Shown here: piece after piece, positions 1-44,953 of the stretch | Layout: each line of letters opens with the position of its first letter | How positions within the stretch are numbered: position 1 is the stretch's first letter | Assembly: GCF_000156655.1 (NCBI RefSeq) | Contig: NZ_DS996844.1 | Span: forward strand, 48,360-93,312 | Length of the DNA: 44,953 nt | Reading direction: 5' to 3' | DNA from: Holdemanella biformis DSM 3989 | GTDB lineage: Bacteria; Bacillota_I; Bacilli_A; Erysipelotrichales; Erysipelotrichaceae | Translations under genes and position numbers: made by a program | The notes under the pieces: model-generated | Database searches by the model: none | Seen by the model: the letters and a program-made list of their open reading frames with translations, nothing else | What the model was told of the DNA's origin: nothing

Positions 1-19
1 TTTTCGATCCTTTTCTTAT

Positions 20-59
20 GGCTTGTAATGAATAAGAGAAAAGAGCAATTTTACAAGCC
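20..59 (-). terminator. Hairpin downstream of amt
   Basis: A 9-bp perfect inverted repeat (GGCTTGTAA with TTACAAGCC) encloses a 22-base loop just past the amt stop. The T-run that follows on the minus strand is poor (ATAAGAAAAGG), so this may be an mRNA-end stabiliser rather than a strong intrinsic terminator. Confidence 0.45.
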
Positions 60-69
60 ACGACATATA

Positions 70-1755
70 TTATTCTTCATATTTTAATGCATCTTTACCA
101 CGAGCAGATGTTGAAATACGAATAACATCAACAACATCGTAGACAAAGATTTTTCCATCCCCAATATTTCCAGTATACAAAGCCTTTTTAGCTGCTTTTA
201 CAACATCAGCTACAGGTACTTCGCTCACAACGACTTCAACTTTTAATTTAGGAAGCAATTCCATATTTACTTTTGCACCACGATAGTAACTTGTCTGACC
301 CTTTTGCACACCACAACCAGATACTTTCGTAACCGTCATACCACCAATGCCAATTTCATTTAATGCAGTCTTGATCTTATCGAATTTCTCAGCTTTAGTA
401 ATGATGACAACCTTAGAAATAGAACCATCACTATGAATGACTTTTGTAGGTACAGCATCCTCCACATCCACACTTGGAGTGTAACTAGAATCTTGTACAG
501 TTTCTAAATAATCACCAGGAACATCGGCTTCTAAGGCAAAACCAGCATATGCACTTTCCAATCCATGCTCCATTTTATCAAGACCAACAATTTCTTCATG
601 TGCCCTTACACGTAATCCAACTGTTTTTTTGATAATAAAGAAAGTAATACACATCGTTACTGCAGTCCATGCACCAATTGCCAACAATCCTAATAATTGA
701 ACACCTAATAAATGGAATCCTCCACCATAGAATAAGCCTTGTGCTTCAGGCATTGTATCTGTACCACACGCAAATAATCCAACACAAATTGTTCCTAATA
801 CACCATTGCCAAAGTGTACAGCCACAGCACCTACTGGATCATCTACTTTCAATTTATAATCCAACAACCATACAATGAAACAAACCATACATCCAGATAA
901 GATACCAATCACAAATGATCCAAATACGTTTACGGCATCACATCCAGCAGTAATCGCAACTAAACCAGCTAAGGATCCATTTAAACACATCGCAACATCT
1001 GGTTTTCCATATTTAATCCAAGTAATCAACATAACTGTACATGTCGCAACAGCAGGAGCAACAGTAGTTGTCGCAAAAATTGTAGCTAACTGAATACCAT
1101 TTGTAGCAGCTGCACCATTAAATCCATACCAGCCAAACCATAAGATAAAGACTCCTAATGCACCAATTGTTAAGCTGTGACCTGGAATTCCTCGTGGAGA
1201 TCCATCTTTATCAAACTTACCAATTCTTGGACCTAACATCCATGCACCAATTAAAGCCGTTAAACCACCAACATAGTGAATGGCAGCACTACCGGCAAAA
1301 TCATGGAAGCCAAGACTACCTAGCCATCCACCGCCCCATACCCAGTGTGCTTCAATTGGATATACGATCAAGCTAATCACAAAACTATAAATACAATACG
1401 AAATAAATTTAGTTCTTTCAGCCATAGCTCCAGAAACAATCGTTGCAGCTGTTGCACAGAATACTAAGTTAAATGTGAAACTTGACCAGTTTGTTCCGGC
1501 AAAGTTTGTCAATGGACTTTCTCCCCAGCCAATTAATCCTGCAAAATCATGTCCCATCAATAGACTATAACCAATAATCAAGAATGCGACAGTTCCTAAA
1601 CAGAAATCCATCAAGTTTTTCATAATAATGTTACCGGCATTCTTGGCTCTTGTAAATCCGGCTTCTACCATCGCAAATCCTGCCTGCATAAAGAATACAA
1701 AGGCAGCTCCAATCAGATACCATATTCCAAATACCTCTGTTAAAATCTTCTCCAT
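70..1755 (-). CDS. amt: Ammonium transporter fused to a C-terminal P-II (GlnK-like) domain
   Basis: 561-residue membrane protein. Residues 1 to about 400 form an Amt/Mep/Rh ammonium channel with about 11 membrane segments and family signatures such as FGWYGFNGAA and VHFGNGVLG. A linker follows, and residues 448-561 are a complete P-II signal protein domain: the T-loop motif QKGQTSYYRG carries a tyrosine (about Y491) at the position uridylylated in GlnB/GlnK, and the B-loop TGNIGDGKIFV is present. In other bacteria GlnK is a separate protein that plugs AmtB; here channel and sensor are one chain. I chose the ATG at 1755 because GGGAGG lies just upstream and the channel sequence begins there; an upstream ATG (1800) would lie in the leader hairpin. 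The gene probably has its own attenuated promoter. Confidence 0.93.
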   Translation of the reverse strand: MEKILTEVFGIWYLIGAAFVFFMQAGFAMVEAGFTRAKNAGNIIMKNLMDFCLGTVAFLIIGYSLLMGHDFAGLIGWGESPLTNFAGTNWSSFTFNLVFCATAATIVSGAMAERTKFISYCIYSFVISLIVYPIEAHWVWGGGWLGSLGFHDFAGSAAIHYVGGLTALIGAWMLGPRIGKFDKDGSPRGIPGHSLTIGALGVFILWFGWYGFNGAAATNGIQLATIFATTTVAPAVATCTVMLITWIKYGKPDVAMCLNGSLAGLVAITAGCDAVNVFGSFVIGILSGCMVCFIVWLLDYKLKVDDPVGAVAVHFGNGVLGTICVGLFACGTDTMPEAQGLFYGGGFHLLGVQLLGLLAIGAWTAVTMCITFFIIKKTVGLRVRAHEEIVGLDKMEHGLESAYAGFALEADVPGDYLETVQDSSYTPSVDVEDAVPTKVIHSDGSISKVVIITKAEKFDKIKTALNEIGIGGMTVTKVSGCGVQKGQTSYYRGAKVNMELLPKLKVEVVVSEVPVADVVKAAKKALYTGNIGDGKIFVYDVVDVIRISTSARGKDALKYEE

Positions 1756-1778
1756 AATATTTCCTCCCTTACACAAAG

Positions 1779-1823
1779 AAAAAAGGCATTTACAGTCCAT
1801 GCATTTTATGAACTATAAGCGCC
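1779..1823 (-). terminator. Attenuator-like hairpin in the amt leader
   Basis: The minus strand shows a 16-bp stem with G-U pairs (1808-1823 with 1785-1800), a 7-base loop and six T residues at 1784-1779. The T-run ends only about 23 bases before the amt ATG, leaving no room for a promoter after it. A good promoter lies before it (1844-1872), so amt transcription must pass through this terminator. It could also end MATE transcripts. Confidence 0.7.
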
Positions 1824-1843
1824 TTTGCCTTATGTATGTACGT

Positions 1844-1872
1844 ATTTTATTCTCCATGAAACAGTTTGTCAA
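1844..1872 (-). promoter_or_regulatory. Promoter for amt
   Basis: Minus-strand TTGACA (1872-1867), a 17-base spacer and TAAAAT (1849-1844). The -35 box overlaps the MATE stop codon. The predicted start near 1837 gives an leader of about 82 bases dominated by the terminator hairpin. Confidence 0.7.
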
Positions 1873-3215
1873 CTGTTTTCTGAAACATTTTGAAAATTTC
1901 TTTCCATATGATAATAATTCGGAATCAAAATGACAACAGCACCAACCCATGCCAATACTTCTACCGGATATAATCCAGATTTACCAAAAAAGATAGGTAA
2001 AACTAAAGCGCCTGAAATTCGCATCAATAATTCAAATAATCCCGACACCATCGGAATAAAAGCATTCGATAAACCTTGAATTGTAGAGCGATATGCGTGC
2101 AACATATATAAAATTGGAAGGAAAATGGTTAAACACCTTAAGAAAGTTAATCCGTATGTCATCGCCTCTTTAGCACCTTGGCTTGTATTTGAAATAAAAC
2201 AAGAAAGGAACAGTGGCCCAAAGAACCATAGTATTATCGAAATCAAAATGGAAGTGGCTAAAGATAGTAACACAACTTTTTTTACACCGCTCTTAATACG
2301 ATCATATCTTTTTGCGCCATAGTTTTGTCCCGTATATGTAACCATGGCATATCCATAAGAAACAGCCGAAATTTCAAGCACTCCATATAATTTATTCATA
2401 GCCGTAAAGCCTGCAAGGAAATATGTTCCATATCGATTTACAGCACTTGTTAAAACCATGCCACCAATCGCAATTAAAACATTCTGTAAAGCCATAGGAA
2501 TACCCAATCTAAACTGGTTCATATAATACGACAAATCTCTACAAATTGAATTTGGCATATATTCCTTTAACTTTAATACATGATATAAACAGAAACATCC
2601 AGCTAGAATTTGTGCAATCACTGTTGCAACACCTGCTCCAATAATGCCCCACTCAAGTCCCATGACAAACAATACATCTAAACCAACATTACAAATACTG
2701 GCAATGATCATGGCATGCAATGGTGTTTTTGAATTTCCAAAAGCACGTAAAATACTTGCCAACGCATTATAGAACATAGTCGCAAATAAACCTATATAAA
2801 TTACGTGCGTATAGGCCAGTGCACGATCCATAATATCGGCTGGTGTTTTTAATAAAACAAGAATTCTTGGTAATAATGGATAAATAATAGCTAATAAAAC
2901 TACAGTCGATATGATCGCATTGACAACTAAAGCTGAAATACACTTTTGAACATTACTCTTATCATGTGTACCAAATGCATGGGAAACAGGAATTGAAAAG
3001 CCTTGGGCAAGCCCAGTTACTACAGCTATTCCCATCCAAGTAAGCCAATCACAACATCCAATAGCCGCTAACGCCTTGACGCCTAAATGTCTAGAAACAA
3101 TGATTGTATCGCACACTGTATAGAGTTGTTGAAATATATTTCCTAACATTAAAGGTAGAGAAAACAAAATAATTAGTTTTAATTCATTTCCCTTCGTCAT
3201 ATCTGTTACTTTCAT
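1869..3215 (-). CDS. MATE family efflux transporter
   Basis: 448-residue integral membrane protein with about 12 hydrophobic segments and the MATE fold pattern: an N-terminal block (SLPLMLGNIFQQLYTVCDTI) and a related second half starting near residue 230. MATE proteins export drugs, toxins or metabolites using sodium or proton gradients; the substrate cannot be read from sequence. The ATG at 3215 has AGGAGAG 6 bases upstream; a longer reading frame from 3272 has no better ribosome site and lies in the intergenic region. It is divergent from the nrdI-like gene with a 133-base shared control region, so both may answer to one regulator. Confidence 0.88.
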   Translation of the reverse strand: MKVTDMTKGNELKLIILFSLPLMLGNIFQQLYTVCDTIIVSRHLGVKALAAIGCCDWLTWMGIAVVTGLAQGFSIPVSHAFGTHDKSNVQKCISALVVNAIISTVVLLAIIYPLLPRILVLLKTPADIMDRALAYTHVIYIGLFATMFYNALASILRAFGNSKTPLHAMIIASICNVGLDVLFVMGLEWGIIGAGVATVIAQILAGCFCLYHVLKLKEYMPNSICRDLSYYMNQFRLGIPMALQNVLIAIGGMVLTSAVNRYGTYFLAGFTAMNKLYGVLEISAVSYGYAMVTYTGQNYGAKRYDRIKSGVKKVVLLSLATSILISIILWFFGPLFLSCFISNTSQGAKEAMTYGLTFLRCLTIFLPILYMLHAYRSTIQGLSNAFIPMVSGLFELLMRISGALVLPIFFGKSGLYPVEVLAWVGAVVILIPNYYHMERNFQNVSENS

Positions 3216-3277
3216 AAAACACTCTCCTGTCAAACAGAAACAGTATATCATAAGATAATTTTTTTCCAACAAAGTTA

Positions 3278-3330
3278 TTTACAACTAACTAATTATGGTA
3301 TATACTATAGCCAGTTAGATAAGACTAACT
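3278..3330 (+). promoter_or_regulatory. Promoter of the nrdI-like gene with AGTTAG/CTAACT operator-like repeats
   Basis: TTTACA (3278-3283), a 17-base spacer and TATACT (3301-3306) make a strong sigma-A promoter. AACTAACT (3283-3290) sits in the spacer, and an inverted repeat AGTTAG (3313-3318) / CTAACT (3325-3330) lies over the start of transcription. The half-sites resemble those bound by DtxR/IdeR-type metal repressors, which would suit a flavodoxin, but this is only a resemblance. Confidence 0.6.
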
Positions 3331-3348
3331 ATTAAGGAGGTAACCCAT

Positions 3349-3699
3349 ATGAAATATGCATACGCAAGCCGTACTGGCAATGTCGAAGAAATTGTGAATT
3401 CGTTAGGTATCGATGCTCTTCGCATTGATGATGGATCTGAAAACATGGATGAACCATACATCTTATTTACATATACAGATGGATATGGCGATGTTCCTGC
3501 AGAAGTAGAAAGCTTCTTAATGGCCAATGGTACCTTGATTCAAGGCGTAGTTTGTTCTGGTGATACAGGTTATGGTGATGCTTATTGTCAAGCCGCAGAT
3601 AAAATCAGTGATGACTATGGTTGTGAAATTCTATATAAAGTAGAAAATTCGGGTACACCAGAAGATATTGAAAACATCAAAAAAGTGATTGGAGCTTAA
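3349..3699 (+). CDS. nrdI: NrdI-like flavodoxin
   Basis: 116-residue flavodoxin-fold protein. The N-terminal phosphate loop SRTGNVEEIV matches the S-K-T-G-N-V pattern of NrdI, and the later segment VVCSGDTGYGDAYCQA corresponds to the second FMN-contact loop of NrdI. NrdI supplies the oxidant that activates the manganese cofactor of class Ib ribonucleotide reductase. No nrdE or nrdF lies in this window, so the reductase partner must be elsewhere, or this is a general short-chain flavodoxin. Start ATG follows AAGGAGG. The DUF3793 gene begins 3 bases after its stop, so the two are one operon. Confidence 0.78.
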   Translation: MKYAYASRTGNVEEIVNSLGIDALRIDDGSENMDEPYILFTYTDGYGDVPAEVESFLMANGTLIQGVVCSGDTGYGDAYCQAADKISDDYGCEILYKVENSGTPEDIENIKKVIGA

Positions 3700-3701
3700 T
3701 T

Positions 3702-4235
3702 ATGCCAAAGCAACGTTTTGAATCTTTATTGGCAAATTATTGTGCTCCAACCTTGAAGCAATATAAATATGCCAATATGTTTCACCTTCCAAAAGACGAT
3801 GATAGTATTCGATTATTGATCAAACACTATAATCAACAATTCAATTCTAAAGGAATCTATTTTATTCTTATAGAACAAGAATCTCAATACACCATTTATG
3901 TATACAATTCCAAACTTAAAGACTATATTTCCTCAAATGCAGTTCAAAACTTTTTAAAATCCTATCAATATCCAAATACTTTTGAACTGTGTATACAAGA
4001 ACTCAAAAAAAGACTTAACACAAAAAACTTTCCTCATGAAATAGGTGTATTTCTAGGATATCCATTAGATGACGTAATTGGATTTATTGAACATAAACCA
4101 TACTACTTAGTTGGCGATTGGAAGGTGTATCAAAACGTAAATGAAGCAAAGAAACAATTTGATGTATTCAAACAAGCGAAAGAACAAATGTTAAATGAAA
4201 TTCATAATGGATATGAATTATCCCAAATTATTTAA
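3702..4235 (+). CDS. DUF3793 family protein
   Basis: 177-residue soluble protein. It matches the DUF3793 pattern: an N-terminal FESLLANYCAPTLKQYKYAN block, a middle L-x-VY-x-S-x-L segment (YTIYVYNSKLKDYI), and the C-terminal hallmark FPHEIGVFLGYPLDDVIGFI followed by a WKVY block. Function is unknown. This family is frequently found beside small flavodoxins in anaerobic Bacillota, as here, where it is co-transcribed with the nrdI-like gene. No metal-binding cysteine cluster, signal peptide or membrane segment is seen. Confidence 0.82.
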   Translation: MPKQRFESLLANYCAPTLKQYKYANMFHLPKDDDSIRLLIKHYNQQFNSKGIYFILIEQESQYTIYVYNSKLKDYISSNAVQNFLKSYQYPNTFELCIQELKKRLNTKNFPHEIGVFLGYPLDDVIGFIEHKPYYLVGDWKVYQNVNEAKKQFDVFKQAKEQMLNEIHNGYELSQII

Positions 4236-4250
4236 TATTTTGTTTCTATC

Positions 4251-4272
4251 GACCAATTTCGTGATATTGGTC
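4251..4272 (+). terminator. Weak hairpin after the DUF3793 gene
   Basis: GACCAAT (4251-4257) pairs with ATTGGTC (4266-4272), followed by TAATAATTT. It has a short U-tract and is a weaker candidate than the hairpin at 4348. Confidence 0.35.
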
Positions 4273-4347
4273 TAATAATTTAATTATAGATGGTATATTA
4301 TATGTATGGTTATAAATATCATTTCACATTAAATAATAACCAAAAGA

Positions 4348-4380
4348 AAGGATATCGAAAAAAATCGATATCCTTCTTTT
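4348..4380. terminator. Bidirectional terminator between DUF3793 and M42 genes
   Basis: An 11-bp perfect stem (AAGGATATCGA with TCGATATCCTT), a loop of six A residues and TTCTTTT after it. On the minus strand the hairpin is followed by TTCTTTTGG. It lies between two convergent genes and can serve both. Confidence 0.85.
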
Positions 4381-4381
4381 A

Positions 4382-5416
4382 TTATTCACTTAAAACATAA
4401 GCCTTGGTTAGTTTTACACAATCCTCAATGGCTTGTATACTCGTTCTTTCATAGCCATGTGAATTCATACAACCAACGCCAAATACCGCAGGCGTAACGT
4501 TGTTTTCTGCACGAATAGCCGCTGTGGCATCTGAACCGAAACGATAATACGTGTCCACGCAATAATGGACATTATTTTCCTTTGCCAGATTAATTAACTT
4601 TGTAGTCAATTCCCAATCATAAGGAGAATAATTATCACTCGCTCCAATCGATACTTTCTTTTCCGAACCATGATTATCCGGACCAATCAAACCAATATCC
4701 AACGCAACATATTCACTTACTTCACTAGGAACATAGGAACCACCATGCCCAATCTCCTCAAAGATAGGAAATGCAAATAATGTATTATAAAAAGGTGTCA
4801 AATTTTCTTCTTTTAATTGACGCAATACTTCAATCACAGCTGCAACCATAGCTTTATCATCAATATGACGTGATTTAACAAAGCCAGATTCAGTACGTTT
4901 AAAACGTGGTTCGACACTAATCAAATCCCCATGCTCGATACCTAAATCATACACATCCTTAGCACAACTTACGTCTTCATCTAGCAAGATGGCTTCATTA
5001 AACATATCACGTTCACGACTTCTCGCATCATCAAACACATGAGTAGAATGTGACTTACAAATCACCATACCCTCATATGTTTTACCACTACGTGTATGAA
5101 TATATACATTTTCACCTTCAATATTATGAAAATTGACTCCACCCAAGTTTTTCACTTCGATCCATCCATTTTCCATCACATGCCGAACTTGCAAACCAAT
5201 CGTATCCAAATGTGCACCTACACATACTGTCTTACTTGAATCTTTACCTGGTATGCGAACATAAGCAGTTCGCTTATTATCAAATTCAAGCTCATATCCT
5301 AGATTTCCAACCATTTCACTTAATTTTTTATGAATTTCAGGATAGAAACCAACAACACTTGGCGTATTGATCAAATCCTCTAGATTTTTTAACATTTCTT
5401 CTGTTTTTAACATCAT
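4382..5416 (-). CDS. M42 family metallopeptidase (glutamyl-aminopeptidase/FrvX/YsdC type)
   Basis: 344-residue cytosolic aminopeptidase of the tetrahedral M42 family. Expected metal ligands and catalytic residues are present: GAHLDT (His69, Asp71), SRHIDDKA (bridging Asp), FEEIGHGG (Glu-Glu pair), VALDIG (Asp) and the C-terminal NSHGYER His. These enzymes release N-terminal residues from short peptides inside the cell, supplying amino acids. The start is taken as ATG 5416, 7 bases after AAGGA; a GTG at 5422 touches that ribosome site and is unlikely. It is divergent from yaaA with 40 bases between the start codons. Confidence 0.9.
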   Translation of the reverse strand: MMLKTEEMLKNLEDLINTPSVVGFYPEIHKKLSEMVGNLGYELEFDNKRTAYVRIPGKDSSKTVCVGAHLDTIGLQVRHVMENGWIEVKNLGGVNFHNIEGENVYIHTRSGKTYEGMVICKSHSTHVFDDARSRERDMFNEAILLDEDVSCAKDVYDLGIEHGDLISVEPRFKRTESGFVKSRHIDDKAMVAAVIEVLRQLKEENLTPFYNTLFAFPIFEEIGHGGSYVPSEVSEYVALDIGLIGPDNHGSEKKVSIGASDNYSPYDWELTTKLINLAKENNVHYCVDTYYRFGSDATAAIRAENNVTPAVFGVGCMNSHGYERTSIQAIEDCVKLTKAYVLSE

Positions 5417-5456
5417 CTTCACTTCCTTTTCTTAAAAGTTATTATACAATAGTTGT

Positions 5457-6167
5457 ATGAAAATAATTATATCTCCCGCCAAAAAGATGAAAATAATCGA
5501 TGATGTTGTTATACAATGTACAACCCCTTTATTTCTATTAAAAACAACAAAACTTTTACATCACCTTCAATGTTTGGATTATGAAGAATTAAAATCATAT
5601 TTAAAATGTTCCGATACGATTGCCAAAACTACATTTGAACAATTTCAAAATATGAGTCTAGACAAAAATTGTACACCTGCCATACTTTCTTATTCCGGCA
5701 TTCAATATCAATATATGGCTCCTCATGTATTTACAGATGATCAAATGAAATATATTCAAGAACATCTTTATATTCTTTCCGGTTTCTATGGATTGTTAAG
5801 ACCGTTAGATGCGATAACGCCCTATCGTTTAGAAATGCAGACAAAATGCCCATTCTCTTTATATGACTTTTGGAAAGAGGATCTTGCCAAACAAGTCGAT
5901 GAACCAATATTAAATCTTGCGAGTGAAGAATATGCCAAAATCATTCGAAAATATAAACCATTAGTGGATGTTCGTTTTATCGAAGAAAATGGTAAAGAAA
6001 AAGGAGTGTATGCCAAGATGGCTAGAGGGGCCATGGTTCGCTATCTTGCTGAAAACAAGATTGAACACATTAAAGATATTACTAGCTTTAATGAGCTTGA
6101 TTATGTTTTTGATGCGAGTCAAAGTACAGAAAAATTGTACATATTTCAAAAAAAGCTATCGTCATGA
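5457..6167 (+). CDS. yaaA: Peroxide stress protein YaaA (DUF328/UPF0246)
   Basis: 236-residue protein with the family signature start MKIIISPAKKM, the central LSGFYGLLRPLDAITPYRLEM block and a C-terminal ARGAMVRYLAEN segment. In E. coli YaaA limits free iron and oxidative DNA damage during peroxide stress and binds DNA. No Shine-Dalgarno sequence precedes the ATG; instead a -10-like TACAAT ends 6 bases before it, suggesting a leaderless mRNA. The stop TGA sits in the palindrome TCATGA shared with the stop of the opposing oxidoreductase gene and inside a terminator stem-loop. Confidence 0.9.
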   Translation: MKIIISPAKKMKIIDDVVIQCTTPLFLLKTTKLLHHLQCLDYEELKSYLKCSDTIAKTTFEQFQNMSLDKNCTPAILSYSGIQYQYMAPHVFTDDQMKYIQEHLYILSGFYGLLRPLDAITPYRLEMQTKCPFSLYDFWKEDLAKQVDEPILNLASEEYAKIIRKYKPLVDVRFIEENGKEKGVYAKMARGAMVRYLAENKIEHIKDITSFNELDYVFDASQSTEKLYIFQKKLSS

Positions 6168-6175
6168 TAGCTTTT
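6151..6175. terminator. Bidirectional terminator overlapping both convergent stop codons
   Basis: AAAAGCTATC (6151-6160) and GATAGCTTTT (6166-6175) form a 10-bp stem with loop GTCAT. The loop and first stem base hold TCA-TGA, which is the stop codon of both genes, one on each strand. Confidence 0.85.
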
Positions 6176-7142
6176 CTAATAATTCGACAACCATTTGCGT
6201 TTGTTCCTTATATGTTGTATATGCCTTATCATCTTTATTCAAGATGATATCCATAAAATCTTTACACTCATACAACATGTGATTCGGCTGTTCAATACTG
6301 ATTTTTTCTTTTGTGTCCACTGCCTTTTTACCGATTTGATCCTTCTTTGGAGCATCAAAGAAAACATCTTTACACACACCACTACTTGCACCAGAAACAA
6401 TCAATGTTCCCTGATCCCCTTGTAGATATACAGTATAAGGACTTGAACAATCTTTTGCCCCTGTACAAGTTGCGATAAAATCTGGATATTCCATAATAAC
6501 AATTCCACTTGTATCAATGCCATTATATCCAACATTCTTAAAATAATGAACATCTTTCGGTTTACCAAATAATCCCGTCACAAAATGAAGATTATATACA
6601 TTGATATCCATCAGTGCTCCACCATTAAAGTTTGGATCAAAAGCATTCGTTTGAATATGATCTTTATATCTTTGATATTTTGATGAATATTGCGAGAAGT
6701 TGCATTGTACCATCTTAATATCTCCACAATTTGATAGATTTTCCTTAATAATTTGATAATTTGGAAGATGCACATTTGTGATGGCTTCAAAAATATAAAC
6801 ACCATTCTTTTTAGCAATTTCAAATAGTTCATTACACTCCTTTAAAGTCGGTGTAAAAGGCTTCTCATTAATAACATACTTCTTGTGTTCCAAAGCCATT
6901 TTTGATTGTTTATAATGCAATGAATTAGGACTTGCCACATAGACAATATCCACATTTTCATCGTTCAACATTTCTTCCATATCCGTGTAATACTTTTGAA
7001 TGCCATGTTTATCAGCAAATTCTTTCGCTCTTTCTTGCGTTCTAGAATAAACGCAATACAAATTGTATCGTCCATCTAAACGCATAGCTTCGATCATACG
7101 ATCTACAATAACACCAGATCCAATTGTCGCAACGTTCATCAT
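6162..7142 (-). CDS. Gfo/Idh/MocA family oxidoreductase
   Basis: 326-residue NAD(P)-dependent dehydrogenase. Residues 1-120 are a Rossmann fold (ATIGSGVIVDRMIEA, then SPNSLHYKQS and the conserved lysine in INEKPF); the rest is the alpha/beta substrate domain with FNGGALMDINVYNLH holding typical catalytic Asp and His residues. The family oxidises sugars, inositols or trans-dihydrodiols; the substrate is not apparent. Its ATG overlaps the sensor kinase stop by 4 bases (ATGA) and has GGAG upstream, so translation is coupled to the kinase gene. Confidence 0.85.
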   Translation of the reverse strand: MMNVATIGSGVIVDRMIEAMRLDGRYNLYCVYSRTQERAKEFADKHGIQKYYTDMEEMLNDENVDIVYVASPNSLHYKQSKMALEHKKYVINEKPFTPTLKECNELFEIAKKNGVYIFEAITNVHLPNYQIIKENLSNCGDIKMVQCNFSQYSSKYQRYKDHIQTNAFDPNFNGGALMDINVYNLHFVTGLFGKPKDVHYFKNVGYNGIDTSGIVIMEYPDFIATCTGAKDCSSPYTVYLQGDQGTLIVSGASSGVCKDVFFDAPKKDQIGKKAVDTKEKISIEQPNHMLYECKDFMDIILNKDDKAYTTYKEQTQMVVELLEKLS

Positions 7143-8554
7143 GCTTTTTCTCCTTTATTTTTTACCCAAGCTTTTTCTTTTTTCTTTCTTTGTTTTTTCA
7201 CCTTTCGATAAATGATAAAACGAACACCATCTTCACTATTTTCGCCCTTAACAATATAGTGATTGGCCTTACAAACTTTAGAAACTATTGATAATCCAAG
7301 TCCAAATCGACCACCTTCCCCTTTTTCATAAGGCCTAAATAAAGATTGAATTCTATCCTCTGGCATTTTCGGACCATCATTACTAATACATAGCCAGTCT
7401 TCTCTTACTTCAATCTTAATATACGATTTCGCATACCGGAAGGCATTTTCCATAATGTTCTCAATGGCTACGCGCCATGCTTCAATCAAACCATCAAAGA
7501 AAACTTCCTCAACATCTGTGATCACTTGAATTTCCGGACGAATCACAGCCGCATTCAATACAACCTGCTCCACAACATCCTTCATATTTGTGACTACACC
7601 CTCGGCATCACTAGCCACTAAATATTCAACACGATTCATATATAACAAGGAATGTACTTTGTTCTCAAGGCGTTGTGCATTGTCCAAAATGACATCAACA
7701 CTACTTTCAAGTGTTCCATAAGGATAGATTCCATCTTTAATAGATTCTGCATAGGATTTAATTGTCGCAATCGGCGTTTTTAAATCATGCGAAATATTAT
7801 GAATCATATCTTCTTTGGCTTTATCCTGTTTCTTTAATTCATCATTCATCTTCACAATCGCAGTTGCCATTTCACCTATTTCATCATTTCGATTTAAATG
7901 AAGCTCAACTTCTTTACCATCCTTGATTTGTTCAATATAATTTCGAATTAAATTCAAAGGATGAATAATAGAGAATACCCACATTAGAATAATCAAGAAT
8001 ACGATCATAAACGCAATCACAATAACATACACTGTTGAATCAATTAATGAATCTCTAAATTGTGTCGCATATGTATCATCCATAAAACTTGCCAAAATAA
8101 TATCATCATGACAACAGATCATACGATAATAATATTTTGAATTTGCGACTGTAAATGTTCCTTGTAAAACATTATTTGTCTTAGAATCCATATCTTTCGA
8201 TTGTTCTAATAAATATTCATACACCTTATGATTGACCGGTTTTCGATTTGAATTCTGGTTTGAGATCACATTCATTTCATCATTTTGAATTAGACAATTT
8301 GTCTGAACACTATCACTTGCTAAGAAAGCATAAATATCATCTAAACTATTGTTTTGTTTTGAATCCACTAAACCAACAATCGGGGTTTGGCGATTTAGAA
8401 TCAACTCATACATTTGTTTCGTAATGGTTCGATCAATATTATCACTGACGAACACAAAGAAAAACATGATAAAAAACATCAAAACCGTCAAAATAATCGA
8501 AAGAATTTGTCGTGTTAATGACATTTTTTGAAAATAAAAAGAAGGTCCCTTCAT
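7139..8554 (-). CDS. Sensor histidine kinase (CssS-like)
   Basis: 471-residue membrane kinase. Membrane segments at about 16-37 and 174-197 enclose a 135-residue extracytoplasmic sensor region. HAMP (about 197-248), HisKA with HNISHDLKTP (phospho-acceptor His256), and HATPase_c with N-box ENIMENAFRYA and GRFGLGLSIV follow. A basic lysine-rich tail ends the protein. It pairs with the upstream response regulator, which resembles CssR, so a secretion or envelope stress role is inferred. AGGTGAT precedes the ATG. A terminator lies between regulator and kinase, and an extended -10 (TGGTAAAAT, 8578-8586) follows it, so the kinase may be expressed separately from, and lower than, the regulator. Confidence 0.88.
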   Translation of the reverse strand: MKGPSFYFQKMSLTRQILSIILTVLMFFIMFFFVFVSDNIDRTITKQMYELILNRQTPIVGLVDSKQNNSLDDIYAFLASDSVQTNCLIQNDEMNVISNQNSNRKPVNHKVYEYLLEQSKDMDSKTNNVLQGTFTVANSKYYYRMICCHDDIILASFMDDTYATQFRDSLIDSTVYVIVIAFMIVFLIILMWVFSIIHPLNLIRNYIEQIKDGKEVELHLNRNDEIGEMATAIVKMNDELKKQDKAKEDMIHNISHDLKTPIATIKSYAESIKDGIYPYGTLESSVDVILDNAQRLENKVHSLLYMNRVEYLVASDAEGVVTNMKDVVEQVVLNAAVIRPEIQVITDVEEVFFDGLIEAWRVAIENIMENAFRYAKSYIKIEVREDWLCISNDGPKMPEDRIQSLFRPYEKGEGGRFGLGLSIVSKVCKANHYIVKGENSEDGVRFIIYRKVKKQRKKKEKAWVKNKGEKA

Positions 8555-8577
8555 AAAAATATCACCTCATCACTATC

Positions 8578-8586
8578 ATTTTACCA
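8578..8586 (-). promoter_or_regulatory. Extended -10 promoter candidate for the sensor kinase
   Basis: TGG-TAAAAT on the minus strand, about 24 bases before the kinase ATG, immediately after the regulator's terminator. The same TGnTAAAAT motif precedes three other genes in this window. Confidence 0.45.
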
Positions 8587-8590
8587 TAAG

Positions 8591-8621
8591 AAAAAGAAAA
8601 GGGGATACATTTGTATCACCC
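8591..8621 (-). terminator. Terminator between response regulator and sensor kinase
   Basis: Minus strand: GGG(T)GATAC pairs with GTATCCCC, loop AAAT, then TTTTCTTTTT. The stem begins at the regulator stop codon. This would reduce read-through into the kinase gene. Confidence 0.75.
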
Positions 8622-9275
8622 TAAACGATATCCATATCCATAGATTGTATGAATATTTAGATTTGGAAGTTTTTTACGTAAACGACGCAAAGTATCATCT
8701 ACAACTCGATCACTACCGAAATAGTTTTCATCCCAAACATTTTCTAAAATCTTATCACGAGAGAATGCGATTCCTTTATTTTTAATAAACATCATCAACA
8801 AATCAAATTCTTTTGTCGTTAATTCAATTTCCACATTATCCGCATAGATCTTTCTTTGTTCTTCATCCAATTCATAACCATCAATACTAATACGATTATT
8901 GTCATCACGATATGCACGCTTGATAATATTGTTAACTCTTAATACAAGTTCCTTTGGTGAAAATGGTTTTGTGATATAGTCATCACAACCTTTTTCTAAA
9001 CCAATAATACGATCAAATTCTTTATCACGCGCAGACATAAAGATAACAGGCGTTTCTGGTCCTTGTAGACGAATTTCTTCAATCAAATCAAATCCAGATT
9101 TATCATCCAACATAATATCCAAGATCCACAAATGCACATCATCATCTACGACATGAGCACTCGCTTCTTCATATGTATAATATGAATGAACTTCATATCC
9201 TTCTTTACGTAAATATTGGGCAACTAAATTATTGATGTCTTTTTCATCTTCAACAATGTTTATGACTCTTTTCAT
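8616..9275 (-). CDS. cssR: OmpR/PhoB-type response regulator (CssR-like)
   Basis: 219-residue regulator. The receiver domain has acidic pocket VEDE, phospho-acceptor Asp53 in LWILDIML, the SARD switch serine and Lys103 in TKPF. A winged-helix DNA-binding domain follows (TTKEFDLLMMFI, then DRVVDDTLRRLRKKLP, HTIYGYGYRL). The HLWILDIML, IFMSARDKEFDRI and YFGSDRVVDD blocks closely resemble B. subtilis CssR, which responds to misfolded secreted proteins; orthology is inferred, and no htrA target lies nearby. It starts 15 bases after glmM ends, so it belongs to the c-di-AMP/glmM operon. Confidence 0.85.
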   Translation of the reverse strand: MKRVINIVEDEKDINNLVAQYLRKEGYEVHSYYTYEEASAHVVDDDVHLWILDIMLDDKSGFDLIEEIRLQGPETPVIFMSARDKEFDRIIGLEKGCDDYITKPFSPKELVLRVNNIIKRAYRDDNNRISIDGYELDEEQRKIYADNVEIELTTKEFDLLMMFIKNKGIAFSRDKILENVWDENYFGSDRVVDDTLRRLRKKLPNLNIHTIYGYGYRLG

Positions 9276-9290
9276 AGGGTCACCCTCTTT

Positions 9291-10625
9291 CTAAAAATTA
9301 TTTGCTTCTAAAAAATCTGTAACACGCTTTACATATTCAGCACACAATTCATCTGTTTTAGCTTCTACCATGACACGAATCAATGGTTCGGTACCACTTG
9401 GACGAACTAAGATACGTCCTTCATCACCTAAATCTTGTGCTACTGAATCCACTACTTCTTGTAACTCTTTACTTTCTAAACATGCATTTTTATCTTTAAC
9501 TGTTACATTTTTCAACAATTGAGGATAAATAAATAATCCTTCACTCAATTCTTGTAATGATTTACCAGTAGCCTTCATGATTTCTAAAATCTTTAAAGCC
9601 GTCATTAAACCATCCCCAGTTACTTCATGTTCTAAGAAAATAATATGTCCACTTTGTTCTCCACCAATATAGTAATCATTTTTCTGCATTTCTTCAAACA
9701 CATACTTATCACCAACTGCTGTTTGAATATAGTCAATCTTATTCGCATCTAAAGCCTTATATAAACCTAAATTAGCCATAACTGTAGTAACAACCATATT
9801 CTTATTTAAACGATTAACAGATTTCATGTAACGAGAACAGATGTATAGGATGTAATCTCCATCACACAATTCGCCATCCGAGTTAACCATGATCAAACGA
9901 TCGGCATCCCCATCAAATGCCAAACCAATATCATAATCTCCTTCACGCATCATTCTTTGTAAAGCTTCAGGATGTGTGGATCCACACTTATTGTTGATAT
10001 TGATACCATTTGGTGAATTGCTGATGGCCTCTACAGTAGCTCCTAATGAATCTAATGTTTCAACAACTGTACTTGTGGCAGAACCATTTGCCAAGTCACA
10101 AAGAATCTTCATTCCTGATAAATCAACAGGAACACATTCTTTTAACCAACTCATATAGATTTCTAGTCCATCTTCCCATTCGAAATATTCTCCAATATGA
10201 TCTCCTGTAACTAAATCTAAGTCTGTTAAACCATCCATATATTTTTCAACTTCAAGAAGTAATTCTTCTTCCATCTTTTCACCATTATGGTTAAAACATT
10301 TAATTCCATTATCATAATATGGATTGTGACTTGCACTCACCATAATTCCACAATCGAAACGTTCTTTACGAACTAAATATGAAATTGCTGGAGTTGGACA
10401 AACACCAAGTAAATAAACTTGTGCACCCATACTTGTAGCACCTGCTGCAAGACCTAATTCAAACATGTCTCCACTCAGTCTTGTATCTTTACCAATCAAG
10501 ATTTTCGCATGTTTTTCTTTTCCATAATACCACCCTAAATATTGTCCAATCTTAATAGACATATCTAAAGTTAAACCTTCATTTGCTCTTCCACGAACCC
10601 CATCTGTTCCAAAATACTTACCCAT
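9291..10625 (-). CDS. glmM: Phosphoglucosamine mutase
   Basis: 444-residue full-length GlmM. It interconverts glucosamine-6-phosphate and glucosamine-1-phosphate for UDP-GlcNAc and peptidoglycan synthesis. Seen: N-terminal GTDGVRGRAN, catalytic phosphoserine Ser99 in SASHNP, metal loop DGDADR, sugar loop GGEQSGH and the phosphate-binding RPSGTEP. Its start overlaps the cdaR stop by one base (TAATG). In other Bacillota GlmM binds and restrains CdaA, which fits the conserved cdaA-cdaR-glmM order seen here. Confidence 0.97.
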   Translation of the reverse strand: MGKYFGTDGVRGRANEGLTLDMSIKIGQYLGWYYGKEKHAKILIGKDTRLSGDMFELGLAAGATSMGAQVYLLGVCPTPAISYLVRKERFDCGIMVSASHNPYYDNGIKCFNHNGEKMEEELLLEVEKYMDGLTDLDLVTGDHIGEYFEWEDGLEIYMSWLKECVPVDLSGMKILCDLANGSATSTVVETLDSLGATVEAISNSPNGININNKCGSTHPEALQRMMREGDYDIGLAFDGDADRLIMVNSDGELCDGDYILYICSRYMKSVNRLNKNMVVTTVMANLGLYKALDANKIDYIQTAVGDKYVFEEMQKNDYYIGGEQSGHIIFLEHEVTGDGLMTALKILEIMKATGKSLQELSEGLFIYPQLLKNVTVKDKNACLESKELQEVVDSVAQDLGDEGRILVRPSGTEPLIRVMVEAKTDELCAEYVKRVTDFLEANNF

Positions 10626-11416
10626 TACTCTGAATCCTCCTTATCTGATGTGTTTTTCGCTAGTTTTACACTCGCATGTACCGTATCCGGTGACAACGAA
10701 ACATTTACTCGATTTCCTTTGGCATCATAAGCTGCTAAAGTCGCATTTGCCTCAAAATCTTGAATCTGACCCGTACAGTCAATCAACGCTTTGACAATAC
10801 GAATTGAATTCAATTGATTTTGACTTGCCGTAATCTTAACTGTCATTGTATCTAGAATAGGCGTTTCAAAATCACTTACCTTTTGATTTGTACCTACCAA
10901 CAATTCCGGTTGAATTGTAAATGTCTTCGTTATTTTTTTCGAAAGTGTAACATCAATCGTTGCAGGATCAACCACCGCTTCAATTTTCTCAGGTAAATTT
11001 TTTACCTTTAAATTAATAATATTCTCACCCTCAGAATATTTTTTCAAATCCGCAACAACTTGTACACTACCCTTTGAACGGAATACCTGAATACTTGTCG
11101 CATCTCCTGTTAAAGAAACATCCACAGTACTCGGTACACCTGCTACATCATATTGATCTGTATCTGCCAATACTTCTACAGTTACATTTCTTAGATCCAC
11201 AGTAGTTCTTGTATCATTAAACAATTTTAAACTAATATCTTCATAATTGATCACAACACAAATCATAATGGATAAAACCAAAGAAATAATCACAGATCCT
11301 TTTTTATCAAACAATACACGATCTACTAACTTACTCACCTTTTGAAAGATCAGAGTCAATAAACCACGCAACTCATTAAACCATACAGAAGGGCCTTTTT
11401 TATTTGGAGATTCCAT
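10625..11416 (-). CDS. cdaR: CdaA regulatory protein CdaR (YbbR-domain protein)
   Basis: 263 residues with one membrane segment at about 43-60 and an extracytoplasmic part made of two YbbR-like repeats (about 77-155 and 165-245), recognisable from repeated V-D-V-T-L-x-G and VPSTVDVSL/ATIDVTLSKK patterns. CdaR binds the membrane diadenylate cyclase and tunes c-di-AMP production. The gene overlaps the end of cdaA by 17 bases and touches glmM. It is shorter than B. subtilis CdaR (four repeats). Confidence 0.92.
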   Translation of the reverse strand: MESPNKKGPSVWFNELRGLLTLIFQKVSKLVDRVLFDKKGSVIISLVLSIMICVVINYEDISLKLFNDTRTTVDLRNVTVEVLADTDQYDVAGVPSTVDVSLTGDATSIQVFRSKGSVQVVADLKKYSEGENIINLKVKNLPEKIEAVVDPATIDVTLSKKITKTFTIQPELLVGTNQKVSDFETPILDTMTVKITASQNQLNSIRIVKALIDCTGQIQDFEANATLAAYDAKGNRVNVSLSPDTVHASVKLAKNTSDKEDSE

Positions 11417-12338
11417 GTTGACTGCCCTCCTTTTTTTGTTCGATTAAATTCACAATTTCAATTGCTTTAACACGCTCATCCTTATTTATATCTTCTTCCT
11501 GCTTTTTTGCTCGCTTTGACATCGATTTAGCTTGATTCAACATAGGAACAAGAATCGAAGAAGGATTTTGATTTGAACTTTGTACTAACATATTTGTTAG
11601 GTAGCGCTGTAATCCTTCTGGTGGATATTGCGTTAATTGTCCATTAACCGCTACTGAAATATTACCTGTTTCTTCACTAACTATAATTGTTATTGAATCT
11701 GTAATTTCACTGATTCCTACAGCCGCTCTATGTCTAGCTCCATACTTACTTGGTAAATCCTTTGTGGTTGGAGGAAAATAAGCAGCTGCACATGCTATTT
11801 TATTCCCCTGAATAATGACAGCACCATCATGCATTGGCGTTCCATACTGAAATATAGTTCCTAATAATTCAGTTGAAACCTCAGAATCCATCACAATCCC
11901 TGTACGAATAAAATCGGACAAACTCTGTGTTCTTTCAATAGAAATCAAAGCTCCCGTTTTTGATTTTGACATTTGTGAACAGGCTTCCACCAATTCATTG
12001 ATCATTTGTTGAATTTGCGAAACGGAAACATCCACTGTTAAAATGGCCGTTGTTTTACCCACTTTTTCTAACATGCCACGAATTTCTGGTTGGAAAACAA
12101 CTAAAATAACAACAACACCCCAGTTCAAAAACATTTCAATCAAATAGTTCAATGCGTTTAAGCCTAGCCATACAGCTAAAGCCTTGACTAAAACTATAAT
12201 CAATACACCCTTCACAAGTTGAATTGTACGTGAATTATTACGAACAATTCTAAGTCCAGAATATATCAATCCCCATACTACTAAAATATCCAATAATAAT
12301 CGAATTAGGAATGTAATATCAGATAAGGTATAACCCAT
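11400..12338 (-). CDS. cdaA: Membrane diadenylate cyclase CdaA
   Basis: 312 residues. Three N-terminal membrane helices (about 7-30, 38-60, 65-82) are followed by a coiled linker and the DAC domain with both catalytic motifs: DGA at 171-173 and RHR at 202-204. It makes c-di-AMP from two ATP, an essential signal for potassium, osmotic and wall homeostasis in Bacillota. A charged C-terminal extension of about 40 residues is longer than in B. subtilis CdaA. Start ATG has a strong G-rich ribosome site. It lies 21 bases downstream of the HAD gene and overlaps cdaR. Confidence 0.96.
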   Translation of the reverse strand: MGYTLSDITFLIRLLLDILVVWGLIYSGLRIVRNNSRTIQLVKGVLIIVLVKALAVWLGLNALNYLIEMFLNWGVVVILVVFQPEIRGMLEKVGKTTAILTVDVSVSQIQQMINELVEACSQMSKSKTGALISIERTQSLSDFIRTGIVMDSEVSTELLGTIFQYGTPMHDGAVIIQGNKIACAAAYFPPTTKDLPSKYGARHRAAVGISEITDSITIIVSEETGNISVAVNGQLTQYPPEGLQRYLTNMLVQSSNQNPSSILVPMLNQAKSMSKRAKKQEEDINKDERVKAIEIVNLIEQKKEGSQHGISK

Positions 12339-12359
12339 CTAAAATACCCCCCTTATTTT

Positions 12360-13127
12360 TTACATATTTTTTGAAATTAAATCACTTACAGAATCATACT
12401 CTACTTGCGCATGTGCTTTTACATCTTCATCTGCACAAGACATTACAGATCCATGAACACCAAACTCAATCAATGGAATATCATTATGTCCATCACCAAT
12501 TGTATATACATCATCTTCATTAATATTGGCATACGCAATTAAGAAATCTAAACCCGTTGCTTTTGAAATACCTTTTGGTACAATATCAACGACAAAATTA
12601 TTTGGGTATGCAACAACTTGTTCATAATACAAATCATTGATCTTGCCAGCAACTTCTAAAGCTGAATCTGTATCTTCCATAGACAAGACAATTTGTGCAA
12701 AATGACTCATATCTAACAATTCTGCCTCTGTAACATCTGGTTTTAAATTTGGATAGCGATGATCCACAGCATCAGACTGTAAAACAATACGATGGCGATG
12801 AATACCATCATTTACAACATAACTAATTACGCTATCTAATTTTTTTATGTTGTGTAAAATATCTACACAAACATCAAAATTTAAATAATTTGATAGTAAA
12901 ACATTTCCATTCTCATCAAAAACCATACCACCATTATTTGTAATCAAGTAATCACATGGTAAATTAAATAATTTAATTTGCGCATCAATTGATTCTTTAG
13001 AACGACCCGTAACGATTACGAATTTATTCCCCTTATTTTTCCATTCTTCAATCGATTTTAAATCTTCTGGCATTACATCCTGTGCATAACGCAATGTACC
13101 ATCATAATCTGTAGCTAAAAGCTTCAT
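12360..13127 (-). CDS. Cof-type HAD hydrolase
   Basis: 255-residue HAD phosphatase of the Cof/YkrA class. Motif I is DYDGTL near the N-terminus (nucleophile Asp), motif II VTGR, and motif IV GDGHNDIPLIEF, with a C2-type cap between. Such enzymes dephosphorylate sugar phosphates or flavin/PLP phosphates; substrate not predictable. The ATG at 13127 has GAGGAAC upstream; a frame extending to 13184 would run into the preceding gene end and adds no conserved residues. It sits between the ggt-like gene and cdaA in the same orientation. Confidence 0.88.
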   Translation of the reverse strand: MKLLATDYDGTLRYAQDVMPEDLKSIEEWKNKGNKFVIVTGRSKESIDAQIKLFNLPCDYLITNNGGMVFDENGNVLLSNYLNFDVCVDILHNIKKLDSVISYVVNDGIHRHRIVLQSDAVDHRYPNLKPDVTEAELLDMSHFAQIVLSMEDTDSALEVAGKINDLYYEQVVAYPNNFVVDIVPKGISKATGLDFLIAYANINEDDVYTIGDGHNDIPLIEFGVHGSVMSCADEDVKAHAQVEYDSVSDLISKNM

Positions 13128-13174
13128 ATTTAGTTCCTCAACTTTTCTATTTACTATGATTTTATCACATAATT

Positions 13175-14749
13175 TTAATAACAAGCAATATTACTATCCG
13201 TCCTTGACTCACAACCTGCAATATAGACTCCATTTTCAAGTCGAACTATGATTTGTCCACGGCCAAACATAGCTAATTCTTCTTCAATTTCGATTTCATG
13301 GCCCCGTTTTTTTAGTTCAGAAATTATATTCTCATCAAATCCAGGCTCTAAAATAAACTTCTTATTTTCTATCCACTGAAATCGTTTGGCATCCAAGGCC
13401 ATCTGTGGATTTAAATGAAAATCAATCATGTTTGTGACAACTTGCATATGACCCTGAGGTTGCATATAACCTCCCATTACTCCAAATGGGCCTATCGGCT
13501 TATTATCTTTTGTCAAAAAACCAGGAATAATTGTATGATATGTCTTTTTATGTGGCATCAAATAATTCACATGAGTTGGATCTAAACTAAAGTCATACCC
13601 ACGATTTTGTAAGGAAACTCCATCTACGACAATACCACTACCAAATCCCATATAATTCGACTGTATATAAGAAACCATATTGCCACCTTTATCTGCCGTG
13701 CATAAATAGACAGTCCCTGAACCATGTGGTTTATCTTTACGAGGTGGTAGAGCCGTATGCTTAATTTGATTGGCTCTTTGTTTACCATATTCAACACTTA
13801 TCAAATCACGAACAGGCATTTCCATACATTTTGGATCTGTCACATATTCTTTGGCATCCGCAAAAGCCATTTTTAAAGCTTCCATCTGTGTATGAATACA
13901 ATCTACATCTCTAGTTTTAAATTGGAAATTATTTAAAATATTCAAAGCCATTAAAGCCACGATTCCCTGTCCATTTGGAGGTAATTCCCAAACTTGATAG
14001 CCATGGTAATTCACATGAATTGGATCGACCCATTCCACCTTGTGATCTTCTAAATCTTTCTTACGCAAAAATCCACCAAATTTTCTTGATTCCTCATCAA
14101 TGCGACTTGCCAATTCTCCATAGTATAAAGCATCTGTATTTGTGTCGGCAATCTTTTCAAGTGCATCTGCAAGTTTTGGCATACAAATCATCTGTCCTGG
14201 TTCTGGTGTTTTTCCATCAAAAGTAAAAGTTTCATACCAGCCCTTAAACTCTTCACTATTTGGAATCGCATTTAATGCTTTTTTCCACATACGAGCAATC
14301 TCTGCACTTACCGGATATCCATTTCTTGCATAATCAATAGCGGGCTCTAATAATTTTTTAAATGGTAAAGAACCAAATCTTTCACTCAATGCTTTCCATC
14401 CTTTTACAGCTCCAGGAACCGTTACCGGTATCCATCCTCGTTTTGGGATTTCATCTATTTGATCAGCTGAAATCGCATAAGGAGAATGGCCTGAACTATT
14501 CATTCCATACATCTTATCTTTCATCCACACAATCGCAAAGCCATCCGATCCTAAACCATTTGAACAAGGTTCTACAACGGTTAAACAAGCAGCTGTTGCG
14601 ATAGCTGCATCTACGGCATTTCCACCTTGTAAAAGCATTCTCAAACCAGCTTGCGCAGCCAAATTATTTCCCGTGCAAACAACTCCATTTCGTGCAATCA
14701 CATTCATTCTTTTGGATGCGAATGGATTTTTATAATAATCAATTTCCAT
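13175..14749 (-). CDS. Gamma-glutamyltransferase family protein (YwrD-like, cytosolic)
   Basis: 524-residue Ntn-hydrolase of the gamma-glutamyltranspeptidase family. The large-subunit half includes VEPCSNGLGSDGFAIVW and the small subunit would begin at the Thr of HGSGTVYLC, the expected autoprocessing nucleophile. Small-subunit landmarks QSNYMGFGSGIVV and FGVMGGYMQPQGH follow. There is no signal peptide, unlike secreted GGT of E. coli or B. subtilis, so it resembles the cytosolic YwrD group, which may hydrolyse gamma-glutamyl compounds or other amides. The ATG at 14749 follows GGTGAG. A TATAAT (14768-14773) and a terminator hairpin sit directly upstream. Confidence 0.87.
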   Translation of the reverse strand: MEIDYYKNPFASKRMNVIARNGVVCTGNNLAAQAGLRMLLQGGNAVDAAIATAACLTVVEPCSNGLGSDGFAIVWMKDKMYGMNSSGHSPYAISADQIDEIPKRGWIPVTVPGAVKGWKALSERFGSLPFKKLLEPAIDYARNGYPVSAEIARMWKKALNAIPNSEEFKGWYETFTFDGKTPEPGQMICMPKLADALEKIADTNTDALYYGELASRIDEESRKFGGFLRKKDLEDHKVEWVDPIHVNYHGYQVWELPPNGQGIVALMALNILNNFQFKTRDVDCIHTQMEALKMAFADAKEYVTDPKCMEMPVRDLISVEYGKQRANQIKHTALPPRKDKPHGSGTVYLCTADKGGNMVSYIQSNYMGFGSGIVVDGVSLQNRGYDFSLDPTHVNYLMPHKKTYHTIIPGFLTKDNKPIGPFGVMGGYMQPQGHMQVVTNMIDFHLNPQMALDAKRFQWIENKKFILEPGFDENIISELKKRGHEIEIEEELAMFGRGQIIVRLENGVYIAGCESRTDSNIACY

Positions 14750-14774
14750 ATCTTTCTCACCGAGACCATTATAC

Positions 14775-14804
14775 AAAAATTAGAGCAGACATTCCATCTG
14801 CTCT
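14775..14804 (-). terminator. Terminator hairpin directly upstream of the ggt-like gene
   Basis: AGAGCAGA (14782-14789) pairs with TCTGCTCT (14797-14804); on the minus strand the stem is followed by AATTTTTG. It ends the RNA-like region 14.8-15.2 kb about 26 bases before the ggt-like start codon. Confidence 0.75.
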
Positions 14805-15236
14805 GATTTATTTATTCACTTTTTTAACCGGATAACTTTTCTACCTTATCCAATTTTTTTATCATCCACATTATGATTTTATTCTATTCATTTTCCTTAA
14901 GCATTTTCTCAAGTATGACCATATATGAGTATCTTTAAGTTCCATGACTTAGATTGGATGATATTCTTAACATTTCAAGTACTCTATCCTTTTTGTGATT
15001 ATTCACTCGATAAAAACCCTTTATCTAAATCCTATTTCCTTTTCCTGTTAAGTTCCATTGAATGTTTTTTCTAGAATTCTTCTAGCTTAACTTTTGGAGC
15101 CTTCTCTCCATAGCTTCAACTTTTTATAGTTAAAACATTCCGTTTCAACTCTATGTTATTGTCATCTTCTCACCGCTCTCTTTTTGTCTTAAGAGAAGTT
15201 TTCTCTGCTCTTACTTCTCTTTACACTTTCATTATA
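14805..15236 (-). other. Gene-free region, candidate structured RNA or long leader
   Basis: No reading frame longer than about 20 codons with a ribosome site is present. On the minus strand a -10 TATAAT (15231-15236) lies at one end and a terminator (14775-14804) at the other, giving a possible transcript of about 450 bases. Inside are several local stems: GTTAAAAC/GTTTCAAC (15129-15149), GGAG/CTCC (15096-15109), CTAGAA/TTCTAG (15071-15085) nested in GTTAAG/CTTAAC (15047-15091), and GGATAA/TTATCC (14830-14851). A 10-base element TTAAGTTCCA occurs twice (14935, 15048). RNase P, tmRNA, SRP and T-box signatures are absent. It may be a free RNA or a regulated leader of the ggt-like gene. Confidence 0.4.
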
Positions 15237-15249
15237 TACAAGAAAAACA

Positions 15250-15282
15250 AAAAGAAAAGGCAAGTGGTAAAACTTGCCTTTT
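15250..15282 (-). terminator. Terminator after the LytTR gene
   Basis: An 11-bp perfect stem (AAAAGGCAAGT with ACTTGCCTTTT), 6-base loop, then TTTTCTTTTTG on the minus strand, 16 bases past the LytTR stop codon. Confidence 0.88.
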
Positions 15283-15297
15283 AGCTGGTAAAACCGG

Positions 15298-15960
15298 TTA
15301 TTTCATCGATATTTTTCGTTTTTTTCCTCTCGAAACCGGAATTAAAACTTTGTTTATTAATTCAACTTCATCTTTGTACCAAGCCACAATATATTTGGAA
15401 TTCACAATATACGATACGTGTACACGTAAAAAGCCAAACTCTTTAAAAATTTCTTCAAGTGCATTCATACTATCACGCTTATGAAAAACGCCTTTTTTCG
15501 TATAGAAATACACCATCTTTTCATTCTTTTCCAAATAATAAATATCTTCATACGCAATATTCATACGTACTCCATCATAATTAAATTCATAGACATGACT
15601 TTGAATACACTGTGAACGAATCATTTGATCATAAGCCGAAATATCAACTGCGATATTATCCTTTGATATATAAAACACACGACTTCTTTCATCATCACCA
15701 CGCGTTTTAATGGGATTTTCACACACATAAATCACAATCGCATTGGGATTATCATGTACAAATACACTTTCAATTCGACTCGTCTTAAACATTTCATCAA
15801 ACACAAACAATTGATAGTCTTCTTCCTTCATTCGTTTCGCAAGATCACTCGCCTTTAAGTAATGACGAAAACACCAATCCTCATGCATAAACAATTTAGA
15901 TAATTGAAAAACGATGTCCTTAGTTTCTTTTTCATATTCTAATATGGCTACTTTTATCAT
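15298..15960 (-). CDS. LytTR-domain response regulator-like protein
   Basis: 220 residues. The N-terminal 110 residues look like a diverged receiver domain: a hydrophobic first strand VAILEYEKE in place of the usual acidic pair, and a possible phospho-acceptor Asp in LFVFDEMF. The C-terminal 100 residues are a LytTR DNA-binding domain (YEDIYYLEKNEKMVYFYT, then FLRVHVSYIVN and IPVSRGKK). LytTR regulators often control quorum, bacteriocin or wall genes; no sensor kinase is adjacent. The start at 15960 is favoured because a near-perfect promoter (15968-15996) ends 7 bases before it and would be inside the coding frame if an upstream ATG were used. No ribosome site exists, so the mRNA is probably leaderless. 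Confidence 0.78.
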   Translation of the reverse strand: MIKVAILEYEKETKDIVFQLSKLFMHEDWCFRHYLKASDLAKRMKEEDYQLFVFDEMFKTSRIESVFVHDNPNAIVIYVCENPIKTRGDDERSRVFYISKDNIAVDISAYDQMIRSQCIQSHVYEFNYDGVRMNIAYEDIYYLEKNEKMVYFYTKKGVFHKRDSMNALEEIFKEFGFLRVHVSYIVNSKYIVAWYKDEVELINKVLIPVSRGKKRKISMK

Positions 15961-15967
15961 ACTTATA

Positions 15968-15996
15968 ATTATAAAGAGTGAACGCATTTTTATCAA
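15968..15996 (-). promoter_or_regulatory. Leaderless promoter of the LytTR gene
   Basis: Minus strand TTGATA (15996-15991), 17-base spacer, TATAAT (15973-15968), then 7 bases to the ATG at 15960. Transcription would begin at or one base before the start codon. Confidence 0.75.
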
Positions 15997-16016
15997 ATGT
16001 AAACCGTTTCAAAATA

Positions 16017-16778
16017 TTATTCTTTAAAATCACGAATCAAAATCAAATCCTTAACAATTTCTTTTGCGCTAATTGTTAAAATGATTTCTCCCTTTTCTTT
16101 AGTTGCACCACTAGGATTTCCACCAATCCCAATGGGTTTTCCTTCTTCCGTTACCCAATCGGATGCAAGCCAAGACAAGTGGGCTTTCATAGCTGTATTT
16201 TTAAGAATACCCTTTTCACTTGTTTCCAATTTAACTAAACTTTCATCAATCGCCATGACCATAGAAGTTTCCATTTCTCCACCATGAAAATCAAATGTAT
16301 TCCCTTTAGAAATCGTTGCCTTTACATCAGGATGATCAAAGGCTCCTGAGTTTAAGACAAATGGATACACTTTAAAATCACTTCTTACTTCTCTAGAAAT
16401 TAAATTGGCAATCGGTGTATTTCCTCCATGACATACAAGAAAAGCCAGCTTTTTAAATCCATGATGCGCTAGACTTTCACATATGTCATACAACATATGA
16501 TAGTAAGTCATAGGTTTAAAAGTAATGGATCCACAAAAGTCTTTATGTTCTGTACTCAATCCTACAGGAATAACTGGAAACAATACTAAATTTATGTCCT
16601 CGTCCTTTAACTCTTTTTCAATATAGTCACACATTGCACCGGCAATGAGTGTATCCGTACCAAGTGGTGCTTGATTTCCATGTTGTTCTAATGCGCCTAA
16701 TGGAATCAAAACAATTGTGTTTTCTCGATCAACTTGTTCCATTTCTAAACGCGTTAATTCTTGATACTTACAAATCAT
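16017..16778 (-). CDS. Creatininase family amidohydrolase under FMN riboswitch control
   Basis: 253 residues with the metal-binding pattern of the creatininase/ArfB family: PLGALEQHG, GTDTLIAG, VCHGGN and the C-terminal HGGEMETS. Creatininase itself hydrolyses creatinine; archaeal ArfB, in the same family, is a formamide hydrolase acting on a riboflavin/F420 pathway intermediate. Here the gene starts 2 bases after the ribU stop and shares its FMN riboswitch, so a flavin-related amide hydrolysis, such as salvage of degraded flavins, is inferred. The true substrate is unknown. Confidence 0.85.
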   Translation of the reverse strand: MICKYQELTRLEMEQVDRENTIVLIPLGALEQHGNQAPLGTDTLIAGAMCDYIEKELKDEDINLVLFPVIPVGLSTEHKDFCGSITFKPMTYYHMLYDICESLAHHGFKKLAFLVCHGGNTPIANLISREVRSDFKVYPFVLNSGAFDHPDVKATISKGNTFDFHGGEMETSMVMAIDESLVKLETSEKGILKNTAMKAHLSWLASDWVTEEGKPIGIGGNPSGATKEKGEIILTISAKEIVKDLILIRDFKE

Positions 16779-16780
16779 AC

Positions 16781-17398
16781 TTATTTTGCCTCGTAGATAA
16801 ATTTAAAACTTGGACGAATGGCAGCCAATCTTTCCATCAAAAAATATCCAATGATGTAGTTAGCTGAGATTTTGATCAAGTTAAATGGAATTGTCGCAAG
16901 TGCAATAAATGAAGTTAAATCTTTAATACTTGGATTTACAGAACCCACCATTTGCACAACAGAATCAAGTGGCATACCCATGGCCTTTGCATATAATGGC
17001 AAAGTAATACATGCATTACAGAAACATGCGAATACGGTACGAATTAGAATTCCAACTACTAAAGAAACAATAACAGCTTTTCTTGTTTTATTCATCTTCT
17101 TGTACACAAACCATGTTGGTAAAATAAACAGGGCAATGCCTAAAAGATTTGCGAGTTCACCTACATAAGCTGTATTTGTTCCTACTGTCACAACTTTTAC
17201 AACCAATTTAATGACTTCAACCAAAGCAGCTGATACAGGCCCTAAACTAAATAGGGCAATAATACTTGGTACATCACTAAAATCAATCTTGTAGAACGGT
17301 GGCATCATTGGTAAAGAAAATTCCAGTGACATCAAAGCTCCTGCAAGACCTGCAAGCATCGCCGTTAATACAATTGTTTGAACATTCCATTTTTTCAT
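16781..17398 (-). CDS. ribU: Riboflavin ECF transporter S component
   Basis: 205-residue membrane protein with about six helices and the S-component N-terminus TIVLTAMLAGLAGALMSLEF, followed by FYKIDFSDVPSIIALFSLGP, a strong RibU-type signature for flavin binding. It captures riboflavin and works with the shared EcfA/A'/T module, which is not in the window. ATG 17398 follows AAAGGAGG; a longer frame to 17449 would enter the terminator. Expression is controlled by the upstream FMN riboswitch. The creatininase gene follows after 2 bases. Confidence 0.93.
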   Translation of the reverse strand: MKKWNVQTIVLTAMLAGLAGALMSLEFSLPMMPPFYKIDFSDVPSIIALFSLGPVSAALVEVIKLVVKVVTVGTNTAYVGELANLLGIALFILPTWFVYKKMNKTRKAVIVSLVVGILIRTVFACFCNACITLPLYAKAMGMPLDSVVQMVGSVNPSIKDLTSFIALATIPFNLIKISANYIIGYFLMERLAAIRPSFKFIYEAK

Positions 17399-17435
17399 CT
17401 TTTTACCTCCTTTTGATTCGGATAAGCTCTTCCAA

Positions 17436-17467
17436 AAGGAAAACCCCAAGAAAAATCTTCTCGGGGT
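17436..17467 (-). terminator. Expression-platform terminator of the FMN riboswitch
   Basis: Minus strand ACCCCGAGAA pairs with TTCTTGGGGT (with one G-U), followed by TTTTCCTTTT. It sits between the aptamer and the ribU ribosome site, as expected for FMN-induced termination. Confidence 0.88.
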
Positions 17468-17494
17468 CTAAAAAAATACAAAAAATACTTTTGT

Positions 17495-17606
17495 GTCTTC
17501 TACCATCCAGACTATACTGTCGGTCTTGGAATCACACCAAGTCAGCCACTTGCGTGGGTCGCGGACTTTTACCGCCGGTAGGGAATTGCACCCTGCCCCG
17601 AAGAAC
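17495..17606 (-). promoter_or_regulatory. FMN riboswitch (RFN element)
   Basis: The minus strand carries the conserved RFN segments in order: CTTCGGGGCAGGGTG, ATTCCC followed by TACCGGCGGTAAAAG, CCCGCGA-like TCCGCGACCC, GATTCC in the fourth stem, and the closing GTCTGGATGGTAGAAGA. It binds FMN and would end transcription when flavin is plentiful, shutting down ribU and the creatininase-family gene. Confidence 0.96.
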
Positions 17607-17629
17607 TCATTGAATCTATGTTCATGAAT

Positions 17630-17658
17630 AAAATAGCACATAATCTTTCATCATGCAA
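17630..17658 (-). promoter_or_regulatory. Promoter of the FMN-riboswitch transcript
   Basis: Minus strand TTGCAT (17658-17653), 17-base spacer, TATTTT (17635-17630), placed about 20 bases before the aptamer. Confidence 0.6.
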
Positions 17659-17667
17659 CTAATTTGT

Positions 17668-18606
17668 TCATTTTTTCACAATATCAAATTTATCTTGCGA
17701 AAAACAAGGACATACATTTTCACACGAAGCTATGACAGAACTAGCTAAATGACTACCTATCTTCATAGCCTCAAGCATACTCTTACCATAAGTTAGTCCA
17801 GCACTTGCCCCAGCACAAAATGCATCTCCTGCTCCTGTTGTATCCTTTACCTCGATTTGACGAGCCTGACAAAAGCCACTTTCACCATTGTTTTTCACAT
17901 ATAAAGATCCCGCTTCACCAAGTGTTACAATCAAAGAGTTAAATTCAGATTGCTGCAGTTCATCAATCAATGTATGACTTAATTCTTCTGCTGATATCTC
18001 TTTAAAATCTCTTGAAAAAAGAATACTCGATTCTAATTGATTACAGATCAAACAGTCAAATTGCTTCAAAAGATCTTTTCTTTCAATCGCAATATTCATA
18101 TTGCTGACAACACCAAATAATTTTTTATTATGTTTTTGACATAAATAAACAACTTTTTCAACAATTTCCTCGTCCATATCTATTTCAGCCACCACAGAAT
18201 CGCTATTTTCAATAATTGCGTCTCCATTTTCTTCTAAAATCGAATAGATCGGCATTAAATTCGGGCGATGAGATATTGAACCCGCTAATTCTCCATTATG
18301 ATCAAAAACAGCTAGCCATGTACCCATACCGTTTTCGATAGATTTCATATAATCTGTATTCACATTTCGATTTTGCAATCTCTGTTTAACATCTTCTCCT
18401 AATGCCGTATTATCAACAATACTAACAAAGGTTGAGTTTAAACCTAAATTCGCAATATCTTCTACAACATTTCGTGCTACACCACCATGAATATACTCAA
18501 TATATCCTGCATTTCTCCCGTCAGGAACATATATATCTTGTGGAAAGCCTTTAATATCCACAAAAATCGCACCTACTACGACAATTCCATTCTTTTTTTG
18601 AATCAC
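17668..18606 (-). CDS. PfkB family carbohydrate kinase (pseudouridine kinase-like)
   Basis: 312 residues (316 if the earlier GTG at 18618 is used). Ribokinase-fold kinase: an N-terminal GIVVVGAIFVDIKG strand, GG motif in YIHGGVARNVVEDIANLG, and the anion-hole/catalytic signature DTTGAGDAFCAG near the C-terminus. Overall layout resembles PsuK-type nucleoside kinases, but sugar or nucleoside substrates cannot be separated by eye. Both start candidates are GTG; the one at 18606 has AAAGGTG 9 bases before it, overlapping the uvrB end. A two-gene unit with uvrB is likely. Confidence 0.83.
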   Translation of the reverse strand: MIQKKNGIVVVGAIFVDIKGFPQDIYVPDGRNAGYIEYIHGGVARNVVEDIANLGLNSTFVSIVDNTALGEDVKQRLQNRNVNTDYMKSIENGMGTWLAVFDHNGELAGSISHRPNLMPIYSILEENGDAIIENSDSVVAEIDMDEEIVEKVVYLCQKHNKKLFGVVSNMNIAIERKDLLKQFDCLICNQLESSILFSRDFKEISAEELSHTLIDELQQSEFNSLIVTLGEAGSLYVKNNGESGFCQARQIEVKDTTGAGDAFCAGASAGLTYGKSMLEAMKIGSHLASSVIASCENVCPCFSQDKFDIVKK

Positions 18607-18607
18607 G

Positions 18608-20581
18608 TTATTTTTCACCTTTCATCTCAAATAAGATATCTCTTAATTGTGCTGCTCTTTCGAAATCTAAAGTACGAGCTGCCTCTTTCATTTCCTGCTC
18701 CAATTCTTTGATCATCTTTTCCTTTTGTTTTGCCGGCAACTTTTTCTTCTTCAAATACTTAGCCGCCATTTCCTTTGTTTCTTTAGAACGAACGACATCA
18801 TGGATTGGTTTAATAATTGTCTTTGGAACAATTCCATGTTTTTCATTATATTCCATTTGAATCGATCTACGTCTTGCAGTTTCATCCATGGCTTCCTGCA
18901 TACTTTCTGTTATCTTATCTGCATACATAATAACTTTACCTTTGGCATTACGTGCTGCACGACCAATGATCTGAATTAAAGACCTTCGTGATCTTAAAAA
19001 GCCTTCTTTATCTGCATCTAATATTGCGATCAAGCTGACTTCCGGAATATCCAAACCTTCTCTTAATAAGTTGATACCTACAAGTACATCATATTTACCT
19101 TGGCGTAAATCATGAATGATCTCAGTACGTTCAATCGTTGTAACTTCATGGTGTAGCCATGCTACCTTTAAATCCATATTCTTTAAATAGGAAGTTAAAT
19201 CCTCTGCCATACGAACCGTCAATGTCGTGATCAATGTTCTTTCATGTCTTTCAATACGCTCCTTGATTTCATCTACCAAATCATCAATCTGCCCTTCAAT
19301 AGGACGCACTTCGACTTCAGGATCTAATAATCCTGTTGGACGAATGATTTGTTCAACAATTTCTCCATGCGTTTGATCCAATTCGTAATCACCCGGTGTT
19401 GCAGATACAAAGATGGCATTTTTAATCAATCCTTCAAATTCATTAAAACGCAAAGGACGATTATCCAAAGCACTTGGAAGTCTAAATCCATAATCCACTA
19501 ATACTTGTTTTCTTGCACGATCTCCATTATACATACCTCGAATTTGTGGTAACGAAACATGGCTTTCATCTACTACAAGTAAAAAATCGTCTGGGAAATA
19601 ATCAAATAGTGTATAAGGTCTTTCACCTGGTTTTCTGCCATCAATATGCCTTGAATAGTTTTCAATACCTGGACATACACCAAACTCCCTTAAGGCCTCT
19701 ATATCATAGCGACATCGTTGTTCTAAACGTTCTTTTTCTAATGGTTTACCCTGCTCATCAAAGTAGGCTAATCTTTCATCCAATTCTTCTTGAATGGTAT
19801 CTGCTGCATGATTGATGATATCCATACTTGTCGCATAGCCGTTAGCTGGATAAATAATATATAACTGATAAGACTGGTTGACATGTCCTGTCACTGGATC
19901 GACTTCACATATTCTTTCCACTTCATCATCAAACATTTCAATTCGAATCAAGTAACGATCTGTATGTCCAGGTGTGATTTCAATGACATCGCCACGCACT
20001 CTAAAAGTTCCTCTTAATGGATCCGTATCATTACGCTTATATTGTTGATGGACTAATGCCAACATCAATTCATTTCTTTCTATGATTTGTCCAGTTCGCA
20101 AAGTAAAAATCATATGACGATATTGTTCTGGATTGCTTGCACCATAAATAGAGGCAACACTTGCTACAATAATCGTATCTCTTCTTTCTAAGACACTATT
20201 TACAGCTGCCATTCTAAGCATATCCAATTCTTCATTGGTCTTTGTATTTTTATCAATATACGTATCCGTTTTTGGCAAATAAGCTTCCGGCTGATAATAA
20301 TCAAAATAAGATACAAAATATTCCACGCGATTGTGTGGAAAGAATTCTTTAAATTCCGAATATAATTGTCCTGCCAAAGTTTTATTATGTGCAAACACCA
20401 AGGTTGGTCGATTGACTTGAGCAATCACATTTGAGATGGTAAATGTTTTTCCAGTTCCTGTAGCTCCTAACAATACTTGAAACTTTTTATCTTCTTTTAA
20501 ACCAGAAACTAATTCTTTAATCGCTTCTGGCTGATCTCCACTCGGTTTATATTCAGACACTAATTCAAACTGATCTTTCAT
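18608..20581 (-). CDS. uvrB: Excinuclease ABC subunit B
   Basis: 657 residues, full length. UvrB is the helicase-like damage-verification subunit of nucleotide excision repair. Seen: Walker [10 protein letters not shown], the beta-hairpin region with [16 protein letters not shown]-like VVDESHV, motif [11 protein letters not shown], and a C-terminal UVR domain ([20 protein letters not shown]) that contacts UvrC. uvrA is not next to it here. Its start follows a GAAGGATG site. A TATAAT (20603-20608) directly after the upstream terminator is a likely promoter. Its last codons overlap the PfkB gene. Confidence 0.97.
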
Positions 20582-20602
20582 AGCTTCACATCCTTCTTCT
20601 TC

Positions 20603-20636
20603 ATTATATACAAAAAGTAGGCTTATACCTACTTTT
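20603..20636 (-). terminator. Terminator of the S41 protease gene with an attached uvrB -10 box
   Basis: AAAAGTAGG and CCTACTTTT form the stem (20613-20636), overlapping the protease stop codon. On the minus strand it is followed by TTTTTG and at once by a TATAAT-type -10 (20608-20603), about 22 bases before the uvrB ATG. Confidence 0.75.
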
Positions 20637-22044
20637 GAGCCTCTTCGATTGCTTTTTGTCTTTGTACATCATCGCTAGGTGTTTCATTTATCTTCAACAA
20701 TACTTTTTCCACCAAAAGATCCCACGTTGTTTTGTCACAATCCCCTGTTACTTCTAAGCCATGATCCTGTTGAAAATTTGCCAAACCTTGAGAACTCGTA
20801 TTCGAAAAATATGTATCTGTTCGATCAACATTATATCCTAAATACTGTAGATATACTTGAAGAGCTTTGGCATTATCATCCACACTATCTTTTTTAATAA
20901 CATCCTTTTTCTTGAATTTGTAATAGGATGTTGTCTTAGCTTCACCAAGCTCGACTTCAGTATCTGGTTTAAATCCTTTTTTATTAATACTTGTTCCATT
21001 TGGCGTATACCAATGTGCTATTGTATATTTAAAACTTGTTCCATCCGAGAATGGTACCGTCACTTGTTCTGTACCTTTACCATAGGATGTTGTACCAACT
21101 GTAGTTACTTTATCCCCAAGATTATCTTTTAAAGCACCAATCAACACTTCCGATGCACTTGCCGTATTTTCATTTTGTAAAACAACAATTTTTTCCATCT
21201 TTACCTGATTGAATTCATCTTTTGTCTTTTGTTTGGTCACTTTTCCATTCTTATCTTTTTCTGTAAATACAACTGATTTTTTTGGAATCAAAGAACTTGA
21301 AATTTCTAATGCAGCATTTAAATAGCCACCACCATTATTACGTAGATTCAATACTAATTTCTTGATACCTGCATCTTGCAGACGAGTCAATGCTTTTGAG
21401 AAATCTTTTCCACTATTTTCTGAGAAACTCGATAAAATAATTTCTCCATATCCTTCATATATATTGCATACAACTGTTGAATCAAAAGTACCAGGAATTA
21501 AATTTGTAGTATATTCTTTTCCATCACGAAGATATTTTGTCTTCACGCTCTTACCTTCATGCGCCTTAATATATTTAATGATTGTATCCGAATCATTTTC
21601 ACTACATTTTAAATCATCTAATGAAATAATTTCATCATTGGGTTTTAAGCCCTTTTTATCTGCCGTTGAATTAATATATACATTGGATACTACAAAATTT
21701 TTATTCTCATTTAAATAAAAGGAAATTCCCAATCCAACATTGCTTCCTTCAAGACTGCTTGAGAAGGCTTTGGCCTGTTCCAAATTAAAATAGTTTGTAT
21801 GAATATCCTTATCCAATGTAGTCATTCCTGTAATGGCTTGTTCCATTAATTTGGAATCTAAATTTTTCACTTTATTTGAATAATACCAATCCGAATTCAA
21901 AATAGAATAGATCGTATCAAATTTTTCGCGTTCTTTACTATCGGCTGATGTTGTTTTATTTAAAACAACAGGTACACTAACACCAGCACCAAAACATACG
22001 ACACATAATAATATGATTAATAATTTCTGACTCTTTTTACTCAT
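20629..22044 (-). CDS. S41 family C-terminal processing peptidase with peptidoglycan-binding domain
   Basis: 471 residues. One N-terminal membrane anchor (8-29), a PDZ domain (about 100-185), and the S41 protease core with the serine of [11 protein letters not shown] (Ser296/298) and Lys323 in [10 protein letters not shown]-terminal PG_binding_1-type domain follows (about 385-450: [29 protein letters not shown]). Homologues such as CtpA/CtpB trim secreted or wall-associated proteins. Its position after ftsX suggests it may act on the division-site hydrolase machinery. Promoter TTGCAG-17-TATACT lies upstream with a terminator-like hairpin between it and the ATG. Confidence 0.93.
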
Positions 22045-22061
22045 AAACTCATCCTACTCTA

Positions 22062-22089
22062 AAACAAAATGGGACGAATCATTCGCCCC
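22062..22089 (-). terminator. Hairpin in the leader of the S41 protease gene
   Basis: Minus strand GGGGCGAA pairs with TTCGTCCC, 3-base loop, then ATTTTGTTTT. It may end ftsX transcripts, but it also lies downstream of the protease promoter and about 18 bases before its ATG, so it may attenuate that gene. Confidence 0.6.
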
Positions 22090-22106
22090 AATAATTCTAT
22101 ACAAAA

Positions 22107-22135
22107 AGTATACGAAACAATTTTTTATTCTGCAA
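22107..22135 (-). promoter_or_regulatory. Promoter for the S41 protease gene
   Basis: Minus strand TTGCAG (22135-22130), 17-base spacer, TATACT (22112-22107), starting 6 bases past the ftsX stop codon. Confidence 0.55.
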
Positions 22136-22141
22136 TGGTTT

Positions 22142-23041
22142 TTATCGTTTCATTTTTAAATATTTTCTTGCCGCAAGCAAAGAGGCAAAGCCACCAATCA
22201 AAACACCCGCAAGAATGATAGAGAATCCTACTTGAAAACGGATTGTGTTTGGTTTAAACATGGCAAACATCGGTGTAAATAATTGTCCACCTAGACTTGT
22301 ATATAGCTTTTCATATCCAAAATGAACAATTAAATACGGAATTACAGCTCCAAGTAATCCAATTAAGATTCCTTCTACAATAAACGGATTACTAATAAAG
22401 CCATTTGTAGCACCTACAGTTCGCATGATCATGATTTCATCTTGCCTTGAATCAATTGTTGTGCGAATCGTATTATAGATCAAATATAAGGATAATATGA
22501 CCAACAATGCAACAAGGCCCAAACCAATTTTTTGAATCATATTCAACATTTCAACTAAAGAAGTGACACTATCTCCACCAAAAGCTGTACTCGCTACGCC
22601 ATCGATTTTCTTGATTTGTGCACTTGTTTTACGAATGTTAGAAGCATCCTTTAGATAAACAAAGAACGCATTTGACAAAGGATTCGAATCTCCTCTATAT
22701 GCTTTAAAAGCCGAACCTTTTTCTTTGATCATCAATTCCAATTCATTGTCTTTGGATGAAAATTCAACTTTATCCACATTTTTTAATTTGGAGATTTTAT
22801 CATTTATATCTTGCATAGAAGCTTCATCCTTTATATCCTCATTTAATATGACATGAATGCTTAAATCTTTTTGTACATCATTCGAAAAATAATTCACATG
22901 AAGTCCTATAATTAGAACAGCTCCAATTAATAATAACGTAATACCAATTGCACTAATGGCGGAAAAACATAACATGATATGTCTTTTCATTTGTAAAAAG
23001 GCATATTTAAGTTCATATAAAAAAGTTCTTAACCCTTTCAT
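22142..23041 (-). CDS. ftsX: Cell division protein FtsX
   Basis: 299 residues. FtsX topology: cytoplasmic start, first membrane helix at about 22-48, extracellular domain of about 110 residues (with FSSKDNELELMIKEKGSAF), then three helices (about 172-195, 215-240, 270-290). The cytosolic loop DSRQDEIMIMRTVGATNGFI is the coupling helix typical of FtsX. It forms a complex with FtsE and transmits ATP use to a wall hydrolase outside. The ATG overlaps the ftsE stop by 4 bases. It is one of two FtsX proteins in this cluster. Confidence 0.94.
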   Translation of the reverse strand: MKGLRTFLYELKYAFLQMKRHIMLCFSAISAIGITLLLIGAVLIIGLHVNYFSNDVQKDLSIHVILNEDIKDEASMQDINDKISKLKNVDKVEFSSKDNELELMIKEKGSAFKAYRGDSNPLSNAFFVYLKDASNIRKTSAQIKKIDGVASTAFGGDSVTSLVEMLNMIQKIGLGLVALLVILSLYLIYNTIRTTIDSRQDEIMIMRTVGATNGFISNPFIVEGILIGLLGAVIPYLIVHFGYEKLYTSLGGQLFTPMFAMFKPNTIRFQVGFSIILAGVLIGGFASLLAARKYLKMKR

Positions 23042-23724
23042 AGACTCTTATACCCACCTCTATTCGAATCGTGAATCACATATCCTTTATCGAGCATAAT
23101 CGTACGCTTTTTAAAACGGTCTACCAAAACTTTATCATGTGTAACCATCATAATCGTCGTATCAAGTTTTTTATTGATTTTTTCAAGCAAAGTAATGATT
23201 TCTAAACTTTTTTCTGGATCTAGATTTCCTGTAGGCTCATCCGCGATCAAAACCATTGGCTTATTTGCGATGGCACGCCCAATTGTGACACGCTGTTGTT
23301 GTCCACCAGATAATTCATCTGGATAGCTTCTGGCTTTTTCTTTCAAATCTACAAGATCTAAGACTTCCATGACACGTTTTCGAATTTGTTTACGTGGCAT
23401 ACCCACAACTTCTAGAGCAAACGCAATATTTTCATAAACAGTTAGCTTAGGTAATAAACGATAATCTTGAAAAACACATCCAACATTACGTCTGTAGTAT
23501 GGAACTTTTCTATGTTTCAATGCACCTACATTGACTCCACCTACAATAACAGTTCCTTCATCTGGAACAATTTCGCCATTTAACACTTTGATCAATGTTG
23601 ACTTTCCTGAACCAGTAGCTCCAATCACATACACAAATTCACCTTTATCAATATGTAAATTTACATGATTTAAAGCATGTACCCCATTGGGATATGCTTT
23701 TGAAACATCTTTTAAATCAATCAT
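23038..23724 (-). CDS. ftsE: Cell division ATP-binding protein FtsE
   Basis: 228 residues. ABC ATPase with Walker A GATGSGKS (35-42), Q-loop VFQDYRLLPKLTVYENI, signature LSGGQQQR, Walker B VLIADEPTGNLDP and switch His in VTHD. It powers FtsX and links to the Z-ring. ATG 23724 has AGGAGG upstream; a frame extending to 23841 overlaps the M23 gene end. It lies 10 bases after the M23 peptidase stop and overlaps ftsX, so the four genes form one operon. Confidence 0.95.
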   Translation of the reverse strand: MIDLKDVSKAYPNGVHALNHVNLHIDKGEFVYVIGATGSGKSTLIKVLNGEIVPDEGTVIVGGVNVGALKHRKVPYYRRNVGCVFQDYRLLPKLTVYENIAFALEVVGMPRKQIRKRVMEVLDLVDLKEKARSYPDELSGGQQQRVTIGRAIANKPMVLIADEPTGNLDPEKSLEIITLLEKINKKLDTTIMMVTHDKVLVDRFKKRTIMLDKGYVIHDSNRGGYKSL

Positions 23725-23734
23725 AATGTTCCTC

Positions 23735-25096
23735 CTAACTAAAGAACTTTTCTGGTCTTTCTCGACATGGTGCTGCACTTCCTGCTTCACAAGTACTTCC
23801 TCCAGACCATCCTGTTCCCCACGCAAAATCAGCTCCGGCACTAAAACGAGCTACCGCATCACTAACAGACATCGATCCTAGATTATAAACTTCAATATGT
23901 GTATGTGCTCCACTTGAATTTCCTGAATTTCCAGATAATGCGATTGTTTGTCCTTGTGAAACACTCTGTCCTGCACTTACATAAATGCTTTGCGATAAAT
24001 GGAAGAAACTTACGGCATATAATGTGCCATTCACATTACATAACATTTGAATTGTATTTCCTCCACCGGCAGGATAACCAGTCCAGTTACCTAAATAACC
24101 ACTATTACTTCCTACTGGAGCTGCGGCATATAAAATAACACCACTTGCTGGAGCTACAACAGCCGTTCCTACAGGAGCTGCCCAATCTAGACCTAAATGA
24201 AGCCCACCACTAGCATAAGCCCATGTACCAGCACTTTTACTTCCTCCTTGTACGGGTTGTATAAAGCCTGAAACCGATTCAATGGTACCAGAGAAGCTTG
24301 TTGAAATCACAAAATCACGAATCGAACTCATATCTACTTGTGCAGATCTTTTTTCCGCTTCTAACTGAGCGATTTGTTTCTGATATTCTTCAACTAGCTT
24401 GTTATAAGATTCCTCTAATTCACTTGCTTGTTTCTTTTGGTTTTCTAATTCTGCCTTTTGACTTTTTGCGTCTGCATCTAAACGCTTTTGTTCATCTTGC
24501 TGCAAAACAAGTTCTTTCTTTAATTTATTTAACTTTTTAATTTGCGACTGATCATCTTCAGTAATTCTTTCAACACCTGAAATACGACGAAGCATATCAC
24601 TCAAACTATCCGATCCCATAATCAAATCAATAATCATATTTGTACCAATCGTTGTTTGTTCATTTTTCATTCGCGTTTCAATTTGTTCATTCCAAGCTTC
24701 GATTTCCGCTTCCTTAGCCTTGATTTTCGTTTCAAGCTCTTCAATATTCTTTTCAATCATCTCAATCGATTTTTCTTTTTCACTAATTTGTGTTTGTAAA
24801 TTTGTAACCAATTCTTTTTGTTCCTTAGCTAGCTTCTCCATTTTTGAAGTATCACTCTGCAAAGAAGCTATGCTTGAATTATAAGAATTAATACTATCTT
24901 GAAGATTTTGTTTACGATTCTTTTGATATTCCTGAAATCCTTGACAAGCTTTTACTCCCGATTGAGAAGTTTGCGCTTGGCTACACTTGGCATACCAAGT
25001 TTCTGTATCCGAATAGTCTTCGGCTGAAACAGGCATAATCAATGAGCAGGCCATAGCTAAGCTTAAAAAACCTGCACCAGCTCTATATTTTATCAT
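23735..25096 (-). CDS. Secreted coiled-coil M23 peptidase (EnvC/PcsB-like partner of FtsEX)
   Basis: 453 residues. A signal peptide (1-25, VSA-ED cleavage) is followed by a long coiled coil (about 45-255, split by a helical loop near 140-165 as in EnvC/PcsB/CwlO) and an M23 LytM domain with zinc ligands His300 and Asp304 (HLGLDW), His366 and His398/His400 (HTHIEVY). All catalytic positions are kept, unlike EnvC, so it may be an active endopeptidase. A short Cys-containing tail ends it (SGGSTCEAGSAAPC). The ATG at 25096 overlaps the stop of the first ftsX gene by 4 bases. Confidence 0.92.
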   Translation of the reverse strand: MIKYRAGAGFLSLAMACSLIMPVSAEDYSDTETWYAKCSQAQTSQSGVKACQGFQEYQKNRKQNLQDSINSYNSSIASLQSDTSKMEKLAKEQKELVTNLQTQISEKEKSIEMIEKNIEELETKIKAKEAEIEAWNEQIETRMKNEQTTIGTNMIIDLIMGSDSLSDMLRRISGVERITEDDQSQIKKLNKLKKELVLQQDEQKRLDADAKSQKAELENQKKQASELEESYNKLVEEYQKQIAQLEAEKRSAQVDMSSIRDFVISTSFSGTIESVSGFIQPVQGGSKSAGTWAYASGGLHLGLDWAAPVGTAVVAPASGVILYAAAPVGSNSGYLGNWTGYPAGGGNTIQMLCNVNGTLYAVSFFHLSQSIYVSAGQSVSQGQTIALSGNSGNSSGAHTHIEVYNLGSMSVSDAVARFSAGADFAWGTGWSGGSTCEAGSAAPCRERPEKFFS

Positions 25097-25995
25097 CGTG
25101 TCCACCTCAAATATTTTCTAACTGCCAAATAACTTCCTAGCATTCCTACAACCATTCCAATCAAAAGAATGCCACCAGAAGTCCAAAGTACGAATGGATA
25201 TGGTTTTAACATTGTCATCATATTGCTAAAAAACATACCATTCAATACATGGTATAAACCTGTATATCCAAATATACAAATCAAAACAGGGCCTAAAGCA
25301 CCCCAAAATCCAATAAAAATTCCTTCTAATACAAATGGAAAAGAGATGTACCAATTATAGGCCCCAACTGTTCGCATGATCGCAATCTCATCTTTACGTA
25401 CTAAAATCGTCATTTTAATCGTATTTCGAATCAAGAATACGGCAATCAACACCATAAGTCCTACAAAGACACTTCCCCATACACGGATATTCTTAAACAA
25501 TTGAATCATCGTATTGATTGCACTACCTCCATAGGTAGCCTTAACGACACCATCCATCTTAGAAATTTTTTTTGTCACCTTTGAAATTTTCGTATTATCT
25601 TTTAATTCCACATTTAAAACATCATATAAAGGATTTTTATCCTTCCCTTTATATTGTTTAAACATAGGTCCGTTTTCTTTGATCAACGCATCCAGTTCAT
25701 CATCTTTACTTGAATATGTGACTTTCTTTACAGAAGACGTAGAAGCAATCGAATCAGCTAATTCACTAATTTCTTCATCTTCTAGTGTTGGATTTAAAGA
25801 AACTTGAATCATAAATTCATTTTCAATTTGATTGGTAAATCCTCCGACATTCACGTAAATCACAAATATAAACAAGGCCATCAATAAAGCAATGCCAATC
25901 GATACAATGGAAGAAAAAGTCATTGAGAAATGACGATGCATATCTTTATTGGCATTACGCACTAGTCTTGGTAAACTCTTAAAAAACAGTAACAT
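25093..25995 (-). CDS. ftsX: FtsX-like permease, first of two in the cluster
   Basis: 300 residues with the same four-helix FtsX layout and shared landmarks: SSKDDELDALIKENG in the extracellular domain, VRKDEIAIMRTVGAYNWYI as coupling loop, and final RKYLRWTR. It is clearly homologous to, but well diverged from, the downstream FtsX. It is first in the unit ftsX-like, M23, ftsE, ftsX, and there is only one ATPase, suggesting a heterodimeric FtsX pair or two alternative FtsEX complexes. Ribosome site AGGTGAT; extended -10 TGTTATAAT (26015-26023) about 20 bases upstream. Confidence 0.92.
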   Translation of the reverse strand: MLLFFKSLPRLVRNANKDMHRHFSMTFSSIVSIGIALLMALFIFVIYVNVGGFTNQIENEFMIQVSLNPTLEDEEISELADSIASTSSVKKVTYSSKDDELDALIKENGPMFKQYKGKDKNPLYDVLNVELKDNTKISKVTKKISKMDGVVKATYGGSAINTMIQLFKNIRVWGSVFVGLMVLIAVFLIRNTIKMTILVRKDEIAIMRTVGAYNWYISFPFVLEGIFIGFWGALGPVLICIFGYTGLYHVLNGMFFSNMMTMLKPYPFVLWTSGGILLIGMVVGMLGSYLAVRKYLRWTR

Positions 25996-26014
25996 TTTAT
26001 CACCTACATCACTA

Positions 26015-26023
26015 ATTATAACA
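26015..26023 (-). promoter_or_regulatory. Extended -10 promoter of the ftsX/M23/ftsE/ftsX operon
   Basis: Minus strand TGT-TATAAT, with the ftsX-like ATG 19 bases farther on. No clear -35 box. Confidence 0.5.
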
Positions 26024-26106
26024 CAGCTATCAAATTGACCTACAAATCACAAAATTTCACATACACCTTAATTCTAATCTTTCTATGTGAAAATAACATT
26101 AAAACC

Positions 26107-26131
26107 GAAAAAAAGATCGATTTCTCGATCT
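26107..26131 (-). terminator. Terminator of the T-box operon
   Basis: AGATCGA (26114-26120) and TCGATCT (26125-26131), 4-base loop, then seven T residues on the minus strand, directly after the alcohol dehydrogenase stop. Confidence 0.87.
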
Positions 26132-26132
26132 C

Positions 26133-27215
26133 TTATAAACTTTGACCTACTGCATCTGCTTTTTTAATAGCCGCAATAAATTCTTCTTTTGTGAATGGGA
26201 AAGGTGCATTTTTCCACTCATTTGTTTTTGTAGCTGCTTGGGTCAAAGCTTCCAAATAGCTTTCATTCAAATCCATATCCGCCAAAGTCACTGGTAAGCC
26301 GATTGATTTATTGAATTTTGCCATTTTCATTAAGTTTTCTTCGTCTTTGGCATATGCATACAATACTAATACACCAAAGGATACTACTTCACCATGTAAA
26401 TGGTGTCCGTTACGTGCAATTGAACAGCTTCCATTATAGAAGGCATGTGCAATGCTTGAATTATAATAATATTCTGGTTGGTTTGTTAAGTTTGAAACGT
26501 ATCCAGTGGATACAACAATATCCAAGGCGATGGCTTCGATTGCAGCTGAATTTGTATCATTTTTACAATCTTCCATACCTTGTTTACCATATTTCAATAA
26601 TGGTTCTGTACATGTTTTAGCTAATGCCAAACCCATTGTAGCTGTATGATCTAAAGTCTTTCCTTGCGTTGCGAATTCAACTTCACATTGTTTAGACAAG
26701 GCATCCCCAATTCCTGCCCAGAAATATTCGCTTGGTGCTTTTGCGATAACATCTGGATTGATAAAGATATGTGCTGGACAATGCGGGTATGAATAGTGGT
26801 CCAACGCTCCATTATCATCATAGACTACGGCAATAGCTGTAGCGGCCGAACAGTTTGAACAGATTGTTGGAAATGAGAAAACCATTTTATCATCCATTTC
26901 AATGGATGCAGTTTTACAAGTATCGATAGCTTTTCCTCCACCAATCGCAAAGATAACATCGGCTTCTTGTACGTTTGGATTTGAAGTCAATTTATGAACG
27001 TTTGTCATTGTGCTATCAACACCATATACAATTGAATCTGTAATAATAATATCAGTCTCTTTAATGGCTTCACGAATTCTTGGCTCAGCAGCTGCCAAAG
27101 CTCTTTTACCACCAATCAATACAACCTTTTTAACATTGTATTTTTCACATACACTTGGGATTTCGTTGTAACAACTTTCTCCGACTGAATAATTAGACAT
27201 TTCAATTGTTTTCAT
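26133..27215 (-). CDS. Iron-containing alcohol dehydrogenase (glycerol dehydrogenase-like)
   Basis: 360 residues. Domain 1 has the dinucleotide-binding GGGKAIDTCK motif and PTICSNCSAATAIAVVY; domain 2 has metal ligands GIGDALSK (Asp), SIAHAFYNG (His) and HHLHGEVVSFG (His). Layout is closest to the GldA branch of the family, which oxidises glycerol or related diols with NAD. The first codons overlap the end of the upstream permease gene by 14 bases, with GGAG before the ATG, so both are controlled by the same leucine-type T-box. This ties it to amino-acid rather than glycerol metabolism; the substrate is unknown. Confidence 0.87.
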   Translation of the reverse strand: MKTIEMSNYSVGESCYNEIPSVCEKYNVKKVVLIGGKRALAAAEPRIREAIKETDIIITDSIVYGVDSTMTNVHKLTSNPNVQEADVIFAIGGGKAIDTCKTASIEMDDKMVFSFPTICSNCSAATAIAVVYDDNGALDHYSYPHCPAHIFINPDVIAKAPSEYFWAGIGDALSKQCEVEFATQGKTLDHTATMGLALAKTCTEPLLKYGKQGMEDCKNDTNSAAIEAIALDIVVSTGYVSNLTNQPEYYYNSSIAHAFYNGSCSIARNGHHLHGEVVSFGVLVLYAYAKDEENLMKMAKFNKSIGLPVTLADMDLNESYLEALTQAATKTNEWKNAPFPFTKEEFIAAIKKADAVGQSL

Positions 27216-28353
27216 AAACTTCTACTCCTTCTTTTACTTCAACATTTTCTGTATGATAATTCTTGTATACACCGACCGTTAAGAATGGAACAATGATGAT
27301 TGCGATAGCTAAATATCCACAATAACCATATCCATATTTAATAATATTTGTTAATCCAGCCATTGAAATCGTCATAGATACTACAATAATAAATGCAGAT
27401 ACAATGATTCTTTTCTTTACTGGATTTTCTACATTCTTTAAAACACGAATATTTTCAAAGCGAGCCACAAATCCGAATGTTGTTGTTACTGCTGTAGAAA
27501 TTAAGCAAAGTAATAAACAAATACCATATACAACAACCATCCAGTTGGAATTCATTGCATTTAAACTTGTCAATGTAGGTAGAGTTGTTTCTCCATAAAC
27601 ACCCTTCCAAGAAATTAACATCAATACACTTAATACTAATGCGACAGCATTCATCACAAATGAGATCCACATCGCTTTTGAACAAGATTTACGATCTGGT
27701 AAGATAGCTCCACAAGCAACGATTGTTGGTAATGTCACACATTGAAAGCCTGCATATGTAAATGCATTTAAAATAGCTTTAGGCATATTCATAAAACCAT
27801 TTACAGTAAAGTCATTTGCTAAAATAGCTCCAATATTTTGACCTTTCATAATTCCCATACCATAAATAACTATGGCTGTTACTAAGATAGCCATACCCAT
27901 ATATGTACTTGCCATTCTTACAACACTTGCGCCAAAAATGGTTAAGCAAAGAACAACAATTCCAACCGCAACGACACAAGCATAATAATTAAATCCAAAG
28001 TATTGTTGCAATGCACTTGCGGCTCCACTAATAGCTGCTGCAACAGCCATCAAAACCATGATATTAAAGAAGATCTCAAATAAGATTTCCAACTTATCAA
28101 ATGGATGATATAAGTTTTCAAACAATTCCTTTGCGCTTGTCAAATTTCTCTGGTTATACATCACCATGGCTTCTCGCATTGTCAATATCAATAGCAACAT
28201 AGCTATTATGGCACTCACAATACCAGTCCATCCTAAACCTACATAATATGTATTTGCCTGATTTCCTGTGGCAAATCCACCTCCAGCATGTGCTGAGAAT
28301 AATACGGCGCCTACCGAAAATATCGCCATTTTTCCAACTTTTTGTGCTTTCAT
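27202..28353 (-). CDS. YkvI-like membrane transporter under T-box control
   Basis: 383 residues with about 10 membrane segments and the start FSVGAVLFSAHAGGGFATG, a glycine-rich unwound helix-1 typical of LeuT-fold amino-acid carriers of the YkvI/BrnQ-related group. The T-box leader with a leucine specifier suggests leucine or branched-chain amino acid transport. I chose ATG 28353, preceded by TAGGAGG; the open frame upstream to 28479 runs through the T-box terminator and is not coding. The downstream dehydrogenase overlaps its end. Confidence 0.82.
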   Translation of the reverse strand: MKAQKVGKMAIFSVGAVLFSAHAGGGFATGNQANTYYVGLGWTGIVSAIIAMLLLILTMREAMVMYNQRNLTSAKELFENLYHPFDKLEILFEIFFNIMVLMAVAAAISGAASALQQYFGFNYYACVVAVGIVVLCLTIFGASVVRMASTYMGMAILVTAIVIYGMGIMKGQNIGAILANDFTVNGFMNMPKAILNAFTYAGFQCVTLPTIVACGAILPDRKSCSKAMWISFVMNAVALVLSVLMLISWKGVYGETTLPTLTSLNAMNSNWMVVVYGICLLLCLISTAVTTTFGFVARFENIRVLKNVENPVKKRIIVSAFIIVVSMTISMAGLTNIIKYGYGYCGYLAIAIIIVPFLTVGVYKNYHTENVEVKEGVEVYENN

Positions 28354-28387
28354 ACTTTTCCTCCTATAGCGTGCACAACAAGCTAAC

Positions 28388-28665
28388 AAAAAAACCAATC
28401 GTTTCTTGCTGCCTGCTAGACAGAAGAGACGAAAGGTTAGAATTACAATACTTCCGCGGTACCACTCTTCTTCATTCATTTAAGAATGCACTCATTTCAG
28501 ATGCTATCACATCCTGCTTCATTAACGTTAAGCATACGTTCAAGTCTTATCAACCTGACCACTCCATGGTAAGTTCAAAGTTTGATCTTTCATGTCTTGC
28601 ACCAACCGACAACTCTCTAACAAAGACATTCCTTTTACTACTCCATTTCCTTGTGTTTTGTGCGT
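28388..28665 (-). promoter_or_regulatory. T-box riboswitch, probably leucine-specific
   Basis: On the minus strand the T-box core GAGTGGTACCGCGGAAG lies at 28451-28467; its UGGU would pair with the ACCA end of an uncharged tRNA with discriminator A, as in tRNA-Leu. Stem I shows GGAATG, the distal GGTGCAAG loop and the specifier region TTTGAACTTACCATGGAG, where the codon reads CUU (or UUA one base over), both leucine. A terminator (28388-28436) with a long stem and seven T residues follows. Uncharged tRNA would turn on the permease and dehydrogenase genes. Confidence 0.93.
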
Positions 28666-28667
28666 TT

Positions 28668-28696
28668 ATAATATCACCACATTTTCATTTATGCAA
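28668..28696 (-). promoter_or_regulatory. Promoter of the T-box leader
   Basis: Minus strand TTGCAT (28696-28691), 17-base spacer, TATTAT (28673-28668), just before the start of stem I. Confidence 0.65.
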
Positions 28697-28764
28697 GCAT
28701 TTTCTTACATTTGTTTTCAGTAAATTCAAACCTACGTTTTACATTCATCAAAAAAAGGTACGCA

Positions 28765-29241
28765 TTACCCATGTATACCTTCAATTTCTAATAATTTTTC
28801 TTTCCTCTTAATTCCACCTGCATATCCAGTTAAACTATTATTGGATCCAATCACTCTATGGCAAGGAATCAAAATTGATATCTTATTATGTCCCACAGCA
28901 CTTCCCACCGCTTGTGCTGACATTGTTGGTGAAATCATTCTTGCGATGTCCTTATATGTCATAGTTTTACCATAGGGTATTTTAAGAAGAAGTTGCCAAA
29001 CTTTCTTTTGAAACCGTGTTCCAATTAAATGCATCTTAGGTAAAGCTTTTGGTTCCTTACCACTAAAATAAAGATTTAACCATTCTTTTGTTTCTTTTAA
29101 TACAGCCGTTTCTTCTTCAATTGGTTCTTTTAAACCATTCGCATAATATTTTTGATTTTCAAACCAAACGCCAATCAATCCAATTTCATCAGCAGCCAAT
29201 AACATTTTACCCAATGGTGAATCATAATATTGTATAAACAT
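28765..29241 (-). CDS. ogt: Methylated-DNA--[protein]-cysteine S-methyltransferase
   Basis: 158 residues. Suicide repair protein that moves alkyl groups from O6-methylguanine to its own cysteine, seen in IPCHRVIGSNNSLTGYAGG. The upstream DNA-binding block MTYKDIARMISPTMSAQAVGSAVGHN is also typical (helix-turn-helix with the arginine finger region altered). Start ATG has AGAGGA upstream. A terminator and a TATATAA box lie between it and tRNA-Ala. Confidence 0.94.
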   Translation of the reverse strand: MFIQYYDSPLGKMLLAADEIGLIGVWFENQKYYANGLKEPIEEETAVLKETKEWLNLYFSGKEPKALPKMHLIGTRFQKKVWQLLLKIPYGKTMTYKDIARMISPTMSAQAVGSAVGHNKISILIPCHRVIGSNNSLTGYAGGIKRKEKLLEIEGIHG

Positions 29242-29260
29242 AATCGTCCTCTTTATATAG

Positions 29261-29284
29261 AAAAAAAGCCATCCGAAGATGACT
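29261..29284 (-). terminator. Terminator after the tRNA pair
   Basis: Minus strand AGTCATC and GATGGCT with a TTCG tetraloop, followed by seven T residues. It ends the tRNA-Ile/tRNA-Ala transcript just before ogt. Confidence 0.87.
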
Positions 29285-29297
29285 TACTTTTTAAAAT

Positions 29298-29373
29298 TGG
29301 TGGAGCGTATCGGGATCGAACCGATGACCCCCTGCGTGCAAGGCAGGTGCTCTCCCAGCTGAGCTAACACCCC
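29298..29373 (-). tRNA. tRNA-Ala (anticodon TGC)
   Basis: 76 bases with encoded CCA. Acceptor stem GGGGTGT/ACGCTCC, D-arm AGCTCAGCTGGGAGAGC, anticodon loop CTTGCAC, T-arm GGTTCGATCCC. Lies 14 bases after tRNA-Ile. Confidence 0.98.
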
Positions 29374-29387
29374 ATATCTTCAGCAAA

Positions 29388-29464
<77 letters not shown>

Positions 29465-29610
29465 ATTCGCTGAATGCCTATTAAATATACCATGTGATTT
29501 TATATTATGCAAGTCTTTTTTTGATTTTTTTTAAATATTATAATTAATTTAGTTTTAGACATGAATACTGTCAATTTAATGATTATAATTTTATAAAATG
29601 GAGGTACCTT

Positions 29611-31251
29611 ATGAGCCAAATAAAATGTCCTAATTGTGGAACTGTATTCCAAGTTGATGAGAGTCAATATCATGAAATCTTACAACAAGTTCGTAATGAA
29701 GAATTTGAAAAGGAATTAAAAGAAAGAGAAAAGAATTCAAATCAAATCATTCAATCTAAATTAGAAAAAGAATATGAATCTAAATTAAGCCAAAAAACTT
29801 TAGAAATCAAAGAGCTTCAGGCAAATAAAGAACAAGAAATCATTTCTTTAAAAGAACAATTAAAGTCAACTGAACAAATTATCAAGAGTGAAACTGAAAA
29901 GGCTTATCAAGAACAATTAAATAAGAAAGAGCTTGAAATCAAACAGCTACAATCGGATTTTAATCAAAAACAAAATGATAAAGAACAAGAAGTCATTTCA
30001 TTAAAAGAAAAGTTAGAAGCAAGTACGCAGTTAACGAAAACTGAAACACAAAAAGAATTTCAAGAGCAGTTAAACAAAAAAGATTTGGAGATATCTAAAC
30101 TCAATGCCAAATTAGAACAGATTCTTTCACAGAATAAAATCAACGAATCTAAGACTGAACAAGAATATAAATTACAGCTGCAGGCAAAGGAAAATGAAAT
30201 TCAAGCTTTAAAGAGTAACATTTCAAATAATGAAAAGGTATTAAAGGCAAACCTTGAAAATACTTACCAATCTCAATTAAATGAAAAGAACCTTGAAATC
30301 CAGTCTTTAAAACAGGATATGGATAAAGCCAAGGTTGAAAACGAGTTGAACGTAAAGAGCATTAAACAAGACCTACAAAATCAAATTGAACAGGATAAAA
30401 TGAAATATCAGCTTCAAGAAAAGAGTTTACAGGAAAAATATGATACTTTACTACAGACCAAAGATGAACAGATTGCTTACTATAAAGATTTCAAATTGAA
30501 ACAATCCACTAAAATGATTGGGGAATCTTTAGAACAGCATTGTGAAATCGAATTCAATAAGCTTCGTGCGACTGGTTTTCAAAATGCATACTTTGAAAAA
30601 GATAATGATGCTCGTACAGGATCTAAGGGTGACTATATCTATCGTGAATTAGATGAGAATGGTGTAGAAATCATTTCAATTATGTTTGAGATGAAAAACG
30701 AGAATGATAAAACAGCCACAAAACATAAGAATGAAGATTTCTTAAAGGAATTAGATAAAGATCGTAATGAAAAAAATTGTGAATATGCCGTTCTTGTTTC
30801 TATGTTAGAGCCAGAAAATGAATTGTATAACACGGGTATTGTTGATAAATCACATCGCTATCCAAAGATGTATGTGATTCGTCCACAGTTCTTTATTCCC
30901 ATGATCACCATTTTAAGAAATGCCGCATTCAATTCTATGCAGTATAAAAATGAATTGCAGTTGGTGCGCAATCAAAATATTGATATCACAAATTTTGAAG
31001 AAAGTATGAACGATTTCAAAGAAAAGTTCTCAAGAAATTATAGGATTGCATCGGATAAATTTGCAAAAGCTATCGATGAAATCGATAAAACAATTTCACA
31101 TCTTCAAAAGACCAAAGAAGCGCTGTTATCAAGTGAAAGACAATTGCAATTGGCTAATAATAAAGCAGAAGATTTAACCATCAAGCGTTTAACACGAAAT
31201 AATCCTACAATGAAGCAAAAGTTTGATGAATTAAAGAAAGATAACAAATAG
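29611..31251 (+). CDS. DUF2130 protein: Cys pair, long repeat coiled coil, nuclease-like core
   Basis: 546 residues, very rich in Lys, Glu and Gln. Residues 1-20 carry a CPNCG half zinc-ribbon. Residues 30-290 are a coiled coil made of about five imperfect repeats of roughly 50 residues, each with a 'K-x-LEI-x-x-L' core ([29 protein letters not shown] and so on). Residues about 310-440 are the DUF2130 core: [13 protein letters not shown], then [11 protein letters not shown], an arrangement of Asp and Glu-x-Lys resembling PD-(D/E)XK nucleases. A second helical tail follows. Function unproven; a DNA-associated or defence role is plausible. ATG follows TGGAGG; the gene stands alone on the plus strand. 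Confidence 0.85.
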
Positions 31252-31286
31252 AGGACATTTCCAATATAGGAGATGTCCTCTTTTTT
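31251..31286. terminator. Bidirectional terminator between DUF2130 and CPBP genes
   Basis: GAGGACAT and ATGTCCTC with further inner TCC/GGA pairing, followed by six T residues on the plus strand. It overlaps the end of both convergent genes. Confidence 0.88.
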
Positions 31287-32184
31287 AAAACATATTCATG
31301 AATAATGAAATGATAATCCAAAGAATCGTAAATATTAAATATAAAAGATTAGGAATTTGCTTAAAGAATCTTGCATACCAATTCTCATTTGTCTTCTCTT
31401 CTTTAATAAATGCATTCACTTCCTTTGATTTTAATATTATTGTAATGAGACCATAAATCACAAATACCATGATCACAACAGTAATTAAAACAAAGTTATC
31501 TGAATATACCGACATCAAAGCCAGAAGATTATTTCCAGCATGAGCTAATATCGTAACGAGAAGACTATCTGTTTTTAAACACATATAACATAGTATTAAA
31601 CTCATAAAGAATGCTGGTACAGCCTGTGTCATATTCAAATGTAACAAGCCAAACAATAAAGAAGTAACAAGAATTGCGAATACTTTATTATATTTGGATA
31701 GCACTTGCAAAATCATACCTCTAAAAATCAACTCTTCAAATATCGGTGCAAGTATGACAACATTAATAAAAGTAAACAGATTGTATAGAAAACCTCCACT
31801 TAATGAAAAATCTGGGCTTGTATCTGGAAATCCAAATTTTGATAATAACGCTCCAATAATACCGATCGCATAATTTAAGAAGTACATCATAGCTATGGTG
31901 TCTATTATTTCTTTTGGCTTAAACGAGAACTTCAAATCTTTGGTACTTCTTTTAAAAGAATTACTCATAAACCATAACAGGATAATTCCAGATATAAAAG
32001 ATATCAACATTGCTATACATGCATTAATTGCAGAATAATCATAATACAAAGAATACATGATTAAAGGCATAGCTACAAAGCTAAACAAAAAAGAGAGTGT
32101 TAGCTGCATAATAATATATAGCCATAATGAGCCTCCAACTTTACTTAATTCTTTATCCGGCATAAATTTAGGTGGTTGTTGCAT
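31285..32184 (-). CDS. CPBP family intramembrane metalloprotease
   Basis: 299 residues with about eight membrane helices. Abi/CAAX-protease motifs: Glu150-Glu151 and Arg155 in FEELIFRG, His182 in GLLHLNMTQAV, and a third motif HAGNN. In Bacillota such proteins process prenylated-like or bacteriocin-related peptides or act in self-immunity; target unknown. Ribosome site is weak (AGTAGTGAT); an extended -10 TGTTAAAAT (32208-32216) lies directly after the niaR terminator. Confidence 0.88.
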   Translation of the reverse strand: MQQPPKFMPDKELSKVGGSLWLYIIMQLTLSFLFSFVAMPLIMYSLYYDYSAINACIAMLISFISGIILLWFMSNSFKRSTKDLKFSFKPKEIIDTIAMMYFLNYAIGIIGALLSKFGFPDTSPDFSLSGGFLYNLFTFINVVILAPIFEELIFRGMILQVLSKYNKVFAILVTSLLFGLLHLNMTQAVPAFFMSLILCYMCLKTDSLLVTILAHAGNNLLALMSVYSDNFVLITVVIMVFVIYGLITIILKSKEVNAFIKEEKTNENWYARFFKQIPNLLYLIFTILWIIISLFMNMF

Positions 32185-32207
32185 AAAATCACTACTTTCT
32201 CAAATTT

Positions 32208-32216
32208 ATTTTAACA
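32208..32216 (-). promoter_or_regulatory. Extended -10 promoter of the CPBP gene
   Basis: Minus strand TGT-TAAAAT, 23 bases before the ATG. It belongs to the recurring TGnTAAAAT set. Confidence 0.45.
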
Positions 32217-32239
32217 TAAAAGAGGCCATTAGGCCTCTT
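32217..32239 (-). terminator. Terminator of the nadABC-niaR operon
   Basis: AAGAGGCC (32220-32227) and GGCCTCTT (32232-32239), 4-base loop, then TTTTATG on the minus strand. It contains the niaR stop. Confidence 0.85.
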
Positions 32240-32735
32240 GTAAAATATGAAGTTTTCTTAATGATTCCTCAATTGAATCTAAATCTTCTTTTGATTGTGC
32301 ACTCACCGTATGACAATGATATCCACTCGTTAGATCCGTTAAAGGTTTTGCCTGATTCTGTGAAATAGAATCAATGAATTCCTTGACTTGTTTTCTAGAA
32401 CTAATGTTCATTTTAGCCTCTAACTTACCATATACATTATGTTTGACAAATACATTTTCAATACAGCCACCACAATCTACGATCGCATTCATTTCTTCTT
32501 CCATACGATCATTCAAATGAAAACAAGAAAATACTCTTCGAACTCTTTGAGGTGAACATACATATCCTTTGTGTGTCGCATAAATACGAACATTTCTTGC
32601 CTTTAATAAGGCAATATCTTGCACAATGACTTGTCTTGAAACATTAAATTTTTTAGAAAGCGCTGTTCCAGAAACCGGTCCTTCACTTTTTGAAATCATG
32701 TCATAAATGGCTTGAAGTCTAACTTCCTTTTCCAT
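32229..32735 (-). CDS. niaR: NAD biosynthesis repressor NiaR
   Basis: 168 residues. An N-terminal winged helix-turn-helix (VSGTALSKKFNVSRQVIVQDIALL) and a C-terminal 3H domain named for its conserved histidines, seen in CFHLND, FVKHNVYGKL and SGYHCHTV. NiaR senses niacin and represses de novo NAD synthesis and niacin uptake. It is the last gene of the operon it should control, starting directly at the nadC stop, with AGGTGA before the ATG. The palindrome upstream of nadA is its likely operator. Confidence 0.93.
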   Translation of the reverse strand: MEKEVRLQAIYDMISKSEGPVSGTALSKKFNVSRQVIVQDIALLKARNVRIYATHKGYVCSPQRVRRVFSCFHLNDRMEEEMNAIVDCGGCIENVFVKHNVYGKLEAKMNISSRKQVKEFIDSISQNQAKPLTDLTSGYHCHTVSAQSKEDLDSIEESLRKLHILQEA

Positions 32736-33572
32736 TTATTTCACCTGCAGATTTTTTAAAGACAAATCCAGAATTGGTGCTGAATGTGTTAAAGCACCAC
32801 TCGAAATATAATCAACACCTAATGCCGTTAGTTTTTCAATGTTCTCTTTAGTAACATTTCCAGAACATTCTGTTTCGGCTCTTCCATCAATGATTTCGAT
32901 TGCCTTTTTCATATTCTCAACGCTCATATTATCCAACATAATTATATCAGCACCTGCTTCAACAGCTTCTTTTACTTGTTCTAAAGTTTCAACTTCTACT
33001 TCAATCTTACGAACAAAAGAAGCATAATTCTTTGCCATCTTAATTGCATTTGTGATAGACCCAGCCGCTGCGATATGATTATCCTTCAACATAACACCAT
33101 CTGATAAATTGTATCTATGGTTATTTCCACCACCAACGCGCACTGCATATTTTTCAAATACACGCATATTTGGTGTTGTTTTTCTTGTATCCAATAATTT
33201 TGTCTTTGAACCCTTTAAGTAAGATGCGGCACGATTTGTATAAGTGGCAATTCCACTCATTCTTTGAAGATAATTCAAAGCCGTCCTTTCACCAGATAAA
33301 AGAACACGAACATCCCCAGATACTTCAGCCAATAATTGTCCGTTTTTTACGGCATCCCCATCTTTTACATAGAATTTCACTTCCATGCTTTCATCTAATA
33401 AATAAAAGACTCTTTCAAACACTTCAAGACCTGCAATAATCCCATCTTCTTTACAGATTAATTGTACCTGCCCATACTGATAGGAAGGCATTACCGCATT
33501 TGTTGAAACATCTTCACTTGTTATATCTTCCTGCAAAGCTTGGATCAATAAGTGATCCACGTTTAAACGCAT
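32736..33572 (-). CDS. nadC: Nicotinate-nucleotide pyrophosphorylase (carboxylating)
   Basis: 278 residues. Quinolinate phosphoribosyltransferase making nicotinate mononucleotide from quinolinate and PRPP. Seen: QALQEDITSEDVST at the N-terminus, GERTALNYLQRMSGIAT, LDTRKTTPNMR, GGGNNHRYNLSDGVMLKDNH and the final SSGALTHSAP. The ATG at 33572 fits homologue starts; an in-frame GTG at 33587 overlaps the nadB stop and cannot be excluded. Third gene of nadABC-niaR. Confidence 0.95.
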   Translation of the reverse strand: MRLNVDHLLIQALQEDITSEDVSTNAVMPSYQYGQVQLICKEDGIIAGLEVFERVFYLLDESMEVKFYVKDGDAVKNGQLLAEVSGDVRVLLSGERTALNYLQRMSGIATYTNRAASYLKGSKTKLLDTRKTTPNMRVFEKYAVRVGGGNNHRYNLSDGVMLKDNHIAAAGSITNAIKMAKNYASFVRKIEVEVETLEQVKEAVEAGADIIMLDNMSVENMKKAIEIIDGRAETECSGNVTKENIEKLTALGVDYISSGALTHSAPILDLSLKNLQVK

Positions 33573-33579
33573 TGTATTC

Positions 33580-34872
33580 TTATCCACGAGCTTGTCTCTC
33601 TCTTTCTATTTCTTCAAGTACCATATCATGATACATTTTTTCCTGATTTGACAACTGATGTGACTTAGCCACTTTTGCCAAACAATCAAAATCACTTGTA
33701 TAAGCCGGTTCCTTTTTCAATAAATCAACAACGGCTCTTTTTCCCCAAACCAAAGATTCCAACAAGGAATTACTAGCTAAACGGTTTTTTCCATGAACAC
33801 CATTACAGCTAGTTTCTCCAACTGCATATAAATGTGACATAGAAGTACGAGAATCTTTATCTACATGAATTCCACCCATAAAATAGTGCTGAGCTGGTGT
33901 AACTGGAATCCATTCTTTTGTACAGTCATATCCTTCTTCTAAACACTTTTCATAAATGTGAGGGAAATGATTTTTGATGACTTCTTCACCTAAAACGCTC
34001 ATATCCATCCAAACATAAGGCATATCATCCTTCTTCATTTGTTCGCGAATCTTTTGTGTCATGATATCACGTGGCAACACTTCATTCGCAAAACGCTTCC
34101 CGTCTTTTCCATAAAGTTTTGCCCCTTCACCACGAACCGATTCACTAATAAGGAAGGCTCTTCCTCTTTTCTTTGTATATAAAGTTGTTGGGTGAATCTG
34201 CACATAATCCACATTTTCTAATTTGATACCATGCTGGATTGCAATCGCAATGGCATCTCCTGTTAAGTGTGGATAATTTGTTGAATGATCATACAATCCT
34301 CCAATTCCTCCACACGCAAAGATTGTATAACCTGCCTCAATGCACATTTCATTGTTGTTGACATCATTCGCCAAAATACCATAACATACATTATCTTTTT
34401 CAATAATATCTGTCATTGTGACATATTCCATAATCGTTACATTCTCTAACTTACGAACCGCATCTAATAAAGTGGATGTAATTTCTTTTCCTGTAATATC
34501 TTCATGGAATAAAATACGTGGTTTAGAATGTGCTCCTTCACGCGTATAATCTAATTTGCCATCTTTTGTAGCGAAATCTACACCATATCCAATCAACTCA
34601 TTGATGATGTCACGGCTTGAATTGATCATAATTTCAACAGATTCCTTACGATTTTCGTAATGCCCTGCCTTCATAGTATCTTCCATAAAAGAATCAAAAT
34701 CATTCTTGTCTCTTAACACACAAATTCCGCCTTGTGCTAAAAATGAATCACTATTTTCGGCATCTGATTTTGTCAACATAATGACCTTTTTATCACTTGG
34801 AACATGTAAAGCTGCAAACAACCCACTTGCACCTGTTCCAACAATAACAATATCTGCCTCTAACTTTTCCAT
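33580..34872 (-). CDS. nadB: L-aspartate oxidase
   Basis: 430 residues. FAD enzyme converting aspartate to iminoaspartate. The FAD motif GTGASGLFAALH, the SFLAQGGI loop and active-site blocks REGAHSKPRI and GIHVDKDSRTSM are present, as is CNGVHGKNRLASNSLLE. It is about 100 residues shorter than E. coli NadB because the C-terminal helical domain is reduced, as in many anaerobic Bacillota, which use an acceptor such as fumarate instead of oxygen. It begins 1 base after the nadA stop. Confidence 0.95.
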   Translation of the reverse strand: MEKLEADIVIVGTGASGLFAALHVPSDKKVIMLTKSDAENSDSFLAQGGICVLRDKNDFDSFMEDTMKAGHYENRKESVEIMINSSRDIINELIGYGVDFATKDGKLDYTREGAHSKPRILFHEDITGKEITSTLLDAVRKLENVTIMEYVTMTDIIEKDNVCYGILANDVNNNEMCIEAGYTIFACGGIGGLYDHSTNYPHLTGDAIAIAIQHGIKLENVDYVQIHPTTLYTKKRGRAFLISESVRGEGAKLYGKDGKRFANEVLPRDIMTQKIREQMKKDDMPYVWMDMSVLGEEVIKNHFPHIYEKCLEEGYDCTKEWIPVTPAQHYFMGGIHVDKDSRTSMSHLYAVGETSCNGVHGKNRLASNSLLESLVWGKRAVVDLLKKEPAYTSDFDCLAKVAKSHQLSNQEKMYHDMVLEEIERERQARG

Positions 34873-34873
34873 A

Positions 34874-35779
34874 TTATTTTGCCAACTCCAACATTCTATC
34901 TAATGACTTTTCAGCCATAACCTTCACTTCTTCATCTACAAACACTTCATTTGTCTCATTCAACAAACAATCATAAACCTTTTCCAAAGATACCTTCTTC
35001 ATATTCATACAAATTAATTTATCTGTTAAAGGATAGAAAGTTTTATCTGGTGATTTCAACTGCATTTCATGAAGCACACCAAGTTCAGTACCAATCACAA
35101 ATTCTTTGTTTGGATTGTCCACTGTATATTGAATCAATTCTGAAGTGCTACCTGCAAAATCAGTTGCCTCAACGACTTCATTAACACACTCAGGATGCAC
35201 AATAATTGGAACATTAGGATGTTCTTTACGTGCTTTTTCAACATCTTTTAATGTCACACGCTTATGTGTAATACAATATCCATCGTTTAAGATAATATTC
35301 TTTTCAGGTACTTGTTTCTTTACATACGCCCCTAAGTTTCCGTCTGGAATAAAGAAAATATTTTTATTTGGAAGTGAACGAACAATCTTCACTGCATTTG
35401 AACTCGTTACACAAATATCAGCCATTGTTTTTAATTCAGCTGTTGAGTTGATATAACATACAACCGCTAAATCTTCATATTCTTCTTTCATCTTTTTAAT
35501 GACAGCCTTACTTGCCATATGTGCCATTGGACAATCTGCATTTAAATCTGGCATCAATACTTTCTTTTCTGGATTTAACATTTTAGCACTTTCACCCATA
35601 AACTTAACACCCGCAAATACAATAATATCTGCATCTGTATTCTTAGCCTTTTTTGCCAAGGCATATGAGTCACCGACAAAATCAGCTACATCTTGTACAG
35701 CTCCATCTACATAATAATGCGCTAAGATAATCGCATTTTTTTCCTTTTTTAATCTCAATACATCTTCCTTTAAAGACAT
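34874..35779 (-). CDS. nadA: Quinolinate synthase
   Basis: 301 residues. [4Fe-4S] enzyme condensing iminoaspartate and dihydroxyacetone phosphate. The three cluster cysteines are Cys83 (LNADCPMAHM), Cys169 (NDGYCITHKR) and Cys257 (LICMNMKKV), with spacing matching structurally known NadA; HYYVDGAVQDVADFVGDS and GSTSELI are also conserved. ATG follows GGGAGG. First gene of the operon; promoter overlaps the NiaR-type palindrome. Confidence 0.96.
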   Translation of the reverse strand: MSLKEDVLRLKKEKNAIILAHYYVDGAVQDVADFVGDSYALAKKAKNTDADIIVFAGVKFMGESAKMLNPEKKVLMPDLNADCPMAHMASKAVIKKMKEEYEDLAVVCYINSTAELKTMADICVTSSNAVKIVRSLPNKNIFFIPDGNLGAYVKKQVPEKNIILNDGYCITHKRVTLKDVEKARKEHPNVPIIVHPECVNEVVEATDFAGSTSELIQYTVDNPNKEFVIGTELGVLHEMQLKSPDKTFYPLTDKLICMNMKKVSLEKVYDCLLNETNEVFVDEEVKVMAEKSLDRMLELAK

Positions 35780-35816
35780 GAAATTTTTCCTCCCTTAAAA
35801 AATTTTACCGTTTTGA

Positions 35817-35858
35817 ATTATACACCCAGACTTTACATCTGACAAGACAGTTGTAAAG
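35817..35858 (-). promoter_or_regulatory. nadA promoter overlapped by NiaR-type operator
   Basis: Minus strand TTGTCA (35845-35840), 17-base spacer, TATAAT (35822-35817). A 28-base imperfect palindrome (35831-35858) with arms CTTTACA and TGTAAAG and inner CTG/CAG covers the -35 box. NiaR is encoded in the same operon, so autoregulation by niacin is likely. Confidence 0.8.
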
Positions 35859-35894
35859 TCAATATTATATAAGTTATATATCACAATAAAATAA

Positions 35895-35929
35895 GCACGA
35901 AAAAAGCGATGAATCAAAATCATCGCTTT
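35895..35929 (-). terminator. Terminator of the ferritin operon
   Basis: AAAGCGATGA (35903-35912) and TCATCGCTTT (35920-35929), 7-base loop, then TTTTTTCG on the minus strand. Confidence 0.87.
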
Positions 35930-35939
35930 AGTTTTTTGC

Positions 35940-36449
35940 CTATAAAATGCTTGGTGCAATATAAGTACGAGTTTTGTACTCTGCATCTAAATCATACAAA
36001 CCCTTGGCATCGTGTCCAAACAATTCAAATCGAGAAATTAAATCTGAAGCATTTTTTTCTTCTTCTCCTTGTTCTTTGACAAACCAATCCAAGAACTGCA
36101 TAGTTCTAAAATCTTTTTCTTCATAAGCTGCTGCGTAACAAGTATGAATCAATTCAGTTACGTATTGTTCATGTTTTAAGCCTGCCTTTAACGGATCACT
36201 TAGTTCATTTAAAGGAATATTTGGCTTATTAATAGCTTCCAAAACAACACTATAATCATTGTCTTGAAGATATTGCATCATCAATTGAGCATGTGCAATC
36301 TCTTCTTGTACTTGTACATGATACCAATTTGCGAAACCCTCTAAACTTTTATCATGATAATAATTTTCGAAATCCAAATACAAATAAGCAGAATATAATT
36401 CTTTATTAACTTGATTATTCAACAAGTCCGCTACTTTCTTACTCAACAT
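35940..36449 (-). CDS. Ferritin (non-haem iron storage)
   Basis: 169 residues. Four-helix ferritin with ferroxidase residues Glu17 region NKELYSAYLYL, QEEIAHAQLMM (Glu and His), and EQGEEEKNASDL. It stores iron as ferric mineral and limits Fenton chemistry. ATG 36449 follows AAGGA; an open frame to 36527 would overlap the flavodoxin end and is cysteine-rich, unlike ferritins. Transcribed with the flavodoxin and the unknown 82-aa gene. Confidence 0.94.
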   Translation of the reverse strand: MLSKKVADLLNNQVNKELYSAYLYLDFENYYHDKSLEGFANWYHVQVQEEIAHAQLMMQYLQDNDYSVVLEAINKPNIPLNELSDPLKAGLKHEQYVTELIHTCYAAAYEEKDFRTMQFLDWFVKEQGEEEKNASDLISRFELFGHDAKGLYDLDAEYKTRTYIAPSIL

Positions 36450-36513
36450 AGCACATTCCTTCTTTCTGGCTATATCATACTCCAAACAACAAGAAAAGCA
36501 TAGTAATATGCTC

Positions 36514-36975
36514 TCACAACACTTCATTTACAGATTTTATTAAACTATTAACATCCTTATCATTTGGATGTTTTAAAGCCTCATCAAAATTCTTCAACAT
36601 TTCGGGATTCGATTCAAACTTTGCACGAATTGCCAAAGGCATCTTACCTTGGCACATCCATGTTCCTTTAACACAGTTAGATGCATCTAAATGACTTTGA
36701 ACATTTTTTAAAATCATTTCAAAATATTCTTTAGATTTACCAAAGCCAGCTGTTCCAAACAAGAAAACATTTTGATTACGTAGTGTAGAAAGATATTGCT
36801 TCATTTGATCATCACAATCTCCCTTATCACACCAGAATCCAATACACAATAAATCTACAGGTTCTAAATCTTTTGCGTCTTCTACAGATACACAATACTT
36901 TGATTCCATAAAATTCAAGCTGTTTGCCAAAGATTGTGTGTTCCCTGTTTTTGAACTATATACAATTCCTATCAT
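36514..36975 (-). CDS. Flavodoxin family protein
   Basis: 153 residues. FMN phosphate loop SSKTGNTQSLAN at the N-terminus, later LLCIGFWCDKG and FLFGTAGFG loops that would flank the flavin ring. A C-terminal helical part with CQGKMPLAIR distinguishes it from electron-transfer flavodoxin FldA. It may reduce a partner enzyme; the partner is not evident. It lies 14 bases after the 82-aa gene and before ferritin, hinting at iron-saving or oxygen-stress electron transfer. Confidence 0.88.
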   Translation of the reverse strand: MIGIVYSSKTGNTQSLANSLNFMESKYCVSVEDAKDLEPVDLLCIGFWCDKGDCDDQMKQYLSTLRNQNVFLFGTAGFGKSKEYFEMILKNVQSHLDASNCVKGTWMCQGKMPLAIRAKFESNPEMLKNFDEALKHPNDKDVNSLIKSVNEVL

Positions 36976-36989
36976 AAAATATATCCTTT

Positions 36990-37238
36990 CTACAAATATC
37001 GATTACGCCATGTATAATACTCTTCATCTTTTTCCATATCAATACCATGGTCATTTTCATAAACTTCAAACGTATTCTTTTGAAATAGTGAAATAAAATC
37101 ATTTCTTGAAAGCTTTGAATGCCATTGACTATGCCATATGTATACTTTATCTTTTTCCATTTTAATCAACGCACGATTCTCTAAACATACAAGTGCATGA
37201 CTCTCTTTTAATTTTTCAATTGCCTCTATTATTTCCAT
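36990..37238 (-). CDS. Unknown 82-residue protein in iron/oxygen-stress cluster
   Basis: Not recognised. 82 residues, charged, with two helices near the ends and a central stretch rich in Trp and His (VYIWHSQWHSKLSRNDF). No signal peptide, membrane segment or cysteine cluster beyond one Cys. No ribosome site precedes the ATG; instead an extended -10 (TGC-TAAAAT) ends 6 bases before it, so it appears leaderless. It heads a unit with flavodoxin and ferritin, directly after the rubrerythrin terminator. Confidence 0.7.
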   Translation of the reverse strand: MEIIEAIEKLKESHALVCLENRALIKMEKDKVYIWHSQWHSKLSRNDFISLFQKNTFEVYENDHGIDMEKDEEYYTWRNRYL

Positions 37239-37244
37239 GAAATT

Positions 37245-37253
37245 ATTTTAGCA
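37245..37253 (-). promoter_or_regulatory. Leaderless extended -10 promoter for the 82-aa gene
   Basis: Minus strand TGC-TAAAAT, then 6 bases to the ATG. The -35 region would be the T-run of the rubrerythrin terminator. Confidence 0.55.
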
Positions 37254-37267
37254 CAACTTTCTAGGAT

Positions 37268-37290
37268 AAGAAAAGGTAGCCGAAGCTACC
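37268..37290 (-). terminator. Rubrerythrin terminator
   Basis: Minus strand GGTAGC and GCTACC with a TTCG tetraloop, then TTTTCTT. Confidence 0.85.
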
Positions 37291-37301
37291 ATGAGATATT
37301 A

Positions 37302-37844
37302 TTATTCGTAATGATCTTTTAATTCTTGGAAATAAGCTTGTGGATGATTGCATACTGGACATACCAATGGAGCTGTTTCACCATAATGAATGTGTCCACA
37401 GTTTAGACAAATCCATACTGTAGAAGTATCTTTTTTAAACATTGCATCTTCTTCTACATCTTTCAACATAGCTTTATAACGAGCTTCATGATGTTTTTCA
37501 ATAGCACCTACACCTTCAAATAATGCAGCAATATCATCAAATCCTTCTTCACGAGCTTCTTTAGCCATTGTTGCGTACATATCTGTCCACTCATAGTTTT
37601 CACCTGCAGCTGCATCCTTTAAGTTTTCTGTTGTTGTTGGAACTTTTCCACCACGCAAAGCCTTGAACCATAATTTAGCATGTTCTTTTTCATTATTTGA
37701 TGTTTCAGCAAAAATATTTTGAATCTTTACATATCCATCCTTCTTAGCTTGTGAAGCATAATATTGATACTTAACACATGCCTGAGATTCACCTGCAAAA
37801 GCTGTCATTAAATTTTTTTCTGTTTTAGATCCTTTTAATTCCAT
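37302..37844 (-). CDS. rbr: Rubrerythrin
   Basis: 180 residues. N-terminal diiron four-helix domain ([41 protein letters not shown]) and C-terminal rubredoxin-like iron site with two Cys pairs, CLNCG and CPVC. It reduces hydrogen peroxide in anaerobes. Strong GAGGAGG before the ATG. Own terminator; stands next to the flavodoxin/ferritin unit. Confidence 0.96.
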
Positions 37845-37907
37845 AATAAAGACCTCCTCTTCTACCTTTATTTTAAATCAACTCAACATGTTTTTCCATT
37901 TAAATGC

Positions 37908-37941
37908 ATAAGAAAAAGACAAATCCTAAGACTTGTCTTTT
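37908..37941 (-). terminator. Terminator of the pyrophosphatase-like gene
   Basis: AAAAGACAA (37914-37922) and TTGTCTTTT (37933-37941), followed by TTCTTATG on the minus strand, directly after the stop codon. Confidence 0.8.
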
Positions 37942-38331
37942 CTAATCGTTATTCGACCATAATGGTGTGTCGTTGCCTCTACGGACTAAAATTGCCTTTT
38001 GGAATTCTGTTTGATCTAAGAATTCTAGAATACGCATTGTTTCTTCCTCTGTACAACCCACTAATAATTTAACAATACAATCTTTTTTCAGAATATCTGC
38101 CGTAATCGCAATCGCATCCACATTATTTGTTGCGATAGAACCTTTGAAAACATCAATTGGTTTTTGATCTGAGCCAAATGTATCTGAAAGAAAACCGTAG
38201 TCTACAGGATAAATCAAATTAGTGAATTTATAATGAGCACTTCCTTTTGGACGGTCAATTGTACAACTGCTTGATAATAGAAGCGTATCTAACTTTTGCC
38301 AAAAAAATGCGTTATTTTCTAATTGCTGCAT
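37942..38331 (-). CDS. Degenerate inorganic pyrophosphatase-like protein
   Basis: 129 residues. The middle resembles family I inorganic pyrophosphatase: IDRPKGS, then YKFTNLIYPVDYGFL and SDQKPIDVF. Of the D-x-D-x-x-D metal cluster (D65, D67, D70 in E. coli) the first and last are kept but the middle is Lys, and the later D97-x4-D102-K104 segment is replaced by a short KKDCIVKLLVG. Length is well below the usual 165-175. Catalysis is therefore doubtful; it may be a binding or regulatory homologue, or act on another substrate. AGGAGG precedes the ATG. Confidence 0.7.
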   Translation of the reverse strand: MQQLENNAFFWQKLDTLLLSSSCTIDRPKGSAHYKFTNLIYPVDYGFLSDTFGSDQKPIDVFKGSIATNNVDAIAITADILKKDCIVKLLVGCTEEETMRILEFLDQTEFQKAILVRRGNDTPLWSNND

Positions 38332-38364
38332 AATAACCTCCTGTCTTGTAATAGTCTATAAATT

Positions 38365-38392
38365 ATTATAGCATTTACAAAATTATTTACAA
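38365..38392 (-). promoter_or_regulatory. Promoter of the pyrophosphatase-like gene
   Basis: Minus strand TTGTAA (38392-38387), 16-base spacer, TATAAT (38370-38365). The -35 belongs to a direct repeat TTGTAAAT present twice, 12 bases apart (38385-38392 and 38373-38380), which could be a regulator site. Confidence 0.55.
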
Positions 38393-38408
38393 TACAAGAA
38401 AAGTTTTT

Positions 38409-39392
38409 TCAATATTCTTGGAAGAATGATTTGATTGTTTCATGGTTTTTAGTACAATTTAGCGCAAGCATCAACAAAATCCTAGCTTTCTGTGCTGAAA
38501 ACTTATAAGCAGGAATGGTTACTTTCTTTGAATCAAACACATCTGAATCAAAAACAGCACCTTCTAATACACGGCTTGCACGAACAATTGTACAATTTCC
38601 TGCATAGGTTTCTAAAACATCTTTTATCTTTGTAGAATAATTTCCTGAACCTGTACCTGCTAAAACTAAACCATCATACTTATTTAACATGTATTCTAAT
38701 AATTCTGGATCCGAGTCTGTATGTACATAAAAAATTTCTACTTTAGGCAAATCTTCAAATTCCATTTTTGAAAAAATCGTTTGAAATGTATGCTTTTTAA
38801 ATGGTGAATTTAATAGGTATACATGATCATCACGCATATATCCTAGCGAACCAAATTCCCCCATTTTAAATGCATCTGTTTTATAACTATTTGTCTTTTG
38901 TAAGTCTCTTCCTGAATAGATCGTATCTGAAATAACAGCTAAAACACCAGCTTGCCAAGCTTCCATATGACATGCCAAAGCTACTGCTTGATATAAATTC
39001 ATTGGACCATCTGCACTTGTTGCAGTTGCTGGACGCATTGAACCAGTTAAGACAACTGGTTTATGACATGCTAAAGTAAGATTTAAAAAGAAGGCCGTTT
39101 CTTCTAGAGTATCCGTTCCATGTGTAATGACAATTCCATCTACATAACGATTTTTTTCTAATTCATGACAAATTTTTCTTAATTCAACCCATTTGTCCAT
39201 CCCCATATCATTCGAGTCAACATTATATAATTGAATCGTGTTTAAATTTGCCAAATCACGAATTTGTGGAATACTTTGTACGATTTCTTCCACATCAAAA
39301 GTGCCTGCTTGATAATTTGCACTTTTACCAACACTGCCACGTCCAGCAATTGTTCCACCTGTCGCAATAATCGTAATATTTTTCTTATTCAT
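38409..39392 (-). CDS. ansA: L-asparaginase
   Basis: 327 residues. Catalytic Thr in ATGGTIAG near the N-terminus and the second Thr-Asp in ITHGTDTLEETA; GSMRPATATSADG supplies the remaining active-site residues. It turns asparagine into aspartate and ammonia. No signal peptide is present, so it is cytosolic. The ATG lies 8 bases inside the end of the thioredoxin-like lipoprotein gene. Aspartate from this step could feed NadB. Confidence 0.93.
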   Translation of the reverse strand: MNKKNITIIATGGTIAGRGSVGKSANYQAGTFDVEEIVQSIPQIRDLANLNTIQLYNVDSNDMGMDKWVELRKICHELEKNRYVDGIVITHGTDTLEETAFFLNLTLACHKPVVLTGSMRPATATSADGPMNLYQAVALACHMEAWQAGVLAVISDTIYSGRDLQKTNSYKTDAFKMGEFGSLGYMRDDHVYLLNSPFKKHTFQTIFSKMEFEDLPKVEIFYVHTDSDPELLEYMLNKYDGLVLAGTGSGNYSTKIKDVLETYAGNCTIVRASRVLEGAVFDSDVFDSKKVTIPAYKFSAQKARILLMLALNCTKNHETIKSFFQEY

Positions 39393-39894
39393 ATGTTTCT
39401 AAAAACTCCCAAAATTCTTGTGTATCTGCCAAATCAAAATCAATAGTTGAATCCACATCCCATAAACTAATTGAATTATCACTTTCGTTATATCCAATTC
39501 CAGCATGTTTTGCCTTACCATTTTCAATCACATAAAGTGTTGGTGTATATAGAAAATATGGAGCCATATCCAAAAGAATCTTTCCATCTTTTGTAGAACT
39601 TTGTAGCTGCTTAGAATCCTGACTGATTTTACTAAAGCCATAGTCTGTTGAATCAATCTTATATAAGACTAGATTTGGATGTTCGTCTTTTGTTTTGTCG
39701 ATATATTCTTGTAAAGCCTCACAATAAGGACAATTCTCTCTTTCAATAATTAACACAAATGAATCTTTATTGTCTAATTTCTTTTGTAGTTTTGTTGCAC
39801 TAATTTCTTTAATTTCAAAAGGCGTTTTAGATCCACACCCAACAAGTCCTATACAAAGCACAAATGTACATAGTAATGTTATTATCTTTTTCAT
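39385..39894 (-). CDS. Thioredoxin-like lipoprotein
   Basis: 169 residues. Lipoprotein signal with lipobox LVGC (Cys20), then a thioredoxin-like domain with redox pair CPYC in IIERENCPYCEALQEYI and a cis-Pro in LYTPTLYVIENG. It is predicted to face outward on the membrane and assist disulfide or thiol chemistry of exported proteins. Similar proteins are called bacteriocin-transport accessory proteins, but no bacteriocin genes are seen here. Starts 8 bases after glycerate kinase ends and overlaps asparaginase. Confidence 0.83.
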   Translation of the reverse strand: MKKIITLLCTFVLCIGLVGCGSKTPFEIKEISATKLQKKLDNKDSFVLIIERENCPYCEALQEYIDKTKDEHPNLVLYKIDSTDYGFSKISQDSKQLQSSTKDGKILLDMAPYFLYTPTLYVIENGKAKHAGIGYNESDNSISLWDVDSTIDFDLADTQEFWEFLETYE

Positions 39895-39902
39895 CTAAAA
39901 AC

Positions 39903-41036
39903 CTACTTTCTAATACCATCCATAAATTTAGTTAAACTAAAGGCCAATGCCTCTAATTTCTCACTTCCCGTTTGTAGAGCCATTTGAAAGGACATGGCAC
40001 GATCAGCACTCGAAAAAATTCCAATCATACCTTCATCATATAGGGATTGATAGCCTAAGCCTAAAGCTCCACTTAAACAAACACATGGAACACTATAAGA
40101 TCTTGCCAAATGTGCAATACCTAACGGTAGCTTTCCATATAATGTCTGCGCATCGGTTTGTCCTTCTCCGGTAATGACTAAATCCGCATTTTGAAGATGT
40201 TCTTTTAAGCCTGAATATTCAACAACTAAATCGATACCTGAAACTCTTTTTGCCTGCATAACCCCTAATAATACACTGCCTATACCTCCGGCTGCGCCTG
40301 AGCCTTCAAATTCATTCACATTTACGTGAAATGTTTGTTTCAATTTCATACAATAGTGAGCCATACCTCTTTCAACTTCAGACATCTGATTTAAATAGAT
40401 ACCTTTTTGTTTACCAAAAACATAAGTAGCTCCATTTTTACCTAACAAATGATTCTTCACATCACAAGCACAAATAATTTCTACATCTTTTGGAAGTCTT
40501 GCATAACGCTTATCAACAAAGGCAATTTGGCTAAGAGCATATACACTAGGTACAAGTAATTCTCTTTTTGAATTATAAAAGCGAACTCCGAATTCACTTA
40601 AAACTCCCATGCCACCATCGTTTGTTGCACTACCACCTAAACCAATAATAATTTTTTTACATCCTCTAGATAGTGCATCCTTCATCATGATACCCACACC
40701 CTTACTTGATGCGATCATCGGATTTCTTTTCTCTTTTGGTGTCATATTCAATCCTATGCAACTAGCTACGTCCATCACAGCCAAATTTCCGTCTTGAGAA
40801 ATACAATATTTCGTAAATACATTTTTACCATAGGCATCCGTAGTTAATACATCAATCATCTTTCCTTTAATAATATCGCAAAATACCATGGCGGTACCTT
40901 CTCCACCATCAGCCATAGGAAAGGTTAAAACTTCATGTGCATCATTTGCCTTTAATATTCCTTTTTTTATACTTTCTTCAACTTCTTTTGAGGACATACA
41001 TCCCTTAAAAGAGTCACTCGCAACAATTATTTTCAT
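39903..41036 (-). CDS. glxK: Glycerate kinase (GlxK/GarK type)
   Basis: 377 residues. MKIIVASDSFKGCMSSKEV is the family start; FPMADGGEGTA, IIGLGGSATNDGGMGVLSE, GSGAAGGIG and the C-terminal TGEGQTDAQTLYGKLP complete it. It phosphorylates glycerate to 2-phosphoglycerate. No ribosome site; an extended -10 (TGG-TAAAAT) ends 6 bases before the ATG, so the transcript is probably leaderless. First gene of a unit with the lipoprotein and asparaginase. Confidence 0.94.
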   Translation of the reverse strand: MKIIVASDSFKGCMSSKEVEESIKKGILKANDAHEVLTFPMADGGEGTAMVFCDIIKGKMIDVLTTDAYGKNVFTKYCISQDGNLAVMDVASCIGLNMTPKEKRNPMIASSKGVGIMMKDALSRGCKKIIIGLGGSATNDGGMGVLSEFGVRFYNSKRELLVPSVYALSQIAFVDKRYARLPKDVEIICACDVKNHLLGKNGATYVFGKQKGIYLNQMSEVERGMAHYCMKLKQTFHVNVNEFEGSGAAGGIGSVLLGVMQAKRVSGIDLVVEYSGLKEHLQNADLVITGEGQTDAQTLYGKLPLGIAHLARSYSVPCVCLSGALGLGYQSLYDEGMIGIFSSADRAMSFQMALQTGSEKLEALAFSLTKFMDGIRK

Positions 41037-41042
41037 GCGTTC

Positions 41043-41051
41043 ATTTTACCA
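41043..41051 (-). promoter_or_regulatory. Leaderless extended -10 promoter for glycerate kinase
   Basis: Minus strand TGG-TAAAAT, then GAACGC and the ATG at 41036, the same spacing as for the 82-aa gene. Confidence 0.55.
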
Positions 41052-41130
41052 TATGCCAAGAAAAATAAATACTTTTTTAAAATTTAGGTTTTAGAAGTTA
41101 AAATATCCTTGGTGAATACTTTATTGTTGC

Positions 41131-41159
41131 TTGAAAACGATGGATTCATATGGGATAAT
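41131..41159 (+). promoter_or_regulatory. Promoter of coaBC-coaX
   Basis: TTGAAA (41131-41136), 17-base spacer, extended TGG-GATAAT (41154-41159). Leader of about 43 bases before the ATG. Confidence 0.7.
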
Positions 41160-41209
41160 GTCTTAGTGAAAAATCGATACGTGATTTTATTCACAAAGGA
41201 GAATCAATC

Positions 41210-42403
41210 ATGAAAAAACATGTTGTTATAGGAGTGTCTGGTGGTATTGCAGCCTACAAAGCTTGTGATCTTGTCAGCAAATTATCCAAAAAAGATTATG
41301 AAATCAAAGTGGTCATGACAAAACATGCACAAGAATTTGTCAAACCAATCAACTTTGAATCATTAAGTAAACATAAATGTGAAGTTTCTTTGTTTGATGA
41401 AACCAATGAAGATCCAATTGCCCACATTACTTTAGCTAAATGGGCTGATATCATGGTATTAGTTCCTGCGACGGCTAATATTATTGCCAAAGTCGTTCAT
41501 GGAATTGCCGATGATATTGTTTCAACAACTTTTCTAGCTTGTCATACAAAAAAATTAATTTGCCCAGCAATGAATGTTCATATGTATGAAAATGAGGTCA
41601 CACAAAGAAATATCAAACTAGCCAAAGAACTTGGATATAAGTTTGTAGAACCTGTTGTAGGTCATTTGGCATGTAATGATACTGGAAAAGGTAAGCTTGC
41701 TGATGTACAAGATATTGTGGCTGTCATTGATCATGAATTTGAAATGGAACAAACATTAAAAGGAAAGAATGTTTTAGTTTCTGCAGGTCCAACACAAGAA
41801 GCTTTAGATCCTGTTCGTTTTTTAAGCAATCATTCAAGTGGTAAACAAGGATATGCGATCGCAAAAGCTGCCAAAGCACTAGGTGCTAATGTAACATTAG
41901 TTGCAGGTCCTACGGCTTTAGAAGATCTTAAGGATATAAATATGGTACACGTGACAAGTGCTCAAGATATGTTTGATGCGATTACATCAAGACTCGATAA
42001 TCAAAACTACATTATTATGGCTGCTGCTGTTGCGGATTACAGGCCCGAAATGGTTGCGGATCAAAAAATCAAAAAGTCAGATGAAGAGGTTACTTTTCAT
42101 TTTGTAAAAAATCCAGATATTTTAGCATATATTGGACAGCACAAAAAAGAGAATCAAGTCATTTGCGGTTTTGCGATGGAAACACAAAATTTAGAGGAAA
42201 ATGCACGTAAGAAACTAGAATCTAAAAATTGTGATATGTTGATTGCGAACAATCTATTTACTCGTGGTGCTGGTTTTCAGACAGATACAAATGTTGTAAC
42301 TTTACTTAGAAAAAATGAAACAAAACATTTACCTAAATGTTCAAAAGAAGAATTAGGATATAAAATTCTAGAAACAATGAAAGAAATTGAGATGGAGAAA
42401 TAA
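41210..42403 (+). CDS. coaBC: Bifunctional phosphopantothenoylcysteine decarboxylase/synthetase
   Basis: 397 residues. The CoaC half (1-180) has VIGVSGGIAAYKACDL, the catalytic His region FESLSKHK, PAMNVHMYENE and the flexible ACNDTGKGKLAD flap. The CoaB half (about 190-397) has SAGPTQEALDPVRFLSNHSS, AAAVADYRP and a C-terminal KKLESKNCDMLIANN. It makes 4'-phosphopantetheine in CoA synthesis. AGGAGA precedes the ATG; coaX starts 1 base after its stop. Confidence 0.97.
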   Translation: MKKHVVIGVSGGIAAYKACDLVSKLSKKDYEIKVVMTKHAQEFVKPINFESLSKHKCEVSLFDETNEDPIAHITLAKWADIMVLVPATANIIAKVVHGIADDIVSTTFLACHTKKLICPAMNVHMYENEVTQRNIKLAKELGYKFVEPVVGHLACNDTGKGKLADVQDIVAVIDHEFEMEQTLKGKNVLVSAGPTQEALDPVRFLSNHSSGKQGYAIAKAAKALGANVTLVAGPTALEDLKDINMVHVTSAQDMFDAITSRLDNQNYIIMAAAVADYRPEMVADQKIKKSDEEVTFHFVKNPDILAYIGQHKKENQVICGFAMETQNLEENARKKLESKNCDMLIANNLFTRGAGFQTDTNVVTLLRKNETKHLPKCSKEELGYKILETMKEIEMEK

Positions 42404-42404
42404 T

Positions 42405-43172
42405 ATGCTTGTAACAGTAGACATTGGAAATACAAACATAACTATCGGTATTTTTGATAAGGATGATTTAATTGGTACATATCGATTAACAACAAAAGTA
42501 AGAAGAACGAGTGATGAATATGGTTTTATGTTAAAAAACTTTTTGGATCGTTCTAATGTACATGAAAAACAAATTGATGCAGTTATTGTCTCAAGTGTTG
42601 TTCCAAAGGTGATGCACTCTTTCACAAATGGAATCAAAAAATTCGTAGGTATAGAACCCCTTATTGTAGGACCTGGAGTTAAAAGTGGAATAAGTGTTCA
42701 ACTAGAAAATCCACGAAATGTTGGTGCAGACCGTATCGCAGATTGCGCTGGTGCATTTAATGAATATGGAGGACCTATTCTAGTTGCCGATTTTGGAACA
42801 GCTACTACTTATGATTATGTAGATGAAAATGGTTGTTTTAAAGCAGGAGCCATTGGTGTTGGTATTGAAACAGGTGTCAATGCCTTATGGGGACAAACTG
42901 CACAACTTCCTGAAATTGAGATCAAACGTCCTAAAACTATCTTGGCAAGAAATACACAAACAGAAATGCAGGCTGGTGTATTTTATCAATTCTTAGGTGG
43001 AGTTGAATATACAATTGCTCAATTTAAAAAAGAAGTCGGCAAAGACATGAAGGTTATTGCGACAGGTGGTTTAGGAAGAATTGTTTGTAGCTACACAAAA
43101 TCAATAGATGTGTATGATCCAAACTTAATTTTCAAAGGCTTAAAGGTAATATATGAAAAGAACAAAGACTAA
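42405..43172 (+). CDS. coaX: Type III pantothenate kinase
   Basis: 255 residues. ASKHA-fold kinase that starts CoA synthesis: N-terminal VDIGNTNITIGIFD phosphate loop, GADRIADCAGAF, VADFGTATTYDYVD and GAIGVGIETGVNAL. ATG 42405 has GGAG upstream; an in-frame ATG at 42387 lies inside coaBC and is disfavoured. With coaBC it gives two steps of CoA synthesis in one operon. Confidence 0.97.
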   Translation: MLVTVDIGNTNITIGIFDKDDLIGTYRLTTKVRRTSDEYGFMLKNFLDRSNVHEKQIDAVIVSSVVPKVMHSFTNGIKKFVGIEPLIVGPGVKSGISVQLENPRNVGADRIADCAGAFNEYGGPILVADFGTATTYDYVDENGCFKAGAIGVGIETGVNALWGQTAQLPEIEIKRPKTILARNTQTEMQAGVFYQFLGGVEYTIAQFKKEVGKDMKVIATGGLGRIVCSYTKSIDVYDPNLIFKGLKVIYEKNKD

Positions 43173-43190
43173 TTCAATCTTTGTTCTTTT
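43156..43190. terminator. Bidirectional terminator between coaX and the antiporter gene
   Basis: A 13-bp perfect stem (AAAAGAACAAAGA with TCTTTGTTCTTTT) with both stop codons in the 9-base loop, followed by T-runs on both strands. Confidence 0.9.
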
Positions 43191-44352
43191 TTAATAATTT
43201 TTTATATGTATGTTCAATCATAAATGCACCTAATGGTGCAGTAATCAAGATGGATAAAACCGCAACAGTCAATACAATTTGCCCACATCCTAGTCCTGCA
43301 GCTAAAGGAACGGATCCAATTGCTGCTTGCACAGTTGCCTTTGGACAATATGCGATCATACAAAATAATCTTTCTGTTTTACTTAATGACGTTTTTAATA
43401 AACAAATAAATACACCAAGCATTCTAAATAAAAGTACTCCAAATATTAACAGAATAGCCATCATGCCTGCTTTTAGTGCATAAGAAATATTTACACAGGC
43501 TCCAACTAACACAAATAATAAAACTTCCGCACCAACCCAAAGTTTATTAAATTTTACAGATAACCTTTTGGATGCAACCGAATGATTTCTTTGCAGAAAA
43601 ATTCCCATAAACATAATCGCAATTAATCCTGAAAATGGAATTGGTAAAGCATCCTCAAGTGTCACTAGAATAAATGCCACACTTAGTAGAATTAAAATCT
43701 TTACAGTATCTCGCATATGATTTTTCTTAAAGAAAATTGCGAATCCTTTACCTAATAATGCACCACATATAATGCCAGTTAGAATGGATAGTGGAATATT
43801 CACAAAACTTAATATATTTATACTTTCTCCTTGGGCTAAGCCAAGAAATGCTGTGAACATCACAATCACAAAAACATCATCTACACTAGCTCCTGCCAAA
43901 ATCAATTGAGGAATACTTTCTTTTGTCCCATATCCTTCATCCATAAGTTGTAACATTTTTGGAACAATAACGGCAGGACTTACAGCTGCAACAACACTTC
44001 CCATAATGGCAGCATCTAACAAAGAAATTCCTAGTAATTTTGGTGCCAACAAAATCATTCCAATCATCTCAAAACAGGCCGGCACAAAACACATCAATAT
44101 AGCAGGTCTTCCAACTCTTTTTAAATCACTTAAATCTAAATTCAATCCGGCTCTCATCAATATAATAATTAATGCAATTTTTCTTAATTCACTAGAAATA
44201 TTTAATAGAGATGAATCAATTAAGCCAAGACAATAAGGTCCTAAAAGAATCCCTGTAAATATCATCCCTAATAGTCCAGGTAATTCCACCTTTTTACAGA
44301 TCCAAGATAGAAACATTCCTACAAGAAAAATATAAGATAAACTGATCAGCAT
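43174..44352 (-). CDS. Cation:proton antiporter (CPA family) under fluoride riboswitch control
   Basis: 392 residues with about 12 membrane helices. CPA-type features: inverted-repeat topology, the helix-4 region MGSVVAAVSPAVIVPKM, and the ion-binding double aspartate in ILAGASVDDVFVIVMF. Sodium/proton antiporters are among the gene classes known to follow fluoride riboswitches; such a carrier may expel fluoride or restore pH after HF entry. Ribosome site AAAGGAG. The leader and promoter are described separately. Confidence 0.88.
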   Translation of the reverse strand: MLISLSYIFLVGMFLSWICKKVELPGLLGMIFTGILLGPYCLGLIDSSLLNISSELRKIALIIILMRAGLNLDLSDLKRVGRPAILMCFVPACFEMIGMILLAPKLLGISLLDAAIMGSVVAAVSPAVIVPKMLQLMDEGYGTKESIPQLILAGASVDDVFVIVMFTAFLGLAQGESINILSFVNIPLSILTGIICGALLGKGFAIFFKKNHMRDTVKILILLSVAFILVTLEDALPIPFSGLIAIMFMGIFLQRNHSVASKRLSVKFNKLWVGAEVLLFVLVGACVNISYALKAGMMAILLIFGVLLFRMLGVFICLLKTSLSKTERLFCMIAYCPKATVQAAIGSVPLAAGLGCGQIVLTVAVLSILITAPLGAFMIEHTYKKLLKKNKD

Positions 44353-44376
44353 TTTATCTCTCCTTTCAAAACGCAG

Positions 44377-44420
44377 AAAAGCTGATGGTTTCCGCGTTAA
44401 AAAACACAGAAGTCATCAGC
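44377..44420 (-). terminator. Fluoride-riboswitch terminator sharing the aptamer 3' strand
   Basis: On the minus strand GCTGATGACTTCTGTG (44420-44405) can pair with CGCGGAAACCATCAGC (44396-44381), 14 of 16 positions, then TTTT. The first strand is also the conserved 3' part of the aptamer, so aptamer and terminator exclude each other. Confidence 0.75.
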
Positions 44421-44467
44421 CTATAAAAAGCGGTTTTAGTTTTAAACTAAGGGAGAACTTCATTCCC
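44405..44467 (-). promoter_or_regulatory. Fluoride riboswitch (crcB motif)
   Basis: Minus-strand RNA begins GGGAATGAAGTTCTCCC (first stem), has an inserted small hairpin TTAGTTT/AAACTAA, then AACCGC and the hallmark GGCTGATGACTTCTG. The loop GAAGT can pair with ACTTC of the last element, the pseudoknot of fluoride aptamers. Fluoride binding would free transcription from the terminator and turn the antiporter on. Confidence 0.8.
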
Positions 44468-44473
44468 AAAAAG

Positions 44474-44503
44474 ATTATACTACAATATCTAAGTTTTCAT
44501 CAA
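44474..44503 (-). promoter_or_regulatory. Promoter of the fluoride-riboswitch transcript
   Basis: Minus strand TTGATG (44503-44498), 18-base spacer, TATAAT (44479-44474). The predicted start at about 44467 is the first G of the aptamer. Confidence 0.65.
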
Positions 44504-44514
44504 TAGTATTTCAA

Positions 44515-44748
44515 TTAAATACTCTTTTTTAGTTCTCTTAATGCATCTAAATCTAGTCCAACAATCTCAGAAATTTCTTCAAGCGTTTGATTATTTCTTA
44601 CAAGCATTTTAATCGCTATTTTGATTTGTGTATTTTTTACACCACGCTCAATGCCTTGCTCAATTCCTTGTTTAATTCCTTGCTTGATACCCATCTGAAT
44701 TCCTTTGTTTGTCGATTCTTCAAACATTTCATCTAATGCTCTACGCAC
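44515..44748 (-). CDS. Free-standing Rpn C-terminal tail protein
   Basis: 77 residues. It matches only the C-terminal tail of Rpn/PD-(D/E)XK transposase-like nucleases: tandem five-residue Q/K-G-I repeats (IKQGIKQGIEQGIERG) followed by a helical bundle end (LVRNNQTLEEISEIVGLD). No nuclease core. The start is GTG 44748 with AGGTGAT 7 bases upstream and an in-frame stop four codons before, so it is a separate gene and not a continuation. Such tails in E. coli are made from internal starts and block the full nuclease; here one has its own gene. It may instead be a leftover of gene decay. Confidence 0.6.
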   Translation of the reverse strand: MRRALDEMFEESTNKGIQMGIKQGIKQGIEQGIERGVKNTQIKIAIKMLVRNNQTLEEISEIVGLDLDALRELKKSI

Positions 44749-44775
44749 TTTTACATCACCTCAATACTTTGTAAA

Positions 44776-44798
44776 GAATGCATACGATATGTGCATTC
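44776..44798 (-). terminator. Small hairpin between the two Rpn-tail genes
   Basis: GAATGCA (44776-44782) pairs with TGCATTC (44792-44798), followed only by TTTACAAAG on the minus strand; a weak terminator or processing site. Confidence 0.35.
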
Positions 44799-44805
44799 AT
44801 TTCAA

Positions 44806-44953
44806 TCAAGCTTTCATCAATAACTTTTTAATTGATTCTTCACTCACTGAGAAAATTGATGCGATAGTTTTAATTTCAAATCCCTTGTCCATCATTTTTC
44901 GATACATCTCAAGCTCTTTTTTCTCACTACCTTGCTCAATTCCTTGTTCAATA
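44806..44953 (-). CDS. Rpn family nuclease/transposase-like protein, C-terminal end only
   Basis: Partial gene cut by the window edge; the last 48 codons are visible. The translation shows IEQGIEQGSEKK repeats, then EMYRKMMDKGFEIKTIASIF and a final SVSEESIKKLLMKA, the typical tail of Rpn-family proteins (recombination-promoting nucleases with a PD-(D/E)XK core). Whether the catalytic core is intact lies outside the window. The 77-aa tail gene follows 57 bases later on the same strand. Confidence 0.7.
   Translation of the reverse strand, partial: IEQGIEQGSEKKELEMYRKMMDKGFEIKTIASIFSVSEESIKKLLMKA

Follow-up and report, generated by a model that had tools for sequence, protein, structure and literature searches.

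A predicted fluoride ON-switch ahead of an NHA2-like cation/proton antiporter gene in Holdemanella biformis

What controls the antiporter gene near the end of the 44,953-nucleotide stretch of Holdemanella biformis DSM 3989 DNA analysed here (the window), and why should a fluoride sensor stand in front of such a gene? We are confident that the leader acts as a transcriptional fluoride ON-switch before an NHA2-like cation/proton antiporter, a reading that includes a downstream refolding (lock) step. The switch itself is ordinary; what matters is that, throughout a large gut lineage, almost every fluoride riboswitch precedes a member of the same gene family, and that genomes with the riboswitch-antiporter pair (paired genomes) often lack a recognised fluoride exporter. 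As one family dominates the fluoride riboswitches of this lineage, the question of why bacteria respond to fluoride with Na+/H+ antiporters becomes directly testable. The gene, its promoter and the parts of the aptamer are as follows.

43174-44352, minus strand: CPA2 antiporter gene, 392 aa, NHA2/SLC9B2-like (Pfam PF00999, PDB 7b4l)
44360-44365, minus strand: ribosome-binding site AAGGAG, with the ATG 7 nt downstream (sequence)
44400-44476, minus strand: fluoride riboswitch aptamer, RF01734 (cmscan)
44409-44413, minus strand: 3' pseudoknot strand ACUUC, also within the terminator 5' arm (sequence, covariance model, relatives)
44419-44435, minus strand: AACCGC (44435-44430) and P3 (44431-44428 with 44422-44419) (structure line, covariance model alignment)
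44436-44450, minus strand: inserted hairpin UUAGUU/AACUAA, between P1 and AACCGC (sequence; covarying in relatives)
44451-44467, minus strand: P1 hairpin, GGGA (44467-44464) with UCCC (44454-44451) (covariance model alignment)
44474-44503, minus strand: promoter, -35 TTGATG (44503-44498), 18-nt spacer, -10 TATAAT (44479-44474) (consensus scan)

A cmscan search of the whole window against Rfam returned five matches, among them a full-length match to the fluoride riboswitch model RF01734 at 44476-44400 on the minus strand (45.8 bits, E 1.2e-9; gathering score, 34 bits). This is the sole copy in the 2.5-Mb genome, and it ends 47 nt 5' of the ATG (44352), which places it in the leader of a gene whose class is associated with the fluoride response. 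P1, P3, the pseudoknot and the conserved AUG and CUGAUG elements were all present. The P1 loop holds the 5' pseudoknot strand GAAGU (44461-44457), which is complementary to ACUUC (44413-44409); a pseudoknot of at least 5 bp can be drawn in 48 of 57 related leaders. The linchpin pair, which by position relative to the T. petrophila aptamer we take to be A44416-U44408, and the nucleotides that presumably form the ligand pocket by the same comparison (A44463, U44462, G44461, U44415 and G44414) all carry the expected letters. U44415 is the counterpart of the B. cereus position at which the U41A mutation abolishes switching. An earlier note had proposed a fluoride riboswitch with a possible GAAGT/ACTTC pseudoknot and the conserved element GGCTGATGACTTCTG, here located at 44421-44407 (minus strand), and had named the Rfam fluoride (crcB) covariance model as a check. 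That identification is borne out by the search score, by an architecture shared among dozens of relatives and by conserved gene linkage, and it is very probable that the leader is a fluoride-sensing riboswitch of the ON type. The same note had placed the transcription start at the first aptamer G. The -10 box lies 6 nt 5' of the first P1 G (44467), which would put +1 near G44467, and a -10-like hexamer recurs just 5' of P1 in 67 of 100 related leaders, mostly 6 to 8 nt away (23 in shuffles).

Linkage of this riboswitch to the antiporter was widespread. A search of 295 genomes from the order yielded 113 matches to RF01734, of which 97 exceeded the cut-off; 95 of the 113, and 88 of the 97, lay directly 5' of the antiporter gene, with a median gap of 47 nt. 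The antiporter itself was found in 107 of the 295 genomes and is the main riboswitch partner in the order. A class-level sample added the pair in 45 genomes beyond the order sample, and on genome contigs of close relatives, mostly Clostridia, a riboswitch above the cut-off preceded the antiporter in 9 of 16. The pairing as such is already known, and the window's leader is a further example: a passage of PMC11139923 citing Baker et al. 2012 ranks Na+/H+ antiporters as the next most common fluoride-riboswitch gene class after exporters, in agreement with the earlier note, which had counted them among the associated genes. As in the known pairs, the riboswitch lies 5' of a CPA-type antiporter. 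In contrast to C. difficile CD0656-7 (PMC11477304), where the antiporter follows a CLC gene, the window's antiporter stands alone, convergent with coaX; it also differs from other known pairs in being the dominant riboswitch partner of a whole order.

The other good riboswitches that were read preceded CLC-F genes (L012, L016, L019 and L114), crcB (L180), or truncated, frameshifted or masked antiporters. Three (L104, G129:C156; L105, G153:C6; L177, G437:C37) lie 5' of a two-gene operon for a NifU-like protein and a GGGtGRT protein (PF14057), and these riboswitches are spread over two different families; GGGtGRT was unmentioned in the top matches of a literature text search. Another fluoride riboswitch (L106, G153:C16; 36 bits) stands 5' of a probable MutS-like gene and of a gene for a Rex-like redox repressor (CoA_binding plus Put_DNA-bind_N). 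Linkage of the crcB motif to mutS was reportedly noted in a 2010 study. Weak RF01734 matches in six genomes (G292, G259, G293, G239, G272 and G005) lay inside genes and were set aside as chance. An apparent tandem of fluoride riboswitches (L176, G384:C6:22553-22849) was rejected as a scaffold artefact because its identical copies flank a run of N.

The earlier note's call of a CPA antiporter as the downstream gene holds. Of the Pfam families PF02537 (Fluc/CrcB), PF00654 (CLC-F) and PF00999, only PF00999 matched the protein (E 1e-45), placing it outside both known fluoride exporter families; matches to NCBIfam equivalog models were far below the cut-off. The nearest named record, from Holdemanella porci, is 96% identical. 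The best solved relatives were bison and human NHA2/SLC9B2 (E 2.9e-40 over the whole length; PDB 7b4l), with NapA-type and archaeal antiporters giving much weaker structural-database matches, and sequence similarity to solved NHA2 fixes the antiporter fold. Residues D158, D159, E95, R310 and K338 align to NHA2 D278, D279, E215, R432 and K460 (described in PMC12072577), and the protein carries both the Na_H_Exchanger domain and the DD ion site of CPA2/NHA2-like proteins. The cation-site residues were at least 97% conserved among riboswitch-linked antiporters. The window's protein differs from NHA2 in being bacterial, in its shorter N-terminus and length of about 390 aa, and in its predicted control by a fluoride riboswitch. 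Given a complete NHA2-type cation site, the antiporter need not itself export fluoride, and a cation/proton antiporter appears the likelier product than a fluoride exporter. A separate clade of riboswitch-linked antiporters was not found; members lacking a riboswitch were scattered through the tree.

The distribution of known exporters bears on this point. CrcB occurred in 0 of 95 paired genomes and in 29 of 200 others of the order sample (Fisher 1e-5, ancestry ignored), and in 0 of 52 paired genomes of the class sample, an exclusion that we regard as suggestive only. Three genera hold both types, paired and CrcB-bearing, in different genomes, and 25 paired genomes are at least 95% complete yet lack any CLC or CrcB. 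Together with a linkage no looser than that seen for known exporters, these counts would fit an antiporter that, behind the same RNA switch, itself exports fluoride (or moves HF or fluoride in a proton-coupled manner) as a third kind of exporter replacing CrcB. We nevertheless consider this unlikely, as the cation-binding aspartates and their partner charges are conserved, the CrcB statistic ignores ancestry and the genome from which the window comes carries a CLC-F-type gene as well. Furthermore, genomes without CrcB or any CLC were equally common among unpaired (130/200) and paired (57/95) genomes (p 0.44), and with the same background rate the pair was rejected as a mark of exporter-less genomes. 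The CLC-F-like gene of the window's genome (L002 1315-2535, G000:C32), recognised by its GMGL, GREGV and ATNT motifs, has a desulfoferrodoxin-like gene as its neighbour, with another CPA2 antiporter (L004) about 2 kb away; no riboswitch was detected at it. A more far-reaching proposal, which we put forward tentatively and hold to be rather doubtful, is that the NHA2-like clade is a dedicated fluoride-resistance transporter replacing CrcB in Erysipelotrichales and their neighbours, acting by fluoride transport or a lowered pH gradient, with a leader that has a built-in ON-state lock. Under the preferred reading of a cation/proton antiporter, the protein would help to restore the cytoplasmic pH or the balance of cations, and we infer that proton import would diminish the pH gradient behind HF accumulation. 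Antiporters next to fluoride riboswitches have likewise been assigned to pH homeostasis (PMC11139923).

How the aptamer could control transcription is suggested by two further structures downstream.

44377-44421, minus strand: intrinsic terminator, 8 bp, a 2x2 internal loop and 9 bp, with loop UUUU (folding, relatives)
44370-44398, minus strand: candidate lock (antiterminator) hairpin, AACGCGGAAA (44398-44389) with UUUCUGCGUU (44379-44370) (folding, shuffles)

The terminator (44421-44377) folds at -22.9 kcal/mol, and the stability of the complete leader exceeds that of shuffles by 3.8 sd. Its 5' arm (44421-44403) overlaps the 3' strands of both P3 and the pseudoknot, so that the aptamer and terminator folds are mutually exclusive, as the earlier note had argued in assigning the aptamer element to the 5' strand of the terminator. 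With at least six contiguous pairs and a T-run required, anchored on the shared aptamer element, 47 of 57 distinct related leaders pair a terminator arm with the aptamer strand, compared with 10 expected from shuffles. The platform thus has a GC-containing stem, overlap with the aptamer and a U-tract (UUUUCUGCGUUUU), the last being short and interrupted. Terminators overlapping the crcB motif were noted by Weinberg et al. 2010 (PMC2864571), and the predicted exclusion is the crcB mechanism detailed in PMC11077080, PMC8752731 and PMC13273304.

A simple terminator scan did not flag this hairpin, probably because the internal loop interrupts the stem. The scan result and the short U-tract could also mean that termination is weak and that the hairpin acts mainly on translation; this is very unlikely, as the terminator stem does not include the ribosome-binding site (44365-44360) and most related leaders have a long U-tract at the matching place. 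That the leader is a decayed remnant insensitive to fluoride is scarcely credible: some relatives (L034, L038 and L043) keep only the terminator half, but the match here spans the whole model, exceeds the curated cut-off and preserves every helix as well as the pseudoknot. Those three antiporter leaders and a fourth (L122) retain the terminator hairpin, whole or in part, without the aptamer 5' half, and they are either switches that have decayed or the result of breaks in draft or metagenome assemblies.

In the proposed transcriptional switch, RNA polymerase would start at about G44467, and the aptamer would for that reason fold directly on synthesis. In the absence of fluoride, strand 44398-44380 would disrupt P3 and the pseudoknot by invading the aptamer 3' strand (44421-44403), and the terminator would halt transcription at about 44377. 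With fluoride, we infer that the Mg-fluoride-bound pseudoknot would hold the 44421-44403 strand and polymerase would read on. The freed terminator 3' arm could then pair with newly made 44379-44370 as the lock hairpin, leaving the ribosome-binding site free.

This extra hairpin, which may lock the "on" state, would be formed by the terminator 3' arm AACGCGGAAA and its complement UUUCUGCGUU, which begins in the U-tract and extends beyond it. The leader folded without the aptamer strand adopted it, together with a weak outer helix, at -12.6 kcal/mol, and the pairing reached p 0.007 against shuffles of the downstream stretch. Among related leaders, 11 of 56 had such a pairing at p<=0.05, as did 9 of 37 later independent leaders at 0.05 (binomial 7e-5); two of these nine (L139 and L149) look like chance pairings between a T-run and the ribosome-binding site. 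A control stretch further downstream reached 0.05 in 4 of 93. Support for the hairpin thus comes from about one relative in four, with replication on the independent set; as most relatives are without it, it is not essential. The paired segments vary by lineage (AACGCGGAA/TTCTGCGTT, TAGGGGCA/TGCCCCTA, ATGCAGGA/TCCTGCAT, GAGACACAG/TTGTGTCTT and TGCGGAAG/CTTCCGCA), as would be expected of a maintained helix. A dedicated partner for the freed terminator arm seems to exist in a subset of leaders, where it would serve as a lock. In B. cereus, refolding of the freed downstream terminator strand has been suggested to help preserve the fluoride-bound state (PMC10687018), and the lock hairpin offers a clean natural case for that idea.

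The hairpin inserted after P1 had been described as a TTAGTTT/AAACTAA variation worth noting. The helix stands, with 6 bp instead of 7, as the 7-bp version leaves a 1-nt loop; its peculiarity does not. Where P1 and AACCGC are separated by 9 nt or more, an insert hairpin formed in 50 of 51 leaders (23 expected from shuffles) and in 39 of 40 of an independent set, together 89 of 91. The stems covary (AGU/ACU, GGA/UCC, CGA/UCG, GAG/CUC), and complementary stems that vary in this way in nearly all inserts mark it as a genuine helix. Rfam handles the hairpin as an insertion in its alignment, and short leaders without it (L044-L047, L050 and L056) still precede the antiporter gene. The hairpin is an optional element of the fluoride riboswitch family that is common in this lineage; a unique role was rejected, as nearly all relatives carry one. 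The covarying insert and the candidate lock hairpin, which is absent from the earlier note, are two modest additions.

The closest mechanistic comparison is the B. cereus crcB riboswitch (RF01734), in which a pseudoknotted aptamer and an intrinsic terminator likewise share a strand and for which antitermination has been published (PMC11077080, PMC8752731, PMC10687018). The window's leader differs in preceding an antiporter instead of crcB, in its extra 6-bp hairpin after P1 and in its explicit complement of the terminator 3' arm after the U-tract.

Directly 5' of the promoter, a 77-aa open frame (window 44515-44748, minus strand) resembles the C-terminus of Rpn-family nuclease/transposase proteins, with a match below the cut-off. 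Elsewhere in the window, cmscan placed an FMN riboswitch at 17491-17609 and a T-box leader at 28422-28660 (minus strand), both well above the cut-off.
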